64,000 nt of DNA from the NCBI GenBank assembly GCA_014728215.1, contig WJLZ01000068.1, forward strand, positions 1 to 64,000. Direction: 5' to 3'. Shown here in pieces: positions 1 to 64,000 of the stretch (the first letter of the stretch is position 1; each line of letters begins with the position of its first letter). The translations under genes were made by a program, and so were the position numbers. This stretch comes from Chitinivibrionales bacterium (GTDB taxonomy: Bacteria > Fibrobacterota > Chitinivibrionia > Chitinivibrionales > WJKA01). The notes under the pieces were generated by a model. The model searched no databases. It saw only the letters and a program-made list of their open reading frames with translations, and was not told where the DNA came from.

Positions 1-239
1 TTACTTCTTCCCTCTAAAAGAGTTAAATAAATACGCTGTTCTGTCCCTCTAATGTTATTTAAGGGTTAAAACTTACTGAACTTTTCTAAAAAGCCACTCC
101 TTTCCCGGGCTTATAACCCTCTTAGGTGGATAGAACTGCTAATATAATACACTAATAAAATTTTAAAGTCAAGGCATTTTAAATAAAATTAAACTAAAAA
201 GACAAATTAAACTATAAACGGAAAGGGGGTTGCCGTTTT
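1..239. other. AT-rich window edge, no gene recognised
   Basis: This stretch is AT-rich and I see no convincing reading frame, tRNA or rRNA fragment in it. Near its right end, a short inverted repeat (about 218-237, AAACGG with CCGTTT) sits just past the stop codon of the minus-strand gene that follows. It could be a weak terminator, but it has no long T-run on the minus-strand side. Nothing else can be supported. Confidence 0.4.
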
Positions 240-521
240 TCAGGTGATTTTTGCATTTTTAACTTCCCGTTTCATGATAATATAAAGATGCTCTACCGGA
301 AGTGTGCCCGAACGGATACATACATGCGATACCATGGAAACAACTTCCCAGCCATTGTCCCCTGATTTGGCAAGATAGTTATAGAGCGTTATATCCTGCC
401 AGTTCTTTTGCTGTTTGCCGTTCACATAATGGACTTTCCAGGAGATTTCTTTAGGGAGGACAAAACCAAAAATGCCCTTGCCGTGTCTTTCCGCAATTAT
501 GAATTTATGTTCCCATTGCAT
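240..521 (-). CDS. Small DUF4177-like protein
   Basis: A 93-residue soluble protein with no signal peptide or membrane segment. The motif GWEVVSM (residues 57-63) followed by a C-terminal YIIMKR strand (80-85) is the usual signature of DUF4177-type small proteins, whose function is unknown. The ATG at 521 has an AGGA box about eight bases upstream. The gene stands alone, 82 bp beyond the stop of the next minus-strand gene, so it may be co-transcribed with the ABC/TPR genes upstream. The family call rests on a short motif; the reading frame itself looks genuine. Confidence 0.6.
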   Translation of the reverse strand: MQWEHKFIIAERHGKGIFGFVLPKEISWKVHYVNGKQQKNWQDITLYNYLAKSGDNGWEVVSMVSHVCIRSGTLPVEHLYIIMKREVKNAKIT

Positions 522-603
522 AAATTAGTCCTAATTTTCGGCAGAACAGGAATCAATGTGGATAGTACCATAACGGACAAGGCTTGTCAATGATTTCACG
601 GCT

Positions 604-1293
604 TTATTCTTTGACGTGTTCAGAAAAAGAACCGAAGAAATTAAGCTCGAGTTTGCGTTTGATATGTTCTTTGATTCGGGGATTTTCGGTCGATGAGTAG
701 AGAGATTTGAGAAACAAAAGGGCCTGTTCTTTTTTTCCGGCATGGTACATAAATGATGCTGCAAGCCCATGAACATAGGCCGGCGCCTTTTCATTTTTTG
801 ACGCTAACTTCAGGTAAATGGCGGCGGTTTCTTTGTCGTTATAGTGTTGAAAGTGGAGCCATCCTAAATAAAAAGGTAGTTTCCACCGCCTGGTCCCGAA
901 TACTGATATTCCCCGTTTTAAAATAATGCGTGCCGCCTCGGGATTCTTACTATGGTCCGCCAGCATGAGACCGGCAAATTCATAGGCCGGGAAAAACCGG
1001 GGGTTGAGCCTGGTCACAATATCCACCATAGAAACAAGCCATGGGTATTTCCGGTCGGTATCATAGTGTTTACCGAAATAGAGCATGGTCTTGATCCATA
1101 AATGGTTAGCGAATGTTGTATGGAAACCTAGAAGATAAGGCTTAATTTTGTGGGATTGAGGAAGATATGCCATGCTCTCTTTATACCAGGATGCATCTTT
1201 TGAATTGGTTAGTTTATTCTGAACAGCGATGATGGAGCCGACCAGAATAACGAGAGCAAAAAGAGATGCATACAAAAAACCTTTCTCTTTCAT
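604..1293 (-). CDS. Membrane-anchored TPR-like protein of the ABC exporter operon
   Basis: About 229 residues starting at the ATG at 1293, which overlaps the permease stop codon as ATGA; an upstream in-frame start at 1323 would overlap more. A hydrophobic segment at residues 5-24 is probably an uncleaved N-terminal anchor. The rest is helical and TPR-like, with repeated aromatic/alanine helices (for example FFPAYEFAGLMLADH and LPFYLGWLHFQHY). It is likely an exoplasmic or periplasmic scaffold working with the ABC-2 permease and ATPase upstream in the same transcript. No catalytic motif is visible, and the function is inferred from operon position only. Confidence 0.72.
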   Translation of the reverse strand: MKEKGFLYASLFALVILVGSIIAVQNKLTNSKDASWYKESMAYLPQSHKIKPYLLGFHTTFANHLWIKTMLYFGKHYDTDRKYPWLVSMVDIVTRLNPRFFPAYEFAGLMLADHSKNPEAARIILKRGISVFGTRRWKLPFYLGWLHFQHYNDKETAAIYLKLASKNEKAPAYVHGLAASFMYHAGKKEQALLFLKSLYSSTENPRIKEHIKRKLELNFFGSFSEHVKE

Positions 1294-2063
1294 CAGAGAT
1301 CCTTTGTCGTGAAAATGAGACATGAAAGAATAAGAAAGAGAAAAATATAGAGCACACCATAAATAAAAGAAAACAGGATGTAATTAGGGGCAACGCCTAC
1401 AGAGTAGACAACCTGTTCTCTGATATTGAAATGTTCCAGATTAGGAAGAAGATAATAAATAATTTTCAGCAAATTTTCTATAACCGGATTAATACTTGTC
1501 TGTGCGGTCAGTGTGAGTTCCATAAAGTCATTCATATGACCGATAACATAGAAAGCCAGGGTAAAAATAGCCGCCAGCATGGGGGTGGTAATGGTGGAAA
1601 AGAAAATCGAGACCGAGACGATTAGTGCCGTTTCAATCCAGATTAGAAGGACTGCCGAAAAAAGCGGCATGGTTGCTTGTCCGCCCAGATAAATAATAAT
1701 CACCCAGAAAATCAGGGTTAAAATTGCAAAATTTACCGCCAGGGTTACGAGGAGTCCAAAAAATTTTCCTGATACGAAGGTATACCGGAATATCGGTTTT
1801 ACCAGAGTTGAATAGAGTGTCTTGTCAGCTATTTCCTTTGCCAGAAGCCCGACGCCGATAAAGACGGCAAGGAGCAACCCGGCAATCGACATCGTGGCAA
1901 GGCCGAAATCCTGCATCACCTGGACCCGGGCAAAGACAGACCATTCCCCGAAGGAAATCGAAAGAAAAATTAATCCTATCGCAAAAAAGAGGATATTGTA
2001 GAGAACCTTATTACGGATCGTTTCTTTAAAGGTATTGATTGCTATTTGAAAAATTGCATTCAT
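1293..2063 (-). CDS. ABC-2 type transporter permease
   Basis: A 256-residue polytopic membrane protein with about six hydrophobic segments spread from residue 15 to 250. The pattern (N-terminal helix, long soluble stretch, then paired helices) is that of ABC-2 permeases of the NatB/copper-maturation (NosY-like) type. It starts 12 bp after the ATPase stop and overlaps the following TPR gene by four bases, so the three form one operon. It probably exports or flips a substrate at the inner membrane. The substrate cannot be read from the sequence. Confidence 0.85.
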   Translation of the reverse strand: MNAIFQIAINTFKETIRNKVLYNILFFAIGLIFLSISFGEWSVFARVQVMQDFGLATMSIAGLLLAVFIGVGLLAKEIADKTLYSTLVKPIFRYTFVSGKFFGLLVTLAVNFAILTLIFWVIIIYLGGQATMPLFSAVLLIWIETALIVSVSIFFSTITTPMLAAIFTLAFYVIGHMNDFMELTLTAQTSINPVIENLLKIIYYLLPNLEHFNIREQVVYSVGVAPNYILFSFIYGVLYIFLFLILSCLIFTTKDL

Positions 2064-2075
2064 AATAAACCGCTG

Positions 2076-2996
2076 CTATTCTTCCTGCTCATAGAGAACT
2101 TTTTCCAGTGACATTCGCTGGTTTTCTATTTGTATTGGAAAAATTTCATTCACGGCAAGGACCTTCTGACATTCTTCGGCATTTTTTTCTTTCGGCACAA
2201 AGATAGTATTTGTTGAACCATTCCCCTTACTGATCGAATAACCCTTATCGGCAAGGCTTTTCGATACAGCATCGGGAAGGGTTTTTGTGGTTATCCTGGT
2301 TCCCAGAAATCCCTTTGTGAGTAGCTCTGAAATGGGTCCTTCATATTTAAGCCTTCCCTGGGTGAGTACCACTACATTGTCACACAACTGCTCAATGTCC
2401 TGAAGAATATGGGTGCTGAAAAAAATAGTTTTACCTTCCCGGGCAAGCTGCTTGAAAATTTTTCGAAACAGTGCCCTTCCGGGAGGATCCATGCCGCTCA
2501 TAGGTTCATCCATGATAAAAAGGGACGGGTCTCCTAAAAGGGCCTGGGCAATATTGAGTCGTTGCTGCATTCCCTTGGACAATTCTTTAACTTTTTTGTC
2601 TACCGATTTGTGGAGGTTAACGGTTGCCAATGCTTTGTCGGTTTCTTTGTGCATTTCGGATGGAGAAAGACGATTGAGCTTATAAAGATATTCCAGAGAT
2701 TCTCTAACCGATAGATGTCCATAAAAATAGGGCTGCTCCGAAACAAAGGAAATGCCCGCTCGTGCTTTCGGCTTGTGTGACGGTACTCCTCTGATTGTTA
2801 TGGTACCTGCTGTGGGGGTAACAAGACCGGTCAGCATTTTCAGGGAAGTTGTTTTGCCGGCGCCGTTTGGACCCACAAAACCCACAATCCGGTTTTCTTC
2901 GACAGAAAAGGACAAGTCGACAACCGCAGGGACCTTTTTTGCCCTCAGTCCTTTGCGATATATTTTGGTTACACCAGAGAATTCTATAGCGAGCAT
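2076..2996 (-). CDS. ABC transporter ATP-binding protein
   Basis: A 306-residue ATPase partner of the permease downstream. Walker A is GPNGAGKT (residues 42-49), the signature is LSKGMQQRL (139-147, a K-for-G variant of LSGGQ), and Walker B is LFIMDEP (159-165), followed by the D-loop SGMDP. A C-terminal extension of roughly 90 residues follows the switch histidine (FFSTHIL), as in NatA/CcmA-type exporters. The ATG at 2996 lacks a clear Shine-Dalgarno sequence but fits the expected N-terminus. It is the first gene of the three-gene operon, divergent from the deacetylase gene on the other strand. Confidence 0.9.
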   Translation of the reverse strand: MLAIEFSGVTKIYRKGLRAKKVPAVVDLSFSVEENRIVGFVGPNGAGKTTSLKMLTGLVTPTAGTITIRGVPSHKPKARAGISFVSEQPYFYGHLSVRESLEYLYKLNRLSPSEMHKETDKALATVNLHKSVDKKVKELSKGMQQRLNIAQALLGDPSLFIMDEPMSGMDPPGRALFRKIFKQLAREGKTIFFSTHILQDIEQLCDNVVVLTQGRLKYEGPISELLTKGFLGTRITTKTLPDAVSKSLADKGYSISKGNGSTNTIFVPKEKNAEECQKVLAVNEIFPIQIENQRMSLEKVLYEQEE

Positions 2997-3177
2997 AATG
3001 GAAAGTATATCATAATAGATGAGTTAAGTAATAATAAAAATTAATACATTGATTTATAGGCCATGCAATATTCTTTTTAATTTAATACTTTTTGCTGTAA
3101 AACATGTCGAGAGAGTTTGATTGAGCCGGAGGAGATGTTTTGCCGGTATCAAGGTAACGTATAATATTTTATACATA

Positions 3178-4497
3178 ATGTCACCCACAAAAAAACGAAA
3201 GCGTCACCGCTGTAAAAACCATCCGAAAGTAGTTGCCCGGGGCAGATGTGTTGTCTGCGGTTCCTGGATCTGCAAGGAGTGCGGCGTATTTAAGAAGGGA
3301 CAGTTTTACTGTTCCGACAGCTGCGATCCTTCACCGGATAAGCAAAACAAGGTGCCCTCAGCAGAAAACAAAAAAGCTGTTGCAGTATCGTCTTCCCGGC
3401 GAAGCTCGAGGATATGGGCATCATCGTTGTTGCCGCTTCTCGCCGGTATCTGTCTTGCCCTTGGCGGCATTGCATTCGGCATTTTTACTTTGCGCAAGAA
3501 CTGGGAGCTGTCTGCCGAAAATCGGTTTTTAAAAGAAAAACGGATGGACTTAATCGAGATTATCAAGGCAAATAATCGTGAAATAAGCAGTCTGCTCAAA
3601 GAAATACATTCACTCAAGGTTGAGACTGAGGAAAAGGATGAGAAAACAAAAAGTACCCGAAGGAGCAGGCCAAGAAATGTAAAATATTACAAGCCGGCAT
3701 CGGGGCTTCCCTTCAATTTCAAGAACGGTGATGTATCCCAAAAGCTGGTTACGCTGACCTTTGACGGGGGCAGTTATGCCAATGCTGCCGACGAGATTCT
3801 CGACACCCTCAACTCCCGTAATGTTAGGGCGACCATGTTTCTTACCGGAAGATTTATCATGCGACAAACGCCGCTTATCCGTCGGATCGTTGCAGAAGGA
3901 CACGAGTTGGGTAATCACACCTACAGCCATCCCCACCTCACTTCCTGGGCCCGGGACCGGGTGCATGCCACCTTGCCGGATATCAGCGAAAAGATGCTTG
4001 CCCGTGATCTTGCAAAGGCCAATAATATTCTGAGAAAGCGCGTAGGGATAGAATTCAAGCCCTTCTGGCGCGCTCCATATGGAGAAAAAAACCGGCAGAT
4101 TTGCCGGTGGGCTCTCCGCAACGGGTATCTTCATATTGGATGGCGCCAGGGACGGAGCTGGTATCAGAATCTGGACAGCAACGACTGGATTCCGGATGAG
4201 GATACTCCTGGGTACCGTTCCCCGCAGGAGTTTTATGACAAGGTTATATCAATGGCACAAAGTGAACCATGGGGGATCAACGGCGGAATCATTCTGATGC
4301 ACCTTGGGACCGAAAGAAAAGAAAAGGAACAGCAGACACATACTATTTTAGGTAAAACTATCGATCAGCTCCGGGGAATGGGGTATCAATTTGTTACTAT
4401 CTCCGAAATGCTTCAGAAATCAGGGGTTGATATTAACCCCCTGCTTCAGGTCGAGGATGATAAACCCGAAACACCGTTCAACAACACCCGGAAATAA
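3178..4497 (+). CDS. Zinc-finger, membrane-anchored polysaccharide deacetylase (NodB family)
   Basis: About 439 residues from the ATG at 3178; the frame stays open from a TTG at 3121, but the ATG fits better. In order: a Cys/His-rich B-box-like zinc finger (residues 12-49), a transmembrane helix (82-104), a coiled coil (about 110-160), and a NodB deacetylase domain (about 188-420). Visible motifs are TFDGG (194-198), HTYSH (His247/His251), RAPYG (298-302) and a late ILMH-containing strand. The family consensus for the first motif is TFDDG, so the usual metal-binding Asp is Gly here. The finger would lie in the cytoplasm and the enzyme domain outside. The likely substrate is an N-acetylated envelope polysaccharide. 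Confidence 0.85.
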   Translation: MSPTKKRKRHRCKNHPKVVARGRCVVCGSWICKECGVFKKGQFYCSDSCDPSPDKQNKVPSAENKKAVAVSSSRRSSRIWASSLLPLLAGICLALGGIAFGIFTLRKNWELSAENRFLKEKRMDLIEIIKANNREISSLLKEIHSLKVETEEKDEKTKSTRRSRPRNVKYYKPASGLPFNFKNGDVSQKLVTLTFDGGSYANAADEILDTLNSRNVRATMFLTGRFIMRQTPLIRRIVAEGHELGNHTYSHPHLTSWARDRVHATLPDISEKMLARDLAKANNILRKRVGIEFKPFWRAPYGEKNRQICRWALRNGYLHIGWRQGRSWYQNLDSNDWIPDEDTPGYRSPQEFYDKVISMAQSEPWGINGGIILMHLGTERKEKEQQTHTILGKTIDQLRGMGYQFVTISEMLQKSGVDINPLLQVEDDKPETPFNNTRK

Positions 4498-4506
4498 AGG
4501 ATTATA

Positions 4507-5157
4507 ATGTCAACAGAACATCTGCTTCTCCGTATTCCGGCCATTCTTCTGGCGTTAACGGTTCATGAATATGCTCATGGGTGGATTGCTTCGTTGCGCG
4601 GTGATACAACTGCCCGTGATATGGGGCGTCTTACCTTCAATCCCATTGCCCATCTGGATTTTTTTGGGACAATTATGCTCTTGTTCGGACCCTTCGGCTG
4701 GGCGAAACCGGTACCGGTAAATTATCAGAATTTAAAGGATTCCAAAACCGATCCTATTTTTATCAGTGCTGCAGGACCGGTATCGAATATTATCCTTGCC
4801 TGTGTTGCAGGATATTTGTATCGTCTGTTTTTCATGAATCAGTCGCTTTTCGGGCTGTCTGCCGGTGATGTCGGTATATTTTTCAGTTTTCTGATACAAA
4901 TCAACCTTGGAATATCTTTTTTTAATCTGCTGCCAGTCCCTCCTCTAGACGGTTCGAAAATCCTTCTGGGACTGCTGCCGTCATCAAAAGTGCCGACCTA
5001 TCACCGCTATATGAGAAAAGTCCCGATGATATTTTTACTACTCATCATTATCGAATGGTATTTTAATATACCGACGATTTCGCTTATCCTGTATCCGCTT
5101 TATAATCCGTACCGGAGCTTTTGGCTTTATATTATCTTTGGAGGAAAGGCGATATAA
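4507..5157 (+). CDS. Site-2 protease family (M50) membrane metalloprotease
   Basis: A 216-residue polytopic protein. The zinc motif HEYAH (His20, Glu21, His24) lies in the first hydrophobic helix, and PPLDG (145-149, Asp148) in a later one supplies the third metal ligand. This is the short YwhC/SREBP-type M50 family without PDZ domains, which cleaves substrates within the membrane. It starts nine bases after the deacetylase stop behind an AAAGG box, so it is probably co-transcribed with it. Its substrate is unknown; with no anti-sigma factor next to it, an RseP-like role is not supported. Confidence 0.85.
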   Translation: MSTEHLLLRIPAILLALTVHEYAHGWIASLRGDTTARDMGRLTFNPIAHLDFFGTIMLLFGPFGWAKPVPVNYQNLKDSKTDPIFISAAGPVSNIILACVAGYLYRLFFMNQSLFGLSAGDVGIFFSFLIQINLGISFFNLLPVPPLDGSKILLGLLPSSKVPTYHRYMRKVPMIFLLLIIIEWYFNIPTISLILYPLYNPYRSFWLYIIFGGKAI

Positions 5158-5161
5158 CACA

Positions 5162-6172
5162 ATGCAGAAAATCAGGGTCCCTGTTGCCCGTCGAAAAAAA
5201 ATAATCGGCAACTTCAAAAACGCATCGATTCTGGTTGTCGGCGATATTATCATCGATGAGTATTTGTGGGGTGATGTTTTACGGATTTCTCCCGAAGCTC
5301 CGGTACCGGTAGTTAATGTGACACGAGAATCACTTTGTCTGGGCGGCGCGGCAAATGTCGTGCAAAATCTTAAAAGTGTTGATGTCACTCCCTATATCGT
5401 TGCTCTGTGTGGTGATGATTCCAATGGGAAACGATTGATAAAAATGCTTGAACAGCTGAATTGCTCTACCGAGGGAATTGCTGTATCCCGAAGCCGTCCC
5501 ACAACGATCAAGACCAGAATCATGGCCCGTCATCAGCAGATCGTAAGAGCCGACCGGGAAGTCGATGAAGCTCTTACCAGAGAAGAATACAGCCTGCTGT
5601 GGGATAAAATCCAAAAGATTCTTCCTAAAGTCGATGGTGTTGTCATTTCCGATTATGGAAAAGGGGTGATTTCCCGCCCATTAACAAAGCGCCTGATCGA
5701 ACAGTGTAGAAAACAACGGATTCATATTGCAATCGACCCCAAAGAGCGTCATTTCGATCTTTATAAGCAAGTTAATATTATCACACCAAACCTCCGTGAA
5801 GCCCATGCTGCCCTTGGAATACCCTATAAAGCATGTGGTATTGAGGAGGTTGAAAGCCTTGGATGGAAGCTGTTGGATAAACTTAAATTGGCAAGCCTCC
5901 TGGTTACTCTTGGAGAAGAAGGAATGGCTGTTTTTGAGAGTAATAGGAAGAAATTCAACCATTTACCTACTATGGCGGTCAAGGTTTTTGATGTAACCGG
6001 AGCGGGCGATACGGTGATCAGTATCTATGCCGCCGCAGCCGCAGCCGGCGCTACACCGCTTGAAGCTGCATGGCTGGCGAATCATGCTGCGGGTCTAACG
6101 GTCGCCGAATTGGGAACCGCATGTGTGACTTCTGAATCACTTACTGAAGCATGCAAAAGAATTCAGAGGTAA
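5162..6172 (+). CDS. rfaE1: D-glycero-beta-D-manno-heptose-7-phosphate kinase
   Basis: A 336-residue PfkB/ribokinase-fold sugar kinase of the RfaE domain I type. It shows the N-terminal VVGDIIIDEYLWGDV pattern with the SPEAPVPV loop typical of HldE/RfaE1, and the anion-hole motif TGAGDT near residues 278-283. It phosphorylates heptose 7-phosphate on the way to ADP-heptose for the LPS inner core. It ends after the kinase domain, so the nucleotidyltransferase half (RfaE2) must be elsewhere. The ATG at 5162 follows GGAGGAAAGG; a TTG at 5138 would overlap the M50 gene. The operon with deacetylase and M50 protease fits envelope biogenesis. Confidence 0.9.
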   Translation: MQKIRVPVARRKKIIGNFKNASILVVGDIIIDEYLWGDVLRISPEAPVPVVNVTRESLCLGGAANVVQNLKSVDVTPYIVALCGDDSNGKRLIKMLEQLNCSTEGIAVSRSRPTTIKTRIMARHQQIVRADREVDEALTREEYSLLWDKIQKILPKVDGVVISDYGKGVISRPLTKRLIEQCRKQRIHIAIDPKERHFDLYKQVNIITPNLREAHAALGIPYKACGIEEVESLGWKLLDKLKLASLLVTLGEEGMAVFESNRKKFNHLPTMAVKVFDVTGAGDTVISIYAAAAAAGATPLEAAWLANHAAGLTVAELGTACVTSESLTEACKRIQR

Positions 6173-6176
6173 TAAA

Positions 6177-6205
6177 TTGATATCCTTTTTGCCAAGATTT
6201 ATTTT
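6177..6205 (+). promoter_or_regulatory. Candidate sigma-70-type promoter for the tRNA
   Basis: TTGATA and TATTTT are separated by 17 bp, with the -10 ending 19 bp before the mature tRNA 5' end. Spacing and placement fit a tRNA promoter. It lies just past the rfaE1 stop, so read-through from that operon is also possible. Confidence 0.45.
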
Positions 6206-6224
6206 AGCACAGCAAAAAGATAAA

Positions 6225-6298
6225 GGGCCCATAACTCAGTTGGTTAGAGTAGCGGACTCATAATCCGTTTGTCCTAGGTTCGAGTCCTAGTGGGCCCA
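6225..6298 (+). tRNA. tRNA with CAU anticodon, probably tRNA-Ile2 (or elongator Met)
   Basis: A complete cloverleaf folds: acceptor GGGCCCA with TGGGCCC plus discriminator A; D-stem ACTC/GAGT; anticodon stem GCGGA/TCCGT (one G-T pair) around loop CTCATAA; five-base variable loop; T-arm CTAGG-TTCGAGT-CCTAG. The CCA end is not encoded. Anticodon CAU could be Met or the lysidine-modified Ile that reads AUA. C4-G69 and C5-G68 pairs with a CTCATAA loop are features of E. coli tRNA-Ile2 recognised by TilS, while E. coli elongator Met has other pairs there. I therefore favour Ile2, without certainty. Confidence 0.88.
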
Positions 6299-6390
6299 TT
6301 AAAATTGTGAAAAGAAAGAACTTGAAAGCTTTGTATCCTCTGGAAATATTCTCAAGAAAAATATATACTGTTTACGGCCCAAAAAATCCC

Positions 6391-6424
6391 AAAAGCACTT
6401 CGTTATCATGAAGTGCTTTTTTTG
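6391..6424 (+). terminator. Rho-independent terminator
   Basis: An 11-bp perfect stem (AAAAGCACTTC with GAAGTGCTTTT) around an eight-base loop, running into a T-tract. It lies about 90 bp after the tRNA and before the zinc-ribbon gene, so it probably ends the tRNA transcript and any rfaE1 read-through. The 6299-6517 stretch holds nothing else I recognise. Confidence 0.85.
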
Positions 6425-6517
6425 TTTCCAATAATCGTGAATAATATATATAATTTGACAGCATTTCGAAGGGGATACGCTTTTTGATACCTGTATAGTG
6501 AGTGGGAGTTATCGAAT

Positions 6518-7258
6518 ATGAAACCGGAATTAGAAAATCTTATTAAACTGCAAGAGATTGATTTACGAATCCATGAACTTGAGTTATCCAAAGTTGAGCA
6601 CCCGGAAGCAGTAACAAAACTGGAAGGCGAGATCAACGATGCGAGTCGGGAAGCTGAAAGAATTACGTCCCGGCTTGAACAGGTTGAGCAAGACAAGAAG
6701 GATGCCAGTCATAAAATTACCGAGGCGAAGGAGTCGCTTGACAAAAGTCAGGAAAGGCTCAACGCCATTACCACCAACCGGGAATATGATGCAGTTCATG
6801 CAGAAATTGAAGCTCATAAAGCATCTATTCAGACCGAAGAGGACCGTCAGATTAATGCATCTGAAGAATTGGAACAATTGACCGAGCTTAAAAAAGAGGC
6901 CGATGAAAAACTCGAAAAAGTTAAAAGCGAAAACGAACCACAAATCAACGATTTAAAAGAAAAGATTGCTTCAATCGATTCACGGATCGCCGGTGTAGAG
7001 GAAGAGCGTAACAACGTAGTTCCCAATATTTCAAAACCCACCCTGGGAACCTATGATTTTATCAGAAATAAACGGAAAAACAGAAAAGCCCTCAGTTTTA
7101 TCGACAGCAAAGGAACCTGTTCGGTCTGCTTTAAGGTTTTAGAACCTCAGCTTATTAATGAAGTGAAAAAGGGAGACCGGTTGCGTCAGTGCGGAAGTTG
7201 CGGGTCTATTCTTCTCTGGCAGGAGGATATAGAGCAATCGGAGTCTTCTGAGCAGTAA
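6518..7258 (+). CDS. Coiled-coil protein with C-terminal zinc ribbon (COG1579 type)
   Basis: A 246-residue protein. A long, highly charged coiled-coil hairpin (about 10-180) is followed by a C4 zinc ribbon with Cys201, Cys204, Cys225 and Cys228. This is the CT398/zf-RING_7 architecture found across bacteria. The biochemical role is poorly defined; links to RNA polymerase or secretion partners have been proposed for chlamydial members. The ATG at 6518 has GGGAG nine bases upstream. The gene is a single transcription unit between the tRNA terminator and a convergent gene. Confidence 0.85.
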   Translation: MKPELENLIKLQEIDLRIHELELSKVEHPEAVTKLEGEINDASREAERITSRLEQVEQDKKDASHKITEAKESLDKSQERLNAITTNREYDAVHAEIEAHKASIQTEEDRQINASEELEQLTELKKEADEKLEKVKSENEPQINDLKEKIASIDSRIAGVEEERNNVVPNISKPTLGTYDFIRNKRKNRKALSFIDSKGTCSVCFKVLEPQLINEVKKGDRLRQCGSCGSILLWQEDIEQSESSEQ

Positions 7259-7307
7259 CTCGAGGGCTAATCCTCCACCCTTCACCTCCAGGGCTTTATC
7301 AGCCGCT

Positions 7308-8705
7308 CTATAAATAGATCTTTTCTCCGGCTTTCGGGATATGCACATTTTTATATCCCTTGCTGTGAAGTGCATTTTTCAGCGGTTGTGCCTGTTCCAG
7401 TTCACCATGAACCAGGAAGATGTTCTCCAGCTTTGACGGCGGACAGTATTTGATATAATCAAGAAGGCCCCTTCGGTCTGCATGGGCGCTGAAGGTATCC
7501 AGATTTTTTACCTGAGCTCTGACAACATGTTTTTCTCCAAATATTTTGACCTCTCTGTGGCCGTCGATAATTTTTCTGGCAAGAGTTTCTCTTACTGCAT
7601 GGCCGACAAAGAGAATGACATTTCGGTGGTTTCCGATATTATTTCTCAAATGATGTAATATCCTGCCGGCTTCGGCCATACCCGATGCAGAAATGATAAT
7701 ATGAGGATAATCCAGGTTATTCAATCTTTTTGAATCTTCAACCTCAGTGATGTATTTCAGGCGCGGGAATTCGAAGGGATCTTCTCCATGGCGGGTAAAA
7801 ATTCGTGTTGTTTCGCGGTCAAAGCATTCGGGGTGTTTTCTGAAGACCTCTGTTGCATGGCTGGCCAGAGGACTGTCCACATAAATTGGAATATCGGGAA
7901 TGCGATTCTGATTGTACAGCTTGTGGAGCGTATGGACCAGTTCCTGTGTTCTTCCTACGGCAAATGCTGGTATAATTAGCTTCCCGCCTGCAGCGGCCGT
8001 GTACCGTATTATGCCGGCAAATTTCTCATGAGTATCCTCCGGTGATTCATGAAAGCGGTTACCGTAGGTGCTTTCCATGATAAGCAGGTCCAGAGAACGG
8101 GGCAGATTCGGGTCATGGATGATTGGTTTGTCCGGCCTCCCAATATCTCCGGCATACCCAAAACGCATTGAGGTGCTGCCGTTTTTAATATAACAATGAA
8201 TACTGGCCGAACCCAGAATATGACCGCCTTCGAGAAAACGAACCTCCATACCAGGAGCCACAGTAAAAGACTTATCATAGTCGATCCCGACAAATTGTTC
8301 CGATGCAGCTTCAGCATCTCTCATGGTATAGAGAGGAACAATGGGGGGCTTCTTCTGCTTTAGGCGGATTTTATTGAGCCATTCGATATCTTTTTCTTGG
8401 ATATGGCCCGAATCACGCAGCATAATTTTGCACAGATCCACCGTCGGCGGTGTCGCATAGATCGGTCCCCTGAAACCATTTTTAACAAGGTTAGGGATAT
8501 TTCCGCTGTGATCGATATGGGCATGGGTGAGTACGCAAGCGTCTATTTCAGCAGGATCGAAACTAAAATTGAGATTCTTTTCATAGCTCTCCTGCCGCCG
8601 TCCCTGATAAAGGCCGCATTCAAAAAGTATTTTTTTCCCATTGACTGAAAGTAGATGCTGGGATCCGGTTACTGTTTGAGTACCGCCGAGAAACGTTATG
8701 TCCAT
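7308..8705 (-). CDS. MBL-fold beta-CASP nuclease/hydrolase
   Basis: A 465-residue metallo-beta-lactamase-fold protein of the RNA-processing (CPSF/YSH1-like) branch. HAHIDHSG (61-68) is the core metal motif. A further metal ligand lies in GGHILGSAS, and a beta-CASP insert (about 200-330) and C-terminal RMMBL region with FSAHADRRGLLDYI and a late LVHGE follow. Such enzymes cut RNA or act as exonucleases, and a bacterial substrate cannot be assigned here. The ATG at 8705 has AAGGAG six bases upstream. It stands alone and converges on the zinc-ribbon gene with about 50 bp between them. Confidence 0.87.
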   Translation of the reverse strand: MDITFLGGTQTVTGSQHLLSVNGKKILFECGLYQGRRQESYEKNLNFSFDPAEIDACVLTHAHIDHSGNIPNLVKNGFRGPIYATPPTVDLCKIMLRDSGHIQEKDIEWLNKIRLKQKKPPIVPLYTMRDAEAASEQFVGIDYDKSFTVAPGMEVRFLEGGHILGSASIHCYIKNGSTSMRFGYAGDIGRPDKPIIHDPNLPRSLDLLIMESTYGNRFHESPEDTHEKFAGIIRYTAAAGGKLIIPAFAVGRTQELVHTLHKLYNQNRIPDIPIYVDSPLASHATEVFRKHPECFDRETTRIFTRHGEDPFEFPRLKYITEVEDSKRLNNLDYPHIIISASGMAEAGRILHHLRNNIGNHRNVILFVGHAVRETLARKIIDGHREVKIFGEKHVVRAQVKNLDTFSAHADRRGLLDYIKYCPPSKLENIFLVHGELEQAQPLKNALHSKGYKNVHIPKAGEKIYL

Positions 8706-8856
8706 GGATCTCCTTTTGAAAGAGTAACAATAAATATTTTATTATTATTGCAGAGAAGGTACAAGATGATTATAGTATATACTGCACTGTCCAGGCATTC
8801 TTCTGCAATTTGCAAGTACATTGTCTATGGCGAAAAGATTAACCCGGGAGGGTAAA

Positions 8857-9801
8857 ATGAGAGGTTTATGTAGATATTGTGCAGTAGTTCTTTTTCTGCT
8901 TATCTGCCTTTGCCAGCGGATTCCCGATGAAATCGCTTTACAGACGCATCGAGTGAGAGGCTATGGGCATTTTCAACCCCAATGGGTTTCACTCTGTCCG
9001 AATATGGTGCCGGCCAATGATCCGTTTAAAGAAGTCCGTGAACAGCCTCAGGGCATTCCCCACGAATTCGGCAATCTTTCGGTTATATGGATCGATATGC
9101 AGATAGGACAGCATATCTATCATGCGATGAAATCGGGCGCCATAGAAAAAGATAAAGCGACTTCCATAATAAAACAATGGAATATCGATACATCGACAGT
9201 AACCCATGAGTATGTCGATCAGGAAATTTCCTGTGCAATCGGCACCAGCAGTGAGGGCGATGTTGTCTGTATTCCGGATACGGATAATGATGAAAATCTT
9301 GGTGATGAAAAACCGATTATCATCAAGCGGAAAACAATCGATTCGCTGAAAGCATTGCATCCGGATGTTATGGTGATGACCGATAATATTCCATACCGAG
9401 AAGTGTTTTTTGAATACTATGATGGTGAATCGATTAAAATTACCCGCCAGTTTATTGCCGTCAATCCTTCGTTCATGTATGGTAAGGACCGTATCCCTGT
9501 CTGCAGCGACCAGTTTATCGTCAATCTGAGTACCTATGAGTTTCGGACAGCCTCGCTTGAAATCGGTTCCGACGAATATACCTTTGTCTGTGCCAACGGA
9601 TTCAAACCGGGACTGTATTCACCCATTAATACCCGGATTATGATAGACACAAAAGGGCTTCAGGAATTTACTACCTCAAAAGAGGGGAACCAAATTTACG
9701 GCATCAGGGATACCGTGAATTTAGGAAAGCAAACCTTTCTTATTGAAGATATTTCTGTAGACGGCTCGGTAATATCGCTCAAAAAATTCATACACGATTG
9801 A
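8857..9801 (+). CDS. Secreted or lipoprotein-like protein of unknown function
   Basis: About 314 residues from the ATG at 8857, which has GGGAGG just upstream; the frame extends to a TTG at 8821 with no better support. The N-terminus is a short basic segment plus a hydrophobic core (about 8-20) ending in LICLCQ, so export is likely, perhaps as a lipoprotein. The rest is beta-rich with several scattered cysteines. It contains no motif that I can assign. It begins a plus-strand run with a glycosyltransferase and a ParB-like gene, separated from the former by only ten bases. Confidence 0.7.
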   Translation: MRGLCRYCAVVLFLLICLCQRIPDEIALQTHRVRGYGHFQPQWVSLCPNMVPANDPFKEVREQPQGIPHEFGNLSVIWIDMQIGQHIYHAMKSGAIEKDKATSIIKQWNIDTSTVTHEYVDQEISCAIGTSSEGDVVCIPDTDNDENLGDEKPIIIKRKTIDSLKALHPDVMVMTDNIPYREVFFEYYDGESIKITRQFIAVNPSFMYGKDRIPVCSDQFIVNLSTYEFRTASLEIGSDEYTFVCANGFKPGLYSPINTRIMIDTKGLQEFTTSKEGNQIYGIRDTVNLGKQTFLIEDISVDGSVISLKKFIHD

Positions 9802-9811
9802 TGCATCCGGT

Positions 9812-10639
9812 ATGAGTCGAATTGCCGTTATTATTCCTTCCTGGAATCGTAAGCATGTTATTGAGCGTTCGGTAACGTCTGTATTGAATCAGTCATTCGA
9901 TGATTATGAGTTAGTTGTCGTGGATGATTGTTCTGTTGATGGAACCGAAGAACTGGCTTTGTTTTCGGATTCCCGGATCAGATATGAAAGACTGGATATG
10001 CACAAAGGAGTCTCTTATGCCCGTAATTATGGCGTTCGATGCACCTCGGCACCACTGCTTGCCTTTCTTGATTCTGATGATGAGTGGCATGAAAATAAGC
10101 TCGAGCACCATCTCGACTGGATCAGGAGAAATCCGTCCTTTCGTATTTCTCAGACCCAGGAGATATGGATTCGCCGTGGAAAAAGAGTAAATCCGCCTAA
10201 AAATCACAAAAAACAGGCCGGAGATATTTTTGAAATGTCACTCAAGCGTTGTATGATAACACCATCATCCGTAATCATGGATCGGGATCTTTATCATGAA
10301 TTCGGAGGATTCAACGAGTCTTTTCTTGCCTGTGAAGATTATGATTTGTGGTTAAAAGTAACCTCGAAATATCCTGTCGGGCTGATAGATGAATACCTCC
10401 TGACCCGCTATGGCGGGCACCGTGATCAGCTGTCATCGACGGCTTTTGCTCTGGACCGTTTCCGTATCAGGAGTATTCTGCATATTTTGTATACCGGTGA
10501 GTTGCGGGAAAACCAGCAAGTGCTTGCTAAAAGGGAGCTGGTCAGAAAGGCTTGTATCGTTGCCGGAGGCTATAAAAAAAGAGGAGATTTGAAACGTTAT
10601 GAACAGTTCAGGTCGATCGCAGATGTTAATGGAGTTTGA
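9812..10639 (+). CDS. Family 2 glycosyltransferase
   Basis: A 275-residue GT-A fold enzyme. It starts with VIIPSWNRKHVIERSVTSVL, carries VVDDCSVDGT (about 35-44) and a DSDD metal-binding motif (about 88-91), and ends with the acceptor-side ED motif in ACEDYDLWL. It should transfer a nucleotide-activated sugar to an envelope glycan or protein on the cytoplasmic face. No membrane segment is visible. It lies between a secreted unknown and a ParB-like gene rather than in a polysaccharide locus, so its acceptor is open. Confidence 0.9.
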   Translation: MSRIAVIIPSWNRKHVIERSVTSVLNQSFDDYELVVVDDCSVDGTEELALFSDSRIRYERLDMHKGVSYARNYGVRCTSAPLLAFLDSDDEWHENKLEHHLDWIRRNPSFRISQTQEIWIRRGKRVNPPKNHKKQAGDIFEMSLKRCMITPSSVIMDRDLYHEFGGFNESFLACEDYDLWLKVTSKYPVGLIDEYLLTRYGGHRDQLSSTAFALDRFRIRSILHILYTGELRENQQVLAKRELVRKACIVAGGYKKRGDLKRYEQFRSIADVNGV

Positions 10640-11594
10640 ACAGCTTACCGGGAAAAGCCTGGAGATAGAATACAAGTCACTCAAAGTAACACAACTCCGA
10701 TGTCCCGAGGAGCTGTATGATCCGAACGTGCCGTTTAATGGGTTGTCCCTGTGGGATTATGCCGCACCGGTTATGGTCGTGGACCGGGGAAATGCCGATT
10801 ATGAAGTTGTTGACGGGTGCAAGCGGCTGCATGAAAATAAAAAGGGGGGCCATAGGGAGTGTATGTGCGGGGTTATTACATCCAATCCCGATGAACAAAA
10901 TACCGGGATAATGAGGATTTTGTTCAACAGTTCAAAACAGCTGCATATTCGGGAAAAAGTGCTCTTTTATTCCTGGATACAAAAGCATGTGGAAGGTGAA
11001 GAATACAATAAGCTGTTGAATTTATGCAAAATAAATCGTCATGAACAAAAACAGCTCCTGTCATGTGCCGGCTGCAGCGAAGATATTCTTGATGCGCTTT
11101 CAGAAAGTCGTATTTCCCTGGAAACCGGATCACAGCTTACCACTCTTGATCAGCATGAGCGGGCGGTATTTCTTTCGCTTTTTTCCAATCTCAAGCTTTC
11201 TTTCCAGATTCAGCGTGAATTTCTTGAGTGGCTGCCGGAAATCGCCATGAATGAAAAATGTAGTGTGTCGGATATTGTTCAAAAAAAAGAGATTGTCGAC
11301 CTGATCGATTCTCAAACGCTGAATGCTCCTCAAAAAATTGAAAAAATGAGAGATCTGCTCTTTAGCATGAGATTTCCCCGGTACAGTAAAGCTCTGAAAG
11401 AATGGAAACAGCATGCAACAGCGGTGAATCCTGCACCGAAAAAGGTAGAAATTGTGCATTCGCCGGGGTTTGAAAAGCAGCGGCTTACAGTACACCTCTC
11501 TTTCTCAAACGGCCGGGAAGCCCGGGAGATATGCAGTAAATTAAAGGAGATCTCACCGTCTGATTGGAACAAGCTTCTCTATCCAATTGAATAG
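10599..11594 (+). CDS. ParB-like (ParB/Spo0J N-terminal fold) protein, no ParA
   Basis: A 331-residue protein. Residues about 58-95 (APVMVVDRG, YEVVDGCKRLHE) match the ParB N-terminal strand-turn pattern that ends in GERR-type CTP-binding residues, here degenerate (DGCKRL). FNSSKQL stands where ParB has ENxxR. A helical region follows with an ISLETGSQLTTLDQHER stretch resembling the ParB IS-GHA-L segment. The C-terminal third is unassigned. The start at 10599 overlaps the glycosyltransferase by 41 bases and has GAGGAG 12 bases upstream. There is no parA or parS-like array nearby, so a chromosome-partition role is doubtful. It may be a CTPase-like regulator. Confidence 0.68.
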   Translation: MNSSGRSQMLMEFEQLTGKSLEIEYKSLKVTQLRCPEELYDPNVPFNGLSLWDYAAPVMVVDRGNADYEVVDGCKRLHENKKGGHRECMCGVITSNPDEQNTGIMRILFNSSKQLHIREKVLFYSWIQKHVEGEEYNKLLNLCKINRHEQKQLLSCAGCSEDILDALSESRISLETGSQLTTLDQHERAVFLSLFSNLKLSFQIQREFLEWLPEIAMNEKCSVSDIVQKKEIVDLIDSQTLNAPQKIEKMRDLLFSMRFPRYSKALKEWKQHATAVNPAPKKVEIVHSPGFEKQRLTVHLSFSNGREAREICSKLKEISPSDWNKLLYPIE

Positions 11595-11656
11595 AGGGGG
11601 TATCAGAAACCATTTTATCTCCACGGCTGAAGACAGGTTTTCTGAAAGGAAAATGT

Positions 11657-11917
11657 ATGAAAAAGATATTCGATGCAATGCTTAATAACGGTCTGGCCAT
11701 TATGATGGTCGGTTTTTTTGTTTCCATTGCAGGGCTTATTGCTTTTGTCACTCGTTTTCGTTATTATGGTGGAACAGTACGAACGATATCGATATCAGTG
11801 ACAATTGCAGGATTCGTTATTTACTTCATCGGCCGTATCTGCGTGGTAATCAACAAGCGTCGGAAGAAAAAAACCGAAAAAGAAGCCAGTGAAGAAGAAA
11901 ATGAGGAAAGCGAATAG
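11657..11917 (+). CDS. Small two-TM membrane protein
   Basis: An 86-residue protein with two hydrophobic helices (about 12-33 and 43-65), then a strongly basic patch (KRRKKK) and an acidic tail (about 67-86). Both ends are probably cytoplasmic. The ATG at 11657 is preceded by AAAGGA. Its stop overlaps the GTG of the EIIA gene by one base, so it is translationally coupled to it. No known family is recognised; it could anchor or regulate the EIIA/STAS proteins. Confidence 0.72.
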   Translation: MKKIFDAMLNNGLAIMMVGFFVSIAGLIAFVTRFRYYGGTVRTISISVTIAGFVIYFIGRICVVINKRRKKKTEKEASEEENEESE

Positions 11918-12390
11918 TGACGGCGAAAATAAAAAACATTCTTCAAAAGACCGGAATCCTTTTAGATTATAAACCATCTAATAAAAGAGCTGCCCTGCAG
12001 GAAATGGGTAATTTTATTACCAAGCTTTATAATTTGAAACCCCGGGAGTTTATTGTTCAGAAGATCCTGGATCGAGAAGCGGAAATGTCGACGGGAATCG
12101 GTTACGGCATTGCGATTCCTCACGCGCGGATCCCCGGAATCGAAAAATTATATATGATTGTTTCCCGCGTTTCTGAGAGCATTGAGTTCGAAGCCATCGA
12201 CGAAAAACCGGTATATCTGATATTTTTGCTTATTTCACCGGCAAATACATCAACCGACCACACCAGAATTTTGTCTTCGTTGTCAAGGATTGTCTCTTAT
12301 GAAGAGGTGCGCAAAGAATTGCTGAAAGCCGAGGATGCACAGGAATTTCTGGATGTCCTCATACAGGGAGAGGACAAATATGTCAAGTAA
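11917..12390 (+). CDS. ptsN: PTS EIIA domain protein, nitrogen/fructose type
   Basis: A 157-residue protein beginning at a GTG that overlaps the previous stop as TAGTG. It is a single EIIA(Ntr/Fru) domain with the phospho-accepting His69 in GIAIPHAR. It would receive phosphate from HPr and act as a regulator rather than as a sugar transporter, since no EIIB or EIIC is present. An HPr with intact His15 lies at 51090 and RpoN at 47266, but EI is not in the window. The last 11 bases overlap the STAS gene. The ptsN symbol is by domain type. Confidence 0.85.
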   Translation: MTAKIKNILQKTGILLDYKPSNKRAALQEMGNFITKLYNLKPREFIVQKILDREAEMSTGIGYGIAIPHARIPGIEKLYMIVSRVSESIEFEAIDEKPVYLIFLLISPANTSTDHTRILSSLSRIVSYEEVRKELLKAEDAQEFLDVLIQGEDKYVK

Positions 12391-12769
12391 GGAGACAGAA
12401 AAAACATCTTTAGTCGAGGTCTGTTTGAAAGATGATATCGCGGTTATTCAGTTTCCAAAAAAGGTGTTCCAGAAAAAAGAAGCTAAAGAATTTAATGCAA
12501 TTATCGAGTCAATAAAAGAACAAAAGTATCCTTCCATTGCGCTTAATCTTTCCGATTGCGAGTATGTTTCGAGTGAAGGATTGGGCGTGACGGCAAAATT
12601 ATGGCGGTGGTGCCATGATGAAGGCAACGGTAAAATGGCAGTTGTCCTTTCCGAGGATACCGATAATGAAGTACGAAATCTTTTTGAGATAATCGGTCTT
12701 GCTCGGATTATCGGCAGTGCGATCCAGCCCAGCATTAAGGATGTCCTTAATTATCTGAAAAACTTCTAA
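12380..12769 (+). CDS. STAS-domain anti-sigma factor antagonist
   Basis: About 129 residues from the ATG at 12380, inside the EIIA 3' end. The frame is open further upstream, but an SD-like GGGAGAGGA precedes this ATG. The STAS fold is clear: the phosphorylation loop reads YVSSEGLG, so Asp and the second Ser of the usual DSSGLG are replaced by Ser and Glu while the phospho-acceptor Ser64 remains. It would bind and release an anti-sigma kinase according to its phosphorylation state. Coupling to EIIA(Ntr) suggests PTS state and partner switching meet here. Its stop overlaps the convergent M20 gene. Confidence 0.82.
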   Translation: MSSKETEKTSLVEVCLKDDIAVIQFPKKVFQKKEAKEFNAIIESIKEQKYPSIALNLSDCEYVSSEGLGVTAKLWRWCHDEGNGKMAVVLSEDTDNEVRNLFEIIGLARIIGSAIQPSIKDVLNYLKNF

Positions 12770-13965
12770 TTTTTCCCTGCTATCCCCAGAGCAAGGGCGC
12801 AATGCGTCATGATGCCGGTTTTCATAGCGGTTTCATCGGGAAGAAACCGGGCGCTGTGGAGTCCCGCCGGTGCTTTATCGTCTGGCTTTTTTACACCGAG
12901 GTGAATGTAGGTTCCCCGGGACATTTTCAGATAATAGGTGAAATCTTCTGCAAACATGGTAGGATACGAACGGACTGCAACCTTCGATTTTCCCAGCGCG
13001 TCTCTGAGAATATCCTTCGCCCTTCCGGTCATCGCAGGATCATTGTATCCGGGAGGATATGATTTTACAAAAGAAACCTCCACTCCGGTTCTGAAAGAGT
13101 GGGCAACCGCTTTCAGCACCTGGGTTACCCGCCGTTGAAGCTGGGTTTGAAGTTTCTCGGAGAAGGTGCGGATCGTCCCGTAGAAGCGGGCTTCATCAGG
13201 GATAATATTTCGTTTTGTTCCCGAATGAAAGGAGCCGACAGTTAAAACTGCGGGTTCAAAAGGCGGGCTTTCTCTGCTGATAAGGGTTTGAAGCTCCATG
13301 ATCATGGAACATGCGCATACGATCGGATCGATTGCCCGCTCGGGCATTGCGCCGTGGCCACCCTTTCCCCGAACAGTAACATCAAAGGTAAGTACCCCGC
13401 TACAATCGTCACCGGGTTTCAGTCCGATTGTGCCGGTTGGGTGGTCGATACTGACATGAAGACCGAAGACTGCATCGACATTGCCGGGAAATGCACCGGA
13501 TCGAATCATCTGTATTGCACCGCCCGGTTCCACTTCTTCCGAAGGCTGGAAAAGAAAAACAACCTTTCCGTGAAGCTCCTTTTTTAACGATGCAAGGATT
13601 TTCGCTGCACCCAGAAGACAGGCCGTATGAATATCGTGGCCGCAGGCGTGCATGACACCGTTTACCTGTGATTTGTAGGCAACCCTGTTCTTCTCCTGAA
13701 TCGGTAGAGCATCCATGTCTGCTCGAAGGACAATCGTTTTTCCTTTACCAATCCCAAGATCTGCGGTAACTCCGGTTTTTCCGATATGATACCGGGGTTT
13801 TAGTCCCCACTCTTTCACTTGCCGGTAGACCAGGGCTGCTGTGTCGTGCTCATGGTTTGATAATTCCGGGTACATGTGCAGGTGACGCCGTATGGCCACT
13901 ACCTGCGGATATACAGCCTCTATTGCTTCTTTGACTTTTTTATTCAAGGGGGAATGGTTCATCAT
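12766..13965 (-). CDS. M20-family amidohydrolase (N-acyl amino acid/hippurate hydrolase type)
   Basis: A 399-residue zinc peptidase. ADMDALP (82-88), ACGHDIHT (107-114, Cys108/His110) and PSEEVEPGG (about 144-152) are the metal and catalytic motifs of the M20D branch, with a dimerisation insert in the middle. It removes acyl groups from amino acids or opens amide bonds. It is last in the MoxR-TPR-DUF58-M20 operon, overlapping DUF58 by four bases. Its stop codon overlaps that of the plus-strand STAS gene. Confidence 0.88.
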   Translation of the reverse strand: MMNHSPLNKKVKEAIEAVYPQVVAIRRHLHMYPELSNHEHDTAALVYRQVKEWGLKPRYHIGKTGVTADLGIGKGKTIVLRADMDALPIQEKNRVAYKSQVNGVMHACGHDIHTACLLGAAKILASLKKELHGKVVFLFQPSEEVEPGGAIQMIRSGAFPGNVDAVFGLHVSIDHPTGTIGLKPGDDCSGVLTFDVTVRGKGGHGAMPERAIDPIVCACSMIMELQTLISRESPPFEPAVLTVGSFHSGTKRNIIPDEARFYGTIRTFSEKLQTQLQRRVTQVLKAVAHSFRTGVEVSFVKSYPPGYNDPAMTGRAKDILRDALGKSKVAVRSYPTMFAEDFTYYLKMSRGTYIHLGVKKPDDKAPAGLHSARFLPDETAMKTGIMTHCALALGIAGKN

Positions 13966-14840
13966 GCCATCATTTTTTCACGTTTGCGGAAAAATTTCAC
14001 CAGTGGTTCGACATAATCGGTGTCGGTTGTAATCGGAATTTCATCAATGCCGGTTGAGAGAAAAAAAGATGCCAGGGCTTCCTTTTTCTTATTTATTTCC
14101 TTCTGGTATGCCGTTCGGAATGCCCTGTCGGTGGTATCAACGAGCATCGTTTCACCTGTTTCGGGATCTTCCAGTTCCATAAGGCCGCTGTCGGAAAGTA
14201 CAAGTTCCCGTGGATCGCTGAGTTTCAAAGCAATGACATCATGCCGTCGTGCCGCAACACGCAAAGGGGCCTCGAACCCAGAGGATAAAAAATCGGAAAC
14301 AATGAAAACAACAGAGCGTTTGGTCTGAACATTGCTTAAAAATTTGACCGCTTCGCTGATATCTGTTCTTTTGCCTTTGGGCTTGAAATAGAGCAGCTCC
14401 CTGATGACCCGCAGTACATGCTTTTTACCCTTTTTTGGGGGGATATATTTTTCGATATCGGAGGTAAAAATAATCAAGCCGACGCGATCGTTGTTGTTGA
14501 TCGCAGAGAAGGCAAGCAATGCGCAGAGTTCAACGGCAATTTCATCTTTGAATTTTTCCTGAGTCCCAAAATTGCCCGATGCCGAAGCGTCGACCAGAAG
14601 CATGACTGTCAGCTCTCTTTCTTCAATATGTTTCTTAACAAAAGGGTCGCCCATGCGGGCGGTCACGTTCCAGTCGATATTTCGAATATCATCGCCTTCC
14701 ATGTAGGTACGCACCTCGGAAAATTCCATTCCCTGTCCGCGGAAAACACTATGGTACTCACCCGAAAGAATCGAATTAACGATACTTTGAGTCTTGATTT
14801 CGATTTGACGAACTTTTTTTAATACTTCCTTTGGTATCAT
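13962..14840 (-). CDS. DUF58 / VWA-like protein
   Basis: A 292-residue cytoplasmic protein. The DUF58 signature is clear: FRGQGMEFSEVRTY (33-46), then EGDDIRNIDWNVTAR (48-62). A von Willebrand A-like fold carries a MIDAS-type DASAS (Asp84, Ser86, Ser88). DUF58 proteins pair with MoxR ATPases, probably as adaptors in metal-dependent maturation of partner proteins; MoxR is two genes upstream. Start and stop overlap the TPR and M20 genes by four bases each (ATGA), so translation is coupled. Confidence 0.9.
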   Translation of the reverse strand: MIPKEVLKKVRQIEIKTQSIVNSILSGEYHSVFRGQGMEFSEVRTYMEGDDIRNIDWNVTARMGDPFVKKHIEERELTVMLLVDASASGNFGTQEKFKDEIAVELCALLAFSAINNNDRVGLIIFTSDIEKYIPPKKGKKHVLRVIRELLYFKPKGKRTDISEAVKFLSNVQTKRSVVFIVSDFLSSGFEAPLRVAARRHDVIALKLSDPRELVLSDSGLMELEDPETGETMLVDTTDRAFRTAYQKEINKKKEALASFFLSTGIDEIPITTDTDYVEPLVKFFRKREKMMA

Positions 14841-15826
14841 AATGAGTGTGTTTCCAAATCTATAAGTTCATTAGCCATTGATTCGAGATGTTTTACCTTT
14901 GAACTGATGACAAATCGCTGAATTATTATGGCCGCCAGATTAATCAATACGAATATACCGATAAAGATCCCCCACTTTTTGTGCTTCTGTGTCCGCTCTT
15001 CCATTAACCGTTTTTCTTCTTCCCGTTGCAAATGCTCCTGGTGGCGGGCTTTGATGGCATTGATGGTTTCCTGTGTGCCGGTTCCGGTAACCTCAAGGTT
15101 TTCTCTTGTTTGAAAGGAGATATAGAGGTCGGTGAGGTCTTCACCTTTATATCCCAGGAGGCGAAGAATGGAGATAATTTCCGCGCGCATCATGCGACGC
15201 TGTTCCCGGGCTATTTCCCTGAATTCCTGACCGTTTGAAAAAGAACGCCCGAAAGGATACTGCTCTGCAAGTCGGGCATACAGTTCCACAGCTTTCTCAT
15301 AATTGTTGGTTTTTTGATTATGGAATGCTATCTCAAAGAGAGCGTCATCGGCGACATCGCTTTCCGGGGCAGTATTGAGAAGTTTTTCCATAACAAAATG
15401 CATCTGTTGATAGCGTTCCAGCCGTCGGAGAGATTTTCCTACCCAGAGAGTATAGAGCGGCTTTGGATCAACGGAATCGGCAAAGGTGAAATTTTTCAGT
15501 GCATTCTCGTAATCTTGATTTTTAAAGTATTCCAGGCCTGAGCGAAAATAGAGCTCGGGAGGATCCTTTTTCCTACCGATATGGATGTCTTCTTTATTTG
15601 ATGGTTTCCGGATGCCTGGATTTTGTTGCGGTTGTTGAGTACCGGACACACCTGGCGACGGTTTCTCCTTTTTTGCCGTACCTTTTGTTGCGCTTTTCTC
15701 TTTTTCTACAAAAATGATTCCTTTTTCCTCATCGTAGATAAGTACCTTTTCGGCCTGCGCGATTGTCGTGCAACACAAAATAATACTGACAAGAACAGAT
15801 ATACTCGTTGTTTGGAAAAGATGCAT
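14837..15826 (-). CDS. Exported TPR protein with C-terminal membrane helix
   Basis: About 329 residues if it starts at the ATG at 15826. That start gives a signal peptide (hydrophobic core about 8-20, AQAEK cleavage region), while a longer frame to 15919 would overlap MoxR. No good SD is visible. Residues about 95-200 hold TPR-like repeats (LYFRSGLEYFKNQDYENALK and KTNNYEKAVELYARLAEQY), and a single TM segment lies near residue 290 before a basic tail. It is likely the periplasmic scaffold of the MoxR/DUF58 system, similar in role to Bat-operon TPR proteins. Confidence 0.78.
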   Translation of the reverse strand: MHLFQTTSISVLVSIILCCTTIAQAEKVLIYDEEKGIIFVEKEKSATKGTAKKEKPSPGVSGTQQPQQNPGIRKPSNKEDIHIGRKKDPPELYFRSGLEYFKNQDYENALKNFTFADSVDPKPLYTLWVGKSLRRLERYQQMHFVMEKLLNTAPESDVADDALFEIAFHNQKTNNYEKAVELYARLAEQYPFGRSFSNGQEFREIAREQRRMMRAEIISILRLLGYKGEDLTDLYISFQTRENLEVTGTGTQETINAIKARHQEHLQREEEKRLMEERTQKHKKWGIFIGIFVLINLAAIIIQRFVISSKVKHLESMANELIDLETHSL

Positions 15827-15845
15827 ACGTTTGTTTATTATACCA

Positions 15846-16835
15846 TCATGGAACTTCAACACCGTCAAAAATTTTCTGAACAATATCTTCGGAGCTGATA
15901 TTTTCGGCCTCGGCCTCATAGGTAATTATAACACGATGACGTAAAACATCCATACCAATCGCTTTAATATCTTCGGGAGTAACATACCCTCGACCGCGAA
16001 TAAAGGCATGGGCTCGCGCCGCACGGCTGAGATAGAGGGTTGCCCGGGGCGATGCTCCGTACTCGATCAGACCATCAATCTCTGCAAGTCCGTTTTCTTT
16101 GGGCTTGCGGGTGGCAAAAACCAGGTTGACAATATATTCTTCTACCTTTGGGTCCATATAAATTTCATTCACAACCGTGCCGGCTTTCAGAATCTGATCG
16201 ACGGATATCACCTTGGTTACTTTGGGAACAATGCCGTCACCCATCCGTGACAGAATTTCACGTTCTTCTCCCCTGGTAGGATAATCGATCTTGAGCTTCA
16301 GCATAAACCGGTCAACCTGTGCCTCGGGAAGGGGATAGGTGCCCTCCTGTTCAATCGGGTTCTGGGTGGCAAGAACTAAAAAGGGTGTTGGTAGTTCATA
16401 GGTTGTGTCACCGATGGTGACCTGACGTTCCTGCATGGATTCAAGTAACGCACTCTGTACCTTTGCCGGGGCGCGGTTTATTTCATCCGCAAGGATAATA
16501 TTGGCAAACACCGGACCTTTTTTAGGAACAAATTCACCGGTTTTCTGGTTGTACACCAGCGTACCGATCAAATCGGCGGGAAGAAGGTCGGGAGTAAACT
16601 GAATACGTTGAAAACTTGTATCAACTATTTTAGACAATGTTGAAACAGAAAGCGTCTTAGCCAGACCGGGAACACCTTCAAGAAGAATATGTCCCTTGGT
16701 GAGCATGCCGATAAGAAGACGCTCGACCATCCGGGATTGCCCGACAATTACTTTCCGCATTTCAGTCTTCAGGGCCGATACAAAACCGCTTTGCTCTGCA
16801 ATTCTTTCATTCAGTTGAGCAATATCAACAGCCAT
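15846..16835 (-). CDS. MoxR-family AAA+ ATPase
   Basis: A 329-residue AAA+ protein. Walker A is GVPGLAKT (54-61), Walker B is ILADEINRAP (about 112-121), and sensor 1 lies in LATQNP followed by QEGTYPLPEAQVDRF. C-terminal winged helical residues include the SPRATLYLSRAARAHA motif. MoxR ATPases help mature or activate partner complexes through DUF58/VWA proteins, and DUF58 follows in this operon. The ATG at 16835 has AAAGGAT eight bases upstream. It is the first gene of the minus-strand operon. Confidence 0.93.
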   Translation of the reverse strand: MAVDIAQLNERIAEQSGFVSALKTEMRKVIVGQSRMVERLLIGMLTKGHILLEGVPGLAKTLSVSTLSKIVDTSFQRIQFTPDLLPADLIGTLVYNQKTGEFVPKKGPVFANIILADEINRAPAKVQSALLESMQERQVTIGDTTYELPTPFLVLATQNPIEQEGTYPLPEAQVDRFMLKLKIDYPTRGEEREILSRMGDGIVPKVTKVISVDQILKAGTVVNEIYMDPKVEEYIVNLVFATRKPKENGLAEIDGLIEYGASPRATLYLSRAARAHAFIRGRGYVTPEDIKAIGMDVLRHRVIITYEAEAENISSEDIVQKIFDGVEVP

Positions 16836-17150
16836 ACAATGAATCCTTTCTTATAACCTTCCGGATATCTATATATCTGCAGGAAAAAATAATGTATTTT
16901 GGGAATTGTATACGATTATGCATTTATATTTATTCAATAGATCGTAATTATAATGCTGTAAAAGATTTTCGCCATACGGAGTTTTACAACCCCGCCGGCA
17001 GAGAATTAAAATACGGCTTCACCCGAAAATATTGCAATTCTTCTTTTTGGGGATCCAAGAGTTTCGAAATTCCGGCTGTATTTGAACATTTAAGATGTTA
17101 AACAATTATACCAGAAATCCCTAAAATATTATTGTCTTTCTGTGGCGCGT
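16836..17150. other. Intergenic region between divergent operons
   Basis: About 315 bp between the MoxR operon (leftward) and a small membrane gene (rightward). It is AT-rich and should hold both promoters, but I cannot pick a convincing -35/-10 pair for either. A short open frame at 16892-17101 has no ribosome-binding site and a composition unlike a real protein, so I do not call it. Confidence 0.5.
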
Positions 17151-17333
17151 ATGTTATCATTATTCAAGATTCTATGGATTGTGTTGATTTTTTATCTAAT
17201 TAAATCACTGCTTTTTTCCAGAAAAGAAAACCGGACCTTTCAGCAAACCGATTCACAAAAGCGAAAATCCAGGCGCTTTGATACCAGCGGGGAAAATATA
17301 TCGGATGCTGATTTTGAGGAAATAGATTCTTAA
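17151..17333 (+). CDS. Small single-TM protein with acidic tail motif
   Basis: About 60 residues from the ATG at 17151; a GTG at 17142 is also in frame. One hydrophobic helix (about 3-20) is followed by a basic, polar linker and an acidic end containing DADFEEI. That layout resembles short DUF4834-like proteins, but similarity over so few residues is weak. It sits 54 bp before a STAS gene on the same strand. Function unknown. Confidence 0.5.
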   Translation: MLSLFKILWIVLIFYLIKSLLFSRKENRTFQQTDSQKRKSRRFDTSGENISDADFEEIDS

Positions 17334-17387
17334 GGATCCGGTTGAAGGGTCCACAAGGCTTTTATTCACCCTTGCAAGGAGTTGTCA

Positions 17388-17741
17388 ATGGAGCTTTCGG
17401 TCAAGGAACTCGGCAAATTCAAGATAATCAAAGTCGCCGGTCGTGTAGACTGGGAAAATGCCAGGCTGCTCGACAAAGAGATACATCAGATAGTGGACGA
17501 CGGATTTTGTCATATTGCTTTTAACCTTGATGAAGTTACTTTTATTTGCAGCGGTGGCATCGGGGCCCTGGTGTATAACCTCAATAAAGTTAAAAAGATG
17601 GGTGGAGCTATCTATATCATTTCCTCCAATGAATACGTCAATTATATTTTCGAAACACTCAAGTTTGATATCGTTTTTGACGGTTTTCTCTTTGATACCC
17701 ACGAAAATTTTACCGAACAAGTACTTGAGCAGAATAATTAA
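17388..17741 (+). CDS. STAS-domain anti-sigma factor antagonist
   Basis: 117 residues from the ATG at 17388, placed six bases after AAGGAG; a TTG at 17382 is in frame but poorly spaced. It is a single STAS domain whose loop reads ICSGGIG: the phospho-acceptor Ser55 stays, while the preceding Asp is Cys and the following Ser is Gly. It should act in partner switching against an anti-sigma kinase. The ManA gene begins 14 bp later, and the link to sugar metabolism may be only transcriptional. Confidence 0.82.
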   Translation: MELSVKELGKFKIIKVAGRVDWENARLLDKEIHQIVDDGFCHIAFNLDEVTFICSGGIGALVYNLNKVKKMGGAIYIISSNEYVNYIFETLKFDIVFDGFLFDTHENFTEQVLEQNN

Positions 17742-17755
17742 ATTATATTTCTGTC

Positions 17756-18835
17756 ATGCTACCACCATTACTTTTTGACCCCATATACAAAGAAAAAATC
17801 TGGGGCGGCAACAAGCTTGCCCTCCTGCTGAACAAAGATATTTCGCCACAGGCAAAAATCGGCGAATCCTGGGAAATATCGGGATTCGGTAATGACATTT
17901 CCCGGGTTGCTGAAGGTCCTTTAATGGGAACATCCCTGAATGACCTGTTCATGCAGCACCGGAATGAGCTGATTGGAGAAATCAATTCATTCGACACCTT
18001 TCCTTTGCTGTATAAATTTATCGATGCTCAGGACCAGTTGTCAGTCCAGGTCCACCCCAACGATTTACAGGCACAGTCCAACGGATGGGGTAGTTTCGGA
18101 AAAACCGAGTGCTGGTATGTTGCCCATGCAGAACCCGGCACGCAGATGATCGTTGGTTTTAACAGCCCGGTTTCAAGTGAGGAAATTGAAGAAAGCGTGC
18201 ATAAGGAATCATTGCCCGAGTTGCTGAATTATGTGGATGTTCGGCAGGGTGATGTTCTCTTTATTCCGGCAGGCACTGTTCACGCGACCTTAAAAGGCGC
18301 CGTTCTCTTCGAAATCCAGGAAACATCCGACACAACATTCAGGTTTTATGACTGGGGACGCAACGATCCGAACCGTCCTTTGCATATCACCGAATCACTC
18401 GGTGTGGTTGATACTTTTTTCCACGATCGTCATAAAATCCCCCCTGTGACTTACAACTGCATAAAAGAGATCAGTTGTCGATATCGTGTTGCATGCCGTT
18501 ACTTTTCAATGATCGAATATCACTTCGATTCATCGGCCGAATATGTGGTGCCTTCACGAAAATCCTTTCAGGTACTGACGGTGCTTGATGGTAATCCCCG
18601 GATTACTTCAGAAGCCGGGCAACAATATTACCGCAAGGGGCAGAATATTCTGATACCGGCCGCCTGTAATAAAACAGTGATTTCTTCAGAGTCAGGTACA
18701 CGCATTGTGAATACCTGGGTACCCGATTTACGGCATGATGTAATTGAACCGCTGCAGCAGCAGGATGTATCAAATGAAGCTATCAGGCAACTCGGCGGAA
18801 ACCCCGAACGCAACGATCTTAACGGTCTGATATAA
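17756..18835 (+). CDS. manA: Mannose-6-phosphate isomerase, class I
   Basis: A 359-residue cupin enzyme interconverting mannose 6-phosphate and fructose 6-phosphate, feeding GDP-mannose for glycans. The opening FDPIYKEKIWGG is typical of the family. Zinc ligands appear as QVHPND (Gln98, His100) and in KTECWYV (Glu118), and a later cupin strand has the GTVHA motif. The length matches short, Bacillus-type ManA proteins. It ends before the convergent nadA with about 46 bp between and no clear terminator. Confidence 0.93.
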   Translation: MLPPLLFDPIYKEKIWGGNKLALLLNKDISPQAKIGESWEISGFGNDISRVAEGPLMGTSLNDLFMQHRNELIGEINSFDTFPLLYKFIDAQDQLSVQVHPNDLQAQSNGWGSFGKTECWYVAHAEPGTQMIVGFNSPVSSEEIEESVHKESLPELLNYVDVRQGDVLFIPAGTVHATLKGAVLFEIQETSDTTFRFYDWGRNDPNRPLHITESLGVVDTFFHDRHKIPPVTYNCIKEISCRYRVACRYFSMIEYHFDSSAEYVVPSRKSFQVLTVLDGNPRITSEAGQQYYRKGQNILIPAACNKTVISSESGTRIVNTWVPDLRHDVIEPLQQQDVSNEAIRQLGGNPERNDLNGLI

Positions 18836-18881
18836 CAATCGTTACTCCAGTATCATCTCATCCCGGCAATAAGTACTATTT

Positions 18882-19793
18882 TCAGGCACTCATTTCGAGC
18901 ATGCGCTGCAGCGACCCTCGCGCCCTGTCGGCAACTTCCGGAGGTACCGAAACCAGGAGGCCACCTTCTCCTTTGAGTGCCGCAAGAGTTGCATCAAAGC
19001 TGCCTTGTCGCATGTTGGGGCAGGTAATCTGATTCGATAATGGAGAGAAGCGTTTTTGAGGATTCCGCTTTTTCAGAGTGTGAATAATTCCGAATTCGGT
19101 ACCGATTATATATTCGGTATTGTTGTCGACGGCAACAAAATCACACATCTGGCCGGTTGAAAAGACCTTGTCGCAGAGGTCGCGACATTCTTTCGGGGCT
19201 TCAGGGTGAATCATGCTGCATGCCTGTGGGTGTTCTTCTTGTGCTGCACGAACCATTGCGGGAGTGATTCTGGCATGAGTAGGACAAAAACCTTCCCACA
19301 GGACCATTTCATGGCCGGTCTGTTCCTGGACATAAGAGCCAAGATGCTTGTCGGGAACAAAAATAATGCCTTTTTCCTCAGGAATCTGCCGGACTATTTT
19401 CAAGGCATTGGAACTGGTACAGCATATATCGGATTCTGCTTTTACCTCGGCCGGTGAATTTACATAGCAGAGGACCATATAGTCGGGATACTTTTTCTTC
19501 AACTCCACAAGTTCAGGTGCGGTGATCATATCGGCCATGGGACAGCCAGCATTAGGCGAGGACAGGACTACTTTTTTTTGGGGGTTGAGGATTGCCGCCG
19601 TCTCGGCCATGAAAAGCACACCGCAAAAAACAATAACCTCTGCCTCAATGTTGGATGCCTTTGCACTGAGGCCATAGGAATCACCAACAAAATCGGCAAT
19701 ATCCTGCACTTCACCGGGCTGATAGGTGTGTGCGAGTATTACTGCATTCAAATCATTTTTAAGCCGGAGAATTTCATCGCTGTTTTTTATCAT
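18882..19793 (-). CDS. nadA: Quinolinate synthase A
   Basis: A 303-residue [4Fe-4S] enzyme that condenses iminoaspartate with dihydroxyacetone phosphate to quinolinate, the first committed NAD precursor. The three cluster cysteines fit Cys84 (NAGCPMAD), Cys170 (GFCPTH) and Cys258 (ITCPN). Length and motif spacing match the short, three-repeat NadA family. It lies 43 bp downstream of a NifS/IscS gene on the same strand; cysteine desulfurases often accompany nad genes to supply the Fe-S cluster. NadB and NadC are not in the window. Confidence 0.95.
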   Translation of the reverse strand: MIKNSDEILRLKNDLNAVILAHTYQPGEVQDIADFVGDSYGLSAKASNIEAEVIVFCGVLFMAETAAILNPQKKVVLSSPNAGCPMADMITAPELVELKKKYPDYMVLCYVNSPAEVKAESDICCTSSNALKIVRQIPEEKGIIFVPDKHLGSYVQEQTGHEMVLWEGFCPTHARITPAMVRAAQEEHPQACSMIHPEAPKECRDLCDKVFSTGQMCDFVAVDNNTEYIIGTEFGIIHTLKKRNPQKRFSPLSNQITCPNMRQGSFDATLAALKGEGGLLVSVPPEVADRARGSLQRMLEMSA

Positions 19794-19836
19794 GAGTACA
19801 CTTTCATATGCATTGGTATAACGTTACCTTACATGG

Positions 19837-20991
19837 CTATTTCACAAAGGGAGAGAGTTCTCTCAGTCGTTTCACGATTCCGGGCATCACCTCGATAACT
19901 TTATCGATTTCCTCTTCGGTCGTATACCTGCTCAGGCTGAATCTGGTCGAACTGTGAGCGAAGGTATAGGGGATCCCCATCGCGCGCATGACATGGGAGG
20001 GTTCCAGAGAACCGGTCGTGCAGGCCGAACCTGAAGATGCTGCGATTCCGTGTTCATCGAGCATGAGAAGAATTGCTTCACCCTCAATAAATTCGAAACT
20101 GATATTTGTTGTGTTTGGAAGCCGTTTTTCCGGATGGCCGTTGAGTTTTGCTCCGGGGCACTGTTCAAGAAGTGCCTTTTCGAGTTTATCCCGAAGCTTG
20201 CTTTCCTGTACGGTTTCTTCCTGCAAGGTGCCGGCGGCAAGTTCACACGCTTTTCCCAATCCGGCTATGTAGGGTACATTTTCGGTGCCGGCGCGCATGC
20301 CATCTTCCTGGTGCCCGCCGGTAATCAGGGGCGCCACAGCGGTACCTTCACGTATGTAAATAGCACCAACTCCCTTGGGTGCGTGGAGCTTATGGCCGGA
20401 GAGCGCAAGGATGTCAACCGGAATAGCGCTCATGTCGATCGATAGTTTGCCGACAGCCTGTACGGCATCGGTATGAAATGTGCCGCCCTTTGATTTAACA
20501 TACTCACTCAGTTCCCGTATCGGGAATAATACGCCGGTTTCGTTGTTGGCCCACATTATGCTTACAAGCGTATCTTCATCAATCTGAGCGTGATAAAATT
20601 CATCCATATTCAACATGCCGTTCTCATCGACGGATATCTCTTTTACCGAAACGCCTTCTTCACGCAACAAACGGCAGGTGTTGAGCACGGCCGGGTGCTC
20701 CACTGCCGAGGTTATAATTCTGGTTTTGGATTTGTGCTTTTTTAAAAAACCTTTCAAAGCCTGGTTATCGCTCTCCGAGCCACAGCTGGTAAAAAATATC
20801 TCATCCGGTTTGGCCTTGAGAAGGGAGGCGACCTCCTCACGAGCTCTGTCGACATACTTTCGTACCGAACCACCGAATTTGTGGATACTCGATGGATTTC
20901 CAAAATATTCTCCGAAAAAAGGCATCATTGCCTCAACAACTTCAGGGGCCGTCATGGTTGTTGCATTGTTATCAAGATAGATTGTTTTCAT
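19837..20991 (-). CDS. Cysteine desulfurase, NifS/IscS type
   Basis: A 384-residue PLP enzyme that takes sulfur from cysteine for Fe-S clusters. PLP lysine is Lys201 in SGHKLHAPKG, the upstream EHP and SDNQAL motifs are present, and the persulfide Cys324 lies in SSGSACTTGS. The mobile loop with the Cys fits class I (NifS/IscS). No IscU/NifU lies beside it. The nearest partner is nadA 43 bp downstream, so it may be a dedicated NadA supplier like B. subtilis NifS. The start has a G-rich SD (GAGGGGGG). Confidence 0.93.
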   Translation of the reverse strand: MKTIYLDNNATTMTAPEVVEAMMPFFGEYFGNPSSIHKFGGSVRKYVDRAREEVASLLKAKPDEIFFTSCGSESDNQALKGFLKKHKSKTRIITSAVEHPAVLNTCRLLREEGVSVKEISVDENGMLNMDEFYHAQIDEDTLVSIMWANNETGVLFPIRELSEYVKSKGGTFHTDAVQAVGKLSIDMSAIPVDILALSGHKLHAPKGVGAIYIREGTAVAPLITGGHQEDGMRAGTENVPYIAGLGKACELAAGTLQEETVQESKLRDKLEKALLEQCPGAKLNGHPEKRLPNTTNISFEFIEGEAILLMLDEHGIAASSGSACTTGSLEPSHVMRAMGIPYTFAHSSTRFSLSRYTTEEEIDKVIEVMPGIVKRLRELSPFVK

Positions 20992-21148
20992 TTTTACACC
21001 CCCCTCGTATATTCAGTCTCCTGATTCACGATGCATGGTATTTATTCAACACTTTAAATTATTACGAATTATCGGCAGCTTTATCGCGCAGTAAGATATG
21101 ATAAAATACGTTTCCGGTATCGAGAGGAAAAGGTAAGTCCCGATTCAT

Positions 21149-21898
21149 TCACGATGAGGGCTCGATAAAATCCTGCAACATATACGATGTCCGCAGCACA
21201 CCGTTGTGATAGTGCAGATATCCCAGCGCACCGACTTTTTCGTTATAGTAATAATAACTCGTTGTGGAATCGGTCGTTTCTTTGTAGAGATAACATGTAT
21301 AAAAGGACAGGGCTGATGCATCAAGGGGGTGCTGATTACCGCAATAGAATGTTTCGCTGGTCGAAAGAATTTCAAGAGTAACTTCCTCAGAATCTGAGGT
21401 AATTTCCGGGTGAAGGGTCCAGGTATCGCCGGTATGGGCCGGATAGGCCAGCCACAGATGGGCAGTATCGTAGAGCTGTATCCGATTGGTGGAATAGTTG
21501 TATTCGCCAGTGATATATAATCCCCTGACTGTTACGTTGATATCCCTGTAGACAACATAAAAACCGCTGTCAATCGCTTCCCATTCATATTCATACACAT
21601 ATTCATACGCCGGGTCATCGACATTTTGCAGGGTAAGGGTCTCGAGAACAGTCTTGTTGTTAAGTCCCCACACCGATGGTATTGCAAGATCCAGCTCCCA
21701 CCGGGAATGCTGGATTTTTCCTGTTGAATCGTAATCGGTATATGAATAAATCCAGTGGTTGCCCGCCTGAAGGGGAATGATACTACTCGTCCGGGGGAGA
21801 GGTGGATGCATTGGGGAGTCCATTGCCATATCCGTTTCGACACTGCAGCGGAGAAATATCATGAAGACTGCCATTAGAGCCGGGAGAGCTGTTTTCAT
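21149..21898 (-). CDS. Lipoprotein of the ECF/caspase operon, function unknown
   Basis: A 249-residue predicted lipoprotein: a hydrophobic N-terminus ending in IFLRC puts the lipid-modified Cys at position 18. The mature part is rich in aromatic and beta-strand residues and contains tracts such as YEYVYEYEWEAID, suggesting a beta-sandwich or DUF-type exported fold. No enzymatic motif is visible. It starts one base after the caspase stop codon, so it is the last gene of the ECF sigma/anti-sigma/caspase operon and probably acts with the barrel protein at the outer membrane. Confidence 0.78.
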   Translation of the reverse strand: MKTALPALMAVFMIFLRCSVETDMAMDSPMHPPLPRTSSIIPLQAGNHWIYSYTDYDSTGKIQHSRWELDLAIPSVWGLNNKTVLETLTLQNVDDPAYEYVYEYEWEAIDSGFYVVYRDINVTVRGLYITGEYNYSTNRIQLYDTAHLWLAYPAHTGDTWTLHPEITSDSEEVTLEILSTSETFYCGNQHPLDASALSFYTCYLYKETTDSTTSYYYYNEKVGALGYLHYHNGVLRTSYMLQDFIEPSS

Positions 21899-21899
21899 A

Positions 21900-23621
21900 T
21901 CATTTCCTCAAGGTATTGTGAATGAATGGAACTCTGATCATGAGTGACATATCAAAACCGCCGAAATCATAGGTAAATGGAGTAGGCGAGTTCTTATCGA
22001 TTGTCTCCGCCGAATCCTGATATTTGTACCGAATTTCAGTCCCGATGTGAGTAAAAGGAGATAAGGAATACTCATAGGCTACGGCGAGAAAGGGCAGAAC
22101 AAGAGTTCCGGTTTCTTTCTGTTTGCCGGATTGCACCACGTTGTAAAGCTGGTCGCTAAATGTCGAGGAGCACACAAAGTCAATGTACATAAAAGTAAGG
22201 CCGGCGTGAAAAGAGATGTCTTTGAGAAGGCCGGAGGTGAATCGATATCCGGAGCCGATTTCGACTGCAGTAAGAGCAAGATCGGTTTCGGTGGTTAATG
22301 AATAGGAATAGAGATTATTGTCAAAGGGATTCGCTTTTGAACTAAAGTAGGTATCTTTATCGGAATCCCACATATATGCTGCACCGAAACGAGTATAAAT
22401 TCCATTGGCAAAAAGCAGTTCTGCGCTCATCGACGGGCGATAAAGACCCATGGGGAAATAAAACCGGGGTGATATACCAAAAGTTGAATAATTTCCAAAA
22501 GCATGATTAAGGTCGTCCACAAGGGGGGCGAAATCGGTGAACTGATAGCCGAACAGGCCGATAAGGCTGAAAACAAGGTTGGTTTGTCTGTCTCCTTTAG
22601 CGGTGGAGCGGGTGGGCTTGACATGGCGAAAGTGCGCCGGGCGAATTGAGTGAGTCTTTTTTTCCTTTATCGTAACAGCTGCCAGCCGTTTACTACTCCC
22701 GCTTCGATTAACTACCTGATATGTTCCGGGGTTAAGTGCGATCATGAACCGGGATCCGGCCTCTTTGGTCAGATCGGCGACAATCGTTCGGTTCTTGTCA
22801 AGGATTGTCACCGGGCCCGCCACACCTTCCTCGAGAATAATGCCCTGAGTACGGATATTCAGATCGGCCAGAATGATATCTCCTTCTCCCTGAATTTTGA
22901 ATTGATATCCCGGATGCTGAATACCAACCGATGATTTGACCGTACTTGCGATGGTATGGTTGTAAGAATAATGATAGGCCTCGTTCAATGTTATTTTGCC
23001 GTCCTGCGACAAATCGGCGCATCCTCGGAGGGCATTGAGAAAATGGAAGGTAAAAATTGAGTTCCGGTAATAATCCGATTCCTGGGAATGCTCATTTGCC
23101 GATGACGAGTAGAGAATTACCTGTCCCTTTACTTTGCCGTCTTCCTTGAACAGAAAGGGTTCGGCTAATTTACCGCCCTTTGTTCTGGTAAAACCGCCGC
23201 TTTGGCATGCATCCAGAATGGCGATTCTGATTGTTCCGGGTACCTGGTCGAGTCGTCTTTTCAGATCAGTCATCGCCAGCCGTTTTTCTCCCATGAGCAG
23301 ACTGTCGTGGGTGGCATGACCGGAATAGTAAAAGAGGAAAAGATGTTCTTCTGATGCGCTGTCCCACTTTTCCTGAAATGATGATATCGATTGCAGAAGT
23401 TCTTTCGGGGAAGAATTATGGAGCATGATAATATTCTGTTTTTTGAAGCCGCAGTAGTCATTAAGAATTGATTGAAATTCTTGCAGATCGTTGTTGACAT
23501 ATTTGAGTGATTCATAGCTATCACCGGCTTCACTGTTACCTGCAAGCACTGCGAAACGTGCTGCAAAGGATGAAAAGCATATCACCAGAGTAAGAAATAA
23601 TGGCCAGCAAAAATATTTCAT
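21900..23621 (-). CDS. Caspase-fold (C14) peptidase with C-terminal outer-membrane barrel-like domain
   Basis: A 573-residue exported protein. A signal peptide (about 1-21) leads into a caspase-like domain with FYYSGHATHD (His102) and LDACQSGG (Cys139), the catalytic dyad motifs of C14 peptidases. A linker/carboxypeptidase-like strand region (about 255-340) follows, then about 220 residues of alternating aromatic and polar strands ending in a phenylalanine-rich tail, resembling an outer-membrane beta-barrel. The protease would thus sit in the periplasm tethered to the outer membrane. It overlaps the anti-sigma gene by four bases. The barrel call is by pattern only. Confidence 0.85.
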   Translation of the reverse strand: MKYFCWPLFLTLVICFSSFAARFAVLAGNSEAGDSYESLKYVNNDLQEFQSILNDYCGFKKQNIIMLHNSSPKELLQSISSFQEKWDSASEEHLFLFYYSGHATHDSLLMGEKRLAMTDLKRRLDQVPGTIRIAILDACQSGGFTRTKGGKLAEPFLFKEDGKVKGQVILYSSSANEHSQESDYYRNSIFTFHFLNALRGCADLSQDGKITLNEAYHYSYNHTIASTVKSSVGIQHPGYQFKIQGEGDIILADLNIRTQGIILEEGVAGPVTILDKNRTIVADLTKEAGSRFMIALNPGTYQVVNRSGSSKRLAAVTIKEKKTHSIRPAHFRHVKPTRSTAKGDRQTNLVFSLIGLFGYQFTDFAPLVDDLNHAFGNYSTFGISPRFYFPMGLYRPSMSAELLFANGIYTRFGAAYMWDSDKDTYFSSKANPFDNNLYSYSLTTETDLALTAVEIGSGYRFTSGLLKDISFHAGLTFMYIDFVCSSTFSDQLYNVVQSGKQKETGTLVLPFLAVAYEYSLSPFTHIGTEIRYKYQDSAETIDKNSPTPFTYDFGGFDMSLMIRVPFIHNTLRK

Positions 23622-24361
23622 TGATCTGTCCCGGCTTTGGTTATTAAAAGCTTTTTTACCCGGGTATCATCGCCTAAGTCGAGATCGATTGAAGAAAAAT
23701 CTTTTTTCGATGAAAACTGCCGGACAACCCGGTTCCGGATTAACGATACCGAAAGGGGCTTTTCTGAAAAAACAACGATAAATAGTTCCTTTCCTATGTA
23801 ATCGTCGAGAATAATACTATTGGGCAGTGGCAGGTTTTGTCCTTTTTCCAATTCCACTGACCCGGCACCGTTTTCCGGGTAATAGGTGGTAATCTTTCCC
23901 TCTTCATCGATACTGAGCAGGATAAGTTTGTTTTTTGCACCGCATGTATAGGTGAACTGGACCTGTTCACCGGGTGTGAAAATCCGGCTTTTTCGTTCCC
24001 TGATTTCGCCCGATTGGGTTTTAACATATACCGCCAGATCGGATTCTCCTTTTGTTCGATACTCAGGACCGGATACGGTGTGCTGAAATATAAGGTACCC
24101 GCCCAGAAGAAGCACAAGAGAGGCGGCAAGAGCATACAATGGCCGGGGGAATAATGGCCTGATCTTTGATTCCCTGCCGAAATTCTGATCGCTGGAGGGA
24201 AATCGTTCCAAAAATGCCGATTTTTCTGAATCGAGCCGGCGAAGATAATCTGCACAGGAAGGACATTTGGAGCAATGCTTTTGCAGTGTATTCCGGGCCG
24301 TTTCAGAACAGTCGTGGGTAAAATAAGCCGTCAGTTCAAGTTTGTCCGGATGATTATTCAT
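23618..24361 (-). CDS. Anti-sigma factor: zinc finger, TM helix, DUF4384-like domain
   Basis: A 247-residue single-pass membrane protein. The cytoplasmic N-terminus has the zf-HC2 anti-sigma zinc motif HxxxCxxC (His29, Cys33, Cys36). A TM helix spans about 75-92, and the periplasmic part (about 100-247) is beta-rich and resembles DUF4384, a domain often found with caspase-like proteases. It overlaps the ECF sigma gene upstream and the caspase gene downstream by four bases each. It probably holds the sigma factor until the periplasmic domain is altered or cut, with the caspase an obvious but unproven candidate. Confidence 0.83.
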   Translation of the reverse strand: MNNHPDKLELTAYFTHDCSETARNTLQKHCSKCPSCADYLRRLDSEKSAFLERFPSSDQNFGRESKIRPLFPRPLYALAASLVLLLGGYLIFQHTVSGPEYRTKGESDLAVYVKTQSGEIRERKSRIFTPGEQVQFTYTCGAKNKLILLSIDEEGKITTYYPENGAGSVELEKGQNLPLPNSIILDDYIGKELFIVVFSEKPLSVSLIRNRVVRQFSSKKDFSSIDLDLGDDTRVKKLLITKAGTDQ

Positions 24362-24846
24362 TCTGATTGTATCCTTTTAAGTATATGAGGAAGTTTTTTT
24401 TTGAAACGGCCTAGGTTCCGTCGAATCGTTGCAGGAGACTGGCCGGTAATTTTCCTGATTTCTTCCTGATTAAAGCCCTCCACATAGGTTAAATAAACAG
24501 CATCACGGATATTTTTATTGTATTGACTTAAAACCAGGGTAATAATCTCCTTTTTGCAGAAAAGATCATCAATTTTTTCTGAATCAGATTTCAGAAGTGC
24601 TATGTCGGCAGTATCGAATTTTTTCCTGAAACGAAGAACATTGAAACAGTGGTTCTTTGCGGTGTTATAAATCCAGGGAATAACTTTGCTTTTATCACTG
24701 ATTGTGTGATATTTACTCATAAGCTGCATAAACACCACCTGGAGTGCGTCTTTTGCATCATCTTCTGATTTTAGAATCGCACGACACTGTCCGTAAATAA
24801 GAAAACCATACTTTTCGTAGAGCTCTTTGATTTTTGTTGAACTCAT
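24358..24846 (-). CDS. ECF-type RNA polymerase sigma factor
   Basis: A 162-residue sigma-70 family protein with only regions 2 and 4. Region 2 is recognised by DDAKDALQVVFMQLMSK and the following IPWIYNTAKNHCFNVLR. Region 4 is recognised by LTYVEGFNQEEIRKITGQSPATIRRNLGRFKKKL, an HTH. It is first in a four-gene coupled operon with its membrane anti-sigma factor, so it should be released by an envelope signal and probably controls this operon among others. Its ATG lies just 24 bp past a strong inverted repeat. Confidence 0.92.
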   Translation of the reverse strand: MSSTKIKELYEKYGFLIYGQCRAILKSEDDAKDALQVVFMQLMSKYHTISDKSKVIPWIYNTAKNHCFNVLRFRKKFDTADIALLKSDSEKIDDLFCKKEIITLVLSQYNKNIRDAVYLTYVEGFNQEEIRKITGQSPATIRRNLGRFKKKLPHILKRIQSE

Positions 24847-24869
24847 GAGCGGATATTCCGGCGATTGCT

Positions 24870-24885
24870 CCGGTTTTAGAACCGG
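24870..24885 (-). promoter_or_regulatory. Inverted repeat in the leader of the ECF sigma operon
   Basis: CCGGTT and AACCGG form a perfect six-base inverted repeat around a four-base spacer, ending 24 bp before the sigma factor ATG. It could be an RNA hairpin limiting translation initiation or a protein-binding site. No T-run follows, so it is not a terminator. Spacing from the unidentified promoter is unknown. Confidence 0.5.
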
Positions 24886-24966
24886 CCAGTTTTATGATAT
24901 ATTACTTAAAAAGACAAATGAAAATACAAAAATCGCTCAAAAACAGTGAGGAGGTTGAATAATTTA

Positions 24967-25233
24967 TTATTGAGCGGCGTTTTTCTTACTGATCATGAGT
25001 GTGGATATTGCAAGAATGGCATTTATGACCAGAAGGGCCAGGAGGATTTTTGTTTTGAAAAAATTCAGCAGCTTATAGATATGTTTGATGTTTTTATTCA
25101 TCCTGATTGTATATCCGCTCCGGGTAACTCCCATTAAGGTGTCGATAAGTATGAAAAGAACCCACCCGATTGCCATAAAGCATACGATAATGTTGAATCT
25201 TCCGCCCTTTTTAAGACTGCTATAGCAAAGCAT
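24967..25233 (-). CDS. Small two-TM membrane protein
   Basis: An 88-residue protein with two hydrophobic helices (about 14-37 and 62-82) joined by a basic loop. The ATG at 25233 is preceded by GAAGGAT at a good distance, which supports translation. It lies 120 bp upstream of the ECF sigma gene on the same strand and 115 bp downstream of the YkgJ gene. I do not recognise the family. Membership in the ECF operon is possible but not shown. Confidence 0.58.
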   Translation of the reverse strand: MLCYSSLKKGGRFNIIVCFMAIGWVLFILIDTLMGVTRSGYTIRMNKNIKHIYKLLNFFKTKILLALLVINAILAISTLMISKKNAAQ

Positions 25234-25347
25234 AGTAAGATCCTTCGGTAATGGTGAATCGACCGGTAATCGGTTATGAATTAAAAATGGTATAAGGCAG
25301 CGAGAATGGCAAATGGGATGTATCCATCGGAGTGCAACGATTCCTTT

Positions 25348-26127
25348 TCAGATTTCTTGAAGATATTTCAACAGCAGAGAGCGCAGACCGGTGTCTTCTT
25401 CAAAGGCCAGATGCTTGAAATGAATCTGGTCAAGTATGGCACTCGCCGGTTCTTCACAGTTAAGCAAATATGTTCTGCTGTCTTCATGATCCACGACTTC
25501 GGGTGTGCAATGCCGGGGATCAAAAAAGGAGACATAGATACGGCAGGTAAGGGGGCGTAGGGGGTAGATAGTGCAAGCACCATTATCGTCAAGGAGCGGA
25601 CAGGGGCGTTTCAGCTGGTAATAGCTTGCAAGGAGAAGATCAATCCGGTCATTATCGTCGAGTTCGCCGGCATAGGGAGAATCGGCCAGTTTTTTTTCCA
25701 CCAGATTGTCGAGATCAACCAGCGCGGCTTCATCATCCCGCAACTGTTCTCTGAGTGCCGGAAGATCATGGTTGCGACTGGTTTTCAGAAAATCGGCAAT
25801 GATTTCCGCTTCAAAGGAGTAAACATCCTCTACCCAGTGATAACAGCACCAGGCACATCCTTTCGTGCAGGTAATCTTTCGATTGTAGTGCCGGACTATT
25901 TCATTCTGATACGTTTCAAACAGATGGAGAGCCTGATTATATTTATCCCTGAAATTTTTATCGAGACTCGAGCGACAATCAAGCGTATAAAGCTCCTTGA
26001 GAATCACAACAAGTTTGTCATGAAATGTCTTTGCCGACTGAGGAATTGGAATTGTTGCCGGCGCGCCTATTTTGGCTTTATAAAGTGCACCGGATGGAAA
26101 TCGGATTGAGTTATTAATAAGCACCAT
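25348..26127 (-). CDS. YkgJ-type cysteine cluster (zinc/iron chelator) protein
   Basis: About 259 residues from the ATG at 26127. A Cys cluster CxxxCxxCC (Cys87, 91, 94, 95) and the later C-P-L-L...C-x-IYPLRPLTCRIY segment are the signature of the YkgJ/CxxCxxCC family (PF03692), thought to bind zinc or an Fe-S cluster. The enzymatic role is unknown. Its start overlaps the end of the sugar-phosphate transferase gene upstream, so the two are probably co-translated. Confidence 0.85.
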   Translation of the reverse strand: MVLINNSIRFPSGALYKAKIGAPATIPIPQSAKTFHDKLVVILKELYTLDCRSSLDKNFRDKYNQALHLFETYQNEIVRHYNRKITCTKGCAWCCYHWVEDVYSFEAEIIADFLKTSRNHDLPALREQLRDDEAALVDLDNLVEKKLADSPYAGELDDNDRIDLLLASYYQLKRPCPLLDDNGACTIYPLRPLTCRIYVSFFDPRHCTPEVVDHEDSRTYLLNCEEPASAILDQIHFKHLAFEEDTGLRSLLLKYLQEI

Positions 26128-27490
26128 CACGTTCAAAGAGAACAAAAACAGTTTTACCTATAATTTTTAGGTCCTGCCATATACTCCAGGTATCGATATA
26201 TTTCAGGTCCAGTCTTACTATTTCGTCGAAATCGGTTATTTTATTTCGTCCGCTTACCTGCCACATCCCGGTTATACCGGGTTTAATACTGATTCTCCGA
26301 TGGTGCCATTTTTCATACTTGCTCACTTCATCGGGGGTTGGCGGCCGGGTTCCGACAAGGGACATTTCGCCACGCATGACATTGATAAACTGGGGAAGTT
26401 CATCGATACTCAATTTTCTGATTATTTTCCCGATAGGCGTAATTCGCGGGTCATCTTTGATCTTAAATATTGCACCATTTAATTCGTTTTTATTTTCCAG
26501 CTCCTTTTTGCGTTTTTCGGCGTCCATATACATGGTTCTGAATTTGTAAATAATAAACCGTTTGCCGTTTTTACCCACCCGCACCTGTTTGAAAAACACC
26601 GGGCCGGGGGATGTCAGTTTGATTATTGCTGCCAGTGGAAGATAGAAAATAACCAGAAAAATAATGCCGATAAGCCCCCCAAGAAAATCAAAGCAACGCT
26701 TGAAGATCAACTGGTCCGGGTCGAGTTCAACTGTATGGGAAATAATTGTCGGTCGATCTAAAAACTGATGATACTCCCATCGGGCAAAAGTGGTTGCTCC
26801 GGATATATTGAGAAAGACCCGTGCCGGCCGTCCCATCTCTTCACAAATGTGGAGAAAGGGATCTATCCTGAATCCGCCTTTGGTAAAATTACGGGGTATA
26901 CAGAAAAAAACTTCTTCAACATAGCTGCTTTTGAGCATATTTTCGAATTCGGAAGGTGAGATCCCCAAGTCGACGGTCTGAGCCACACGAAGTCCCCATT
27001 CCGAATGGCTCCGGGTTTTATGTATAATCTCGGCGGCATCCCGGCCACGGCCAAAAAGCATCACCGGCGTCAGGTTATGGTTTCTCCGGCGAATGACCGC
27101 AACAGCATTTAAAAGAATCAGTTTTTCGGTGGTGATAAGAAGAAAAGAGATCATGACGAATGCTACATAGAGTACCCTGCTGTCAAAAGGGTCGGGCATG
27201 ATATAAAGAATTGCCGCCCCTAAAATGCCGACTGAGGCAAAAATCATAAATATTCGTGGAACCAGGTTTCGCATCCAGCTGAAATGGAGAATAGAAAAAA
27301 GAGAGCGGGTCCAGGCGAAATAGAGATAAAACCCCAGAAGGGCAATGAACATCAGCCAATAATGAAATATGGGAAATAATGGCCTGAATTGAATAACAAG
27401 CGTGTGGGCAAGGTAAAAGGCGGCGAGTAAAAGCAGGCAATCAACGGTTGCGATTATCTGCTTTATGAATAAAGAATGTTCTTTGAGCAT
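26114..27490 (-). CDS. Polyprenyl-phosphate sugar-1-phosphate transferase (WbaP/ExoY type)
   Basis: A 458-residue membrane protein with four to five N-terminal helices, a nucleotide-fold middle region and a C-terminal catalytic domain (about 270-458). The catalytic part begins with a re-entrant helix and SPGPVFF(K)Q, followed by KFRTMYMDAE, the SIDELPQFINVM segment and GITGMWQVSGRN. It should load a sugar phosphate onto undecaprenyl phosphate to begin a surface polysaccharide. No polysaccharide operon flanks it. A second enzyme of the same family lies at 55376. Confidence 0.9.
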   Translation of the reverse strand: MLKEHSLFIKQIIATVDCLLLLAAFYLAHTLVIQFRPLFPIFHYWLMFIALLGFYLYFAWTRSLFSILHFSWMRNLVPRIFMIFASVGILGAAILYIMPDPFDSRVLYVAFVMISFLLITTEKLILLNAVAVIRRRNHNLTPVMLFGRGRDAAEIIHKTRSHSEWGLRVAQTVDLGISPSEFENMLKSSYVEEVFFCIPRNFTKGGFRIDPFLHICEEMGRPARVFLNISGATTFARWEYHQFLDRPTIISHTVELDPDQLIFKRCFDFLGGLIGIIFLVIFYLPLAAIIKLTSPGPVFFKQVRVGKNGKRFIIYKFRTMYMDAEKRKKELENKNELNGAIFKIKDDPRITPIGKIIRKLSIDELPQFINVMRGEMSLVGTRPPTPDEVSKYEKWHHRRISIKPGITGMWQVSGRNKITDFDEIVRLDLKYIDTWSIWQDLKIIGKTVFVLFERDGAY

Positions 27491-27643
27491 AAATTTAATC
27501 TTCGATTCTGCCCTGTTAGCACCAGGCTTACCATTTCCGCCTTTACGTATCCACGGCAGTGATAATGGTTCACTGCGTAATCAGCGAGAAAAATAAAAAT
27601 ACAGCTTTTTTGATATGAGAGCCAACATTCTTCCTGTTCATTA

Positions 27644-28666
27644 CTACCCGGGAGTAAATTCGAAGGGAAAATTGAACCTCATATCGCCGATGTTTCCGGG
27701 GATTTTCTTGAATCGTATTTCTTTTATATAATTTTGAAACGAATTCAGAAAAGCCGGGTTGTTAATCGATGATTTTGTTATGGCTGCCGAAGCCACCCGG
27801 CCGTCGGGAGTAACGACAAAATTAACCCATATCTGACCCGATATAGATTCATTTGTTTTCAGTTGTTTTTTATACAATGCCTTTAAATTGGGTATGTGTT
27901 TATTAATCGAATCCTTAATGGAGTTTTGACTTCGGTATTTTAAGGCCATTTTTGAATTGGCGCGCTTTTGCCTAACAACCTTTGTTCGTTTTTTGACCGG
28001 TTGGGATGTCCTATCGGCCAAAAGCCCTTTAATCATATCCGCTACCCCGGCCATCGAATCGACCGAGATTGTCTCGGTGAGGATAAACTCATTAACAATT
28101 GCCGCAATACGGTCCGGGAGTATCAAAACAGATGAAAGCAGTTTGCTAAAAGCTCTGGTATCATTGGCGATATTAATGCTGTCGTTATTCAAGGCCGTAT
28201 CCTTTACGGTAACCGGAACCGGACTTTTTTTGGTAATAAACCGTACATTTGCTTTTATCAGGGAATCAACCGATGCAAACACTGCCTGGGGATAGAGAAG
28301 GCTATCGGCCTTTTTATGAAGTGCTTTTCCTGAAAGGAAGAGGCACCGTGATGGATATGCTTTCCAGTCTTCCCCGGTTTCGAGGGAAAGGCGCTCCGCA
28401 AGGTCTTTGACAACAGATGAATAATCGGCAGTGTCGAGTGTTTGTAACTCGGTTTGAGCCAGGGTAAGGCGGCGGGCGGCTGCGGTACCAATTTGAGAAA
28501 CTGCCATTGATGAATCAAATACGCATTCCTTGGCTTTTCCTAAGCTGATAGTGTCGTTATCAATAATAAAAAGGGGTTCTTTATCGGGATCCTTTTTTCC
28601 ACATCCGGTAACGACCAGTATGATTAAAAAAGCAAGGATTGAGATGGCATTTTTCCGTATACTCAT
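27644..28666 (-). CDS. Lipoprotein with TonB/AgmX-like C-terminal domain
   Basis: A 340-residue predicted lipoprotein; the N-terminal hydrophobic segment ends in VVTGC (Cys22). The middle is Ser/Asp/Leu-rich and helical. The last about 70 residues (GQIWVNFVVTPDGRVASAAI, then FKKIPG and a final F-PFEF strand) match the TonB C-terminal fold as seen in AgmX/PglI-type proteins. Unlike true TonB it is lipid-anchored, so it may link periplasmic complexes rather than transduce energy. It stands alone between two minus-strand genes with 76-153 bp gaps. Confidence 0.78.
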   Translation of the reverse strand: MSIRKNAISILAFLIILVVTGCGKKDPDKEPLFIIDNDTISLGKAKECVFDSSMAVSQIGTAAARRLTLAQTELQTLDTADYSSVVKDLAERLSLETGEDWKAYPSRCLFLSGKALHKKADSLLYPQAVFASVDSLIKANVRFITKKSPVPVTVKDTALNNDSINIANDTRAFSKLLSSVLILPDRIAAIVNEFILTETISVDSMAGVADMIKGLLADRTSQPVKKRTKVVRQKRANSKMALKYRSQNSIKDSINKHIPNLKALYKKQLKTNESISGQIWVNFVVTPDGRVASAAITKSSINNPAFLNSFQNYIKEIRFKKIPGNIGDMRFNFPFEFTPG

Positions 28667-28742
28667 CAGGGACTTCCTTTTCTAAAATAAAAAAATCCGG
28701 GAAATGTAAATGAAACAACCGGTAATCGACAGTGCAATTCTC

Positions 28743-29324
28743 TTACCGTTTCTCCAGTAATTTTTTCATACCTTTTTCCAGGGTACTAATTACAGAATTG
28801 TTTTCGATAATATACCATGGCTTTCCCGATGGAGCATCAAAAAGCATTTCCTGCAAGCGCATTCGTTTTTCGATAGCTGCGGGATCAAGCTTCCCTGAGC
28901 TTTCGAGACGATGGCGGCGTATCGAGTGATCAGCGTGAATCCATATTGCTGTGTCGAACCAGCTCTCTATTCCCCAGAGAGGAATGAGCGCTGCATCGCA
29001 GATAACATTTCCCTTTCTGTTCTTTTCCAGCTCCGATGCAAGATGCTTAAGCAGTTCCGGATGAACGATGCTATTGAGTAATTTGAGGTTCTGAAGAGAC
29101 CTGAAAACGTATTCGCCTAATTTATGAAAAATAATTGTATTGTCGCCAATAATGTCTGATCCGAAAGCAGCAACCAGGTCTTTTCTGATTTTTTCATTTC
29201 CATTCATGAGTTGTTTCGCGTCATTATCGGCATCAATAACCCGGCATGGAATGTGTTTTTTGAGGATCTGTGCAACGGTTGATTTTCCTGCCCCCATATA
29301 TCCCGCAACACCGATATGCGCCAT
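28743..29324 (-). CDS. coaE: Dephospho-CoA kinase
   Basis: A 193-residue P-loop kinase for the last step of coenzyme A synthesis (3'-OH phosphorylation of dephospho-CoA). Walker A is GYMGAGKST (8-16), followed by VIDADNDAKQL, the family's substrate-side DAD motif. VHPEL and the C-terminal KRMRLQEML basic helix of the lid follow. Length fits CoaE. It starts two bases after the SpoIIE-type phosphatase gene stop, so the two are one transcript; the pairing has no obvious metabolic logic. Confidence 0.86.
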   Translation of the reverse strand: MAHIGVAGYMGAGKSTVAQILKKHIPCRVIDADNDAKQLMNGNEKIRKDLVAAFGSDIIGDNTIIFHKLGEYVFRSLQNLKLLNSIVHPELLKHLASELEKNRKGNVICDAALIPLWGIESWFDTAIWIHADHSIRRHRLESSGKLDPAAIEKRMRLQEMLFDAPSGKPWYIIENNSVISTLEKGMKKLLEKR

Positions 29325-29326
29325 AT

Positions 29327-30589
29327 TCAGCTATCCGTAATTCTGTGCTTGCGTATTATTACGCGATTACCTTTTTCATTATAATCCACAAAATCCACAT
29401 AGTTACGAACTATAAATAAGCCCCGGCCACAGTCTTTTTCAAGGTTTTCGGGCAATGTTGGATCAGGAACGGCGTCGATATCAAATCCTTCACCTTCATC
29501 CATAATGGCTACTGTTACATGATGCTTTGTGGTGATGTGGCCTATAGTGACTTTTTTGGTGTGATCTTTTTTGTTGCCGTGATAGATCGCATTGGCAAGG
29601 AGTTCGGTCAGGGCAATTTTCATTTTCCGAATGCTGTCGTCGGGGTACCCGAACTCATCCATTTCCTTGAGAATGACAGCAGTGGCCCGATCCATTTCTT
29701 CAAAATAGTTGATAAACATCAGATAGACCGGGGCTTTTGGGTCGAAACCCAGTTTGTCTTTTATTTGATTTTTCCGTGATGCGGTTAAAACTTCGATAAC
29801 GATTGCAGTAAGGTCGTCATCGAGCGCCCGGGTTTGCTGCAAATCATTCAGTTTACTGTCAAAACATTCGACAAGTCCGGCAGGAGAACAATCATCGAGC
29901 TTGCGAAGAATTTCTAATTCGAGCCGTTTTCTTCCCTGAAGTTCGTTTTCGCTGTTAAAAAGCGAATAGATCCCGTTACTGAAAAGTACAAGCCAGTCTC
30001 CGGGGTTGAGATAGAGAATTTTTTCTTCATAGAGGCCATCTTCGAAGATGCCGATGAAGAGGCCGGAGGTTCCTAATGAAACCAGCTGCCGATCTTCTTT
30101 TTTAAAGACAAGGGGAGGTGGATGACCGGCATTGCAGTAGGAGAGTTTGTTGTTATGGAGATCCAGGAAAGCGGCAAAAGCGGTGATAAAATAATCTGCA
30201 AGAGCGTGTTGAACGATTTCTTTATTGACCCGCTCGATCAGGCTGCGTGGAGAAGCTACATTCCGGATATGATTGAGAAATGCAAGTTTTGCCATTGAAG
30301 CAATTAATGCCGATGAAACGCCATGCCCCGAAACATCAAAAATCAAAAACGCAAGCATGTCCTCGGAAATATGAATGACATCAAACAAATCACCGCCTAC
30401 TGTGGAGCAGGGATGATAGAGTGAAGCGATATCGATTCCTTCAATTGCCGGAAGGCTGTGGGGAATCATTGCTTCCTGTACTTTTCGTGCAATAAGAAAA
30501 TCTTTGTCTTCTTTTTCAGGGAGCTTTTCCATTTTCGATGTGGTCGCCTGAGATAGAGATGATATTGGCTTCAAAGAATTTCCCGGCAT
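29327..30589 (-). CDS. SpoIIE-type PP2C phosphatase fused to a HATPase (anti-sigma kinase) domain
   Basis: A 420-residue cytoplasmic protein. The N-terminal PP2C/SpoIIE domain (about 30-270) shows GGDLFD, DVSGHG and a C-terminal DDLTAIVIE strand, the metal-binding motifs. The C-terminal HATPase_c domain (about 285-420) shows ELLANAIYHGN, DEGEGFD and GRGLFI, as in RsbW/SpoIIAB-type serine kinases. One chain thus carries both the phosphatase and the kinase of a partner-switching system. Four STAS proteins elsewhere in the window are plausible substrates. No sensor domain is visible. Confidence 0.9.
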   Translation of the reverse strand: MPGNSLKPISSLSQATTSKMEKLPEKEDKDFLIARKVQEAMIPHSLPAIEGIDIASLYHPCSTVGGDLFDVIHISEDMLAFLIFDVSGHGVSSALIASMAKLAFLNHIRNVASPRSLIERVNKEIVQHALADYFITAFAAFLDLHNNKLSYCNAGHPPPLVFKKEDRQLVSLGTSGLFIGIFEDGLYEEKILYLNPGDWLVLFSNGIYSLFNSENELQGRKRLELEILRKLDDCSPAGLVECFDSKLNDLQQTRALDDDLTAIVIEVLTASRKNQIKDKLGFDPKAPVYLMFINYFEEMDRATAVILKEMDEFGYPDDSIRKMKIALTELLANAIYHGNKKDHTKKVTIGHITTKHHVTVAIMDEGEGFDIDAVPDPTLPENLEKDCGRGLFIVRNYVDFVDYNEKGNRVIIRKHRITDS

Positions 30590-30797
30590 TGGAGCAAAAA
30601 TTTCATTTCACTCTGCAATTGATAAAACAGACCTTCCTGATACGTTTACTTGTAAAATGAAGGTCGGCAATAGTAAATTCTATTTGCTTCAGGAGCCGTA
30701 TTTAATCGAATGCAATTCCTGAAATCCGGTATACCGAATATATTATATATGTTCGACATAAAAATGTCTATTAAATTAGGTGAAAGGAAACCACCAG

Positions 30798-32339
30798 ATG
30801 CTGGCTAAGCTTCGCTCTATGGCAGTTTTAGGTATCGATGCCTTTGAAATAGGTATTGAAGCAGATATTACCGATATGATCCCGAGTTTTACAATTGTGG
30901 GTCTCCCCGATGGTGCAGTGCGGGAAAGCAGGGAGCGGGTGATGTCTGCGATTAAAAATTGCGGCTATGAATTTCCTGCCCGCAAGGTAACCATTAATAT
31001 GGCGCCGGCAGATGTTAAAAAGGAAGGATCGGCCTATGATCTGCCTATCGCAATAGGTCTTTTAATGGCGGATAAGCAGGTTGAAATAAAAAACGCCCTT
31101 GATTATTGTATTGTAGGGGAGCTTTCTCTTGATGGAACAGTTAAACGGATCAAGGGGATGCTTTCGATGGCGATCTGTGCCCGTGATATGGGAATCAAGG
31201 GACTTATTGTTCCCCGGGAATGTGCCGAAGAGGCGGCTGTTGCAGAAGGGCTGGATATCTATCCGGTTGATTCTTTAACCGAGGCATTAAGTTTTCTTGA
31301 AGGGTTCCGGGGAAATGAACCCTATAAGACCGATGTACAGGCTTTGTTCAAAAAGGCCCGGAAATATGCCATTGATTTTAAAGATGTAAAAGGTCAGGAG
31401 CATATCAAACGAGCGCTTCTGGTTGCTGCAGGCGGGGGGCATAACATCATGATGATCGGGCCTCCGGGATCGGGAAAAACCATGCTTGCCCGCAGGCTTC
31501 CGTCAGTTTTGCCCGATCTTACCCTGGATGAGGCCCTGGAGACCACCAAAATCCATTCGGTATCCGGGCATTTGGATGAAAACACGCCCCTTTTGGCAAC
31601 CCGTCCCTTTCGATCGCCGCACCACACAGTGTCGGATGCCGGTTTGATTGGCGGCGGCTCCTATCCGCGGCCCGGTGAGGTCAGCCTGAGTCATCATGGC
31701 GTGCTCTTTCTGGATGAACTTCCGGAGTTTAATAAAAATGTTCTGGAGAATCTTCGCCAGCCCCTCGAGGATGGCAAAGTTACTATTTCCCGTGCCGCAA
31801 TGTCTCTCTCCTATCCGGCCAAATTTATGCTCGCCGCAGCGTTGAACCCCTGCCCGTGCGGATATTACACCGAACCCCGTCATGAATGTTCATGCACTCA
31901 ACCTCAAATTCAGAAGTATATGTCGAAAATTTCAGGTCCTCTGATGGACCGGATTGATATCCATGTGGAAGTGCCGGCGTTATCCTATGAAGAACTCTCA
32001 CGGAAAGAACCGGGAGAAGATTCATTGTCGATGCGAACTCTTGTCGAACAGGCGCGCAAAGTACAGCGTGAACGGTTTAAAAACGAAAAGAAAATATTCT
32101 GCAATGCTCACATGGAGTCGAAACACATTCGCAAATACTGCGATCTGGAGCCCGATTCACAAAATCTTCTTAAGAATGCTATTGAGCGTCTGGGGCTTTC
32201 CGCCAGAGCCTACGATCGTATCCTCAAGGTGTCACGGACAATTGCGGATCTCGATGGCTCGGAAAATGTGTGTTCTTCCCATCTCGCCGAGGCTATCCAG
32301 TATCGAAGCCTGGACAGGAAATTGTGGATGGGGGGATAA
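30798..32339 (+). CDS. YifB-type Mg-chelatase-like AAA+ ATPase
   Basis: About 513 residues from the ATG at 30798, with GAAAGGA about ten bases upstream; an in-frame GTG lies at 30780. An N-terminal ChlI-like domain (IVGLPDGAVRESRERV) precedes the AAA+ core with Walker A GPPGSGKT (221-228), Walker B (LFLDELPEF) and NPCPCGYY, then a C-terminal Mg-chelatase helical domain. This is the YifB/ComM family. ComM is a helicase for branch migration in natural transformation, and YifB's role elsewhere is unclear. No competence genes lie near it. Confidence 0.92.
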   Translation: MLAKLRSMAVLGIDAFEIGIEADITDMIPSFTIVGLPDGAVRESRERVMSAIKNCGYEFPARKVTINMAPADVKKEGSAYDLPIAIGLLMADKQVEIKNALDYCIVGELSLDGTVKRIKGMLSMAICARDMGIKGLIVPRECAEEAAVAEGLDIYPVDSLTEALSFLEGFRGNEPYKTDVQALFKKARKYAIDFKDVKGQEHIKRALLVAAGGGHNIMMIGPPGSGKTMLARRLPSVLPDLTLDEALETTKIHSVSGHLDENTPLLATRPFRSPHHTVSDAGLIGGGSYPRPGEVSLSHHGVLFLDELPEFNKNVLENLRQPLEDGKVTISRAAMSLSYPAKFMLAAALNPCPCGYYTEPRHECSCTQPQIQKYMSKISGPLMDRIDIHVEVPALSYEELSRKEPGEDSLSMRTLVEQARKVQRERFKNEKKIFCNAHMESKHIRKYCDLEPDSQNLLKNAIERLGLSARAYDRILKVSRTIADLDGSENVCSSHLAEAIQYRSLDRKLWMGG

Positions 32340-32401
32340 CCTTAAAGCTCGAAACTCGAAATCCACAATTGCGCATTCCGATGCCGCTTTTTGCTTTCCT
32401 G

Positions 32402-33199
32402 CTATAGCGACACTATCTCACTGGGATTTCCTTTATACGACAGTACTATCGGAATGTTTTCATGCCCGGCTTCTTTCAATGAGCCGAAAATGCAGTCTCG
32501 TGCAATGGCTCCTTTGTTTCTTTGCTGACTGATATGGGCCAGTACAATTGCCTCCGGTACTTTTTCCGATGCGTATAGTACTTTTGTCAAAAAGTCGGCA
32601 CATTCGCTGTTGGAAAGATGTGCTTTTTGGATTCTCTGCTTGAGGAAATAGGGGATGGAATCGTTGAACAGCATGGCCTCATCATGATTGGATTCAATAA
32701 TAATCAGGTCGGAATTTGAAAAGTATCGAACGGTTTCTTTCGTGGTATTTCCGATATCGGTAGCAATGGTGATTTTCCGTTTTTTTTGTTTTTCAATGAA
32801 TTCAATGCAGAATCCGCTGCATCCTCCCGATGAATCGTGATGCACCGGAAAGGGGGTAATACTCACCGTCTCCAGTGAAAATGTCTCGAAAGGAAAGGGC
32901 TGTAGAGAGGTGCCGGATCCACCTCTCGGGACCCCGGGGATAAAGGGAATTACCGCGTGGTCGCAGTACACGGGGACGTTACTTTTGAAAAGCTTTCGAA
33001 GGAAGGCTTTATTTATATGGTCGCTGTGAATATGGGTAACACATGCTCCTTTTAGCGCAGAAAAGGGGATTTTGATGTCGTCGAGCTGTTTCATTGCATA
33101 GGAAAAACTGCATCCACAATCGATAATCATTGCGGTATTAGTGTCCCATAAAAGGGTGCAGTTACCGGCGCTGCTTGAGGTCAGGATACGCATGTTCAT
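32402..33199 (-). CDS. MBL-fold hydrolase, YycJ/WalJ-like
   Basis: About 265 residues when started at 33199 (a second ATG follows at 33193); the open frame extends to 33382 but the added N-terminus looks untranslated and no SD is visible. The metal core is THIHSDH (55-61), with further ligands in HHDSSGG, ATDIGN and ESNHD. This is the short YycJ/Exo-like branch without a beta-CASP domain, linked in other species to DNA repair or cell-wall control. It is convergent with yifB, 62 bp apart. Confidence 0.85.
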   Translation of the reverse strand: MNMRILTSSSAGNCTLLWDTNTAMIIDCGCSFSYAMKQLDDIKIPFSALKGACVTHIHSDHINKAFLRKLFKSNVPVYCDHAVIPFIPGVPRGGSGTSLQPFPFETFSLETVSITPFPVHHDSSGGCSGFCIEFIEKQKKRKITIATDIGNTTKETVRYFSNSDLIIIESNHDEAMLFNDSIPYFLKQRIQKAHLSNSECADFLTKVLYASEKVPEAIVLAHISQQRNKGAIARDCIFGSLKEAGHENIPIVLSYKGNPSEIVSL

Positions 33200-33484
33200 A
33201 GAATAAAAAGATACATAATTTTCATTGTCCAAGGCGTTCCTGAGGCTCCAGGGAATTCCCCAGGACGGGGAGAGGAACAGAAAAACTTCAATCTTCTCTC
33301 TAAAAAAAAATTCACGTATAACCTTTTTATTGTTGCAGAATGTATACCACAAATTGTAATTTTGAGAAAGAACACCCAGCATATACCGTCACACGTACTT
33401 TCAGAAAGGAAACAAACAAGCTAAAAACAACAACCGCCATTTGTAAAGGTTGTCTTTATAAATAATATGTGTCAATTTTTATGT

Positions 33485-33503
33485 GAAACCGAAATTCGGT
33501 TTC
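33485..33503. promoter_or_regulatory. Perfect inverted repeat, candidate operator
   Basis: GAAACCGAA and TTCGGTTTC are exact inverse copies around a single central A, with an outer TGTG/CACA pair extending the symmetry imperfectly. The odd-length, tight symmetry fits a dimeric protein-binding site better than an RNA hairpin. It lies about 155 bp before the SWIB ATG. Confidence 0.5.
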
Positions 33504-33585
33504 TTATGCACACAGTCAAAGGTTCGAGTGCGTGTTGCATCGATGCTGGTGTATATACATACGAAAAAGTAAGCTCTACAGATTC

Positions 33586-33629
33586 AGGAGTAGTTGGAGG
33601 CCACAGAACGGTCCGGCTGCTCCTTTTTT
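33586..33629 (+). terminator. Terminator-like hairpin in the SWIB leader (possible attenuator)
   Basis: An eight-base stem (AGGAGTAG with CTGCTCCT, one G-T pair) encloses a 23-base loop and runs straight into seven T's. It ends 29 bp before the SWIB ATG. Because no plus-strand gene lies upstream in this interval, it either terminates a short RNA or attenuates the SWIB transcript. Confidence 0.6.
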
Positions 33630-33658
33630 AATTTAACCCTTTTCAAGGAGGTTTTTTC

Positions 33659-34063
33659 ATGGCCGCCAAAAAAGCAGCAAAAAAGAAGAAAGCTGCGCCG
33701 AAAAAGAAGGCTGCTGTAAAGAAAAAAGCTACAAAAAAAGCTGTAAAGAAAGCTGCGAAAAAAGCGCCGGCTAAGAAAAAAGCCAAAAAGGCAGCAAAGA
33801 AAAAAGTAAAACGCAAACCTAATGCAGCTTTTATGGCTCCTATGCAGCCAGATGCAGCTTTGGCAGCAGTTGTCGGTTCCAAGCCTATGCCACGGACAGA
33901 GATCACAAAGAAGCTCTGGGCCTACATCAAGAAAAAAGGCTTGCAGGACAAGAAAAACAAACGGATGATCAATGCCGATGATAATTTGAAAGCGGTATTC
34001 GGCGGGAAAAAGACGGTTAATATGTTTGAAATGACCAAGCTGGTCAATAAACATATTGGGTAG
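33659..34063 (+). CDS. SWIB/MDM2-domain protein with lysine/alanine-rich H1-like tail
   Basis: A 134-residue basic protein. Residues 1-58 are almost entirely Lys/Ala repeats (AKKA, KKK, APKK), like histone H1 C-terminal tails. Residues about 63-134 form a SWIB domain (PMPRTEITKKLWAYIKKKGL then INADDNLKAVFGGKKTVNMFEMTKLV). SWIB proteins occur in chlamydiae and a few other bacteria; with the basic tail the protein should bind DNA, perhaps as a nucleoid protein. AAGGAGG sits seven bases before the ATG. A strong terminator follows and it is monocistronic. Confidence 0.92.
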   Translation: MAAKKAAKKKKAAPKKKAAVKKKATKKAVKKAAKKAPAKKKAKKAAKKKVKRKPNAAFMAPMQPDAALAAVVGSKPMPRTEITKKLWAYIKKKGLQDKKNKRMINADDNLKAVFGGKKTVNMFEMTKLVNKHIG

Positions 34064-34093
34064 TTTTATTCTTGATCAGTAAGATTACAATGG

Positions 34094-34127
34094 GGCTCCG
34101 GGGTTACATTTCCGGGGCCTTACTTTT
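34094..34127 (+). terminator. Rho-independent terminator of the SWIB gene
   Basis: An eight-base stem GGCTCCGG with CCGGGGCC (one T-G pair) around a ten-base loop, followed by a T-rich run (TTACTTTTTG). It starts about 30 bp after the SWIB stop codon. Confidence 0.85.
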
Positions 34128-34177
34128 TGTTATCGAACGTGGAATTGAGCTGCTGTAGATTTTTTAACTCGTCCTGA

Positions 34178-34618
34178 TTACTGCTTTTTCAGAGGGAACT
34201 TGAGTATTTTTCCCTCTCCATTATCCTGCGTACTTTCGGATTGCCGCACTTCACCAAGAATTTTTTTAGTATCAACTTTGACTATACGGATAGCCTTTGT
34301 TCGTTGCTCATCTTGAAACAGCCCTTTAGCAACATGGGGCGGTTGAAGCCTGAGGACATTTTCGTGGGGAGGAAATGTTGTCAAGGATATATATTTCATC
34401 CATATCCATTTACCCTGGGGTTTGGAATCGAGATCCGGTGAATACTCAAGACAGATATTATATCCCGCAAAACTCCAGTTTGATTCATCACCGGCCGGAG
34501 AATCAAGAGGCATTTCCAGAAAACAGAAAACATCATTTTCAAGTGGAAAATCAACAATTTCATTCCCAGGAACATAGCGGGTTGCATACTCGACAATCTG
34601 TTCTCGTGTGAGCCCCAT
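34178..34618 (-). CDS. Hypothetical protein coupled to a small lipoprotein
   Basis: About 146 residues from the ATG at 34618, which overlaps the upstream lipoprotein stop as TAATG. A longer frame starting at 34648 would overlap more. The protein is soluble, with an aromatic- and acid-rich middle (WSFAGYNICLEYSPD) and a basic C-terminal end; there is no signal peptide. I do not recognise the family. Translational coupling suggests it works with the lipoprotein. Confidence 0.62.
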   Translation of the reverse strand: MGLTREQIVEYATRYVPGNEIVDFPLENDVFCFLEMPLDSPAGDESNWSFAGYNICLEYSPDLDSKPQGKWIWMKYISLTTFPPHENVLRLQPPHVAKGLFQDEQRTKAIRIVKVDTKKILGEVRQSESTQDNGEGKILKFPLKKQ

Positions 34619-34902
34619 TACTTTCTCTCTTTCCGGCTTTTTTTGCATGCCTTGATCGCATCAGCACATTGTTGTCGAAGCGTTGTATATATTGGTTTTA
34701 AATCCTGTTTTTCTTCCGACGAGAGAGCTACATATTCACGTTCGAAATCTTCTAAATCCTTGCAAACATCAGCCATATACTGACACCGAGAGGTGTCATT
34801 TTCCTGAACATTTTCAATTAGTACGGGAGAACAGGAGAGTAGAAAACAGATAAGAGTCGAAAAGAATAGTGCAATGATCTTATTATCAGCTGTTATGGGC
34901 AT
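34618..34902 (-). CDS. Small lipoprotein
   Basis: A 94-residue predicted lipoprotein with a hydrophobic stretch (9-22) ending in LLSC (Cys24). The mature part carries several Cys residues and acidic/basic helices (DFEREYVALSSEEKQDLK). No family is recognised. It overlaps the next gene by one base, and the pair forms a short minus-strand unit bounded by the SWIB terminator and the divergent STAS promoter. Confidence 0.65.
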   Translation of the reverse strand: MPITADNKIIALFFSTLICFLLSCSPVLIENVQENDTSRCQYMADVCKDLEDFEREYVALSSEEKQDLKPIYTTLRQQCADAIKACKKSRKERK

Positions 34903-35059
34903 GGCATATAAATATCTTTAAAAAATTCAAGAATATCTTTAGGAATAACTATAAATTTAAATTGCGAACAGATCGTGTAACAACATTTCACTATTTCTGT
35001 TTCTGTTTCCTTTAAAAGCTTCTGTAGAAAACGGGCCTTTAAACAGGTATAGAAAATAG

Positions 35060-35088
35060 TTGAAGCGGATTACTCGGGGTGATATAAT
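35060..35088 (+). promoter_or_regulatory. Sigma-70-type promoter of the tandem STAS genes
   Basis: TTGAAG and TATAAT are separated by exactly 17 bp, a near-consensus housekeeping promoter. The expected start of transcription is near 35095, giving a leader of about 50 bases to the GTG at 35148. Confidence 0.75.
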
Positions 35089-35147
35089 TAGGGCATAAAC
35101 GATACTTCTTAAAGTCACCGGCCGACCGGGATACGGATTGTTATAGA

Positions 35148-35510
35148 GTGTCTGCAACAGAATTTGAAATAAAAACAAGTGTAATCAACGGAGTTCCGGT
35201 TATCAAAATGACCGGGATGATGAAAGATCAGGATGTACTCCGGTTTTCAAGAGAAATGAGGAGTCTGGTCCGATCCAATTCCTCAGGAATAATTGTTGAT
35301 GTCAGTGATCTGCACTTTATCGACAGTCATGGACTTGGTATACTGGTTTATTTTCATAGCATGCTTGTAAAAAACAACAGAAGATTGTATGTACTTAATG
35401 AAAACAGAGATGAATTGTCATATATCAGTGGGCTTTTTAAAAGCACGCATCTTGATAAAGTTTTAAAGATTGTTAAATCTAAAGTAGAAATATTCCAGGA
35501 GCTTTCGTAG
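35148..35510 (+). CDS. STAS-domain protein, tandem copy 1
   Basis: A 120-residue single STAS domain starting at a GTG; no better ATG is available before the conserved first strand. The phospho-loop is FIDSHGLG, keeping Asp59 and Ser60 but with His in place of the second Ser, as in many RsbV-like antagonists outside Bacillus. It is followed 23 bp later by a second STAS gene, behind a strong promoter. The pair may be antagonists for the SpoIIE/HATPase protein at 29327. Confidence 0.85.
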   Translation: MSATEFEIKTSVINGVPVIKMTGMMKDQDVLRFSREMRSLVRSNSSGIIVDVSDLHFIDSHGLGILVYFHSMLVKNNRRLYVLNENRDELSYISGLFKSTHLDKVLKIVKSKVEIFQELS

Positions 35511-35532
35511 TGAGTTACAGGGAGGGATAATT

Positions 35533-35874
35533 ATGTCGGTTGATATTAGGGTTGGAAATGAAAACGGCGTACCGATTTTATCATTGAACGGAAGGGTTCG
35601 TGGTGAAGGTGACGAGAAATTGGGCCGGGAATTGGAAGTCGTGCTTGATCAGAAGAGCGATAAGGTAATAGTGGATGTCAGTAACGCCGAGTATATTGAC
35701 AGCCATGGGTTGGGAGTAATTATTTATTACCATAAAATATTACAGAATAAAAATCGACAACTGATTATTCTGAATAAAAATACCGATCCGGAATCATACA
35801 TGGCTCGTTTGATAGAAATAACCAACCTCGATAAGGTTCTCAAAGTTGTTGCTTCCCTTGAGAAAGTAACATAA
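35533..35874 (+). CDS. STAS-domain protein, tandem copy 2
   Basis: A 113-residue STAS protein behind a good SD (GGAGGGA). Its loop YIDSHGLG (Asp56, Ser57) and its C-terminal NLDKVLK helix are close to those of the first copy (HLDKVLK), so the two probably arose by duplication. It lies in the same transcript. Each copy may titrate the anti-sigma kinase under a different condition. Confidence 0.85.
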   Translation: MSVDIRVGNENGVPILSLNGRVRGEGDEKLGRELEVVLDQKSDKVIVDVSNAEYIDSHGLGVIIYYHKILQNKNRQLIILNKNTDPESYMARLIEITNLDKVLKVVASLEKVT

Positions 35875-35959
35875 CCATTCGGAAAACAGGCATCGAAAAA
35901 TAATTCAGTTTCATCCTCTACAACTCTCCCGAAAATCTCCCGTTAATAGGACCTGTCAA

Positions 35960-35977
35960 CTGGCGTGATTGGTGCAA
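35960..35977 (+). promoter_or_regulatory. Candidate sigma-54 (-24/-12) promoter
   Basis: The site reads CTGGCGTGATTGGTGCAA. The GG of the -24 element and GC of the -12 element are 12 bases apart, as sigma-54 holoenzyme requires, and TGGC and TGCA agree with the consensus. It is the only such match I found between genes. It points at the secreted protein starting at 36147, giving a leader of about 160 bases. RpoN is encoded at 47266. No upstream activator site was identified. Confidence 0.45.
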
Positions 35978-36146
35978 CGATTAAATCATGGCAGGAGTGC
36001 GGATACCCATCAAAAGAAGTCTTAAAGTGCGGAAAAATTTTTTTCATGACGGCCGTTTTAAAAAAAAACAGGAGAAAAAATAAAAAAATATAATTATTTT
36101 AATAATAGGCATTAAAGAAAATCTTATATATGAAGGAGGAAGCAGA

Positions 36147-37475
36147 ATGCTGGTTTTAAAAAGATTTGTACTGGTGGCTTTTATAACAAGCCTTGCGGCT
36201 GCGCAATGGACATTAGATCTCTCAGGAACCATTATTGATGAAAATGGAGACCCTATTGAAGGCGCAGAAGTGACTGCGCTTGTTCGAGGTGAATCGATTA
36301 CAACCGGGAGCGATGGCTCTTTTGAAGCAACCGGCATAATCAATAGAAAACCACTGACTTTCAATAAATACAATGCCCGTCTCAACAACGGTATTATCCG
36401 TTTTGACCTCGAAAAAAATGCCCTGGTAACCGTGGGGCTTTATACCCTTAAGGGGCAGTCTATTAAATTTATAAATAAGGGCGTACTTCCCAGGGGTACC
36501 CATTCAATAGTTTTGAATAAAAGGATGTTGCCGACTCAACTCTATGTTCTGAAAATGCGTGTGGGGAATGACATTCATTGTACCAGATTTATCAATGGAA
36601 GAAAACTGGGTTTTGAGAACGGCTTAAAATCCGGAGCTGCGCCACAAAAACGATCACTGGCAAAAAAAGGAATATGGATTGATACACTTGAAATTACCCA
36701 TAGCAATTATGAGACAAAGCGAGTACCCGTTGCCGATTACAATACCAACATTACGGTAACCCTTTTGGCCGAGGGGAGTGCAAAGCCGCAAATAACCGCA
36801 CCTACGGATATCCTTGCCTATGCCTATGAAAAAATCACTTTTGATGTTGAAGCAACAGACCCAAATGGCGGGGATATTACTTTGAGTATGAATAATGCTC
36901 CCGGGAGTGCAATGTTAAACAACAGCACATTTTCATGGCAGACATCGGTGAGCGATACCGGGACCTATGAAGTATCCATAGAAGCTGATAATGGAAGCGA
37001 AACCTCTCTTCAAACGGTTAATATCAATGTGGTTTACGAAACTGTGACAGATACTTGTAAGCGAATAAAAGTTCTCCGCCCAAACGGCGGTGAAGTCTTT
37101 CGGGTCGGCGATACCATGACCATTGTCTGGGTCGCCCATGAAGAAGGTATTTATCGCGGGGTCAGAGTTTCGGTATCACCCGATATGGGGATGACCGACT
37201 TGTTCTCCTTTAATGAAGATGAGGGCATTAAGAACGATAACTCGGAGTATTATACCGGCAATCTCGGCGTATTTCATTGGGAAGTTGCTTCCAGCTGGTT
37301 AGGACCCTATTTTCCTGTCAGCATGATTTCGGATGAATGTGTCGTTAATATTTACGGCGATTATGAAAAGGAACGGCTCAATGCCACGGGGGAATGTGAC
37401 GGTCCTTCATCAAGTATAGCTCAGGATTATTCCGATGCTCCCTTTTCAATTATCGACACAGCAACAACCCCGTAA
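36147..37475 (+). CDS. Secreted multi-domain protein with interrupted carboxypeptidase-like domain
   Basis: A 442-residue exported protein behind a strong SD (AAGGAGGAAG). The signal peptide ends near AAAQW (residue 19). A carboxypeptidase-regulatory-like beta domain begins (DLSGTIIDENGDPIEGAEVTA) and finishes near residue 215, with a sorting-domain-like segment inside (about 82-150: LVTVGLYTLKGQ, then LPRGTHSIVL and LYVLKM). Then come an immunoglobulin/cadherin-like domain (about 215-300) and a Kre9-like segment with VLRPNGGEVF. This layout recalls Fibrobacter surface proteins. No catalytic domain is seen; it may bind a surface or polysaccharide. Confidence 0.75.
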   Translation: MLVLKRFVLVAFITSLAAAQWTLDLSGTIIDENGDPIEGAEVTALVRGESITTGSDGSFEATGIINRKPLTFNKYNARLNNGIIRFDLEKNALVTVGLYTLKGQSIKFINKGVLPRGTHSIVLNKRMLPTQLYVLKMRVGNDIHCTRFINGRKLGFENGLKSGAAPQKRSLAKKGIWIDTLEITHSNYETKRVPVADYNTNITVTLLAEGSAKPQITAPTDILAYAYEKITFDVEATDPNGGDITLSMNNAPGSAMLNNSTFSWQTSVSDTGTYEVSIEADNGSETSLQTVNINVVYETVTDTCKRIKVLRPNGGEVFRVGDTMTIVWVAHEEGIYRGVRVSVSPDMGMTDLFSFNEDEGIKNDNSEYYTGNLGVFHWEVASSWLGPYFPVSMISDECVVNIYGDYEKERLNATGECDGPSSSIAQDYSDAPFSIIDTATTP

Positions 37476-37502
37476 AGCTTTTCTAAAAATATTTACTGAA
37501 GG

Positions 37503-37542
37503 ACGGCTTCTCCGGTTTAACACTGGTGAAGCCGTTTCTTTT
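37503..37542 (+). terminator. Rho-independent terminator
   Basis: ACGGCTTC pairs with GAAGCCGT, extended inward by four further pairs after one mismatch, followed by TTCTTTT. It ends the transcript of the secreted protein gene, 28 bp after its stop codon. Confidence 0.85.
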
Positions 37543-37643
37543 ATGGGGCATCAATTTCAATTGGTCATGGCCTGTTTATTATTTTTAGTAACACCAATAG
37601 TTAATGGAGCATAAAAAGCAATGCAACAGATGGATATTCTTTC

Positions 37644-38327
37644 ATGTCGAACCAAATGAATGAAAACTACGATCATCTTCAGACCCGGATAGCAGCCGCT
37701 TGTAAAAGAGTAGACCGCTCTCCCGATTCAGTCCGTTTGATTGTCGTAACAAAGACCCATCCGGTAGAGACTGTTCAATCGGTGATTGATCTGGGTATTA
37801 CCGATATCGGTGAAAACAGGGTACAGGAAATTGTACATAAGGAGCCGCATTTGACCGGAGAGTATACCCTTCATATGGTAGGGCATCTTCAAACCAATAA
37901 AGTGAATAAAGTTTTGCCCCATATTCGATGGATTCATTCAATTGACCGGGAAAAGCTTGTAAATGCGATTGAATCAGCCCAAAAGGAGTCCTCGGAAACA
38001 ATCAATGCTCTTGTTCAGGTAAATACATCAGGTGAAAGCTCGAAATATGGATGTTCACCCGATAAATGTCTCGGGTTGTGCGAACGTGTTTGTGCCAGTG
38101 GCGCCCTGCAATTCAGGGGGCTCATGACTATCGGGCCCCTCGGGGGAGGCGAGGCCGGCGCACGAAAGTCTTTTGAAATGCTTCGTAACCTTGGGGAAAA
38201 ATGCCGGGGATTAACCAATTCTCTTGAACTCTCCATGGGCATGAGTGACGATTTTGAATGGGCGATTGAAGAAGGCGCAACCATGATTCGGGTAGGAAGT
38301 TTACTCTTAGGAAGGCGATCTCAATAA
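37644..38327 (+). CDS. yggS: YggS-family PLP homeostasis protein
   Basis: A 227-residue alanine-racemase-fold protein that binds pyridoxal phosphate without racemase activity and controls PLP and amino-acid balance. The PLP lysine lies in VVTKTH, with GENRVQEI, the HMVGHLQTNK segment and a C-terminal SMGMSDDFEWAIEEGATMIRVGS all present. It begins the YggS-YggT-DivIVA-DUF167-PNP-IleS run, one base ahead of yggT. The ATG at 37644 is not preceded by a clear SD; another ATG lies 12 bases later. Confidence 0.92.
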   Translation: MSNQMNENYDHLQTRIAAACKRVDRSPDSVRLIVVTKTHPVETVQSVIDLGITDIGENRVQEIVHKEPHLTGEYTLHMVGHLQTNKVNKVLPHIRWIHSIDREKLVNAIESAQKESSETINALVQVNTSGESSKYGCSPDKCLGLCERVCASGALQFRGLMTIGPLGGGEAGARKSFEMLRNLGEKCRGLTNSLELSMGMSDDFEWAIEEGATMIRVGSLLLGRRSQ

Positions 38328-38328
38328 A

Positions 38329-38577
38329 ATGCAATTAGTACTTTTTTTAATCAGAATTTATGAAATTATCCTGATAATACGAATAGTTATGTCCTGGATG
38401 CATGTCGACCCCTATCATCCGGCGGCACGATTTATTCACAATGTAACAGAGCCGGTGCTCGAACCGATTCGACGAATCCTGCCGACAAACAGCATAGGAA
38501 TAGACTTTTCCCCGTTGGTCGTATTTCTAATAATTTCGATTTTACGGCGGATACTGTTTCAACCGGTGTATTTTTAG
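38329..38577 (+). CDS. YggT-family membrane protein
   Basis: An 82-residue protein with two hydrophobic helices separated by a loop holding DPYHP, AARFIHNVTEPVLEPIRRI and LPTNSIGIDFSPLVVFL. These are the YggT/YlmG hallmarks. YlmG-type proteins are linked to division or photosystem assembly in other groups. Its start lies immediately after the yggS stop. Neighbouring yggS and divIVA support a division-site role. Confidence 0.9.
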   Translation: MQLVLFLIRIYEIILIIRIVMSWMHVDPYHPAARFIHNVTEPVLEPIRRILPTNSIGIDFSPLVVFLIISILRRILFQPVYF

Positions 38578-38612
38578 CTGTATCGGCACAATCACTTATC
38601 AAAGAGGTTTCT

Positions 38613-39179
38613 ATGCGCATTTCTCCGCTGGACATTCGAAAACAGCCCTTTCGTAAAACGGTAATGGGGTTTGATCCTGATGAGGTAAACAGCTTTCTGG
38701 AAATGGTTGCAAATGAGTTTGAATCGGTAATCAAACAGAATAATGAGTTGGCCACCCAGGCAAAGATATCCGCAGAAAAGCTGGAAGACTATACGAAAAT
38801 TGAGAAGACGCTGAACCAGACACTCCTTACTGCACAGAGGGCGACTGATGAAGCCCGGGTAAATGCCCAGAAGGAATCTGAGCTGATAATTAAAGATGCT
38901 CAGATTCGCGCTAATTCCTATGAAGATGAAGCCCGGCAGCGGGTACATAAGCTTGAAAATGACCTGATAACCCTGAAAAATCAGCGAGATCATTTTCTTT
39001 CACGCTTTAAAGCGGTCCTGAAAACTCAGCTTGATCTGTTGGAAACTATTTCCGGCGAGCTGAAGGGGTTGGATTCTCAAGGACAGTCGGAAAAGTTTGA
39101 AGATGAAACCATGGATGAGGTTCCTTCACAACCGGATCTTACCGGCGATGATGATGATATCGACGAGATCGTTGTTTGA
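38613..39179 (+). CDS. DivIVA-domain coiled-coil protein
   Basis: A 188-residue protein. The N-terminal membrane-binding segment (SPLDIRKQPFRKTVMGFDPDEVNSFLE, read in parts at 4-30) is characteristic of DivIVA/GpsB. A long coiled coil (about 30-160) follows, then an acidic tail. DivIVA marks poles and septa by sensing membrane curvature. It lies 35 bp after yggT and 18 bp before a DUF167 gene, within the ylm-like cluster. DivIVA is less usual in a Gram-negative with LPS. Confidence 0.9.
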   Translation: MRISPLDIRKQPFRKTVMGFDPDEVNSFLEMVANEFESVIKQNNELATQAKISAEKLEDYTKIEKTLNQTLLTAQRATDEARVNAQKESELIIKDAQIRANSYEDEARQRVHKLENDLITLKNQRDHFLSRFKAVLKTQLDLLETISGELKGLDSQGQSEKFEDETMDEVPSQPDLTGDDDDIDEIVV

Positions 39180-39197
39180 GGACTCTGGGGCCTGAAT

Positions 39198-39488
39198 ATG
39201 GACAGTGATTCGTCTGCGGCATGCTTGCTGGAGGTGTTCCTCAAGCCCAAAGCAAAAAACAATAAAATTGTTGCCCTTGACGATAGTCGAGTAACTATTG
39301 CAGTTACCGCACCGCCGGTTGATAATAAAGCAAATGCTGCGCTGATAAAATTTATTGCGGATCAGCTCGGTATCCGTAAGTCGGCCTGCACCATTGTCAA
39401 GGGATACCGTTCCCGGAATAAAGTGGTGACGATTATCGATATGCCGCAAGAGACTGTTTTTGCAAGACTCAGAAACCGGATTGCGTAA
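39198..39488 (+). CDS. DUF167 (YggU-type) protein
   Basis: A 96-residue protein of the UPF0235/YggU family. It opens with a LEVFLKPKAKNN-like strand, has the conserved APPVDNKANAALIKFIAD motif (about 35-52), then the GYRSRNKVV turn. The fold is known but the function is not. YggU commonly clusters with yggT and yggS, as it does here. Confidence 0.88.
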   Translation: MDSDSSAACLLEVFLKPKAKNNKIVALDDSRVTIAVTAPPVDNKANAALIKFIADQLGIRKSACTIVKGYRSRNKVVTIIDMPQETVFARLRNRIA

Positions 39489-39544
39489 TCTGCGGTAGAT
39501 AATTCGACTCTATAAAAAATTGTGATAAATCTGAAAGGACTCCT

Positions 39545-40366
39545 ATGCAAAGAAGATTCGACAGCATACAGGAAGCTAAATGGGCGATCGAGGAAAAGTG
39601 CGATTTAAAGCCGGACTTCGGTATCATTCTTGGAACCGGGCTGGGAAAACTTGCCGGCTCAATCGAGCCGGAGGCCGTCATTTCCTATGAAGATATTCCG
39701 AATTTTGCCCGTTCAACAGTCGAGACGCACGCCGGCAAGCTTATCATGGGAACCCTTTCCGGAAAAAAAGTCATGGCCATGCAGGGGCGGTTCCATTATT
39801 ATGAAGGTTATACGATGCAGCAGATCGTATTTCCGGTTCAGGTAATGAAATTTCTGGGAGCTCATACGCTGATCATATCAAATGCCTGCGGTGGACTCAA
39901 CCCCCATTATCCTCCGGGAACAATTATGGCCATCAGCGATCATATAAACCTGTTGAGTGATAATCCGCTTATCGGTCCCAACGACAATAGAATCGGATCT
40001 CGATATCCCGATATGTCGGAACCCTATTCAAAAGAGTTGATTGAAAAAGCATCCGCTATTGCGCTTGATAACAAAATTCCTCTGGAACGGGGTATATATG
40101 CAGCCATGAGCGGGCCATCGCTCGAAACCAGGGCCGAATATCGGATGCTGCGGCTTATCGGTGCGGATGTTATCGGGATGAGCACCGTGCCCGAAGTTAT
40201 CGCTGCAGTGCATGCGGGGCTGAAAGTTCTGGGCCTTTCCGTTGTCACCGATGCCTGCCTTCCCGACGCCCTTGAGCCTGCAGATATCAATAAGATTATT
40301 GCCGTGGCGGGTCAAGCAGAGCCTAAGCTTGTATTATTAATCAAAAAGGTACTGGAAGCGTTATAA
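39545..40366 (+). CDS. Purine nucleoside phosphorylase
   Basis: A 273-residue trimeric-type PNP that splits (deoxy)inosine and guanosine with phosphate for purine salvage. ILGTGLGKLAG is the phosphate-binding start and MQGRFHYYEGY the conserved His/Tyr region. ISNACGGLNP, GPSLETRAEYRML and VTDACLP are the base-binding segments. Its length is that of mammalian/Bacillus PunA. It lies upstream of ileS in the same direction, with a 23-bp gap. Confidence 0.93.
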   Translation: MQRRFDSIQEAKWAIEEKCDLKPDFGIILGTGLGKLAGSIEPEAVISYEDIPNFARSTVETHAGKLIMGTLSGKKVMAMQGRFHYYEGYTMQQIVFPVQVMKFLGAHTLIISNACGGLNPHYPPGTIMAISDHINLLSDNPLIGPNDNRIGSRYPDMSEPYSKELIEKASAIALDNKIPLERGIYAAMSGPSLETRAEYRMLRLIGADVIGMSTVPEVIAAVHAGLKVLGLSVVTDACLPDALEPADINKIIAVAGQAEPKLVLLIKKVLEAL

Positions 40367-40388
40367 ACAGGAAAGTGATAGACATGTT

Positions 40389-43300
40389 ATGAGTGATAAT
40401 ACATTTTTCGATCAGGTGAATAATCAGATCAGTTTTCCAGAGGTTGAAAATGAAATCCTCAAGTTCTGGGATGATAATAAGACTTTTTACAAAAGTCTGC
40501 AAAAAACGCAGACTAATAAGGCCTATGTTTTCTACGATGGTCCTCCTTTTGCAACGGGACTCCCTCATTACGGGCATCTCCTTGCCGGCACACTCAAAGA
40601 TATTATTCCTCGTTACTGGACTATGCGTGGAAATTATGTTGAGCGCCGCTTCGGTTGGGATTGTCATGGATTGCCGGTAGAAAACGAGATGGAACGGGAA
40701 CTGGGTGTTTCCGGAAAACGGGATATCGAAAAGCTCGGTAGATTCATTTTCAATGAGGCGTGCCGTTCTATCGTGTTGCGGTATACAGGTCAATGGGAAG
40801 AGATCGTTCTTAAAATGGGGCGATGGGTCGATTTCGACAATCAGTATCGTACCATGGACCCGGGCTATATGGAAAGCATCTGGTGGGTGTTCAAACAGGT
40901 ATGGGAAAAAGAACTGATATACCAGGGGTTTCGGGTCCAACCCTATTGTCCCCGGTGCGCTACTCCTCTGTCGAATTTTGAAGTCAATGAGGGATATCAG
41001 GATACTCAGGGGCCGTCGATTACCGTGACTTTCCCTTTAACCGACGATCCTCAAACAAAAATTCTTGTCTGGACTACGACACCATGGACGTTGCCGTCAA
41101 ATGTGGTCCTTGCCGTCGGCGAGGACATACCGTATGTTAAAATTCGGGACGGTGAATCGCTCTATATTCTGGCAAAGGATCGCCTCGGTGCTTATTACAA
41201 AGACGAATCCGAGTATGAAATCGTAGAGGAGTTTCCTGGCTCCAGACTGTCGGGTGTACGCTATCAGCCCATTTTCGAGTTTTTTACCGACAGGTCCGAT
41301 AAATTTTTTCAGGTTACGACTGCCGATTTTGTTTCAACCGAAGATGGTACGGGCATTGTGCACGTTGCACCTGCTTTTGGTGAGGACGACTTTCAGGTTG
41401 GCGCCCGGCTCGGTCTTCCGATTGTCTGTCCTGTTGATGATGAAGGACGGTTTGCCGATGAGGTTTCGCCGTGGAAAGGCAGGCTGGTTTTCGATGCAGA
41501 TCCGGATATTATCAAAGAGCTCAAGGCAAGGGGGCGTCTGGTCCATCGGAGCACAATCCAGCATCGGTATCCTTTCTGCTATCGTTGTGATACCGCCCTG
41601 ATTTACAAGGCCATTACCACCTGGTTTATGAAAATCGAGCCTCTCAAGCAGAATATGCTTGATAATAACCGGACGATCCATTGGGTACCGGAACATTTGA
41701 AAAACGGACGGTTCGGCAAAGGCGTCGAGAGCGCCCCCGACTGGAATATTTCCCGTAACCGTTACTGGGGCACTCCCCTGCCGGTATGGACGTGTGAATG
41801 CGGCCATACGGAATGTGTCGGTTCTATCCAGGAATTGCACCGACTTATGGGTAATGGCGATGAAGATAAGGGACAGGCTCTTCATGATGAAACGATCAAA
41901 AAACTGAAACAGATCCTGAAGCAGGAGACCGAATCCCGTCTTAAAGAGAACGGTATGGAAACCTCCTGGGCGGCAAAACTCGAGAACGCAGATATTCCTC
42001 CTAATGATCTTCATACCCATGTGGTGGATATGCTCGAGCTTACGTGTCCTTCCTGCAAAAAAGAACCCATGGTTCGTACGCCCGAAGTACTCGACTGCTG
42101 GTTCGAGTCGGGTTCAATGCCCTATGCGCAGGGCCATTATCCTTTTGACAATGAGAATCATTTCGATCGGCTGTTTCCCGCAGATTTCATTGCCGAAGGA
42201 CTCGATCAGACCAGAGGGTGGTTTTATACATTGACCGTGCTGGCATCAGCACTTTTCGGAAAACCTGCCTTTAAAAATGTCGTGGTCAACGGAATCATTC
42301 TTTCGGAAGAAGGTAAAAAGCTTTCGAAACGGTTGCGAAATTATGCACCGCCGTCCGAGGTGCTCGACACCCTTGGCGCCGATGCCCTTCGTCTTTTTCT
42401 GATCAATTCTCCAGCGGTCAAGGCTGAGGACCTTCGTTTTTCCGAAAAGGGAATTCTGGAAATGTCTCGAGCAGTGTTGCTTCCTTTCTGGAACGCCTAT
42501 TCCTTTTTTGTTACCTATGCGAATGTTGACGGCTGGAAGCCCCGGGGAACAGGCGCGCCGTCGAGCGGAAATGAACTTGACCGGTGGATTGTGTCGCTCC
42601 TGAATCATGTGGTTGCCGGTGTGAATAATGAAATGGAACAGTATAATCTGTACAGAGTTGTACCGAATCTGGTCGATTTTATCGATAATCTCACCAATTG
42701 GTATATCCGTCGGAGCCGCCGTCGTTTCTGGAAAAGCGAAAACGACGACGACAAAAATGACGCTTATGAAACGCTTTACTATGTGCTGGTGGAATTTTCC
42801 AAAGTTATGGCGCCTTTTCTTCCTTTTCTCACCGAGGCCATCTATAAAAATCTTGTGGCAAAAAGGGTGAGTGATGCCCTGCAGAGTATTCATCTTACCG
42901 GCTATCCCCGGAAAAATGACCGTCTCATCGATCCGGATCTCGAAACAAAAATGAGACTGGTACGGCAGGCGGTCATCATGGGACGTATATTGCGGAGTCG
43001 CTTTACCATTAAAAATCGCCAGCCGTTGAAAAAAATGACCCTCATCGTGATTGATGACCGTATTCGAGAGTTGCTCCGCGACATGGCTGATCTTATTAAG
43101 GATGAACTGAATATCAAGCAGGTCGAATTCGATAAGAACGAAGACCGGGTCGTATCCCTTTCCGCAAAGCCGAATTTCAGAAAGCTTGGAAGGGAATTCG
43201 GGTCCCGGATGAAAGAGGCGGCCGCAACGATCGAAGGTTTTACCCAGGAACAGATCCAGGAAATGATGAATGGCGCAACGTATGAGGTTCTTGGAAGACA

Positions 43301-43676
43301 GATCGGCATCGATGACATCGAAATCAGGCGGACAAAGCATCCTGGTATCGAAGTCGAAACCCAGGATGAAATCACGGTTGCCCTGGATACGGAAATTACC
43401 GATGAACTCGCCAGAGAGGGAATCGCCCGGGAGTTTGTCAACAGAATACAGAACCTTCGGAAAAAAAGAGATCTTGCGGTAACCGACCGGATTATCGTTG
43501 CCGCCGAAGGTGAGGAGACGATCAGGAGTGCGGTTGCCAGTCACGAAGAATATGTATGCAACGAGACATTGGCCATTGCTCTCAAGTGGGATGATAAACA
43601 CCTTGCGGAAAAAGGCGGAGAGAAAACCGAAATTAACGGTATGAAGGCAACACTGGATATTTCACTTGCAGAATAA
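40389..43676 (+). CDS. ileS: Isoleucyl-tRNA synthetase, class 2 (eukaryote-like) form
   Basis: A 1095-residue class I synthetase. The signature motif is GLPHYGH (57-63, the HIGH box) and the KMSKS loop reads KLSKR (644-648). CP1 editing residues and a C-terminal anticodon-binding region follow. The sequence around DGPPFATGLPHYGH is of the eukaryotic/Bacteroidetes/spirochaete type (IleS2), which is usually insensitive to mupirocin. There is no C-terminal zinc finger like that of the E. coli enzyme. Unlike the Firmicutes cluster, no lspA follows. Confidence 0.95.
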   Translation: MSDNTFFDQVNNQISFPEVENEILKFWDDNKTFYKSLQKTQTNKAYVFYDGPPFATGLPHYGHLLAGTLKDIIPRYWTMRGNYVERRFGWDCHGLPVENEMERELGVSGKRDIEKLGRFIFNEACRSIVLRYTGQWEEIVLKMGRWVDFDNQYRTMDPGYMESIWWVFKQVWEKELIYQGFRVQPYCPRCATPLSNFEVNEGYQDTQGPSITVTFPLTDDPQTKILVWTTTPWTLPSNVVLAVGEDIPYVKIRDGESLYILAKDRLGAYYKDESEYEIVEEFPGSRLSGVRYQPIFEFFTDRSDKFFQVTTADFVSTEDGTGIVHVAPAFGEDDFQVGARLGLPIVCPVDDEGRFADEVSPWKGRLVFDADPDIIKELKARGRLVHRSTIQHRYPFCYRCDTALIYKAITTWFMKIEPLKQNMLDNNRTIHWVPEHLKNGRFGKGVESAPDWNISRNRYWGTPLPVWTCECGHTECVGSIQELHRLMGNGDEDKGQALHDETIKKLKQILKQETESRLKENGMETSWAAKLENADIPPNDLHTHVVDMLELTCPSCKKEPMVRTPEVLDCWFESGSMPYAQGHYPFDNENHFDRLFPADFIAEGLDQTRGWFYTLTVLASALFGKPAFKNVVVNGIILSEEGKKLSKRLRNYAPPSEVLDTLGADALRLFLINSPAVKAEDLRFSEKGILEMSRAVLLPFWNAYSFFVTYANVDGWKPRGTGAPSSGNELDRWIVSLLNHVVAGVNNEMEQYNLYRVVPNLVDFIDNLTNWYIRRSRRRFWKSENDDDKNDAYETLYYVLVEFSKVMAPFLPFLTEAIYKNLVAKRVSDALQSIHLTGYPRKNDRLIDPDLETKMRLVRQAVIMGRILRSRFTIKNRQPLKKMTLIVIDDRIRELLRDMADLIKDELNIKQVEFDKNEDRVVSLSAKPNFRKLGREFGSRMKEAAATIEGFTQEQIQEMMNGATYEVLGRQIGIDDIEIRRTKHPGIEVETQDEITVALDTEITDELAREGIAREFVNRIQNLRKKRDLAVTDRIIVAAEGEETIRSAVASHEEYVCNETLAIALKWDDKHLAEKGGEKTEINGMKATLDISLAE

Positions 43677-43738
43677 CAATTTTAAAAAGACCAGAGGAAC
43701 AAATAGCATTACAAAAAATAAAAAACGACATTATATAC

Positions 43739-44614
43739 TTGTTGGTTCGCTGTATAGCAAAAACCGGCAGGATGCTCCCCCGGCCATTGGGAATTGCACT
43801 TTTCGGTGGAATTGGTTACCTGGTGTTTTTCTTTCCCAATGAAGAAAAAAGGCGGACCCTTCGGCACCTGAGATTTATCTATGGTGATGAGTGGGATGCC
43901 CGGCGGATCACTCACACGGCTCATCAGGTTTATGTTAACCTGGGAAAGAATCTGTTCGACGCACTCTGGCTTTCTCAGGCTCCCAACAGGCAGTTTTTTG
44001 AAATTGTTCATTATGACTCATTTGAATCGGTACGGCGAGCATATGATAATGGTAATGGCGTAATTATTATTACGGCCCATATAGGATGTTTTGAAATGCT
44101 TTTGCAGCTTTTCGGACGGATGGGATGTAAAAGTTTTGCAATTGGTCAAGAGGCGTATGACCGGCGGATCGATGATATAATCAGTAATGCCCGTCGGGGC
44201 GAAAATATCGATTATATGCATCGAAAGGAAAATCCGCGCGAAATCATTCGAAGACTCAATCAGGGACAGGTTCTCGGCGTACTCATAGATCAGGACACCC
44301 GGGTTGAAGGCATTCATGCTCCTTTTTTAGGGAAACTTGCCAATACACCTTCGGGACCGATAAAGATGGCGATGCGGTTTAATATACCGGCTTTTGTTGC
44401 CACCACCGCCCGGCAAAAAGATGGAACGCATCGTGTCTATATCAGTGAACCGTTACCCCTGCAGGAATCGGGTGGAAAGGACGATTTACTGAATAATGTA
44501 ACCGCGGCAAATGATATAATAAGTGAGGCGATCAGGAGAGATCCCGAACAGTGGGTCTGGATGCACCGTCGATGGAAACGAAAACCGCCGGAGAAAAAAA
44601 CAGGAAAATTATAA
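43739..44614 (+). CDS. LpxL/HtrB-like lipid A acyltransferase
   Basis: About 291 residues from a TTG at 43739; an ATG at 43772 is an alternative, so the start is uncertain. An N-terminal hydrophobic stretch (about 15-33) is followed by the HxxxxE acyltransferase motif (His114 to Glu119 in AHIGCFE), the IDQDTRVEG segment (LpxL-type), and a C-terminal PEQWVWMHRRWK motif common to the family. It adds a secondary acyl chain to lipid A. It lies just before LptC, LptA and LptB on the same strand. Confidence 0.88.
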   Translation: MLVRCIAKTGRMLPRPLGIALFGGIGYLVFFFPNEEKRRTLRHLRFIYGDEWDARRITHTAHQVYVNLGKNLFDALWLSQAPNRQFFEIVHYDSFESVRRAYDNGNGVIIITAHIGCFEMLLQLFGRMGCKSFAIGQEAYDRRIDDIISNARRGENIDYMHRKENPREIIRRLNQGQVLGVLIDQDTRVEGIHAPFLGKLANTPSGPIKMAMRFNIPAFVATTARQKDGTHRVYISEPLPLQESGGKDDLLNNVTAANDIISEAIRRDPEQWVWMHRRWKRKPPEKKTGKL

Positions 44615-44619
44615 GAATT

Positions 44620-45204
44620 ATGCACAGACTAATCGGCATTATCGTGATAACAACAGGCATATTCCTGCTTTTTGGGTGTACCAATACAAAGCAGGAGCTT
44701 CCCCAGTCAAAAACCAGTGGGCCGGGACTTGTTCAGGAACTTGAGAATTCGATTCTTTCCCTCTATGACGGCCCTCGGAAGGTGTGGGAGCTGAAAACCG
44801 ACTATATGCGCAAATCCATCGGGAATTCATCAAAGATGCTGGCCGTTCCGGTGGTCCTGACCCTCTTCGATTCGTCTGGGCAGACCGGTACCAGAGTACT
44901 TGCCGATTCCGGTACTACCAATGCGTCGAGGGATACCTTTACCGTATGGGGCAATGTTTTCGTTAAAACCGAAGATTCTCTCAAAGTAAAAGCCCAGCGT
45001 CTGTGCTGGAGCCAGAGTAACCACCGGGTTACCACCAATACCTACGTTCAGATCGAGACCAAAAACGGTGATATTATCCGGGGCAAGGGGCTGGACGCCA
45101 ATGAGGATTTTTCCCGGTGGACAATCCGGGAGCGTGGCAGGGAAGGATTCGGACTGTTTCCAAATTTCAAAGAGCGGGTTGAGAAGGAAGAGGAATTCTT
45201 ATGA
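44620..45204 (+). CDS. lptC: LptC-like LPS export protein (lipoprotein form)
   Basis: About 194 residues from the ATG at 44620, just after the acyltransferase stop; the longer frame to 44551 overlaps that gene. The N-terminal segment ends in LLFGC (Cys20), so it is predicted as a lipoprotein, whereas E. coli LptC is a single-pass membrane protein. The mature part has OstA/LptC strands (DTFTVWGNVFVKTEDSLKVK, then the TNTYVQIETKNGD-type strand). It would accept LPS from LptB2FG and pass it to LptA. It overlaps the next gene by four bases. Confidence 0.82.
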   Translation: MHRLIGIIVITTGIFLLFGCTNTKQELPQSKTSGPGLVQELENSILSLYDGPRKVWELKTDYMRKSIGNSSKMLAVPVVLTLFDSSGQTGTRVLADSGTTNASRDTFTVWGNVFVKTEDSLKVKAQRLCWSQSNHRVTTNTYVQIETKNGDIIRGKGLDANEDFSRWTIRERGREGFGLFPNFKERVEKEEEFL

Positions 45205-46307
45205 GAAACCGGTTATCCGGACGCCTTTTTCTCTGCTGGGTGGCGGCTATGAGTATCTGTCGGCCGTTGCAGGCACAGGCGCAAGACCTCAATCTGGTCG
45301 ATTACGGCAGCATGGAGGGTTTTTTTGTCGATGACCAGATGGTGGTTAATCTCAAAGACAATGTGGTTTTTAAATACGATGATGTGACTGTATGGGCTGA
45401 GAACGCCCGGTGGTGGCGAAGCGACAAGATGGTCAAGTTTTCCAATCAGGTAAAAGTCACCCGCGAGGCGCAGAGGCTGACCTGTGATTTCCTTCATTTT
45501 GACGGCAAAGAGAACATCCTTAATGCTCGCAACAATGTTGTTTTCGCCGATACGGCAGAAATGATTCAGGTTTTGGGAAAGAGTGCCAGATATGATCTCG
45601 AGCGAAGACATTGTATGCTCGAGGGGGATCCAAAATTTTTCCGGTTCGATACTGCTGCCGCCGAAACGCTCACGATTTTTGGAAAGCACATGACCTATGA
45701 TGATTCACTGAACAAGACATCGGTCATCGACAGTGTCGTTATTTCAAAAGGGCTGCTTACCGCCCGGTGTAATGAGGCGTTTTATTTTTCAGAGCTGGAC
45801 ATTGCTCAACTTCGTACCGAACCCCGGATTTTTTACAGCGATCATAAACTGATCGGTGATTCGGTAGATCTTTATTTCAGTGATGATACCCTGAAAGGAG
45901 TATCTGTTGGCGGGGATTCGTACGGATTATATATTAGTCCTGATGAGGCCGAAACGACCTGGACCCGGATATGGGGTGACAGTATGTATATGAGCCTGAA
46001 CGATTCGGGATTTCTGGATTCTGTATGGGTCCATGGCAATGTGGTGAGTAAATACAGTTCGGTTGACGACACCCTGCTTTCCGATGAGGTATCGGGTAAG
46101 ACCATGATTGTCAAATTCGCAGAAAAAAGCGAAATACGGCACGCTCTGGTCTGGGGAAATGCGGCGTGTATTTATTATATCGAAGACGAAAATACAAATG
46201 ATCGGAATGAGGCGAGTGGTGATACACTCTCCGCGTGGTTTGCCGAAGGAAGAGCGGTGCGGCTGAAAATGCTGGGAGACATCAGGGGAGTATATTACCC
46301 GCAGTAA
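45201..46307 (+). CDS. LptA/OstA-like periplasmic LPS-transport protein
   Basis: A 368-residue exported protein with a signal peptide (about 1-28, ending LQAQAQ). The body is a run of OstA/LptA-type beta-jellyroll strands, for example NVVFKYDDVTVWAENARWW, repeated over the whole length. At this size it is about twice E. coli LptA, so it is an extended version. It bridges LPS from LptC towards the outer membrane. It starts inside the LptC end (ATGA). Confidence 0.85.
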   Translation: MRNRLSGRLFLCWVAAMSICRPLQAQAQDLNLVDYGSMEGFFVDDQMVVNLKDNVVFKYDDVTVWAENARWWRSDKMVKFSNQVKVTREAQRLTCDFLHFDGKENILNARNNVVFADTAEMIQVLGKSARYDLERRHCMLEGDPKFFRFDTAAAETLTIFGKHMTYDDSLNKTSVIDSVVISKGLLTARCNEAFYFSELDIAQLRTEPRIFYSDHKLIGDSVDLYFSDDTLKGVSVGGDSYGLYISPDEAETTWTRIWGDSMYMSLNDSGFLDSVWVHGNVVSKYSSVDDTLLSDEVSGKTMIVKFAEKSEIRHALVWGNAACIYYIEDENTNDRNEASGDTLSAWFAEGRAVRLKMLGDIRGVYYPQ

Positions 46308-46409
46308 ACGTGCTCTACGTCTACGAATATGTACGTAAAGCACGCAGGGGGGAGAGGAGCACAATGATGAGACAAATAAATCAATCGGTCAAAGCGGGTG
46401 GAGAGCGTC

Positions 46410-47162
46410 ATGAACAGTGATTCAAAGGGCACTGCAAAGCGGGAAATTAAAACCGATAAACTGATAAAAATTTATAATAAGCGCCGGGTTGTCAACGATG
46501 TATCCATTGTTGTCAACCAGGGAGAAATTGTCGGGCTTCTCGGACCCAATGGTGCGGGTAAAACAACGACCTTTTATATGATTGTCGGCATGATCCGTGC
46601 CAACAAGGGGAAAATATATCTTGACGGTAAGGACATCTCAAGGAAGGCGATGTATCGGCGGGCGAGAATGGGAATCGGCTATCTCCCCCAGGAGCCGTCG
46701 ATATTCAGAAAGTTGTCGGTTGGTGAAAATATCATGGCGATTCTGGAAACTCAGAAGATGGGAACAAAGGAACGGAAACATCGTATGCGCGAACTGCTCC
46801 AGGAACTCAATGTCTCCTATCTCGAGAAACATTTAGCCTATACACTTTCGGGCGGTGAACGGCGTCGCGTTGAAATTGCCCGGGCTCTGGCAATTAAGCC
46901 CGATTTTATCCTTCTCGATGAGCCTTTTGCAGGAGTGGACCCCATTGCCGTTGAGGATATCCAGAGCATTGTTCATGACCTTCGCTATAAGGGGTATGGT
47001 GTGCTCATTACCGATCACAATGTGCGGGAAACGCTGCGGATTACCGACAGGGCTTATATTATGAACGAAGGAAAAATTCTGATTTCCGGTACGGCTCGGG
47101 AGCTGGCTGAGAACCCCGAAGCCCGTCGAATCTATCTCGGCCAGAGCTTTAAACTTGATTAA
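46410..47162 (+). CDS. lptB: LPS export ABC ATPase LptB
   Basis: About 250 residues from the ATG at 46410 behind GGTGGAGAG; an in-frame GTG lies at 46398. Walker A is GPNGAGKT (45-52), the Q-loop is [12 protein letters not shown] (91-102), the LptB-type signature [15 protein letters not shown] begins at 146, and Walker B is [13 protein letters not shown] (166-178). It ends with the conserved IYLGQSFKL-type tail. It powers LPS extraction from the inner membrane. The membrane partners LptF and LptG are not in the window. Confidence 0.95.
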
Positions 47163-47265
47163 ATAGGCACAAGCAGGCAGAAACAAATTACCTATTGTAT
47201 TTTGAAGAGTTGGATGTTAGGATATTATTATTGAACCACACCTTATATCATGTATGGAGGTTTAA

Positions 47266-48678
47266 TTGAATCTTGGTCTTGATATGTCCTTAAAGCTTCA
47301 GCAGAAGCTTTCGTTCCAGATGATACAGTCTCTGAAGCTCCTCCAGGTTAATACCTTGCAGCTGGAACAGCTCCTCAAGACCGAGCTGGAAATGAACCCT
47401 GTTCTGGAGGCTACCGAAGAGCAGGAGACGGAACTGGAAGAAGAAATTGAAGAACAGAAGGACGAAGAAGAAGAAGAACTGGAAGTCGACGAAGATGAAA
47501 TAGATTGGGAAGAGTATCTTGAGGATGGATTTGATATCGGAAACAGGATGAGTGAAGGCGAATCGTCGTCGGAACAGAAGTATGAGCCCTCTCCCACCTA
47601 CAGTGAAACCCTTTCCGAATATTTAGGCAGGCAGCTGGCCGAAAAGAAGATGTCACCCCGCATGGCACTTTTAGTTCAGTTTCTCATCGGTTCCCTGGAT
47701 TCCGATGGTTATCTTCGGGTCGGACTTGATGATGTTTCTGAAGTAACGAACTCCAGTGTCTATGAAATCGAGGAGGCGCTTAATATTATCTGGCAGATGG
47801 AGCCTCCGGGCGTTGGCGCCCGTAATCTTCAGGAATGCCTGGCTCTCCAGCTTAAAGCCCGGGGTAAGCACGATTCACTTGCCATGAAAGTCATCAGCAA
47901 AACCTGGGATCTCTTCGAGAGAATGAAAGTGCCTGATATTGCTCAGCAGCTCGGGGTTGAGACAAAGGATGTCCAGGACGCCATAAATGTAATTAAAACG
48001 CTGAATCCCAAACCGGGATACTCGGTTGCCGGCGAAAGTCCGTCGACCATTATTCCCGATTTGATCGTTGAAAAAATCGATGGAGAGTTTGTTGTTTCAC
48101 TTAACGATCGATCGATTCCATCACTTCATATCAGCAGGTCATATGCCGATATGATTCGGAGAGGAAGTACCGCAAGACCGGAGATCAAAAAATATATCAG
48201 AGAAAAATTGAATAACGCATCATGGCTGATTCGATCGATCGAACAGCGGAAGACAACAATGCTCCGGGTGATGTATGCGATAATCGAGAAGCAGACCGAT
48301 TTTTTTGAAAAGGGGCCGCCAAACCTTTCTCCCCTGAAATTGCAGGATATCGCAGACATGATCGAAATGCACATATCGACGGTCAGCAGGGTTACCAGCA
48401 ACAAGTATGTGCAGACATCCCATGGAATTTTCGAACTGAAATATTTCTTTACAGAAGCGATTGGCCAAGGTGCGAATGGCGGCGATGTCTCTTCGGAGAA
48501 GATCAAGAACCGCATTCGTGAACTGGTTGAGAATGAAAATCCCAAAAAGCCGTTATCGGACCAGCGGATTTCTGATCTTTTGAAGCGTGAGGACCTCAAG
48601 GTTGCCCGGAGGACTGTTGCAAAGTATCGAGAACAGGTGAGAATCCTTCCGGCGCGCCTGAGACAAAAGTATGATTAG
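47266..48678 (+). CDS. rpoN: RNA polymerase sigma-54 factor
   Basis: A 470-residue sigma factor. The start is a TTG at 47266, right behind GGAGG; no ATG fits the conserved N-terminus. Region I is Gln/Leu-rich (LKLQQKLSFQMIQSLKLLQ), followed by an acidic Glu/Asp stretch, the core-binding domain, and the C-terminal HTH with the RpoN box ARRTVAKYRE (447-456). It recognises -24/-12 promoters and needs AAA+ activators. The lptB-rpoN-HPF-HPr order is as in Proteobacteria. Confidence 0.96.
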   Translation: MNLGLDMSLKLQQKLSFQMIQSLKLLQVNTLQLEQLLKTELEMNPVLEATEEQETELEEEIEEQKDEEEEELEVDEDEIDWEEYLEDGFDIGNRMSEGESSSEQKYEPSPTYSETLSEYLGRQLAEKKMSPRMALLVQFLIGSLDSDGYLRVGLDDVSEVTNSSVYEIEEALNIIWQMEPPGVGARNLQECLALQLKARGKHDSLAMKVISKTWDLFERMKVPDIAQQLGVETKDVQDAINVIKTLNPKPGYSVAGESPSTIIPDLIVEKIDGEFVVSLNDRSIPSLHISRSYADMIRRGSTARPEIKKYIREKLNNASWLIRSIEQRKTTMLRVMYAIIEKQTDFFEKGPPNLSPLKLQDIADMIEMHISTVSRVTSNKYVQTSHGIFELKYFFTEAIGQGANGGDVSSEKIKNRIRELVENENPKKPLSDQRISDLLKREDLKVARRTVAKYREQVRILPARLRQKYD

Positions 48679-49624
48679 TTACTGCAATAACCGTACAAAC
48701 AGATTTTCAGATTCATCTCAGACACCCTCGGAACGACAATCTTCCCGGGAGCGTTTTCCTGAGTGGTTGAAACGTCCGGTACCTCCGGGGGGACAGAAAT
48801 TTGCCGTTGAACGCCGTCTCGCGGGCAGAGGACTTCATACCGTCTGCAAAGAGGCAAAGTGCCCCAACCGGTGTGAGTGTTATGGCGCGGGCAAAGCCAC
48901 GTTCCTGATTATGGGTGATGTCTGCAGCAGAAGTTGTTCCTTTTGCAGCGTTGAATCGGGGATCCCCGGTTCTCTTGACCCAGATGAACCGGAAAAACTC
49001 TGTACCGCCGCAAAAGAACTCGGTCTTCGCTACGTCGTGATTACCTCGGTGACCCGGGATGATCTCCCCGACGGTGGAGCATCCCATTTTGCGAAAACAG
49101 TAGGGGAACTCAAACAACGTATACCAGGTATCGGGGTTGAAGTTCTGGTTCCCGACTTTAAGGGAAACACTGCATCCATCGATACTGTCGTATCGAGCGG
49201 AATCGATGTTTTTAATCACAATATCGAAACAATTCCGCGACTCTATCCTTCAATCAGACCTCAGGCAAATTATCGGCAGTCTCTTAATGTGCTCAGATAT
49301 GCAGCGCAGTTACAAAAAACATTGCAGATTAAATCCGGAGTAATGCTCGGGCTTGGGGAAAAGGATACCGAGGTACTAAAATCCTTTGAAGATCTGCGAA
49401 AGGCCGGGTGTACGATCCTTACCATTGGTCAATATCTTCAACCCTCACCCTCGCAGGCACGGGTGGTCGAATTTATTGCTCCACAGCAGTTCGAGCATTA
49501 TAACGCTCGGGCCCGGGAAATGGGATTTATCGAAGTTGCCGCAGGACCGTTTGTCAGAAGCTCCTATAGAGCCGGAGAAATTTTCGAAAAGATTCAAAAC
49601 CATTCTGGTACCACTGATACATAA
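48671..49624 (+). CDS. lipA: Lipoyl synthase
   Basis: A 317-residue radical SAM enzyme inserting two sulfur atoms into octanoyl chains. The auxiliary [4Fe-4S] cysteines are C59, C64 and C70 (C-x4-C-x5-C). The radical SAM motif is C85-SRS-C89-SF-C92, and the C-terminal RSSY (near 299) supplies the serine ligand of the auxiliary cluster. It overlaps the rpoN end by eight bases. LipB or LplA partners are not in the window. Confidence 0.95.
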   Translation: MISYCNNRTNRFSDSSQTPSERQSSRERFPEWLKRPVPPGGQKFAVERRLAGRGLHTVCKEAKCPNRCECYGAGKATFLIMGDVCSRSCSFCSVESGIPGSLDPDEPEKLCTAAKELGLRYVVITSVTRDDLPDGGASHFAKTVGELKQRIPGIGVEVLVPDFKGNTASIDTVVSSGIDVFNHNIETIPRLYPSIRPQANYRQSLNVLRYAAQLQKTLQIKSGVMLGLGEKDTEVLKSFEDLRKAGCTILTIGQYLQPSPSQARVVEFIAPQQFEHYNARAREMGFIEVAAGPFVRSSYRAGEIFEKIQNHSGTTDT

Positions 49625-49657
49625 TATGCTACTGCTTTGCATGAAAGGAGCCGAGTA

Positions 49658-50026
49658 ATGGAAGTACAAGTAACCTATCGTCATTCAAAAGCTTCAGAGG
49701 GAATGAAGGAATCGATCAAGAACGACATCGAAAAGCTGGAGAAGTTTCATGAGAAAATTACTTCCTGCCGGGTTATTATTGATGAAGAATCGATAACAAA
49801 AAAGGTTGAGATTGTCGTCAATGTTCAGAACCATACGATTACCGGAGTCGGCAAAGCGGAGAATCTGGGAAAAGCGTTCGATCAGGCTCTGAGCAAAACA
49901 GAGCGACAACTGAAAAAAATTAACGAGAAAATAAAAAACCATAAAGGAGTCAAAATCGGAGTCGTTGAGATGGAACTGGAGCGGAAGAGAAGGGAATCGG
50001 AGGGTGCGGTCGAAGAATTTGAATAG
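49658..50026 (+). CDS. hpf: Ribosome hibernation promoting factor, short form
   Basis: About 122 residues from the ATG at 49658, which has AAAGGAG seven bases upstream. The fold has the HPF/YfiA start (VQVTYRHSKASEGMKESIKNDIEKL) and the beta hairpin with IVVNVQNH. It has the short form with a basic tail (about 85-122) but no long C-terminal dimerisation domain. It binds the 30S decoding site and blocks translation in stationary phase. HPF after rpoN is a conserved neighbour. Confidence 0.9.
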   Translation: MEVQVTYRHSKASEGMKESIKNDIEKLEKFHEKITSCRVIIDEESITKKVEIVVNVQNHTITGVGKAENLGKAFDQALSKTERQLKKINEKIKNHKGVKIGVVEMELERKRRESEGAVEEFE

Positions 50027-50142
50027 AGAGTTGTACTTGAGACGGCATGGCATTCTGCCCGGAAATTAATTTCTTACGATATAAATGTTGCCGGAACCGG
50101 GCGGCGCCCGAGGCACCTTTGCTCGGAGAAAGGATATAATTT

Positions 50143-51093
50143 GTGAAAAAGACAAATATGGACCTTATTGTCGGCGGGTCCATCCTTATCGCTCTTCTTA
50201 TTCTGATAACCAGCGTGCTCTGGCTTAAGGAAGTCAATGTTTCGCGAAAAAAAGTCGAATATACGGTTCTTTTTCCAAATATCGGCACCCTGCAGCTTGG
50301 CGACCCCGTAATGGTAAACGGTGTAAAAAAGGGTGTCGTCGCCGATATATCCCTGCAGGGGGACAGTGTTGCTGTTGTATGCAAGATCGATGAGAGTGTC
50401 GTGCTGACCGATTCTTCGAGGGTGACCGTTCAGAATATCGGAATTATGGGCGAACGCATGATCGGCATTCAGCTGTCGAGTAAAGGAACCCCCTATGAGC
50501 CGGATAAAAAAAGCGGCAAGCCGTCACAGTATATACCCGGTCATTTCGACAGCGGCATTGCCGAAGCTATGGGGATGATCGGAACGGTGCTTGGTGAGGT
50601 CGAAGTCCTGGTTAATAACGTTGAATCGATTGTCAATGAAACAATCGGGGATACGACCTTTATCGTAGTTTTCGATGAAATCCTCGGCAGGCTTGATGAA
50701 ATCAGCAAATTCGGCCATGCACTTGTCTCTGAAAATAAAAAGGAAATCGAACGGTCAATTAATAATCTGTATGTGGTTTCCGATGAGATCAGAGAAATAA
50801 TCGCTGAGAATAAGGGCGATATCAACAAGCTGGTAAAAAACGGTGCACAGCTTTCCGATCAGGCACTGGTCATTGCCGATGGTATCGATTCGATAAGCAC
50901 CTCGGTACAGGTAATGCTCACCGACATTGAAAGTGGCAACAGTGCGCTGGGAAAAATGCTTGCTGATGATGCATTTTATGATGATGTGAAACAATCCGTC
51001 GATGAACTCGACAATTTGGTTAAAGAGGTTCGTGAGGACGGATTGAAGTTGCGAATTGGTTTCAGAAAAAAAAGAGACAAAAACAAAGAATGA
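50143..51093 (+). CDS. MlaD-family (MCE domain) protein
   Basis: A 316-residue protein from a GTG at 50143 behind GGAGAAAGG. One N-terminal TM helix (about 8-24) precedes an MCE domain (about 36-120: TVLFPNIGTLQLGDPVMVNGV and GVVADISLQGDS), then a long helical stalk. It is the periplasmic lipid-binding part of a phospholipid or sterol transporter. No MlaE or MlaF lies beside it, so the transporter must be completed from elsewhere. Its end overlaps the HPr start by four bases. Confidence 0.88.
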   Translation: MKKTNMDLIVGGSILIALLILITSVLWLKEVNVSRKKVEYTVLFPNIGTLQLGDPVMVNGVKKGVVADISLQGDSVAVVCKIDESVVLTDSSRVTVQNIGIMGERMIGIQLSSKGTPYEPDKKSGKPSQYIPGHFDSGIAEAMGMIGTVLGEVEVLVNNVESIVNETIGDTTFIVVFDEILGRLDEISKFGHALVSENKKEIERSINNLYVVSDEIREIIAENKGDINKLVKNGAQLSDQALVIADGIDSISTSVQVMLTDIESGNSALGKMLADDAFYDDVKQSVDELDNLVKEVREDGLKLRIGFRKKRDKNKE

Positions 51094-51356
51094 TTGAACG
51101 AGATATTCCGGTAATAAACAGCCTCGGCATCCATGCGCGTCCTGCATCGATGATTGTCGAAACAGCGAATAAATTCAAGTCGGCCGTTACTTTGGAAAAG
51201 GACGGTATCAGCGCTGATGCCAAGAGCATAATAAATGTGATGATGCTTGCAGCGGCTTTTAAATCGACGGTAAAAGTTCGGGCATCGGGGGAAGATGAAG
51301 AAGAGGCGGTGGAGGCAATTGCACGCCTGTTTGAAGAAAAATTTCATGAGGAATAG
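51090..51356 (+). CDS. HPr-family phosphocarrier protein
   Basis: An 88-residue protein with the phosphorylated His15 in NSLGIHARPAS and the regulatory Ser46 (DAKSIINVMML), so it could serve both PTS phosphotransfer and HPr kinase control. In Proteobacteria the HPr-like NPr lies in this cluster and phosphorylates EIIA(Ntr); here the EIIA is at 11917. HPr kinase and EI are absent from the window. It overlaps the MlaD gene by four bases. Confidence 0.93.
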   Translation: MIERDIPVINSLGIHARPASMIVETANKFKSAVTLEKDGISADAKSIINVMMLAAAFKSTVKVRASGEDEEEAVEAIARLFEEKFHEE

Positions 51357-51434
51357 CGTTTTCATTCTTTTCTGAGCCCCTGTCTGCTGCTGTTTTGCAC
51401 CGAGAGCAAGGATAATAAGGAAGGGTTTATCGTT

Positions 51435-52730
51435 ATGGGTACAATTAATATAGGTCTTATCGGCGCCGGGACTGTTGGCGGTGGCGTGGTAAAGATCATC
51501 CATAAACAACTCGGTTTTTTCAACACCAGGCTTGGCCTGCCCGTTGCCTTGAAGCGTATTGTTGATAAGCAAACTGATCGGTTTACCGATTTGCCGGTGG
51601 GTGATACACTCTGCAGCGGCGATTCCGATGATATCCTGAACGATGAATCGATTCAAATAGTTGTCGAGCTGGTTGGCGGAACAACATTTGCAAAGGAGAT
51701 TACCCTGGCGGCACTGAAACGGGGAAAGCATGTTGTCACCGCAAACAAAGCGTTGATTGCCGAGCATGGTCCCGAAATTTTCGAAGCCGCCGACAGCAAT
51801 AATGTTTCGGTCTATTTTGAAGCTGCGGTAGGCGGCGGTATGCCGACCATTAAGTCGATCCGGGAGGCGATGGTCGGCAATGAAATCAGTTCGATAAAAA
51901 CCATTATTAATGGTACCTGCAATTACATTTTAACACAAATGTCAACCAGGCAGCTTCCTTTTAAGCAGGTGCTGGCGGATGCTCAGAAATTTGGATATGC
52001 CGAAGCCGATCCCACCCTTGATATCGAAGGCGGAGATACGGGGCATAAAGTGGCGATTATGGCATCCCTGCTCTACGGAGGGTATGTTCCGTTCGAGCGC
52101 ATCAGCGTGGAAGGAATAACAGGAATTACCCCGGATGATATTGCCTGTGCCCGCGATCTGGGATACAGTATCAAACTTCTGGGCATCATAAAGGAGCGGG
52201 ATGGTGTCATTGATGTCCGTGTACACCCGGCTATGCTTCCCAATGCGCATATCCTGGCCTCGGTGTCTGATGTTTTCAACGCGGTGCTTCTTGAGGGAGA
52301 CGCTGTTGGTGACATGTTGCTTTACGGGCGAGGTGCCGGTGAAATGCCGACGGCCTCGGCGGTAGTCAGCGATATTATTGATGTTGCCCGGAATATCCTG
52401 TCGGGCGTGCCTCGCCGCATACCCATGGACTATTACCGGAAAGAAAACATGCTGACGCTTCAGCCGATGGAGTCCATAACATCACGATATTACCTTCGTT
52501 TCACGGTCTGCGATAAGCCGGGGGTGTTGGCCACCATCGCAACGATGTTAGGCAAAAAAGATATTTCCATAGCATCGGTTGTTCAACGGGAAGGTTTCTC
52601 TGAAGAGTGTGTGCCGGTGATTATTCTCACGCATCAGGCCACGGAGAAAAATATTCAGGAAGCACTGGCTGAAGTCGAAAAAATGGATTTTACCCGAAGT
52701 AAAACACAGCTTATCAGAATAGAGGATTAA
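51435..52730 (+). CDS. hom: Homoserine dehydrogenase
   Basis: A 431-residue NAD(P)H enzyme making homoserine from aspartate semialdehyde. The Rossmann motif is GLIGAGTVGGGVV (about 7-19), the catalytic domain has KRGKHVVTANKALI and GGDTGHKV, and a C-terminal ACT domain (about 350-431) binds a regulatory amino acid, probably threonine. It is followed 12 bp later by thrC and then a probable homoserine kinase. Confidence 0.94.
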   Translation: MGTINIGLIGAGTVGGGVVKIIHKQLGFFNTRLGLPVALKRIVDKQTDRFTDLPVGDTLCSGDSDDILNDESIQIVVELVGGTTFAKEITLAALKRGKHVVTANKALIAEHGPEIFEAADSNNVSVYFEAAVGGGMPTIKSIREAMVGNEISSIKTIINGTCNYILTQMSTRQLPFKQVLADAQKFGYAEADPTLDIEGGDTGHKVAIMASLLYGGYVPFERISVEGITGITPDDIACARDLGYSIKLLGIIKERDGVIDVRVHPAMLPNAHILASVSDVFNAVLLEGDAVGDMLLYGRGAGEMPTASAVVSDIIDVARNILSGVPRRIPMDYYRKENMLTLQPMESITSRYYLRFTVCDKPGVLATIATMLGKKDISIASVVQREGFSEECVPVIILTHQATEKNIQEALAEVEKMDFTRSKTQLIRIED

Positions 52731-52741
52731 CCAGAAGTATT

Positions 52742-54094
52742 ATGGAAAAAGCTTATTTACGCACCTTTGGAAAAAAGCCCGAAAAGCAGTATCCGATCGA
52801 TCAAGTGCGATATAAGGATGATGAAGGGACTCTGCTTGAGGTAGTCAATCCTCTTCCTCAGTATACCCCCAAGGAGATAGAGGAACTCAAGACACTGTTC
52901 AGCCTTCGTTTAATTTCGAGGAATCCGGTCGATCGCAGCGGAGTCTGGCGCTACCGGGAGTTTCTACCGGCATTCAGGCCTTTCGATAATATTGTGACCA
53001 TGTGGGAAGGCAATACACCGATTTATTCTCTTCCTTTATGTGCAGAATATACCGGTATGGATAAACTTCATGCAAAGCATCAGGGAAGCAATCCCACCGG
53101 ATCGTTTAAAGACAACGGGATGACCACTGCGATCACGATGGCGAGAAAATTAGGAGCCCGCATGGTTGCCTGTGCATCGACAGGAAATACCTCCGCATCA
53201 ATGGCGGCCTATGCAGCCCGGGCTCGTATGAAGAGTATTGTTTTTATTCCCGAAGGCCAGATTGCCTATGGTAAATTGTCGCAGGCCCTCGATTATGGAT
53301 CGATGACAATCCAGATCAACGGTGATTTTGATGCTGCCATGCATGTTGTTCAGGAGGTGTGCGATAAAGGCGGTATTTATCTTCTCAATTCGATAAACCC
53401 CTTTCGCATCGAAGGACAGAAAACAATAATGATCGAATTATTCCATCAGCTCGGATGGACCATGCCCGACTGGATTATTGTTCCGGGCGGAAATCTCGGG
53501 AATTCCAGCTCTTTCGGCAAGGCCTTTGATGAGTTGAAGGCGTGTGGATTTATCGATAAAATACCCCGTGTTGCAGTTATCCAGGCTCAGGGAGCGAATC
53601 CCCTTTATAAAAGCTTTTCTACGGGCGAAAGAACGCTGGCCCCGGTTCAGGCACAAACCAGGGCTACGGCAATAAAGATCGGTAACCCGGTCAGTTTCGA
53701 AAAGGCCTGGTATGCGGTTGATTATTCAAGCGGTATTGTCGAGGAAGTGACGGAAGAAGAAATTGCCGTTGCCAAAAGCAGGATCGGCGCCGACGGTATC
53801 GGGTCCGAACCCGCATCGGCTACGACGGTTGCCGGATGCAAGAAGCTTGTCGAAAAGGGAATAGTCGATAAGTCCGAAAAAGCTGTCTGTATTCTGACCG
53901 GTCATTTATTAAAAGATCCCGATTACAGTGTAGAATTTCACAAAGATGAGCTCTATCTTGATGCGGTAAGGAAAACAACCGTTGAGGGTAAGCAGAAAAT
54001 CGATACCCACGGGTACAGTAATAAACCTGTTCAACTGCCGGCCGATGCAGATGTACTTCTTGACTTCATCGAAAAACATCAGAAATCTTCATAA
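52742..54094 (+). CDS. thrC: Threonine synthase
   Basis: A 450-residue PLP enzyme converting O-phosphohomoserine to threonine. The PLP lysine is Lys123 in NPTGSFKDNG, and ACASTGNTSASMAAY and the glycine-rich GGNLGNSS phosphate loop are present. The unusual long N-terminal part (about 1-90) is shared with thrC1-type enzymes of other FCB bacteria. It sits between hom and the phosphoglycerate-mutase-like gene, which supports phosphohomoserine as its substrate. Confidence 0.93.
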   Translation: MEKAYLRTFGKKPEKQYPIDQVRYKDDEGTLLEVVNPLPQYTPKEIEELKTLFSLRLISRNPVDRSGVWRYREFLPAFRPFDNIVTMWEGNTPIYSLPLCAEYTGMDKLHAKHQGSNPTGSFKDNGMTTAITMARKLGARMVACASTGNTSASMAAYAARARMKSIVFIPEGQIAYGKLSQALDYGSMTIQINGDFDAAMHVVQEVCDKGGIYLLNSINPFRIEGQKTIMIELFHQLGWTMPDWIIVPGGNLGNSSSFGKAFDELKACGFIDKIPRVAVIQAQGANPLYKSFSTGERTLAPVQAQTRATAIKIGNPVSFEKAWYAVDYSSGIVEEVTEEEIAVAKSRIGADGIGSEPASATTVAGCKKLVEKGIVDKSEKAVCILTGHLLKDPDYSVEFHKDELYLDAVRKTTVEGKQKIDTHGYSNKPVQLPADADVLLDFIEKHQKSS

Positions 54095-54150
54095 TTTAAA
54101 ATTCCTATAAATCCGCGCAGCAGGGAATGCGTAATGCGTAAGGAACGCCT

Positions 54151-55341
54151 ATGAAATATGCACTTTTAATTGGCGACGGAATGGCGGATTTTCCCCAGAA
54201 ATCGCTGGATAACAAAACTCCTCTTGAGTATGCCCTTACACCTCACATGGATGCCTGTGCCCATGATGGAATTGTTGGAAAAGTGCAGACGGTTCCTTCC
54301 GGAATGCCGCCGGGCAGTGATGTTGCCAATATGTCGCTCATGGGGTATGATCCCCAGCAGTATTACGACGGTCGTGCACCGATTGAAGCTGCGAGCATGG
54401 GAGTGGATCTCAGGCAGGGAGACAAGGCGTTCCGCTGTAACCTGGTCAACCTCGACTCGAAAAACATGGTCGATTATTCATCCGGTCATATTGAAACCGA
54501 TGATGCTCATGCAATAATCGGCGAACTTAAAGAATCGCTTGATTCCGATTCGGTCTGCTTTCATCCGGGTGTCAGTTACCGTCATCTTGCTGTTGTAAGC
54601 GATTTTCCCGAAGGCGATCTGAAGTGTACACCACCTCATGATATTTCCGGACGGGAGTATAAACCATTTTTACCTCAGGGCACGGGACAAGAGCGGGTCC
54701 TGGATCTTTTTTACCAGGCCAGAGATATACTGGCCCGTTCTCCGGTAAACAAAAAAAGGATAAGCCGGGGAAAATGTCCGGTGACCGATATATGGTTGTG
54801 GGGACAGGGATCTGCAATTGCACTTCCCACTCTCGCAGAACGGTATTCCCTCTCAGGATCAGTTGTTTCGGCCGTCGACCTGGTAAAAGGATTGGGAGTT
54901 CTGGCCGGTCTTACGGTTTGTAACGTTCCGGGGGCTACCGGCTACCTCGATACTAATTATGCAGGAAAAGTGAGTGCCGCGGCAACAGCGCTCGAAACTC
55001 AGGATTTTGTGTATCTCCATGTTGAAGCACCCGATGAGACGTCCCATGAAGGGTCCCTGGAGAAAAAGATTACCGCTATTGAAGCATTCGACCGGAATGT
55101 GGTGGGAGAGATAAGGAAACTGAAAGATCAGATGAAAGATTTGCGAATATGTGTTCTTCCCGACCACGCTACCCCTGTATCAATGAAAACCCATCATGAC
55201 ATGCCGGTACCCTATGCAATGTGCGGAACGCATATCGCCGCCAACCATGCTCAAACCTATTGTGAGAAATCCGCCCATGATTCGGAAATAGTAAGTGGGG
55301 TGGAACTTTTTGATCGATTTATCAAGGGGAACTTTGATTAA
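54151..55341 (+). CDS. Cofactor-independent phosphoglycerate-mutase family protein, probable homoserine kinase
   Basis: A 396-residue alkaline-phosphatase-superfamily protein: it opens with LLIGDGMADFP (metal Asp9), has PGSDVANMSLMGYDP and PDETSHEG, and ends with LPDHATP. The family (ApgM-like) includes members proposed as homoserine kinases from their place beside hom and thrC; here no classical thrB is present between hom and thrC, and the gene follows thrC. Phosphoglycerate mutase activity is the alternative. The reaction itself cannot be read from the sequence. Confidence 0.83.
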   Translation: MKYALLIGDGMADFPQKSLDNKTPLEYALTPHMDACAHDGIVGKVQTVPSGMPPGSDVANMSLMGYDPQQYYDGRAPIEAASMGVDLRQGDKAFRCNLVNLDSKNMVDYSSGHIETDDAHAIIGELKESLDSDSVCFHPGVSYRHLAVVSDFPEGDLKCTPPHDISGREYKPFLPQGTGQERVLDLFYQARDILARSPVNKKRISRGKCPVTDIWLWGQGSAIALPTLAERYSLSGSVVSAVDLVKGLGVLAGLTVCNVPGATGYLDTNYAGKVSAAATALETQDFVYLHVEAPDETSHEGSLEKKITAIEAFDRNVVGEIRKLKDQMKDLRICVLPDHATPVSMKTHHDMPVPYAMCGTHIAANHAQTYCEKSAHDSEIVSGVELFDRFIKGNFD

Positions 55342-55375
55342 TTCCAACTCCTGAAAACGTCGTTTGTAAGGGACC

Positions 55376-56830
55376 ATGAGAATAAAGATTTTAGAAAAAT
55401 TTGGAACACTCATTCTTGATTTCATCGCGTTTAATATTGCCTTTATTGCCTCGGTGTGGCTTCGTTACAAAAGCGGACTTTTTGCAGAACTTTACAACCC
55501 AGATGTTGATATCGTTTCATATTTTGTGCCTGTCGGACCGGTTCTGACAATATCGTTCGGGTGGATAATCCTCTTCTTTTTTACCGGGTTGTACAGAGAG
55601 TGGTATAAAGAATCACGTATCGATGTCTTTTTTGCAGTGACCAAAGCGGTCATTATCGGATTGATAATCGTACTGCTCATCACCCGGGGTCATGAACTTT
55701 ACCAGTATATGAAAACCGGAAAATCGCCGGTGTTCTTTACCCATGCAACAATCGCCATCATGGTGACCTATGGGGCATGTTTTCTCTTTTTTGCTACGGC
55801 GAATCGTTTGTTAATACATTCATTTCTCAGCTGGCTGGCTGCAAAGGGAATCGGGACCAGAAAAGTCTTGATCATAGGTGCCAATGAATCGGGTTCAAAG
55901 CTGGTTCGGGAAATTAAACATTATCCCCATCTCAGAAACCGGGTCGTCGGTTTTATCGATGACGACGGTCGAAAGAAAGGGAATGCACTCGAAAATTTGC
56001 CGGTATTCGGCACCTATTCTGATATTCCTTCCGTGGTAAAAAAAGAGCAGATTCAGGGAATTATCATTTCTCATGTTTCGACTTCCGCCAACGAAATCAT
56101 GCGGGTGATAGAGTATTGTGTTGATGTCAAGGTTGATATTTACATGATTCCTTCACTTCTTGATGTTATCTCGGGGCATTTCAAGACCCACCAGATTTTC
56201 GGCGTCCCGCTTATGGTTTTGTTGCAGGATCATATGTCACCCTGGGAGGCACAGGTCAAACGGTTGATCGATATTCTGGCATCGATGCTCGTTCTCGGAT
56301 TTGGGGCACCGCTATGGGGGATGATCGCCCTTGTGATTAAATGGAATTCTCCCGGCCCGGCTCTTTACAGCCAGAAACGGGCAGGAAAGTTCGGAAAACC
56401 TTTTATGCTCTATAAGTTCCGCTCCATGTATCAGGATGCAGAATCACGATCGGGACCGCAATGGGCGGTCAAGGATGATCCGCGTATTACTCCGGTCGGT
56501 CGATTTATCAGAAAAACCCGTATCGATGAAATCCCTCAATTTATTAATGTGTTTAAAGGGGAAATGAGCCTTGTCGGTCCCCGTCCCGAACGCCCTGTTT
56601 TTATCGAGAAATTGAAAAAAGAGATCCCCTGGTATATCAGACGATTAAAGATGAGACCCGGAATTACCGGGTGGGCCCAGGTGAAACATAAATATGATGA
56701 AACTATTGAAGATGTAAAGCAGAAGGTCATGTACGATCTCTATTATTTCGAAAACATGTCCCTCATGCTGGACCTTAAAATAATGCTCAGAACCATCCTG
56801 GTCGTATTTACCGGAAAAGGTGCTCATTAA
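55376..56830 (+). CDS. Undecaprenyl-phosphate sugar phosphotransferase, second copy
   Basis: A 484-residue membrane protein. Four to five N-terminal helices, a Rossmann-like middle (VLIIGANESGSKLVREI, about 163-179) and a catalytic C-terminal domain with NSPGPALYSQKR, KFRSMYQDAE, IDEIPQFINVFKGEMSLVGPRP and MRPGITGWAQV. It starts a surface glycan on the inner membrane. It shares the layout of the enzyme at 26114, with diverged sequence, which may mean two independent glycans. It follows the Thr genes without a polysaccharide operon. Confidence 0.92.
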   Translation: MRIKILEKFGTLILDFIAFNIAFIASVWLRYKSGLFAELYNPDVDIVSYFVPVGPVLTISFGWIILFFFTGLYREWYKESRIDVFFAVTKAVIIGLIIVLLITRGHELYQYMKTGKSPVFFTHATIAIMVTYGACFLFFATANRLLIHSFLSWLAAKGIGTRKVLIIGANESGSKLVREIKHYPHLRNRVVGFIDDDGRKKGNALENLPVFGTYSDIPSVVKKEQIQGIIISHVSTSANEIMRVIEYCVDVKVDIYMIPSLLDVISGHFKTHQIFGVPLMVLLQDHMSPWEAQVKRLIDILASMLVLGFGAPLWGMIALVIKWNSPGPALYSQKRAGKFGKPFMLYKFRSMYQDAESRSGPQWAVKDDPRITPVGRFIRKTRIDEIPQFINVFKGEMSLVGPRPERPVFIEKLKKEIPWYIRRLKMRPGITGWAQVKHKYDETIEDVKQKVMYDLYYFENMSLMLDLKIMLRTILVVFTGKGAH

Positions 56831-57027
56831 GCCGATTTATTGTAAAGACCTTTCCTCCTGCATGCTTTTAAAATTAAAATAAGCCTTTAAACATTTGTTT
56901 CTCAAAACATAACAGGTATACAAAGTATCAGTTAGAGATGCATACCTGATTATTCATCCGCTAAAAATGATTAAATAAAGCAATTCTGTGTCGCAAATCA
57001 GGATTTAATTGTCATAGCGAAAATCTA

Positions 57028-57056
57028 TTGAATAATGGAAAAAAAAGGAGTATAAT
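57028..57056 (+). promoter_or_regulatory. Sigma-70-type promoter of the HDOD/HD-GYP pair
   Basis: TTGAAT and TATAAT are exactly 17 bp apart, with transcription expected near 57063, about 50 bases before the HDOD protein ATG. An inverted repeat CAGGTAT/ATACCTG (56913-56948) lies upstream. The 56831-57027 stretch holds no gene I can see. Confidence 0.75.
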
Positions 57057-57109
57057 ACAAAAACGGATTAGCTCGCTAAAAAAATGTTCGGGCAGTAGCT
57101 TTTTCTTAT

Positions 57110-58942
57110 ATGGAGTTCCCCATGGTCATCATGATGCTCACCACCGAAAATGAGCGTGAAGAGCAGATTCTTACAATGGCGTTTCGCCAGCGAGGTGTCG
57201 ATGTTATATTATTCCGACCAGATTACAAAAATTACATCAAAATGCTCCAGTTTTTACCTGATATCCTGATTGTCGAATTTCCCAGACTTCACACCGACCA
57301 AGGTCACTTTGTAAAGCTTTTGCGGCAACATAAAAAAACCCGTAAGGTACCGATTATCGCCTATGGAGACAGAGCCGATACTCCTGTCAGGCAGGGCATT
57401 TTAAAAAAGGGAGTAAATGAATATCTCGAACGACCCTTGAAATTTTCGGTGCTCCTTAATACGATTGACACAAAATTGAAACTTATTAATAAGTCTTTGA
57501 AAGATGATGAGAATAAAGAAGAAAATGCGAATGCGATGGATGATACGTCGGCTTTGCGGGATACCGATACATTGCCGACAAAAAAGATACAGATAATGGT
57601 ACATCATGTCGCCGGGTTGCTTGCATTTCCTTTCACCGTAGCAAAGGTGCTGAAACTTGCCGATGATCCAAAGGCGGGTGCCGTTGATCTCGGGAAGGTA
57701 ATCAATTCGGATCCGATAATTTCTGCAAACATTCTGAAAGTCTCAAACAGTGTCTTTTTTGCCTCTTCCAACCGTCGAATCAGCTCGATAAAAGATGCCG
57801 TAGTCCGAATCGGGTTCAGAGAAACCAAGCGGATCGTGATGGGGATGGCGGTAATGGATCTGGTCGAAAAAGAAAATAGAAATTACGGCTTTGACAGGAT
57901 AAACTTCTGGTACCATTCACTTGCCTGCGCTGTTTTCGCAGAAGCGTTTGCCAAACGAATGGGGGGTATCTCCACCGAGGAAGCTTTTTTATCGGGACTT
58001 CTCCATGATCTCGGTATTCTGATCATGGATGAATTTTTTTCCGATATTTTTGCTGAAATACTCGAAAAAACAGCGGAGGAAGGCTGTCAGTATATTGCCA
58101 AGGAGACCGCATTTTTGGGAATTAATCACAACGATGTGATAAAAGAACTGTTCGCCAAGTGGAGAATGCCCGAGCAGATTACCGAAGCTGTGGTTAAACA
58201 TACCGGCTATCGTTCTTTGGAAGGCAAACTTGATACGGCCGGGCAAAAACTGTCCCTTTGCGTGGGTATGGGTAATGTGCTGGCAAAATTGATGCATCTT
58301 GGTAGTGAAGCCGATCAGTTTATCAGGCCAATACCCAATTGGGCTTTCCGGGCGGTGAAAATGCAGGCCGGGATTACCAAAGATTTTATAGAAAATGTTT
58401 ATCGGGATATTAATCTGTTCCGCCAGTTTCTTAAGCTTGAGGAGCGGGATTTTTTACGGCAAGGACAGGGAATTGAAGGTGCCGAGGAAAGAGCCGTGGG
58501 AATTGTAAATGCAGCAAAGGAGATTATGATTCCGCCAGCGCTTTATCTGCAAAAAGAGGGTATGAATGTTAAATGGGTTAAATCCCTGGAAAAAATTCAT
58601 GAATTTGATGGTAAACTCGATTTAGTTCTGATCTGGGCCGATGAAAATGTCACCCCTGAAAAGATCGACCAATATACAGGAATAATCAAAAAAGGCGATG
58701 CGCAAAATCAACCGGAATTTGCTCCCCTGCTGATCTGTATTGATACACATTCATCACTTCCAGATCATGATGCGGTGAAAAAGTGTTCATTTATGGATCA
58801 AAGCTGTGATCTCCGCCATCTCGACCGAATTATCATGGAGATCTTAATGGGGAAGGTGATTGAATTCGTGCCCTTTGATTCGGAAGCGATCAGGACGGAT
58901 ACCGGGTCTGAAGATATATCGGAAATTGAGGCTGAAGTTTAA
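57110..58942 (+). CDS. Receiver-like plus HDOD domain signalling protein
   Basis: A 610-residue cytoplasmic protein. The N-terminal receiver-like domain (about 5-125) has Glu56 where a receiver has its phospho-accepting Asp (ILIVEFPRL), so it is probably not phosphorylated. A linker leads to an HDOD domain (about 160-380) containing SNSVFFASSNRRISSIKDAVVRIG, SGLLHDLGIL and FAKWRMPEQI. A diverged region of about 200 residues follows. HDOD proteins control motility or second-messenger output without a known catalytic act. It abuts the HD-GYP gene (stop at 58942, ATG at 58943). Confidence 0.88.
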   Translation: MEFPMVIMMLTTENEREEQILTMAFRQRGVDVILFRPDYKNYIKMLQFLPDILIVEFPRLHTDQGHFVKLLRQHKKTRKVPIIAYGDRADTPVRQGILKKGVNEYLERPLKFSVLLNTIDTKLKLINKSLKDDENKEENANAMDDTSALRDTDTLPTKKIQIMVHHVAGLLAFPFTVAKVLKLADDPKAGAVDLGKVINSDPIISANILKVSNSVFFASSNRRISSIKDAVVRIGFRETKRIVMGMAVMDLVEKENRNYGFDRINFWYHSLACAVFAEAFAKRMGGISTEEAFLSGLLHDLGILIMDEFFSDIFAEILEKTAEEGCQYIAKETAFLGINHNDVIKELFAKWRMPEQITEAVVKHTGYRSLEGKLDTAGQKLSLCVGMGNVLAKLMHLGSEADQFIRPIPNWAFRAVKMQAGITKDFIENVYRDINLFRQFLKLEERDFLRQGQGIEGAEERAVGIVNAAKEIMIPPALYLQKEGMNVKWVKSLEKIHEFDGKLDLVLIWADENVTPEKIDQYTGIIKKGDAQNQPEFAPLLICIDTHSSLPDHDAVKKCSFMDQSCDLRHLDRIIMEILMGKVIEFVPFDSEAIRTDTGSEDISEIEAEV

Positions 58943-60328
58943 ATGGGAACGACCACGAAGAAAATTTCTCTTGAGAGCATAGAGCCGGGTGCTGTTGCAA
59001 CTCAGGAATATCTTTCGGAAAAAGGAGAACTTCTTATTGCCAAGGGTATGGTGATAACCGAGCGTCATCTTGATATCCTGAGGCGGCGTAATATTTTCGA
59101 AGTCTTCCTGAAACTATCGAGTGAAGAAGAAGAGCTTCAACATATCATTTCCCGGCAGTTTGATGCTGTTGATGATTTTGAACTGGAGCCGGAAAAACAG
59201 ACTGAAGCGCCACCTCCTGAAAAATCGCCGGTAGTGAGTAATATCAAAGAGGGCAGAATAGGACTCGAACAACTAAAAAAAAGTGAAATCACCTTTAATC
59301 TTGACAAGCGCATCAAGTCGCAAGGCACGGCCGACAGGCCCTTCGGCCGTGCACTGGCCGATAAGGCCACGCAGATCTCGGTAGCGGAACGGACTGAAGA
59401 ATACAAAGAGCGTGTGGCAAATCAGTATGAGGAAGCGTTAAGCGAAACAACCGAACTTCTCAACAGGTGTGCACAGGGAGGGGATGTCAATGCACAGGAG
59501 GTTCGCTCTACTGTATCACGATTTGTGAAACTGTTTGTCACCGATAAAAATATACTTCTCAATATTTCGGGTATAAAACATAAAGGGAAGGATTATCTCT
59601 ACAGTCACTCGTTGAATGTCTGTCTTTTGTCTGTCAATATTGCTGCGGCATGCGGATATAACGAATTCCAGGTCATGGAAATCGGCATGGGCGCTATTCT
59701 TCATGATGTCGGTATGCTGCTGTTGCCGGAAAAAATACGGATTCAGGAAAAAAAACTCACCGAAGATGAATGGTTTGAGGTCCAGAAGCATCCCATTCTG
59801 GGGCTTCATTTAATGGAAAAAATAAAAGGGCTGCCGGAATCGGTGCCCATTATTTCCTATCAGAGTCATGAGCGGGTAAATGCACGGGGCTATCCCAAGC
59901 AGCGGGGGACCCGTCTAATTCACCGGTTTGCAAAGCTTGTTCAGGTCGCCGATGTTTATGAAGCGATGTCGTCTCCCCGAAGCTATCGACGGCCGCTGAT
60001 TCCCTACAAGGCTATGGAAAACATCATAAAAATGACCAAAAGAAATCTTGTTTCAAGCGAGTATACCAAGGCCTTTCTGCAATATGCATCGCTGTTTCCG
60101 GTTGGTAGTCTTGTCCAGCTCAACGACGACCGGATTGCAAAGGTAATCGATACAAATAAAGACTCCTTTGCCAAACCGGTAGTCAGTGTTCTTACTGATA
60201 AATCCGGGACCCCCTATAGCAAAGAAAAGATTACTCAAATCGATTTACATAAAGATTCGAGTGTACAGATAGTCAAAGCCCTGCCAAATGACTGTATGAA
60301 TGCAGTCGGCATTATGGATGGCTTTTAG
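58943..60328 (+). CDS. HD-GYP domain protein (c-di-GMP phosphodiesterase type)
   Basis: A 461-residue protein. A helical N-terminal part (about 1-190) precedes the HD-GYP domain: HD pair His254/Asp255 in GAILHDVG, HPILG, then SHERVNARGYP with Gly316-Tyr317-Pro318. Catalytic members hydrolyse c-di-GMP; the first of the two His in the usual HHE motif is Ser here, so activity should be checked. It is coupled to the HDOD protein, which suggests a joint signalling role. Confidence 0.9.
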   Translation: MGTTTKKISLESIEPGAVATQEYLSEKGELLIAKGMVITERHLDILRRRNIFEVFLKLSSEEEELQHIISRQFDAVDDFELEPEKQTEAPPPEKSPVVSNIKEGRIGLEQLKKSEITFNLDKRIKSQGTADRPFGRALADKATQISVAERTEEYKERVANQYEEALSETTELLNRCAQGGDVNAQEVRSTVSRFVKLFVTDKNILLNISGIKHKGKDYLYSHSLNVCLLSVNIAAACGYNEFQVMEIGMGAILHDVGMLLLPEKIRIQEKKLTEDEWFEVQKHPILGLHLMEKIKGLPESVPIISYQSHERVNARGYPKQRGTRLIHRFAKLVQVADVYEAMSSPRSYRRPLIPYKAMENIIKMTKRNLVSSEYTKAFLQYASLFPVGSLVQLNDDRIAKVIDTNKDSFAKPVVSVLTDKSGTPYSKEKITQIDLHKDSSVQIVKALPNDCMNAVGIMDGF

Positions 60329-60357
60329 ACGAATTGCGCGGCAAGGTCGCGTATCGA

Positions 60358-61473
60358 TCAACTCAGATGGTCAAGCACAATGCGCAGCATTCGTCTGACC
60401 GGTTCTGCAGCACCCCAGAGTAGCTGATCACCAACACTAAAAGCAGAGATAAACTGAGGCCCTAAATTCATTTTCCTGATCCGGCCGATAGGAACACTCA
60501 GGGTGCCGGTCACCGCTGCCGGGGTTAACTCCTTAAGTGAGACCTCTTTTTCGTTCGGGACCACTTTTACCCAGTCATTTGATTGCCCGATAATATTCTG
60601 GATTTCATCAACGGGAATATCTTTGTTGAGTTTGATAGTCAAACCCTGACTATGACAGCGCATCGAGCTGATACGAACACAGATTCCGTCCACAGGAATC
60701 AACGGATCGCTCTGGAGAATTTTATTTGTTTCGGCATATCCTTTCCATTCTTCTCTGCTCTGCCCATTCTCCATTGGTTTGTCGATCCATGGAAGAAGGC
60801 TTGCGGCAAGGGGCTGAGTAAAGTTGTCAACCGGCAAAGAGCCGTCCCTGAGCTTTGCGGTTACCAGCGAATCATACTCGAGTGCCGAGGCTGCCGGATT
60901 ATCGAGGGCACTTTTTGATGCCTCCACCAGTGCGGCCATCTGTTTTACCAGCTCGATCATGTTTTTCGCACCGGCCCCTGAAGCCGCCTGATAGGTCATG
61001 GAGGACACCCATTCGACCAGTCCCTTCTCAAACAGCCCTGCAATCGCTATAAGCATGAGACTGACAGTACAATTACCGCCGATATAGTTTTTTATGCCCG
61101 AAGACAATCCTTTGTCGATTATTTCGCGGTTTACCGGGTCGAGAACTATGATGCTGTCGTTATCCATGCGTAATGCAGAAGCTGCATCGATCCAGTAACC
61201 TTTCCAGCCGCTTTTCCGGAGTTCGGGATAGACTTTTCTTGTATAATCACCCCCCTGACAGGTTATTATAATATCCATACCTTTGAGGATGTCGATAGAA
61301 AAAGCATCCTGAAGAGCCGGAATATCCATGCCGATATCAGGACCTTGCAGGCCGACCTGCGAAGTGGAAAAAAAGAGGGGTTCAAATCCATTGAAATCGT
61401 TTTCGGCATTCATTCGCCCCATAAGAACCGAACCAACCATGCCGCGCCAACCAATAAAACCAACCTTAAGCAC
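60358..61473 (-). CDS. asd: Aspartate-semialdehyde dehydrogenase
   Basis: A 371-residue enzyme reducing aspartyl phosphate to the semialdehyde used by Hom and diaminopimelate synthesis. The start is a GTG at 61473 behind GGGAGG; the longer frame to 61524 lacks an SD. It has the GFIGWRGMVGS coenzyme motif, active Cys135 in GGNCTVSLM and a late RCHSQGLTI catalytic-His segment. It is the gamma-proteobacterial type of the family. It converges on the HD-GYP gene. Confidence 0.93.
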   Translation of the reverse strand: MLKVGFIGWRGMVGSVLMGRMNAENDFNGFEPLFFSTSQVGLQGPDIGMDIPALQDAFSIDILKGMDIIITCQGGDYTRKVYPELRKSGWKGYWIDAASALRMDNDSIIVLDPVNREIIDKGLSSGIKNYIGGNCTVSLMLIAIAGLFEKGLVEWVSSMTYQAASGAGAKNMIELVKQMAALVEASKSALDNPAASALEYDSLVTAKLRDGSLPVDNFTQPLAASLLPWIDKPMENGQSREEWKGYAETNKILQSDPLIPVDGICVRISSMRCHSQGLTIKLNKDIPVDEIQNIIGQSNDWVKVVPNEKEVSLKELTPAAVTGTLSVPIGRIRKMNLGPQFISAFSVGDQLLWGAAEPVRRMLRIVLDHLS

Positions 61474-61588
61474 TATTACCTCCCTGAGTATGATAATTCG
61501 AAATTCGAAACAATTAGACCCCATATCTCAATGTGTCGTGAAAGGCCGTAAATGCTTCGTAACTCGAGTAAAAACATGTTTTTATCCC

Positions 61589-61622
61589 AAAAAAAAGACT
61601 ACTCCACCATCGTGAAGTAGTC
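61589..61622 (-). terminator. Rho-independent terminator on the minus strand
   Basis: A seven-base stem (read on the minus strand GACTACT with AGTAGTC) around a 12-base loop leads into eight consecutive T's. It lies between the flotillin-operon unknown and asd and ends the former. The remaining 61474-61802 interval has no gene that I recognise; it carries the SD of asd near 61479 and a small GTTC/GAAC inverted repeat near 61686. Confidence 0.85.
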
Positions 61623-61802
61623 ACCATTGACCAGAATAAAATAATATATTGTAGTATTTATTTCATAGCATATTAAAATATGTTCTCGCCGAACATCACG
61701 TTAGTGACAGGGCCACAAAACCGGGCGGGTACTGCTAACTCATGATGTCGGAATGGAACAATCAGATAAATTATCTTCTGCTACAAAAACATACGGTGTC
61801 GC

Positions 61803-62345
61803 TTATTTCCTCAGCCCCACTGGCGGAGCGAGTATTTCGGAAAGAACAACAGCGTCGCGGAGTTTTTCCGGTGATAGCTCCAGGGGATATTCTTTTGTTT
61901 TTTTCTGCCCTGGCTCTTTTGCGGCAAGGCTGGGCCTGGGTTTCGCAGGTCTTTGAGATTTCTTTTCGATCGCTGTCTTTTTGTGTTCAGTCCTTGGCGT
62001 CGGAGCCTTTTCCTTTGCAACCTGTTTTTCCTGCTGCCGGCGGAGCACTTCAGGTTTTTCTGCTCCCGATGAAGGCAAGTCCTTTTTTATTGCATCGCTT
62101 ATATCATTAAAGAACCCTTTAAGGTCATCTTTGACCGATGATACCGGGCCCTGAAAAAGCTGCCGGTCGGGTTTTTGTTCCTGAGGCGATTGAGGATTTG
62201 CCGGTCCGGCGGGTTTCCTGGATTTTTCCATTTGCTCAAATTCTTTTTCGGCCTGTTGTTCCTTTTTGCGTGCCTGGGCACGGGCAAAAAACCAGATAAT
62301 TAGAAATATTATCGGGATAAGCTGTCGAATAAAATCAAAATCCAT
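61803..62345 (-). CDS. Membrane-anchored, low-complexity protein
   Basis: About 180 residues from the ATG at 62345, with AGCAGGAA just upstream; a longer frame starts at 62405. A single hydrophobic helix (about 5-19) precedes a charged, proline- and lysine-rich region (KKEQQAEKEFEQMEKS, then repeated KEK/PKP tracts) that is probably disordered, ending in a short conserved-looking LSPEKLRDAVVLSEILAPP. No family is recognised. It follows floA in the same direction, so it may belong to the flotillin/NfeD membrane-microdomain unit. Confidence 0.65.
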   Translation of the reverse strand: MDFDFIRQLIPIIFLIIWFFARAQARKKEQQAEKEFEQMEKSRKPAGPANPQSPQEQKPDRQLFQGPVSSVKDDLKGFFNDISDAIKKDLPSSGAEKPEVLRRQQEKQVAKEKAPTPRTEHKKTAIEKKSQRPAKPRPSLAAKEPGQKKTKEYPLELSPEKLRDAVVLSEILAPPVGLRK

Positions 62346-62378
62346 GGGTATTCCTGCTGTTAAATCTGATTGATGTAC

Positions 62379-62401
62379 GGCATGGCCTTCACGGCCATGC
62401 C
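62379..62401 (-). repeat. Strong inverted repeat between floA and the next gene
   Basis: GGCATGGCC and GGCCATGCC form a perfect nine-base inverted repeat around a five-base spacer (TTCAC). It lies in the 89-bp gap between the floA stop and the start of the downstream minus-strand gene. There is no T-run, so it is not a terminator; it resembles an RNA-stabilising or REP-like hairpin. Confidence 0.6.
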
Positions 62402-62434
62402 ACAAAGAGATGATGTTGAGTATCCGCGAATTAT

Positions 62435-63421
62435 TTACTGTTCGTTTTCATCTTTTTTATCCCGCGGTGATCCTATGGAATCCCTCATCGAGGTATCTGC
62501 TTCAATGTTTTTCATGCGATAGTAGTCCATGACACCGAGCTGTCCCTTTCTGAAAGCTTCAGACATGGCGAGTGGCACTTCCGCTTCAGCCTCGACAACT
62601 TTAGCCCGCATTTCCTGGACATTGGCTTTCATTTCCTGTTCTGCTGCAACCGCCATGGCTCGCCGCTCTTCGGCTTTTGCCTGGGCAATTCGTTTGTCGG
62701 CTTCGGCGCGATCGGTCTCCAACTCGGCTCCGATATTTTTGCCCACATCAACATCGGCAATATCAATGGAGAGTATTTCGAACGCAGTTCCGGCATCCAG
62801 GCCTTTTTTCAGGACCATTTTCGAAATCGTATCAGGATTTTCGAGCACTTCCTTATGGGTTACCGCAGAACCGATTGTCGTCACAATACCTTCCCCGACC
62901 CGGGCAAGGATAGTGTCTTCACCGGCACCGCCGACCAGACGCTCGATATTCGCCCTGACAGTTACCCGGGAAATGGCTTTCAGCTGAATACCATCCTTGG
63001 CAACCGCTGCCACAAGGGGCGTTTCGATTACTTTGGGATTGACACTCATCTGAACCGCTTCCAGAACATTCCGTCCGGCAAGATCGATAGCAACACAGCG
63101 GTCGAATTTCAGATCGATATTGGCTTTGTCTGCCGCAATCAGCGCCTGCACTACCCGCATGACATTACCACCGGCCAGATAGTGGGATTCCAGGGCATCG
63201 GTGTCAATAACGAGTCCGGCTTTTACCCCCATGATCTTCGATTCGACAATCAATTTTGGCGGAACTTTACGAAACCGCATGAAAACGATGTTCAGCAGTC
63301 CCACATGCGCGCCTGAAATCAGGGCCTGAATCCACAAGGAAAGCGCAGAAGCAATAAAGAAAAAGAGAATAAGTGCTGCAACGGCAAGAACGGCAATAAC
63401 TAAGACAATAACAGGGTTCAT
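62435..63421 (-). CDS. floA: Flotillin-like protein FloA
   Basis: About 328 residues from the ATG at 63421 behind AAAGGTGG. A short N-terminal membrane segment (about 3-30) is followed by the SPFH domain ([25 protein letters not shown], then the [13 protein letters not shown] region) and a long alanine/glutamate helix (about 215-310: [18 protein letters not shown]). FloA organises membrane microdomains and is usually encoded with an NfeD protein, as here. It ends the tandem NfeD-NfeD-FloA block. Confidence 0.94.
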
Positions 63422-63454
63422 GAAAACCACCTTTCCCAAAACAAATCTTTGTAT

Positions 63455-63943
63455 TTATGAATCATCTTCTTTTTGTTCGACGACAATGCGATTTCCGGCA
63501 ACCTCGACAACAATTATGGGGCTGTTTTTTTCTATATATTCACCCCGGGTAATGACGTCGACACGCCGGTTGTTGATAAGTGCAACTCCTGAAGGATGGA
63601 GATCCGACTGCGTTATCCCTTCCGTGTGAAGGTATTTCTGCAGTGATGATGTCTGAGTTTGAGCGCCTTCTTTATTTGTCAGCTTTGTCCGCAGGGTTGC
63701 CGGCGAATGGGCAAGCAATTTCAGTCCGATAATCACCAGAACAGGAAGTGTTACGATATCGATCACTACAAATATAAACCCTGCAGCTACTGAAATGCCG
63801 GTAAATGCCATATAAAGTGCGTATCCTAAAAGACCAACCGCTGCAATGGAGAGCAGGCCACCGGAGGGCAGAATGAATTCTGCGATGATTACAATTACTC
63901 CCAGTAATTGTAGAACAACAGGTATCCATATGTTACTGCTCAT
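63455..63943 (-). CDS. NfeD-family membrane protein
   Basis: About 162 residues from the ATG at 63943. Three to four hydrophobic helices (about 5-75) precede an NfeD C-terminal OB-like domain (about 110-162: EGITQSDLHPSGVALINNRRVDVITRG, ending NRIVVEQ). This short form lacks a protease domain and typically partners flotillin. It overlaps the upstream gene by 11 bases and ends 33 bp before floA. Confidence 0.9.
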   Translation of the reverse strand: MSSNIWIPVVLQLLGVIVIIAEFILPSGGLLSIAAVGLLGYALYMAFTGISVAAGFIFVVIDIVTLPVLVIIGLKLLAHSPATLRTKLTNKEGAQTQTSSLQKYLHTEGITQSDLHPSGVALINNRRVDVITRGEYIEKNSPIIVVEVAGNRIVVEQKEDDS

Positions 63944-64000
63944 TTTGCGGCCTCCGAGTGATAACAATGCGATTTCCGTGAATTTCGGAAACAATGACTT
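63933..64000 (-). CDS. C-terminal end of a second NfeD-family gene (cut by the window edge)
   Basis: In a frame offset from the NfeD gene, the last 22 codons read VIVSEIHGNRIVITRR and PQNEQ before a TAA at 63933. The first part aligns with the final strands of the neighbouring NfeD (IIVVEVAGNRIVVEQ), so it is the tail of a second NfeD protein, probably the long form with an N-terminal ClpP-like serine protease domain. It overlaps the short NfeD gene by 11 bases. Confidence 0.75.
   Translation of the reverse strand, partial: VIVSEIHGNRIVITRRPQNEQ

Follow-up and report, generated by a model that had tools for sequence, protein, structure and literature searches.

The 64,000-nucleotide window analyzed here (contig WJLZ01000068.1, from a Chitinivibrionales bacterium) contains four minus-strand ORFs joined by two 4-base overlaps and a 1-base gap, encoding in order an ECF sigma factor, an anti-sigma factor, a C14 caspase with a C-terminal barrel, and a lipoprotein (Table 1). 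Both the gene order and the coordinates are exactly those given in the initial annotation.

Table 1. Genes and sequence features of the sigma factor/caspase operon (window positions).
Feature	Position	Strand	Basis or remark
ECF-type promoter, TGAGCGA-N16-TGTC	24913..24939	−	Kept before orthologous sigma genes
ECF sigma factor gene, 162 aa, regions 2 and 4	24358..24846	−	Profile matches
Membrane anti-sigma factor gene, 247 aa: cytoplasmic H29-x3-C33-x2-C36, one TM segment, periplasmic DUF4384-like part	23618..24361	−	
Anti-sigma zinc-binding motif, H29...C33..C36	24254..24277	−	Nearly invariant, 27 relatives
Anti-sigma R102-T-K104-G105, predicted caspase cleavage site K104↓G105	24047..24058	−	Conservation
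DUF4384-like periplasmic domain, anti-sigma residues 128-202	23756..23980	−	
Exported C14 caspase with C-terminal outer-membrane barrel, 573 aa	21900..23621	−	
Caspase catalytic domain with H102, C139	22887..23558	−	
Caspase R146-T-K148-G149, activation loop, predicted self-processing site	23175..23186	−	[KR]G 102/102
Caspase T340-A-K342-G343, caspase/barrel junction, predicted self-release site	22593..22604	−	[KR]G 74/76
8-strand OmpA-like beta-barrel, caspase residues 350-567	21921..22574	−	AlphaFold2, Foldseek
Beta-rich lipoprotein gene, 249 aa, Cys18	21149..21898	−	Accompanies long-barrel operon form

The sigma factor has regions 2 and 4 only, as expected of the ECF group (Sigma70_r2, 35.9 bits; NCBIfam sigma70-ECF, 62.3 bits, cut-off 42.9), with region 4 scoring slightly under the Pfam cut-off. 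Upstream is a −35/−10-like pair of fixed spacing, conserved 5' of orthologous sigma factor genes and probably serving as their promoter; its single exact match in the 5.0 Mb genome is at the operon itself, which is apparently autoregulated by its own sigma factor. A search allowing two mismatches gave 39 sites, compared with 20 in a reversed-pattern control, an excess too unconvincing for any further regulon to be claimed in the source genome.

The putative anti-sigma factor, which would hold the sigma factor at the inner membrane, has the HxxxCxxC motif followed by one TM segment (read from the sequence) that characterizes ZAS/zf-HC2 proteins. Its initial description as a zf-HC2/DUF4384 protein is confirmed: the zinc motif residues are present, although in the window protein a profile search gave no zf-HC2 match and DUF4384 is sub-threshold (24.4 bits, cut-off 27). 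Among 27 orthologues, 24 match DUF4384 and 19 match zf-HC2; the zinc motif is missing in Fibrobacter.

The third ORF has the caspase domain (Peptidase_C14, PF00656; E 3.9e-12) and His/Cys dyad of a C14 metacaspase/orthocaspase, and the proposed catalytic residues, His102 and Cys139, are invariant in 41/41 relatives. The form D137-x-C139 suggests cleavage after Arg or Lys, and prokaryotic caspases are known to cleave after these basic residues (PMC6426788). The barrel-like C-terminus proposed from the sequence is borne out by the AlphaFold2 model, in which the strands of a predicted 8-strand OmpA-like barrel occupy residues 350-567 (pLDDT mostly >90) and for which the top Foldseek match is E. 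coli OmpA (E 3e-8), with metacaspases/caspases ranking after it. This model is of the window protein only; the short-barrel and Fibrobacter forms of the operon were judged on sequence character. Because profile comparison detected no homology among the C-termini of the long-barrel, short-barrel and Fibrobacter forms, a barrel common to all three is not claimed; a crude amphipathic-strand count favored strands in most C-termini, not all.

The sigma/anti-sigma/caspase core recurs throughout the Fibrobacterota, providing the conservation outside the source genome on which the initial reading had been made to depend. Among the 150 caspase matches listed for the phylum, 132 (in 115 genomes) have an anti-sigma gene directly upstream, and the sigma-anti-sigma-caspase order is found in nearly all of 40 fetched regions. 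The arrangement, being conserved across the phylum, is not a chance association. The system is near-universal in Fibrobacterota, being present in 134/168 genomes. A peptide-pattern scan of genome contigs found two near relatives only, and a plasmid search yielded distant caspases only, with no sigma factor in the annotated neighborhoods examined.

A new feature of these operons is a [K/R]-G dipeptide, often R-x-K-G, kept at three sites in the caspase and anti-sigma factor. The first is the caspase loop following the catalytic Cys, a flexible region judging by its low AlphaFold2 confidence, with [KR]G in 102/102 operons. The second, in 101/102, is the anti-sigma segment between the membrane and DUF4384, in the window protein a few residues beyond the TM segment; K104 and G105, each kept in 101/102, belong to a linker and yet rank with the best-conserved positions of the whole anti-sigma family. 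The third is the otherwise variable caspase-barrel linker, with [KR]G in 74/76, or in 26/27 representatives compared with 8.0±2.2 in shuffles. An aromatic P2 residue agrees between caspase and anti-sigma factor in 36/38 distinct operons (p<5e-5) and an Arg at P3 in 28/38 (p=0.013), in tests that ignore phylogeny and with an aromatic-P2 group that is largely one clade. In one relative (L053) Arg replaces Lys at all three sites, and the dipeptide persists in L294-L303, where the caspase and anti-sigma genes are unlinked. Exceptions are the anti-sigma factor of L276, with KS and no Gly, and L069 and L071, which lack the junction dipeptide. Six C14 proteins from other phyla lack the loop KGG. [K/R]-G is a short motif, and K-G in the caspase loop could be structural.

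The reading we consider probable is that the caspase is the site-1 protease of a Fibrobacterota envelope-stress sigma system, maturing itself at the first of these sites and cutting the anti-sigma factor at the second, with an RseP-like protease finishing the process. That the barrel-linked caspase might free the sigma factor was already proposed in the initial annotation, and is supported by the phylum-wide linkage and the motif common to the three predicted sites. From the computed genes, fold, linkage, motif and promoters, we infer the cleavages, the order of events, the signal and the release from the barrel as follows. The anti-sigma factor would keep the sigma factor at the inner membrane, and the exported caspase would be anchored in the outer membrane through its C-terminal barrel. 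On an envelope signal, of which failed barrel assembly is one possibility, the caspase would cut its own activation loop at RTK148↓G, might detach its catalytic part by cutting at AK342↓G next to the barrel, and would cleave the anti-sigma factor at RTK104↓G, close to the outer face of the inner membrane. Final liberation of the sigma factor would fall to an RseP-like protease, and the freed sigma factor would transcribe its own operon as well as, in many relatives, genes for envelope proteins. A more tentative extension, to which we give slightly less than even odds, is that stress at the outer membrane is passed on to the inner membrane by a caspase zymogen anchored in the former, with the junction [K/R]-G cut first to free the caspase and the same sequence in the anti-sigma factor afterward. 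If so, maturation, release and signaling would all be set by one short sequence across a whole phylum.

A motif at three sites would be equally expected if one outside protease recognized them all: a third, trypsin-like enzyme could cut both anti-sigma factor and caspase, the latter being a co-activated substrate. We consider this improbable, as no third protease gene is linked to the operon, the specificity required is the one expected of the caspase itself, and metacaspases commonly self-process in this loop.

If the caspase does act at site 1, candidates for the later step are available: the source genome encodes two M50 proteases with PDZ domains, as expected of RseP/S2P proteins, although M50 proteases are near-universal (14/14 control genomes). 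It also has five substantial HtrA-like genes, and HtrA-type proteases are the usual site-1 enzymes. An HtrA/DegS-like protease could control the anti-sigma factor, and the caspase, instead of activating the sigma factor, would be one of its products, serving envelope quality control or remodeling, with other roles for the [KR]G motifs. This would also fit the place of the caspase, which closes the core of what appears to be an autoregulated operon, and the envelope genes among the targets in relatives. It would leave unexplained both the common, co-varying dipeptide in anti-sigma linker, caspase loop and junction, and the near-obligate pairing with one anti-sigma family, and we regard it as unlikely.

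In relatives the promoter motif precedes exported envelope genes, including those for TonB-receptor-like and PagL-like proteins, an MMPL exporter, lipoproteins and a serpin; the genes predicted to be controlled serve transport or encode outer-membrane proteins and lipoproteins, mostly exported. These targets also bear on the suggestion, made in the initial annotation, that the sigma factor controls a caspase-based envelope defense, and on the related idea that it triggers programmed cell death. C14 proteases do act in bacterial immunity and death systems, and promoter-linked serpins in relatives could restrain a dangerous protease. Defense genes are patchy, however, unlike this near-universal system, and with the caspase exported to the envelope and predicted targets of the kinds just listed, this role appears highly improbable and the suggestion is not supported.

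The preferred reading, with the caspase at site 1, resembles the E. coli RseA-DegS-RseP-sigmaE system in having an ECF sigma factor, an anti-sigma factor that crosses the membrane once and extends into the periplasm, an operon apparently under autoregulation, a regulon of envelope proteins, and RseP-like proteases. It differs in that the candidate site-1 protease is a co-encoded caspase on an outer-membrane barrel rather than an inner-membrane PDZ serine protease, and in the DUF4384-like periplasmic domain of the anti-sigma factor. The outer-membrane mis-targeting sensors NlpE and RcsF are lipoproteins without protease activity; the likeness to them, as hypothesis only, is that an outer-membrane-destined protein could report assembly failure at the inner membrane. 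Elsewhere DUF4384 is fused to caspases in one polypeptide (PMC7475262, PMC6426788); here it is on the anti-sigma factor, encoded beside the caspase. Craspase (type III-E CRISPR) provides a cytoplasmic precedent: this caspase-like protease cleaves Csx30, an inhibitor of an ECF sigma factor, and so relieves the inhibition (PMC10028731). The comparison is functional only: Craspase is RNA-activated, serves CRISPR immunity, belongs to CHAT rather than this C14 subfamily, and has no membrane anti-sigma factor or barrel. No CRISPR gene was recognized adjoining the window operon.

The novelty claimed initially for a caspase in a sigma factor operon is partly pre-empted by predicted sigma-70/metacaspase operons noted in Myxococcus, Anaeromyxobacter, Haliangium, Sorangium, Ralstonia and Fibrobacter (Asplund-Samuelsson et al., 2012; PMC3501461), although the operon section of that paper includes no anti-sigma partner, barrel, shared motif, promoter, regulon or mechanism. 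Most bacterial caspase homologues lack a known substrate; here comparative genomics names a candidate, the neighboring anti-sigma factor, along with a candidate bond (K↓G) and, in a defined promoter, a readout; the phylum has cultivable members. If correct, this would give a bacterial caspase a signaling rather than a death role, in an outer-to-inner-membrane proteolytic relay, and would add to Craspase a second example of a sigma-factor inhibitor targeted by a caspase-like protease.

Serpins were considered as dedicated caspase inhibitors that imitate the cleavage site, but the promoter is limited to one subfamily in four genomes, most serpins lacking it, and K-G is not consistent in their reactive loops; their link to the promoter is therefore kept as a side observation. 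For the lipoprotein, a search for fold identity yielded a weak LolA/YmcC-like likeness only. Cys18, proposed initially as its lipobox cysteine, is invariant in 11/11 sequences, and is preceded by Arg, unusual for a lipobox.

The four minus-strand ORFs have exactly the coordinates and spacing given in the initial annotation, the sigma gene does encode an ECF factor, and the 573-aa protein, product of the only C14 gene in this genome, is the exported caspase it was taken for. The anti-sigma assignment holds for the zinc-type motif and the single hydrophobic segment, but less well for the DUF4384-like domain, which is sub-threshold in the window's protein and detected in 24 of 27 relatives. The barrel suspected at the caspase C-terminus is borne out by a structure model with three parts (a caspase domain, a beta-rich domain and a high-confidence barrel), for which Foldseek ranks E. 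coli OmpA first (E 3e-8), then metacaspases and caspases. The lipoprotein is beta-rich, with invariant Cys18, and gave weak matches only in a fold search. In the Fibrobacter anti-sigma factors (L064, L065, L072) the zinc motif is lost, the DUF4384-like part and K-G being kept.

Positions of features in the operon's proteins and of serpin genes in related genomes
Feature	Position	Remark
Anti-sigma zinc-type motif	H29-x3-C33-x2-C36	
Anti-sigma hydrophobic segment	~74-96	
Anti-sigma K-G site	YRTK104-G105	between membrane segment and DUF4384
Anti-sigma DUF4384-like domain	128-202	
Caspase loop K-G site	C139-QSGGFTRTK148-G149	right after catalytic Cys
Caspase beta-rich domain	~250-335	
Caspase-barrel junction site	K342-G343	
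Caspase barrel	350-567	
Promoter-bearing exported serpin genes	L132 (G020), L133 (G019), L137 (G023), L138 (G022)	caspase operon's sigma-type promoter
G013 serpin gene	L067:6490-7872	~470 bases downstream of caspase, same strand

Caspase relatives occur in 134 of 168 Fibrobacterota genomes, and nearly all of 40 fetched regions have the order sigma, anti-sigma, caspase; of 150 caspases among the matches listed, 132, from 115 genomes, are immediately preceded by an anti-sigma match in the same orientation. The lipoprotein gene follows the caspase in all 10 long-barrel operons (the window's form, itself not counted) with enough downstream sequence. Several genomes have two systems, one long-barrel and one short-barrel, and more divergent sigma/anti-sigma/caspase operons (L304, L305, L310-L313; genomes G159, G154, G166, G037, G034) suggest a larger family. 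This is very probably a conserved, envelope-related ECF module of Fibrobacterota. Sigma-70/metacaspase operons have been known since 2012, from Myxococcus, Anaeromyxobacter, Haliangium, Sorangium, Ralstonia and Fibrobacter (Asplund-Samuelsson et al., 2012; PMC3501461); a literature search found no paper on their anti-sigma partner or mechanism. In two related genomes (L057, L058; G022:C37, G021:C274) the short-barrel caspase ORF has an in-frame stop, which may be decay or sequencing error.

The caspase loop and the anti-sigma factor share a [KR]G dipeptide, present in 102 of 102 operons (two fetched twice) and 101 of 102, respectively. Few positions in the anti-sigma family are as well conserved as K104 and G105, whose neighbours vary. 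Of the 76 sequences reaching the junction site, 74 have [KR]G there; within a 26-residue segment, 26 of 27 representatives have the dipeptide, against 8.0 ± 2.2 expected from composition (5,000 shuffles, maximum 16). At L053, Arg replaces Lys at all three sites. Low model confidence at residues 142-156 and 338-345 is consistent with a flexible, accessible loop and junction. KGG was absent from the loop of six C14 proteins of other phyla. The motif fits the cleavage after positively charged residues described for prokaryotic caspases (PMC6426788). Among 38 distinct operons, the two proteins match in having or lacking an aromatic P2 in 36 (permutation p<5e-5) and in Arg at P3 in 28 (p=0.013), which is supportive only, as shared ancestry is left uncorrected in these tests and the operons with the aromatic residue belong mostly to a single clade. 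In divergent operons most copies of either protein have lost the P3 Arg, and K-G is retained. In genus g27 (L294-L303) the caspase gene is on another contig than sigma and anti-sigma, and both partners retain R-x-K-G, which makes the genus a natural experiment on whether the caspase acts in trans.

We infer, with fair confidence, that the caspase is the site-1 protease of an envelope-stress pathway, cutting at the shared motif; HtrA-like enzymes, which are present, are rivals for this first cut. Cleavage of an ECF sigma factor inhibitor by a caspase-like protease has been shown for Craspase (PMC10028731). The barrel would keep the Fibrobacterota caspase at the outer membrane, and self-cleavage at the junction would solve the distance to its inner-membrane substrate; such self-release is a tentative suggestion, at slightly under even chances. 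Alternatively or additionally, failed barrel assembly might be the trigger, the enzyme staying near the inner membrane. Either of two M50/PDZ proteases found, of a near-universal kind, could make the second cut.

Upstream of the sigma genes lie TGAGCGA-N16-TGTC (long-barrel), TGAGC-N18-CGTCTA (short-barrel) and GTRACA-N16-GTGTTHA (Fibrobacteraceae-type), with exact matches about three times as frequent as reversed-pattern controls (28 vs 9, 31 vs ~10, 24 vs 9). In the window's genome the exact promoter occurs solely at the operon, which could mean a small regulon there, or one with degenerate sites. Genes recurring behind the promoter between genomes encode TonB-receptor/TonB-C-like proteins, MMPL exporters, a DUF3450 protein, lipoproteins, a two-part family (N-terminal domain plus barrel-like C-terminus), FMN reductases (not obviously exported) and a PagL-like protein whose gene is the next one after that of the caspase. 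At L155, L156 and L159 the short-barrel caspase gene is closely followed by one for a ~185-aa protein (PagL-like by Pfam at L156), which has a sigma-type promoter of its own and suggests that lipid A remodelling may be among the outputs.

In four genomes the promoter precedes a gene of one serpin subfamily. Orthology, not motif search, led to two of the four genes, and their promoters score 19-21, against a background of at least 16 at 2 of 857,982 positions and at least 18 at none. Serpins can inhibit cysteine proteases, and the promoter-linked ones might therefore restrain the caspase.
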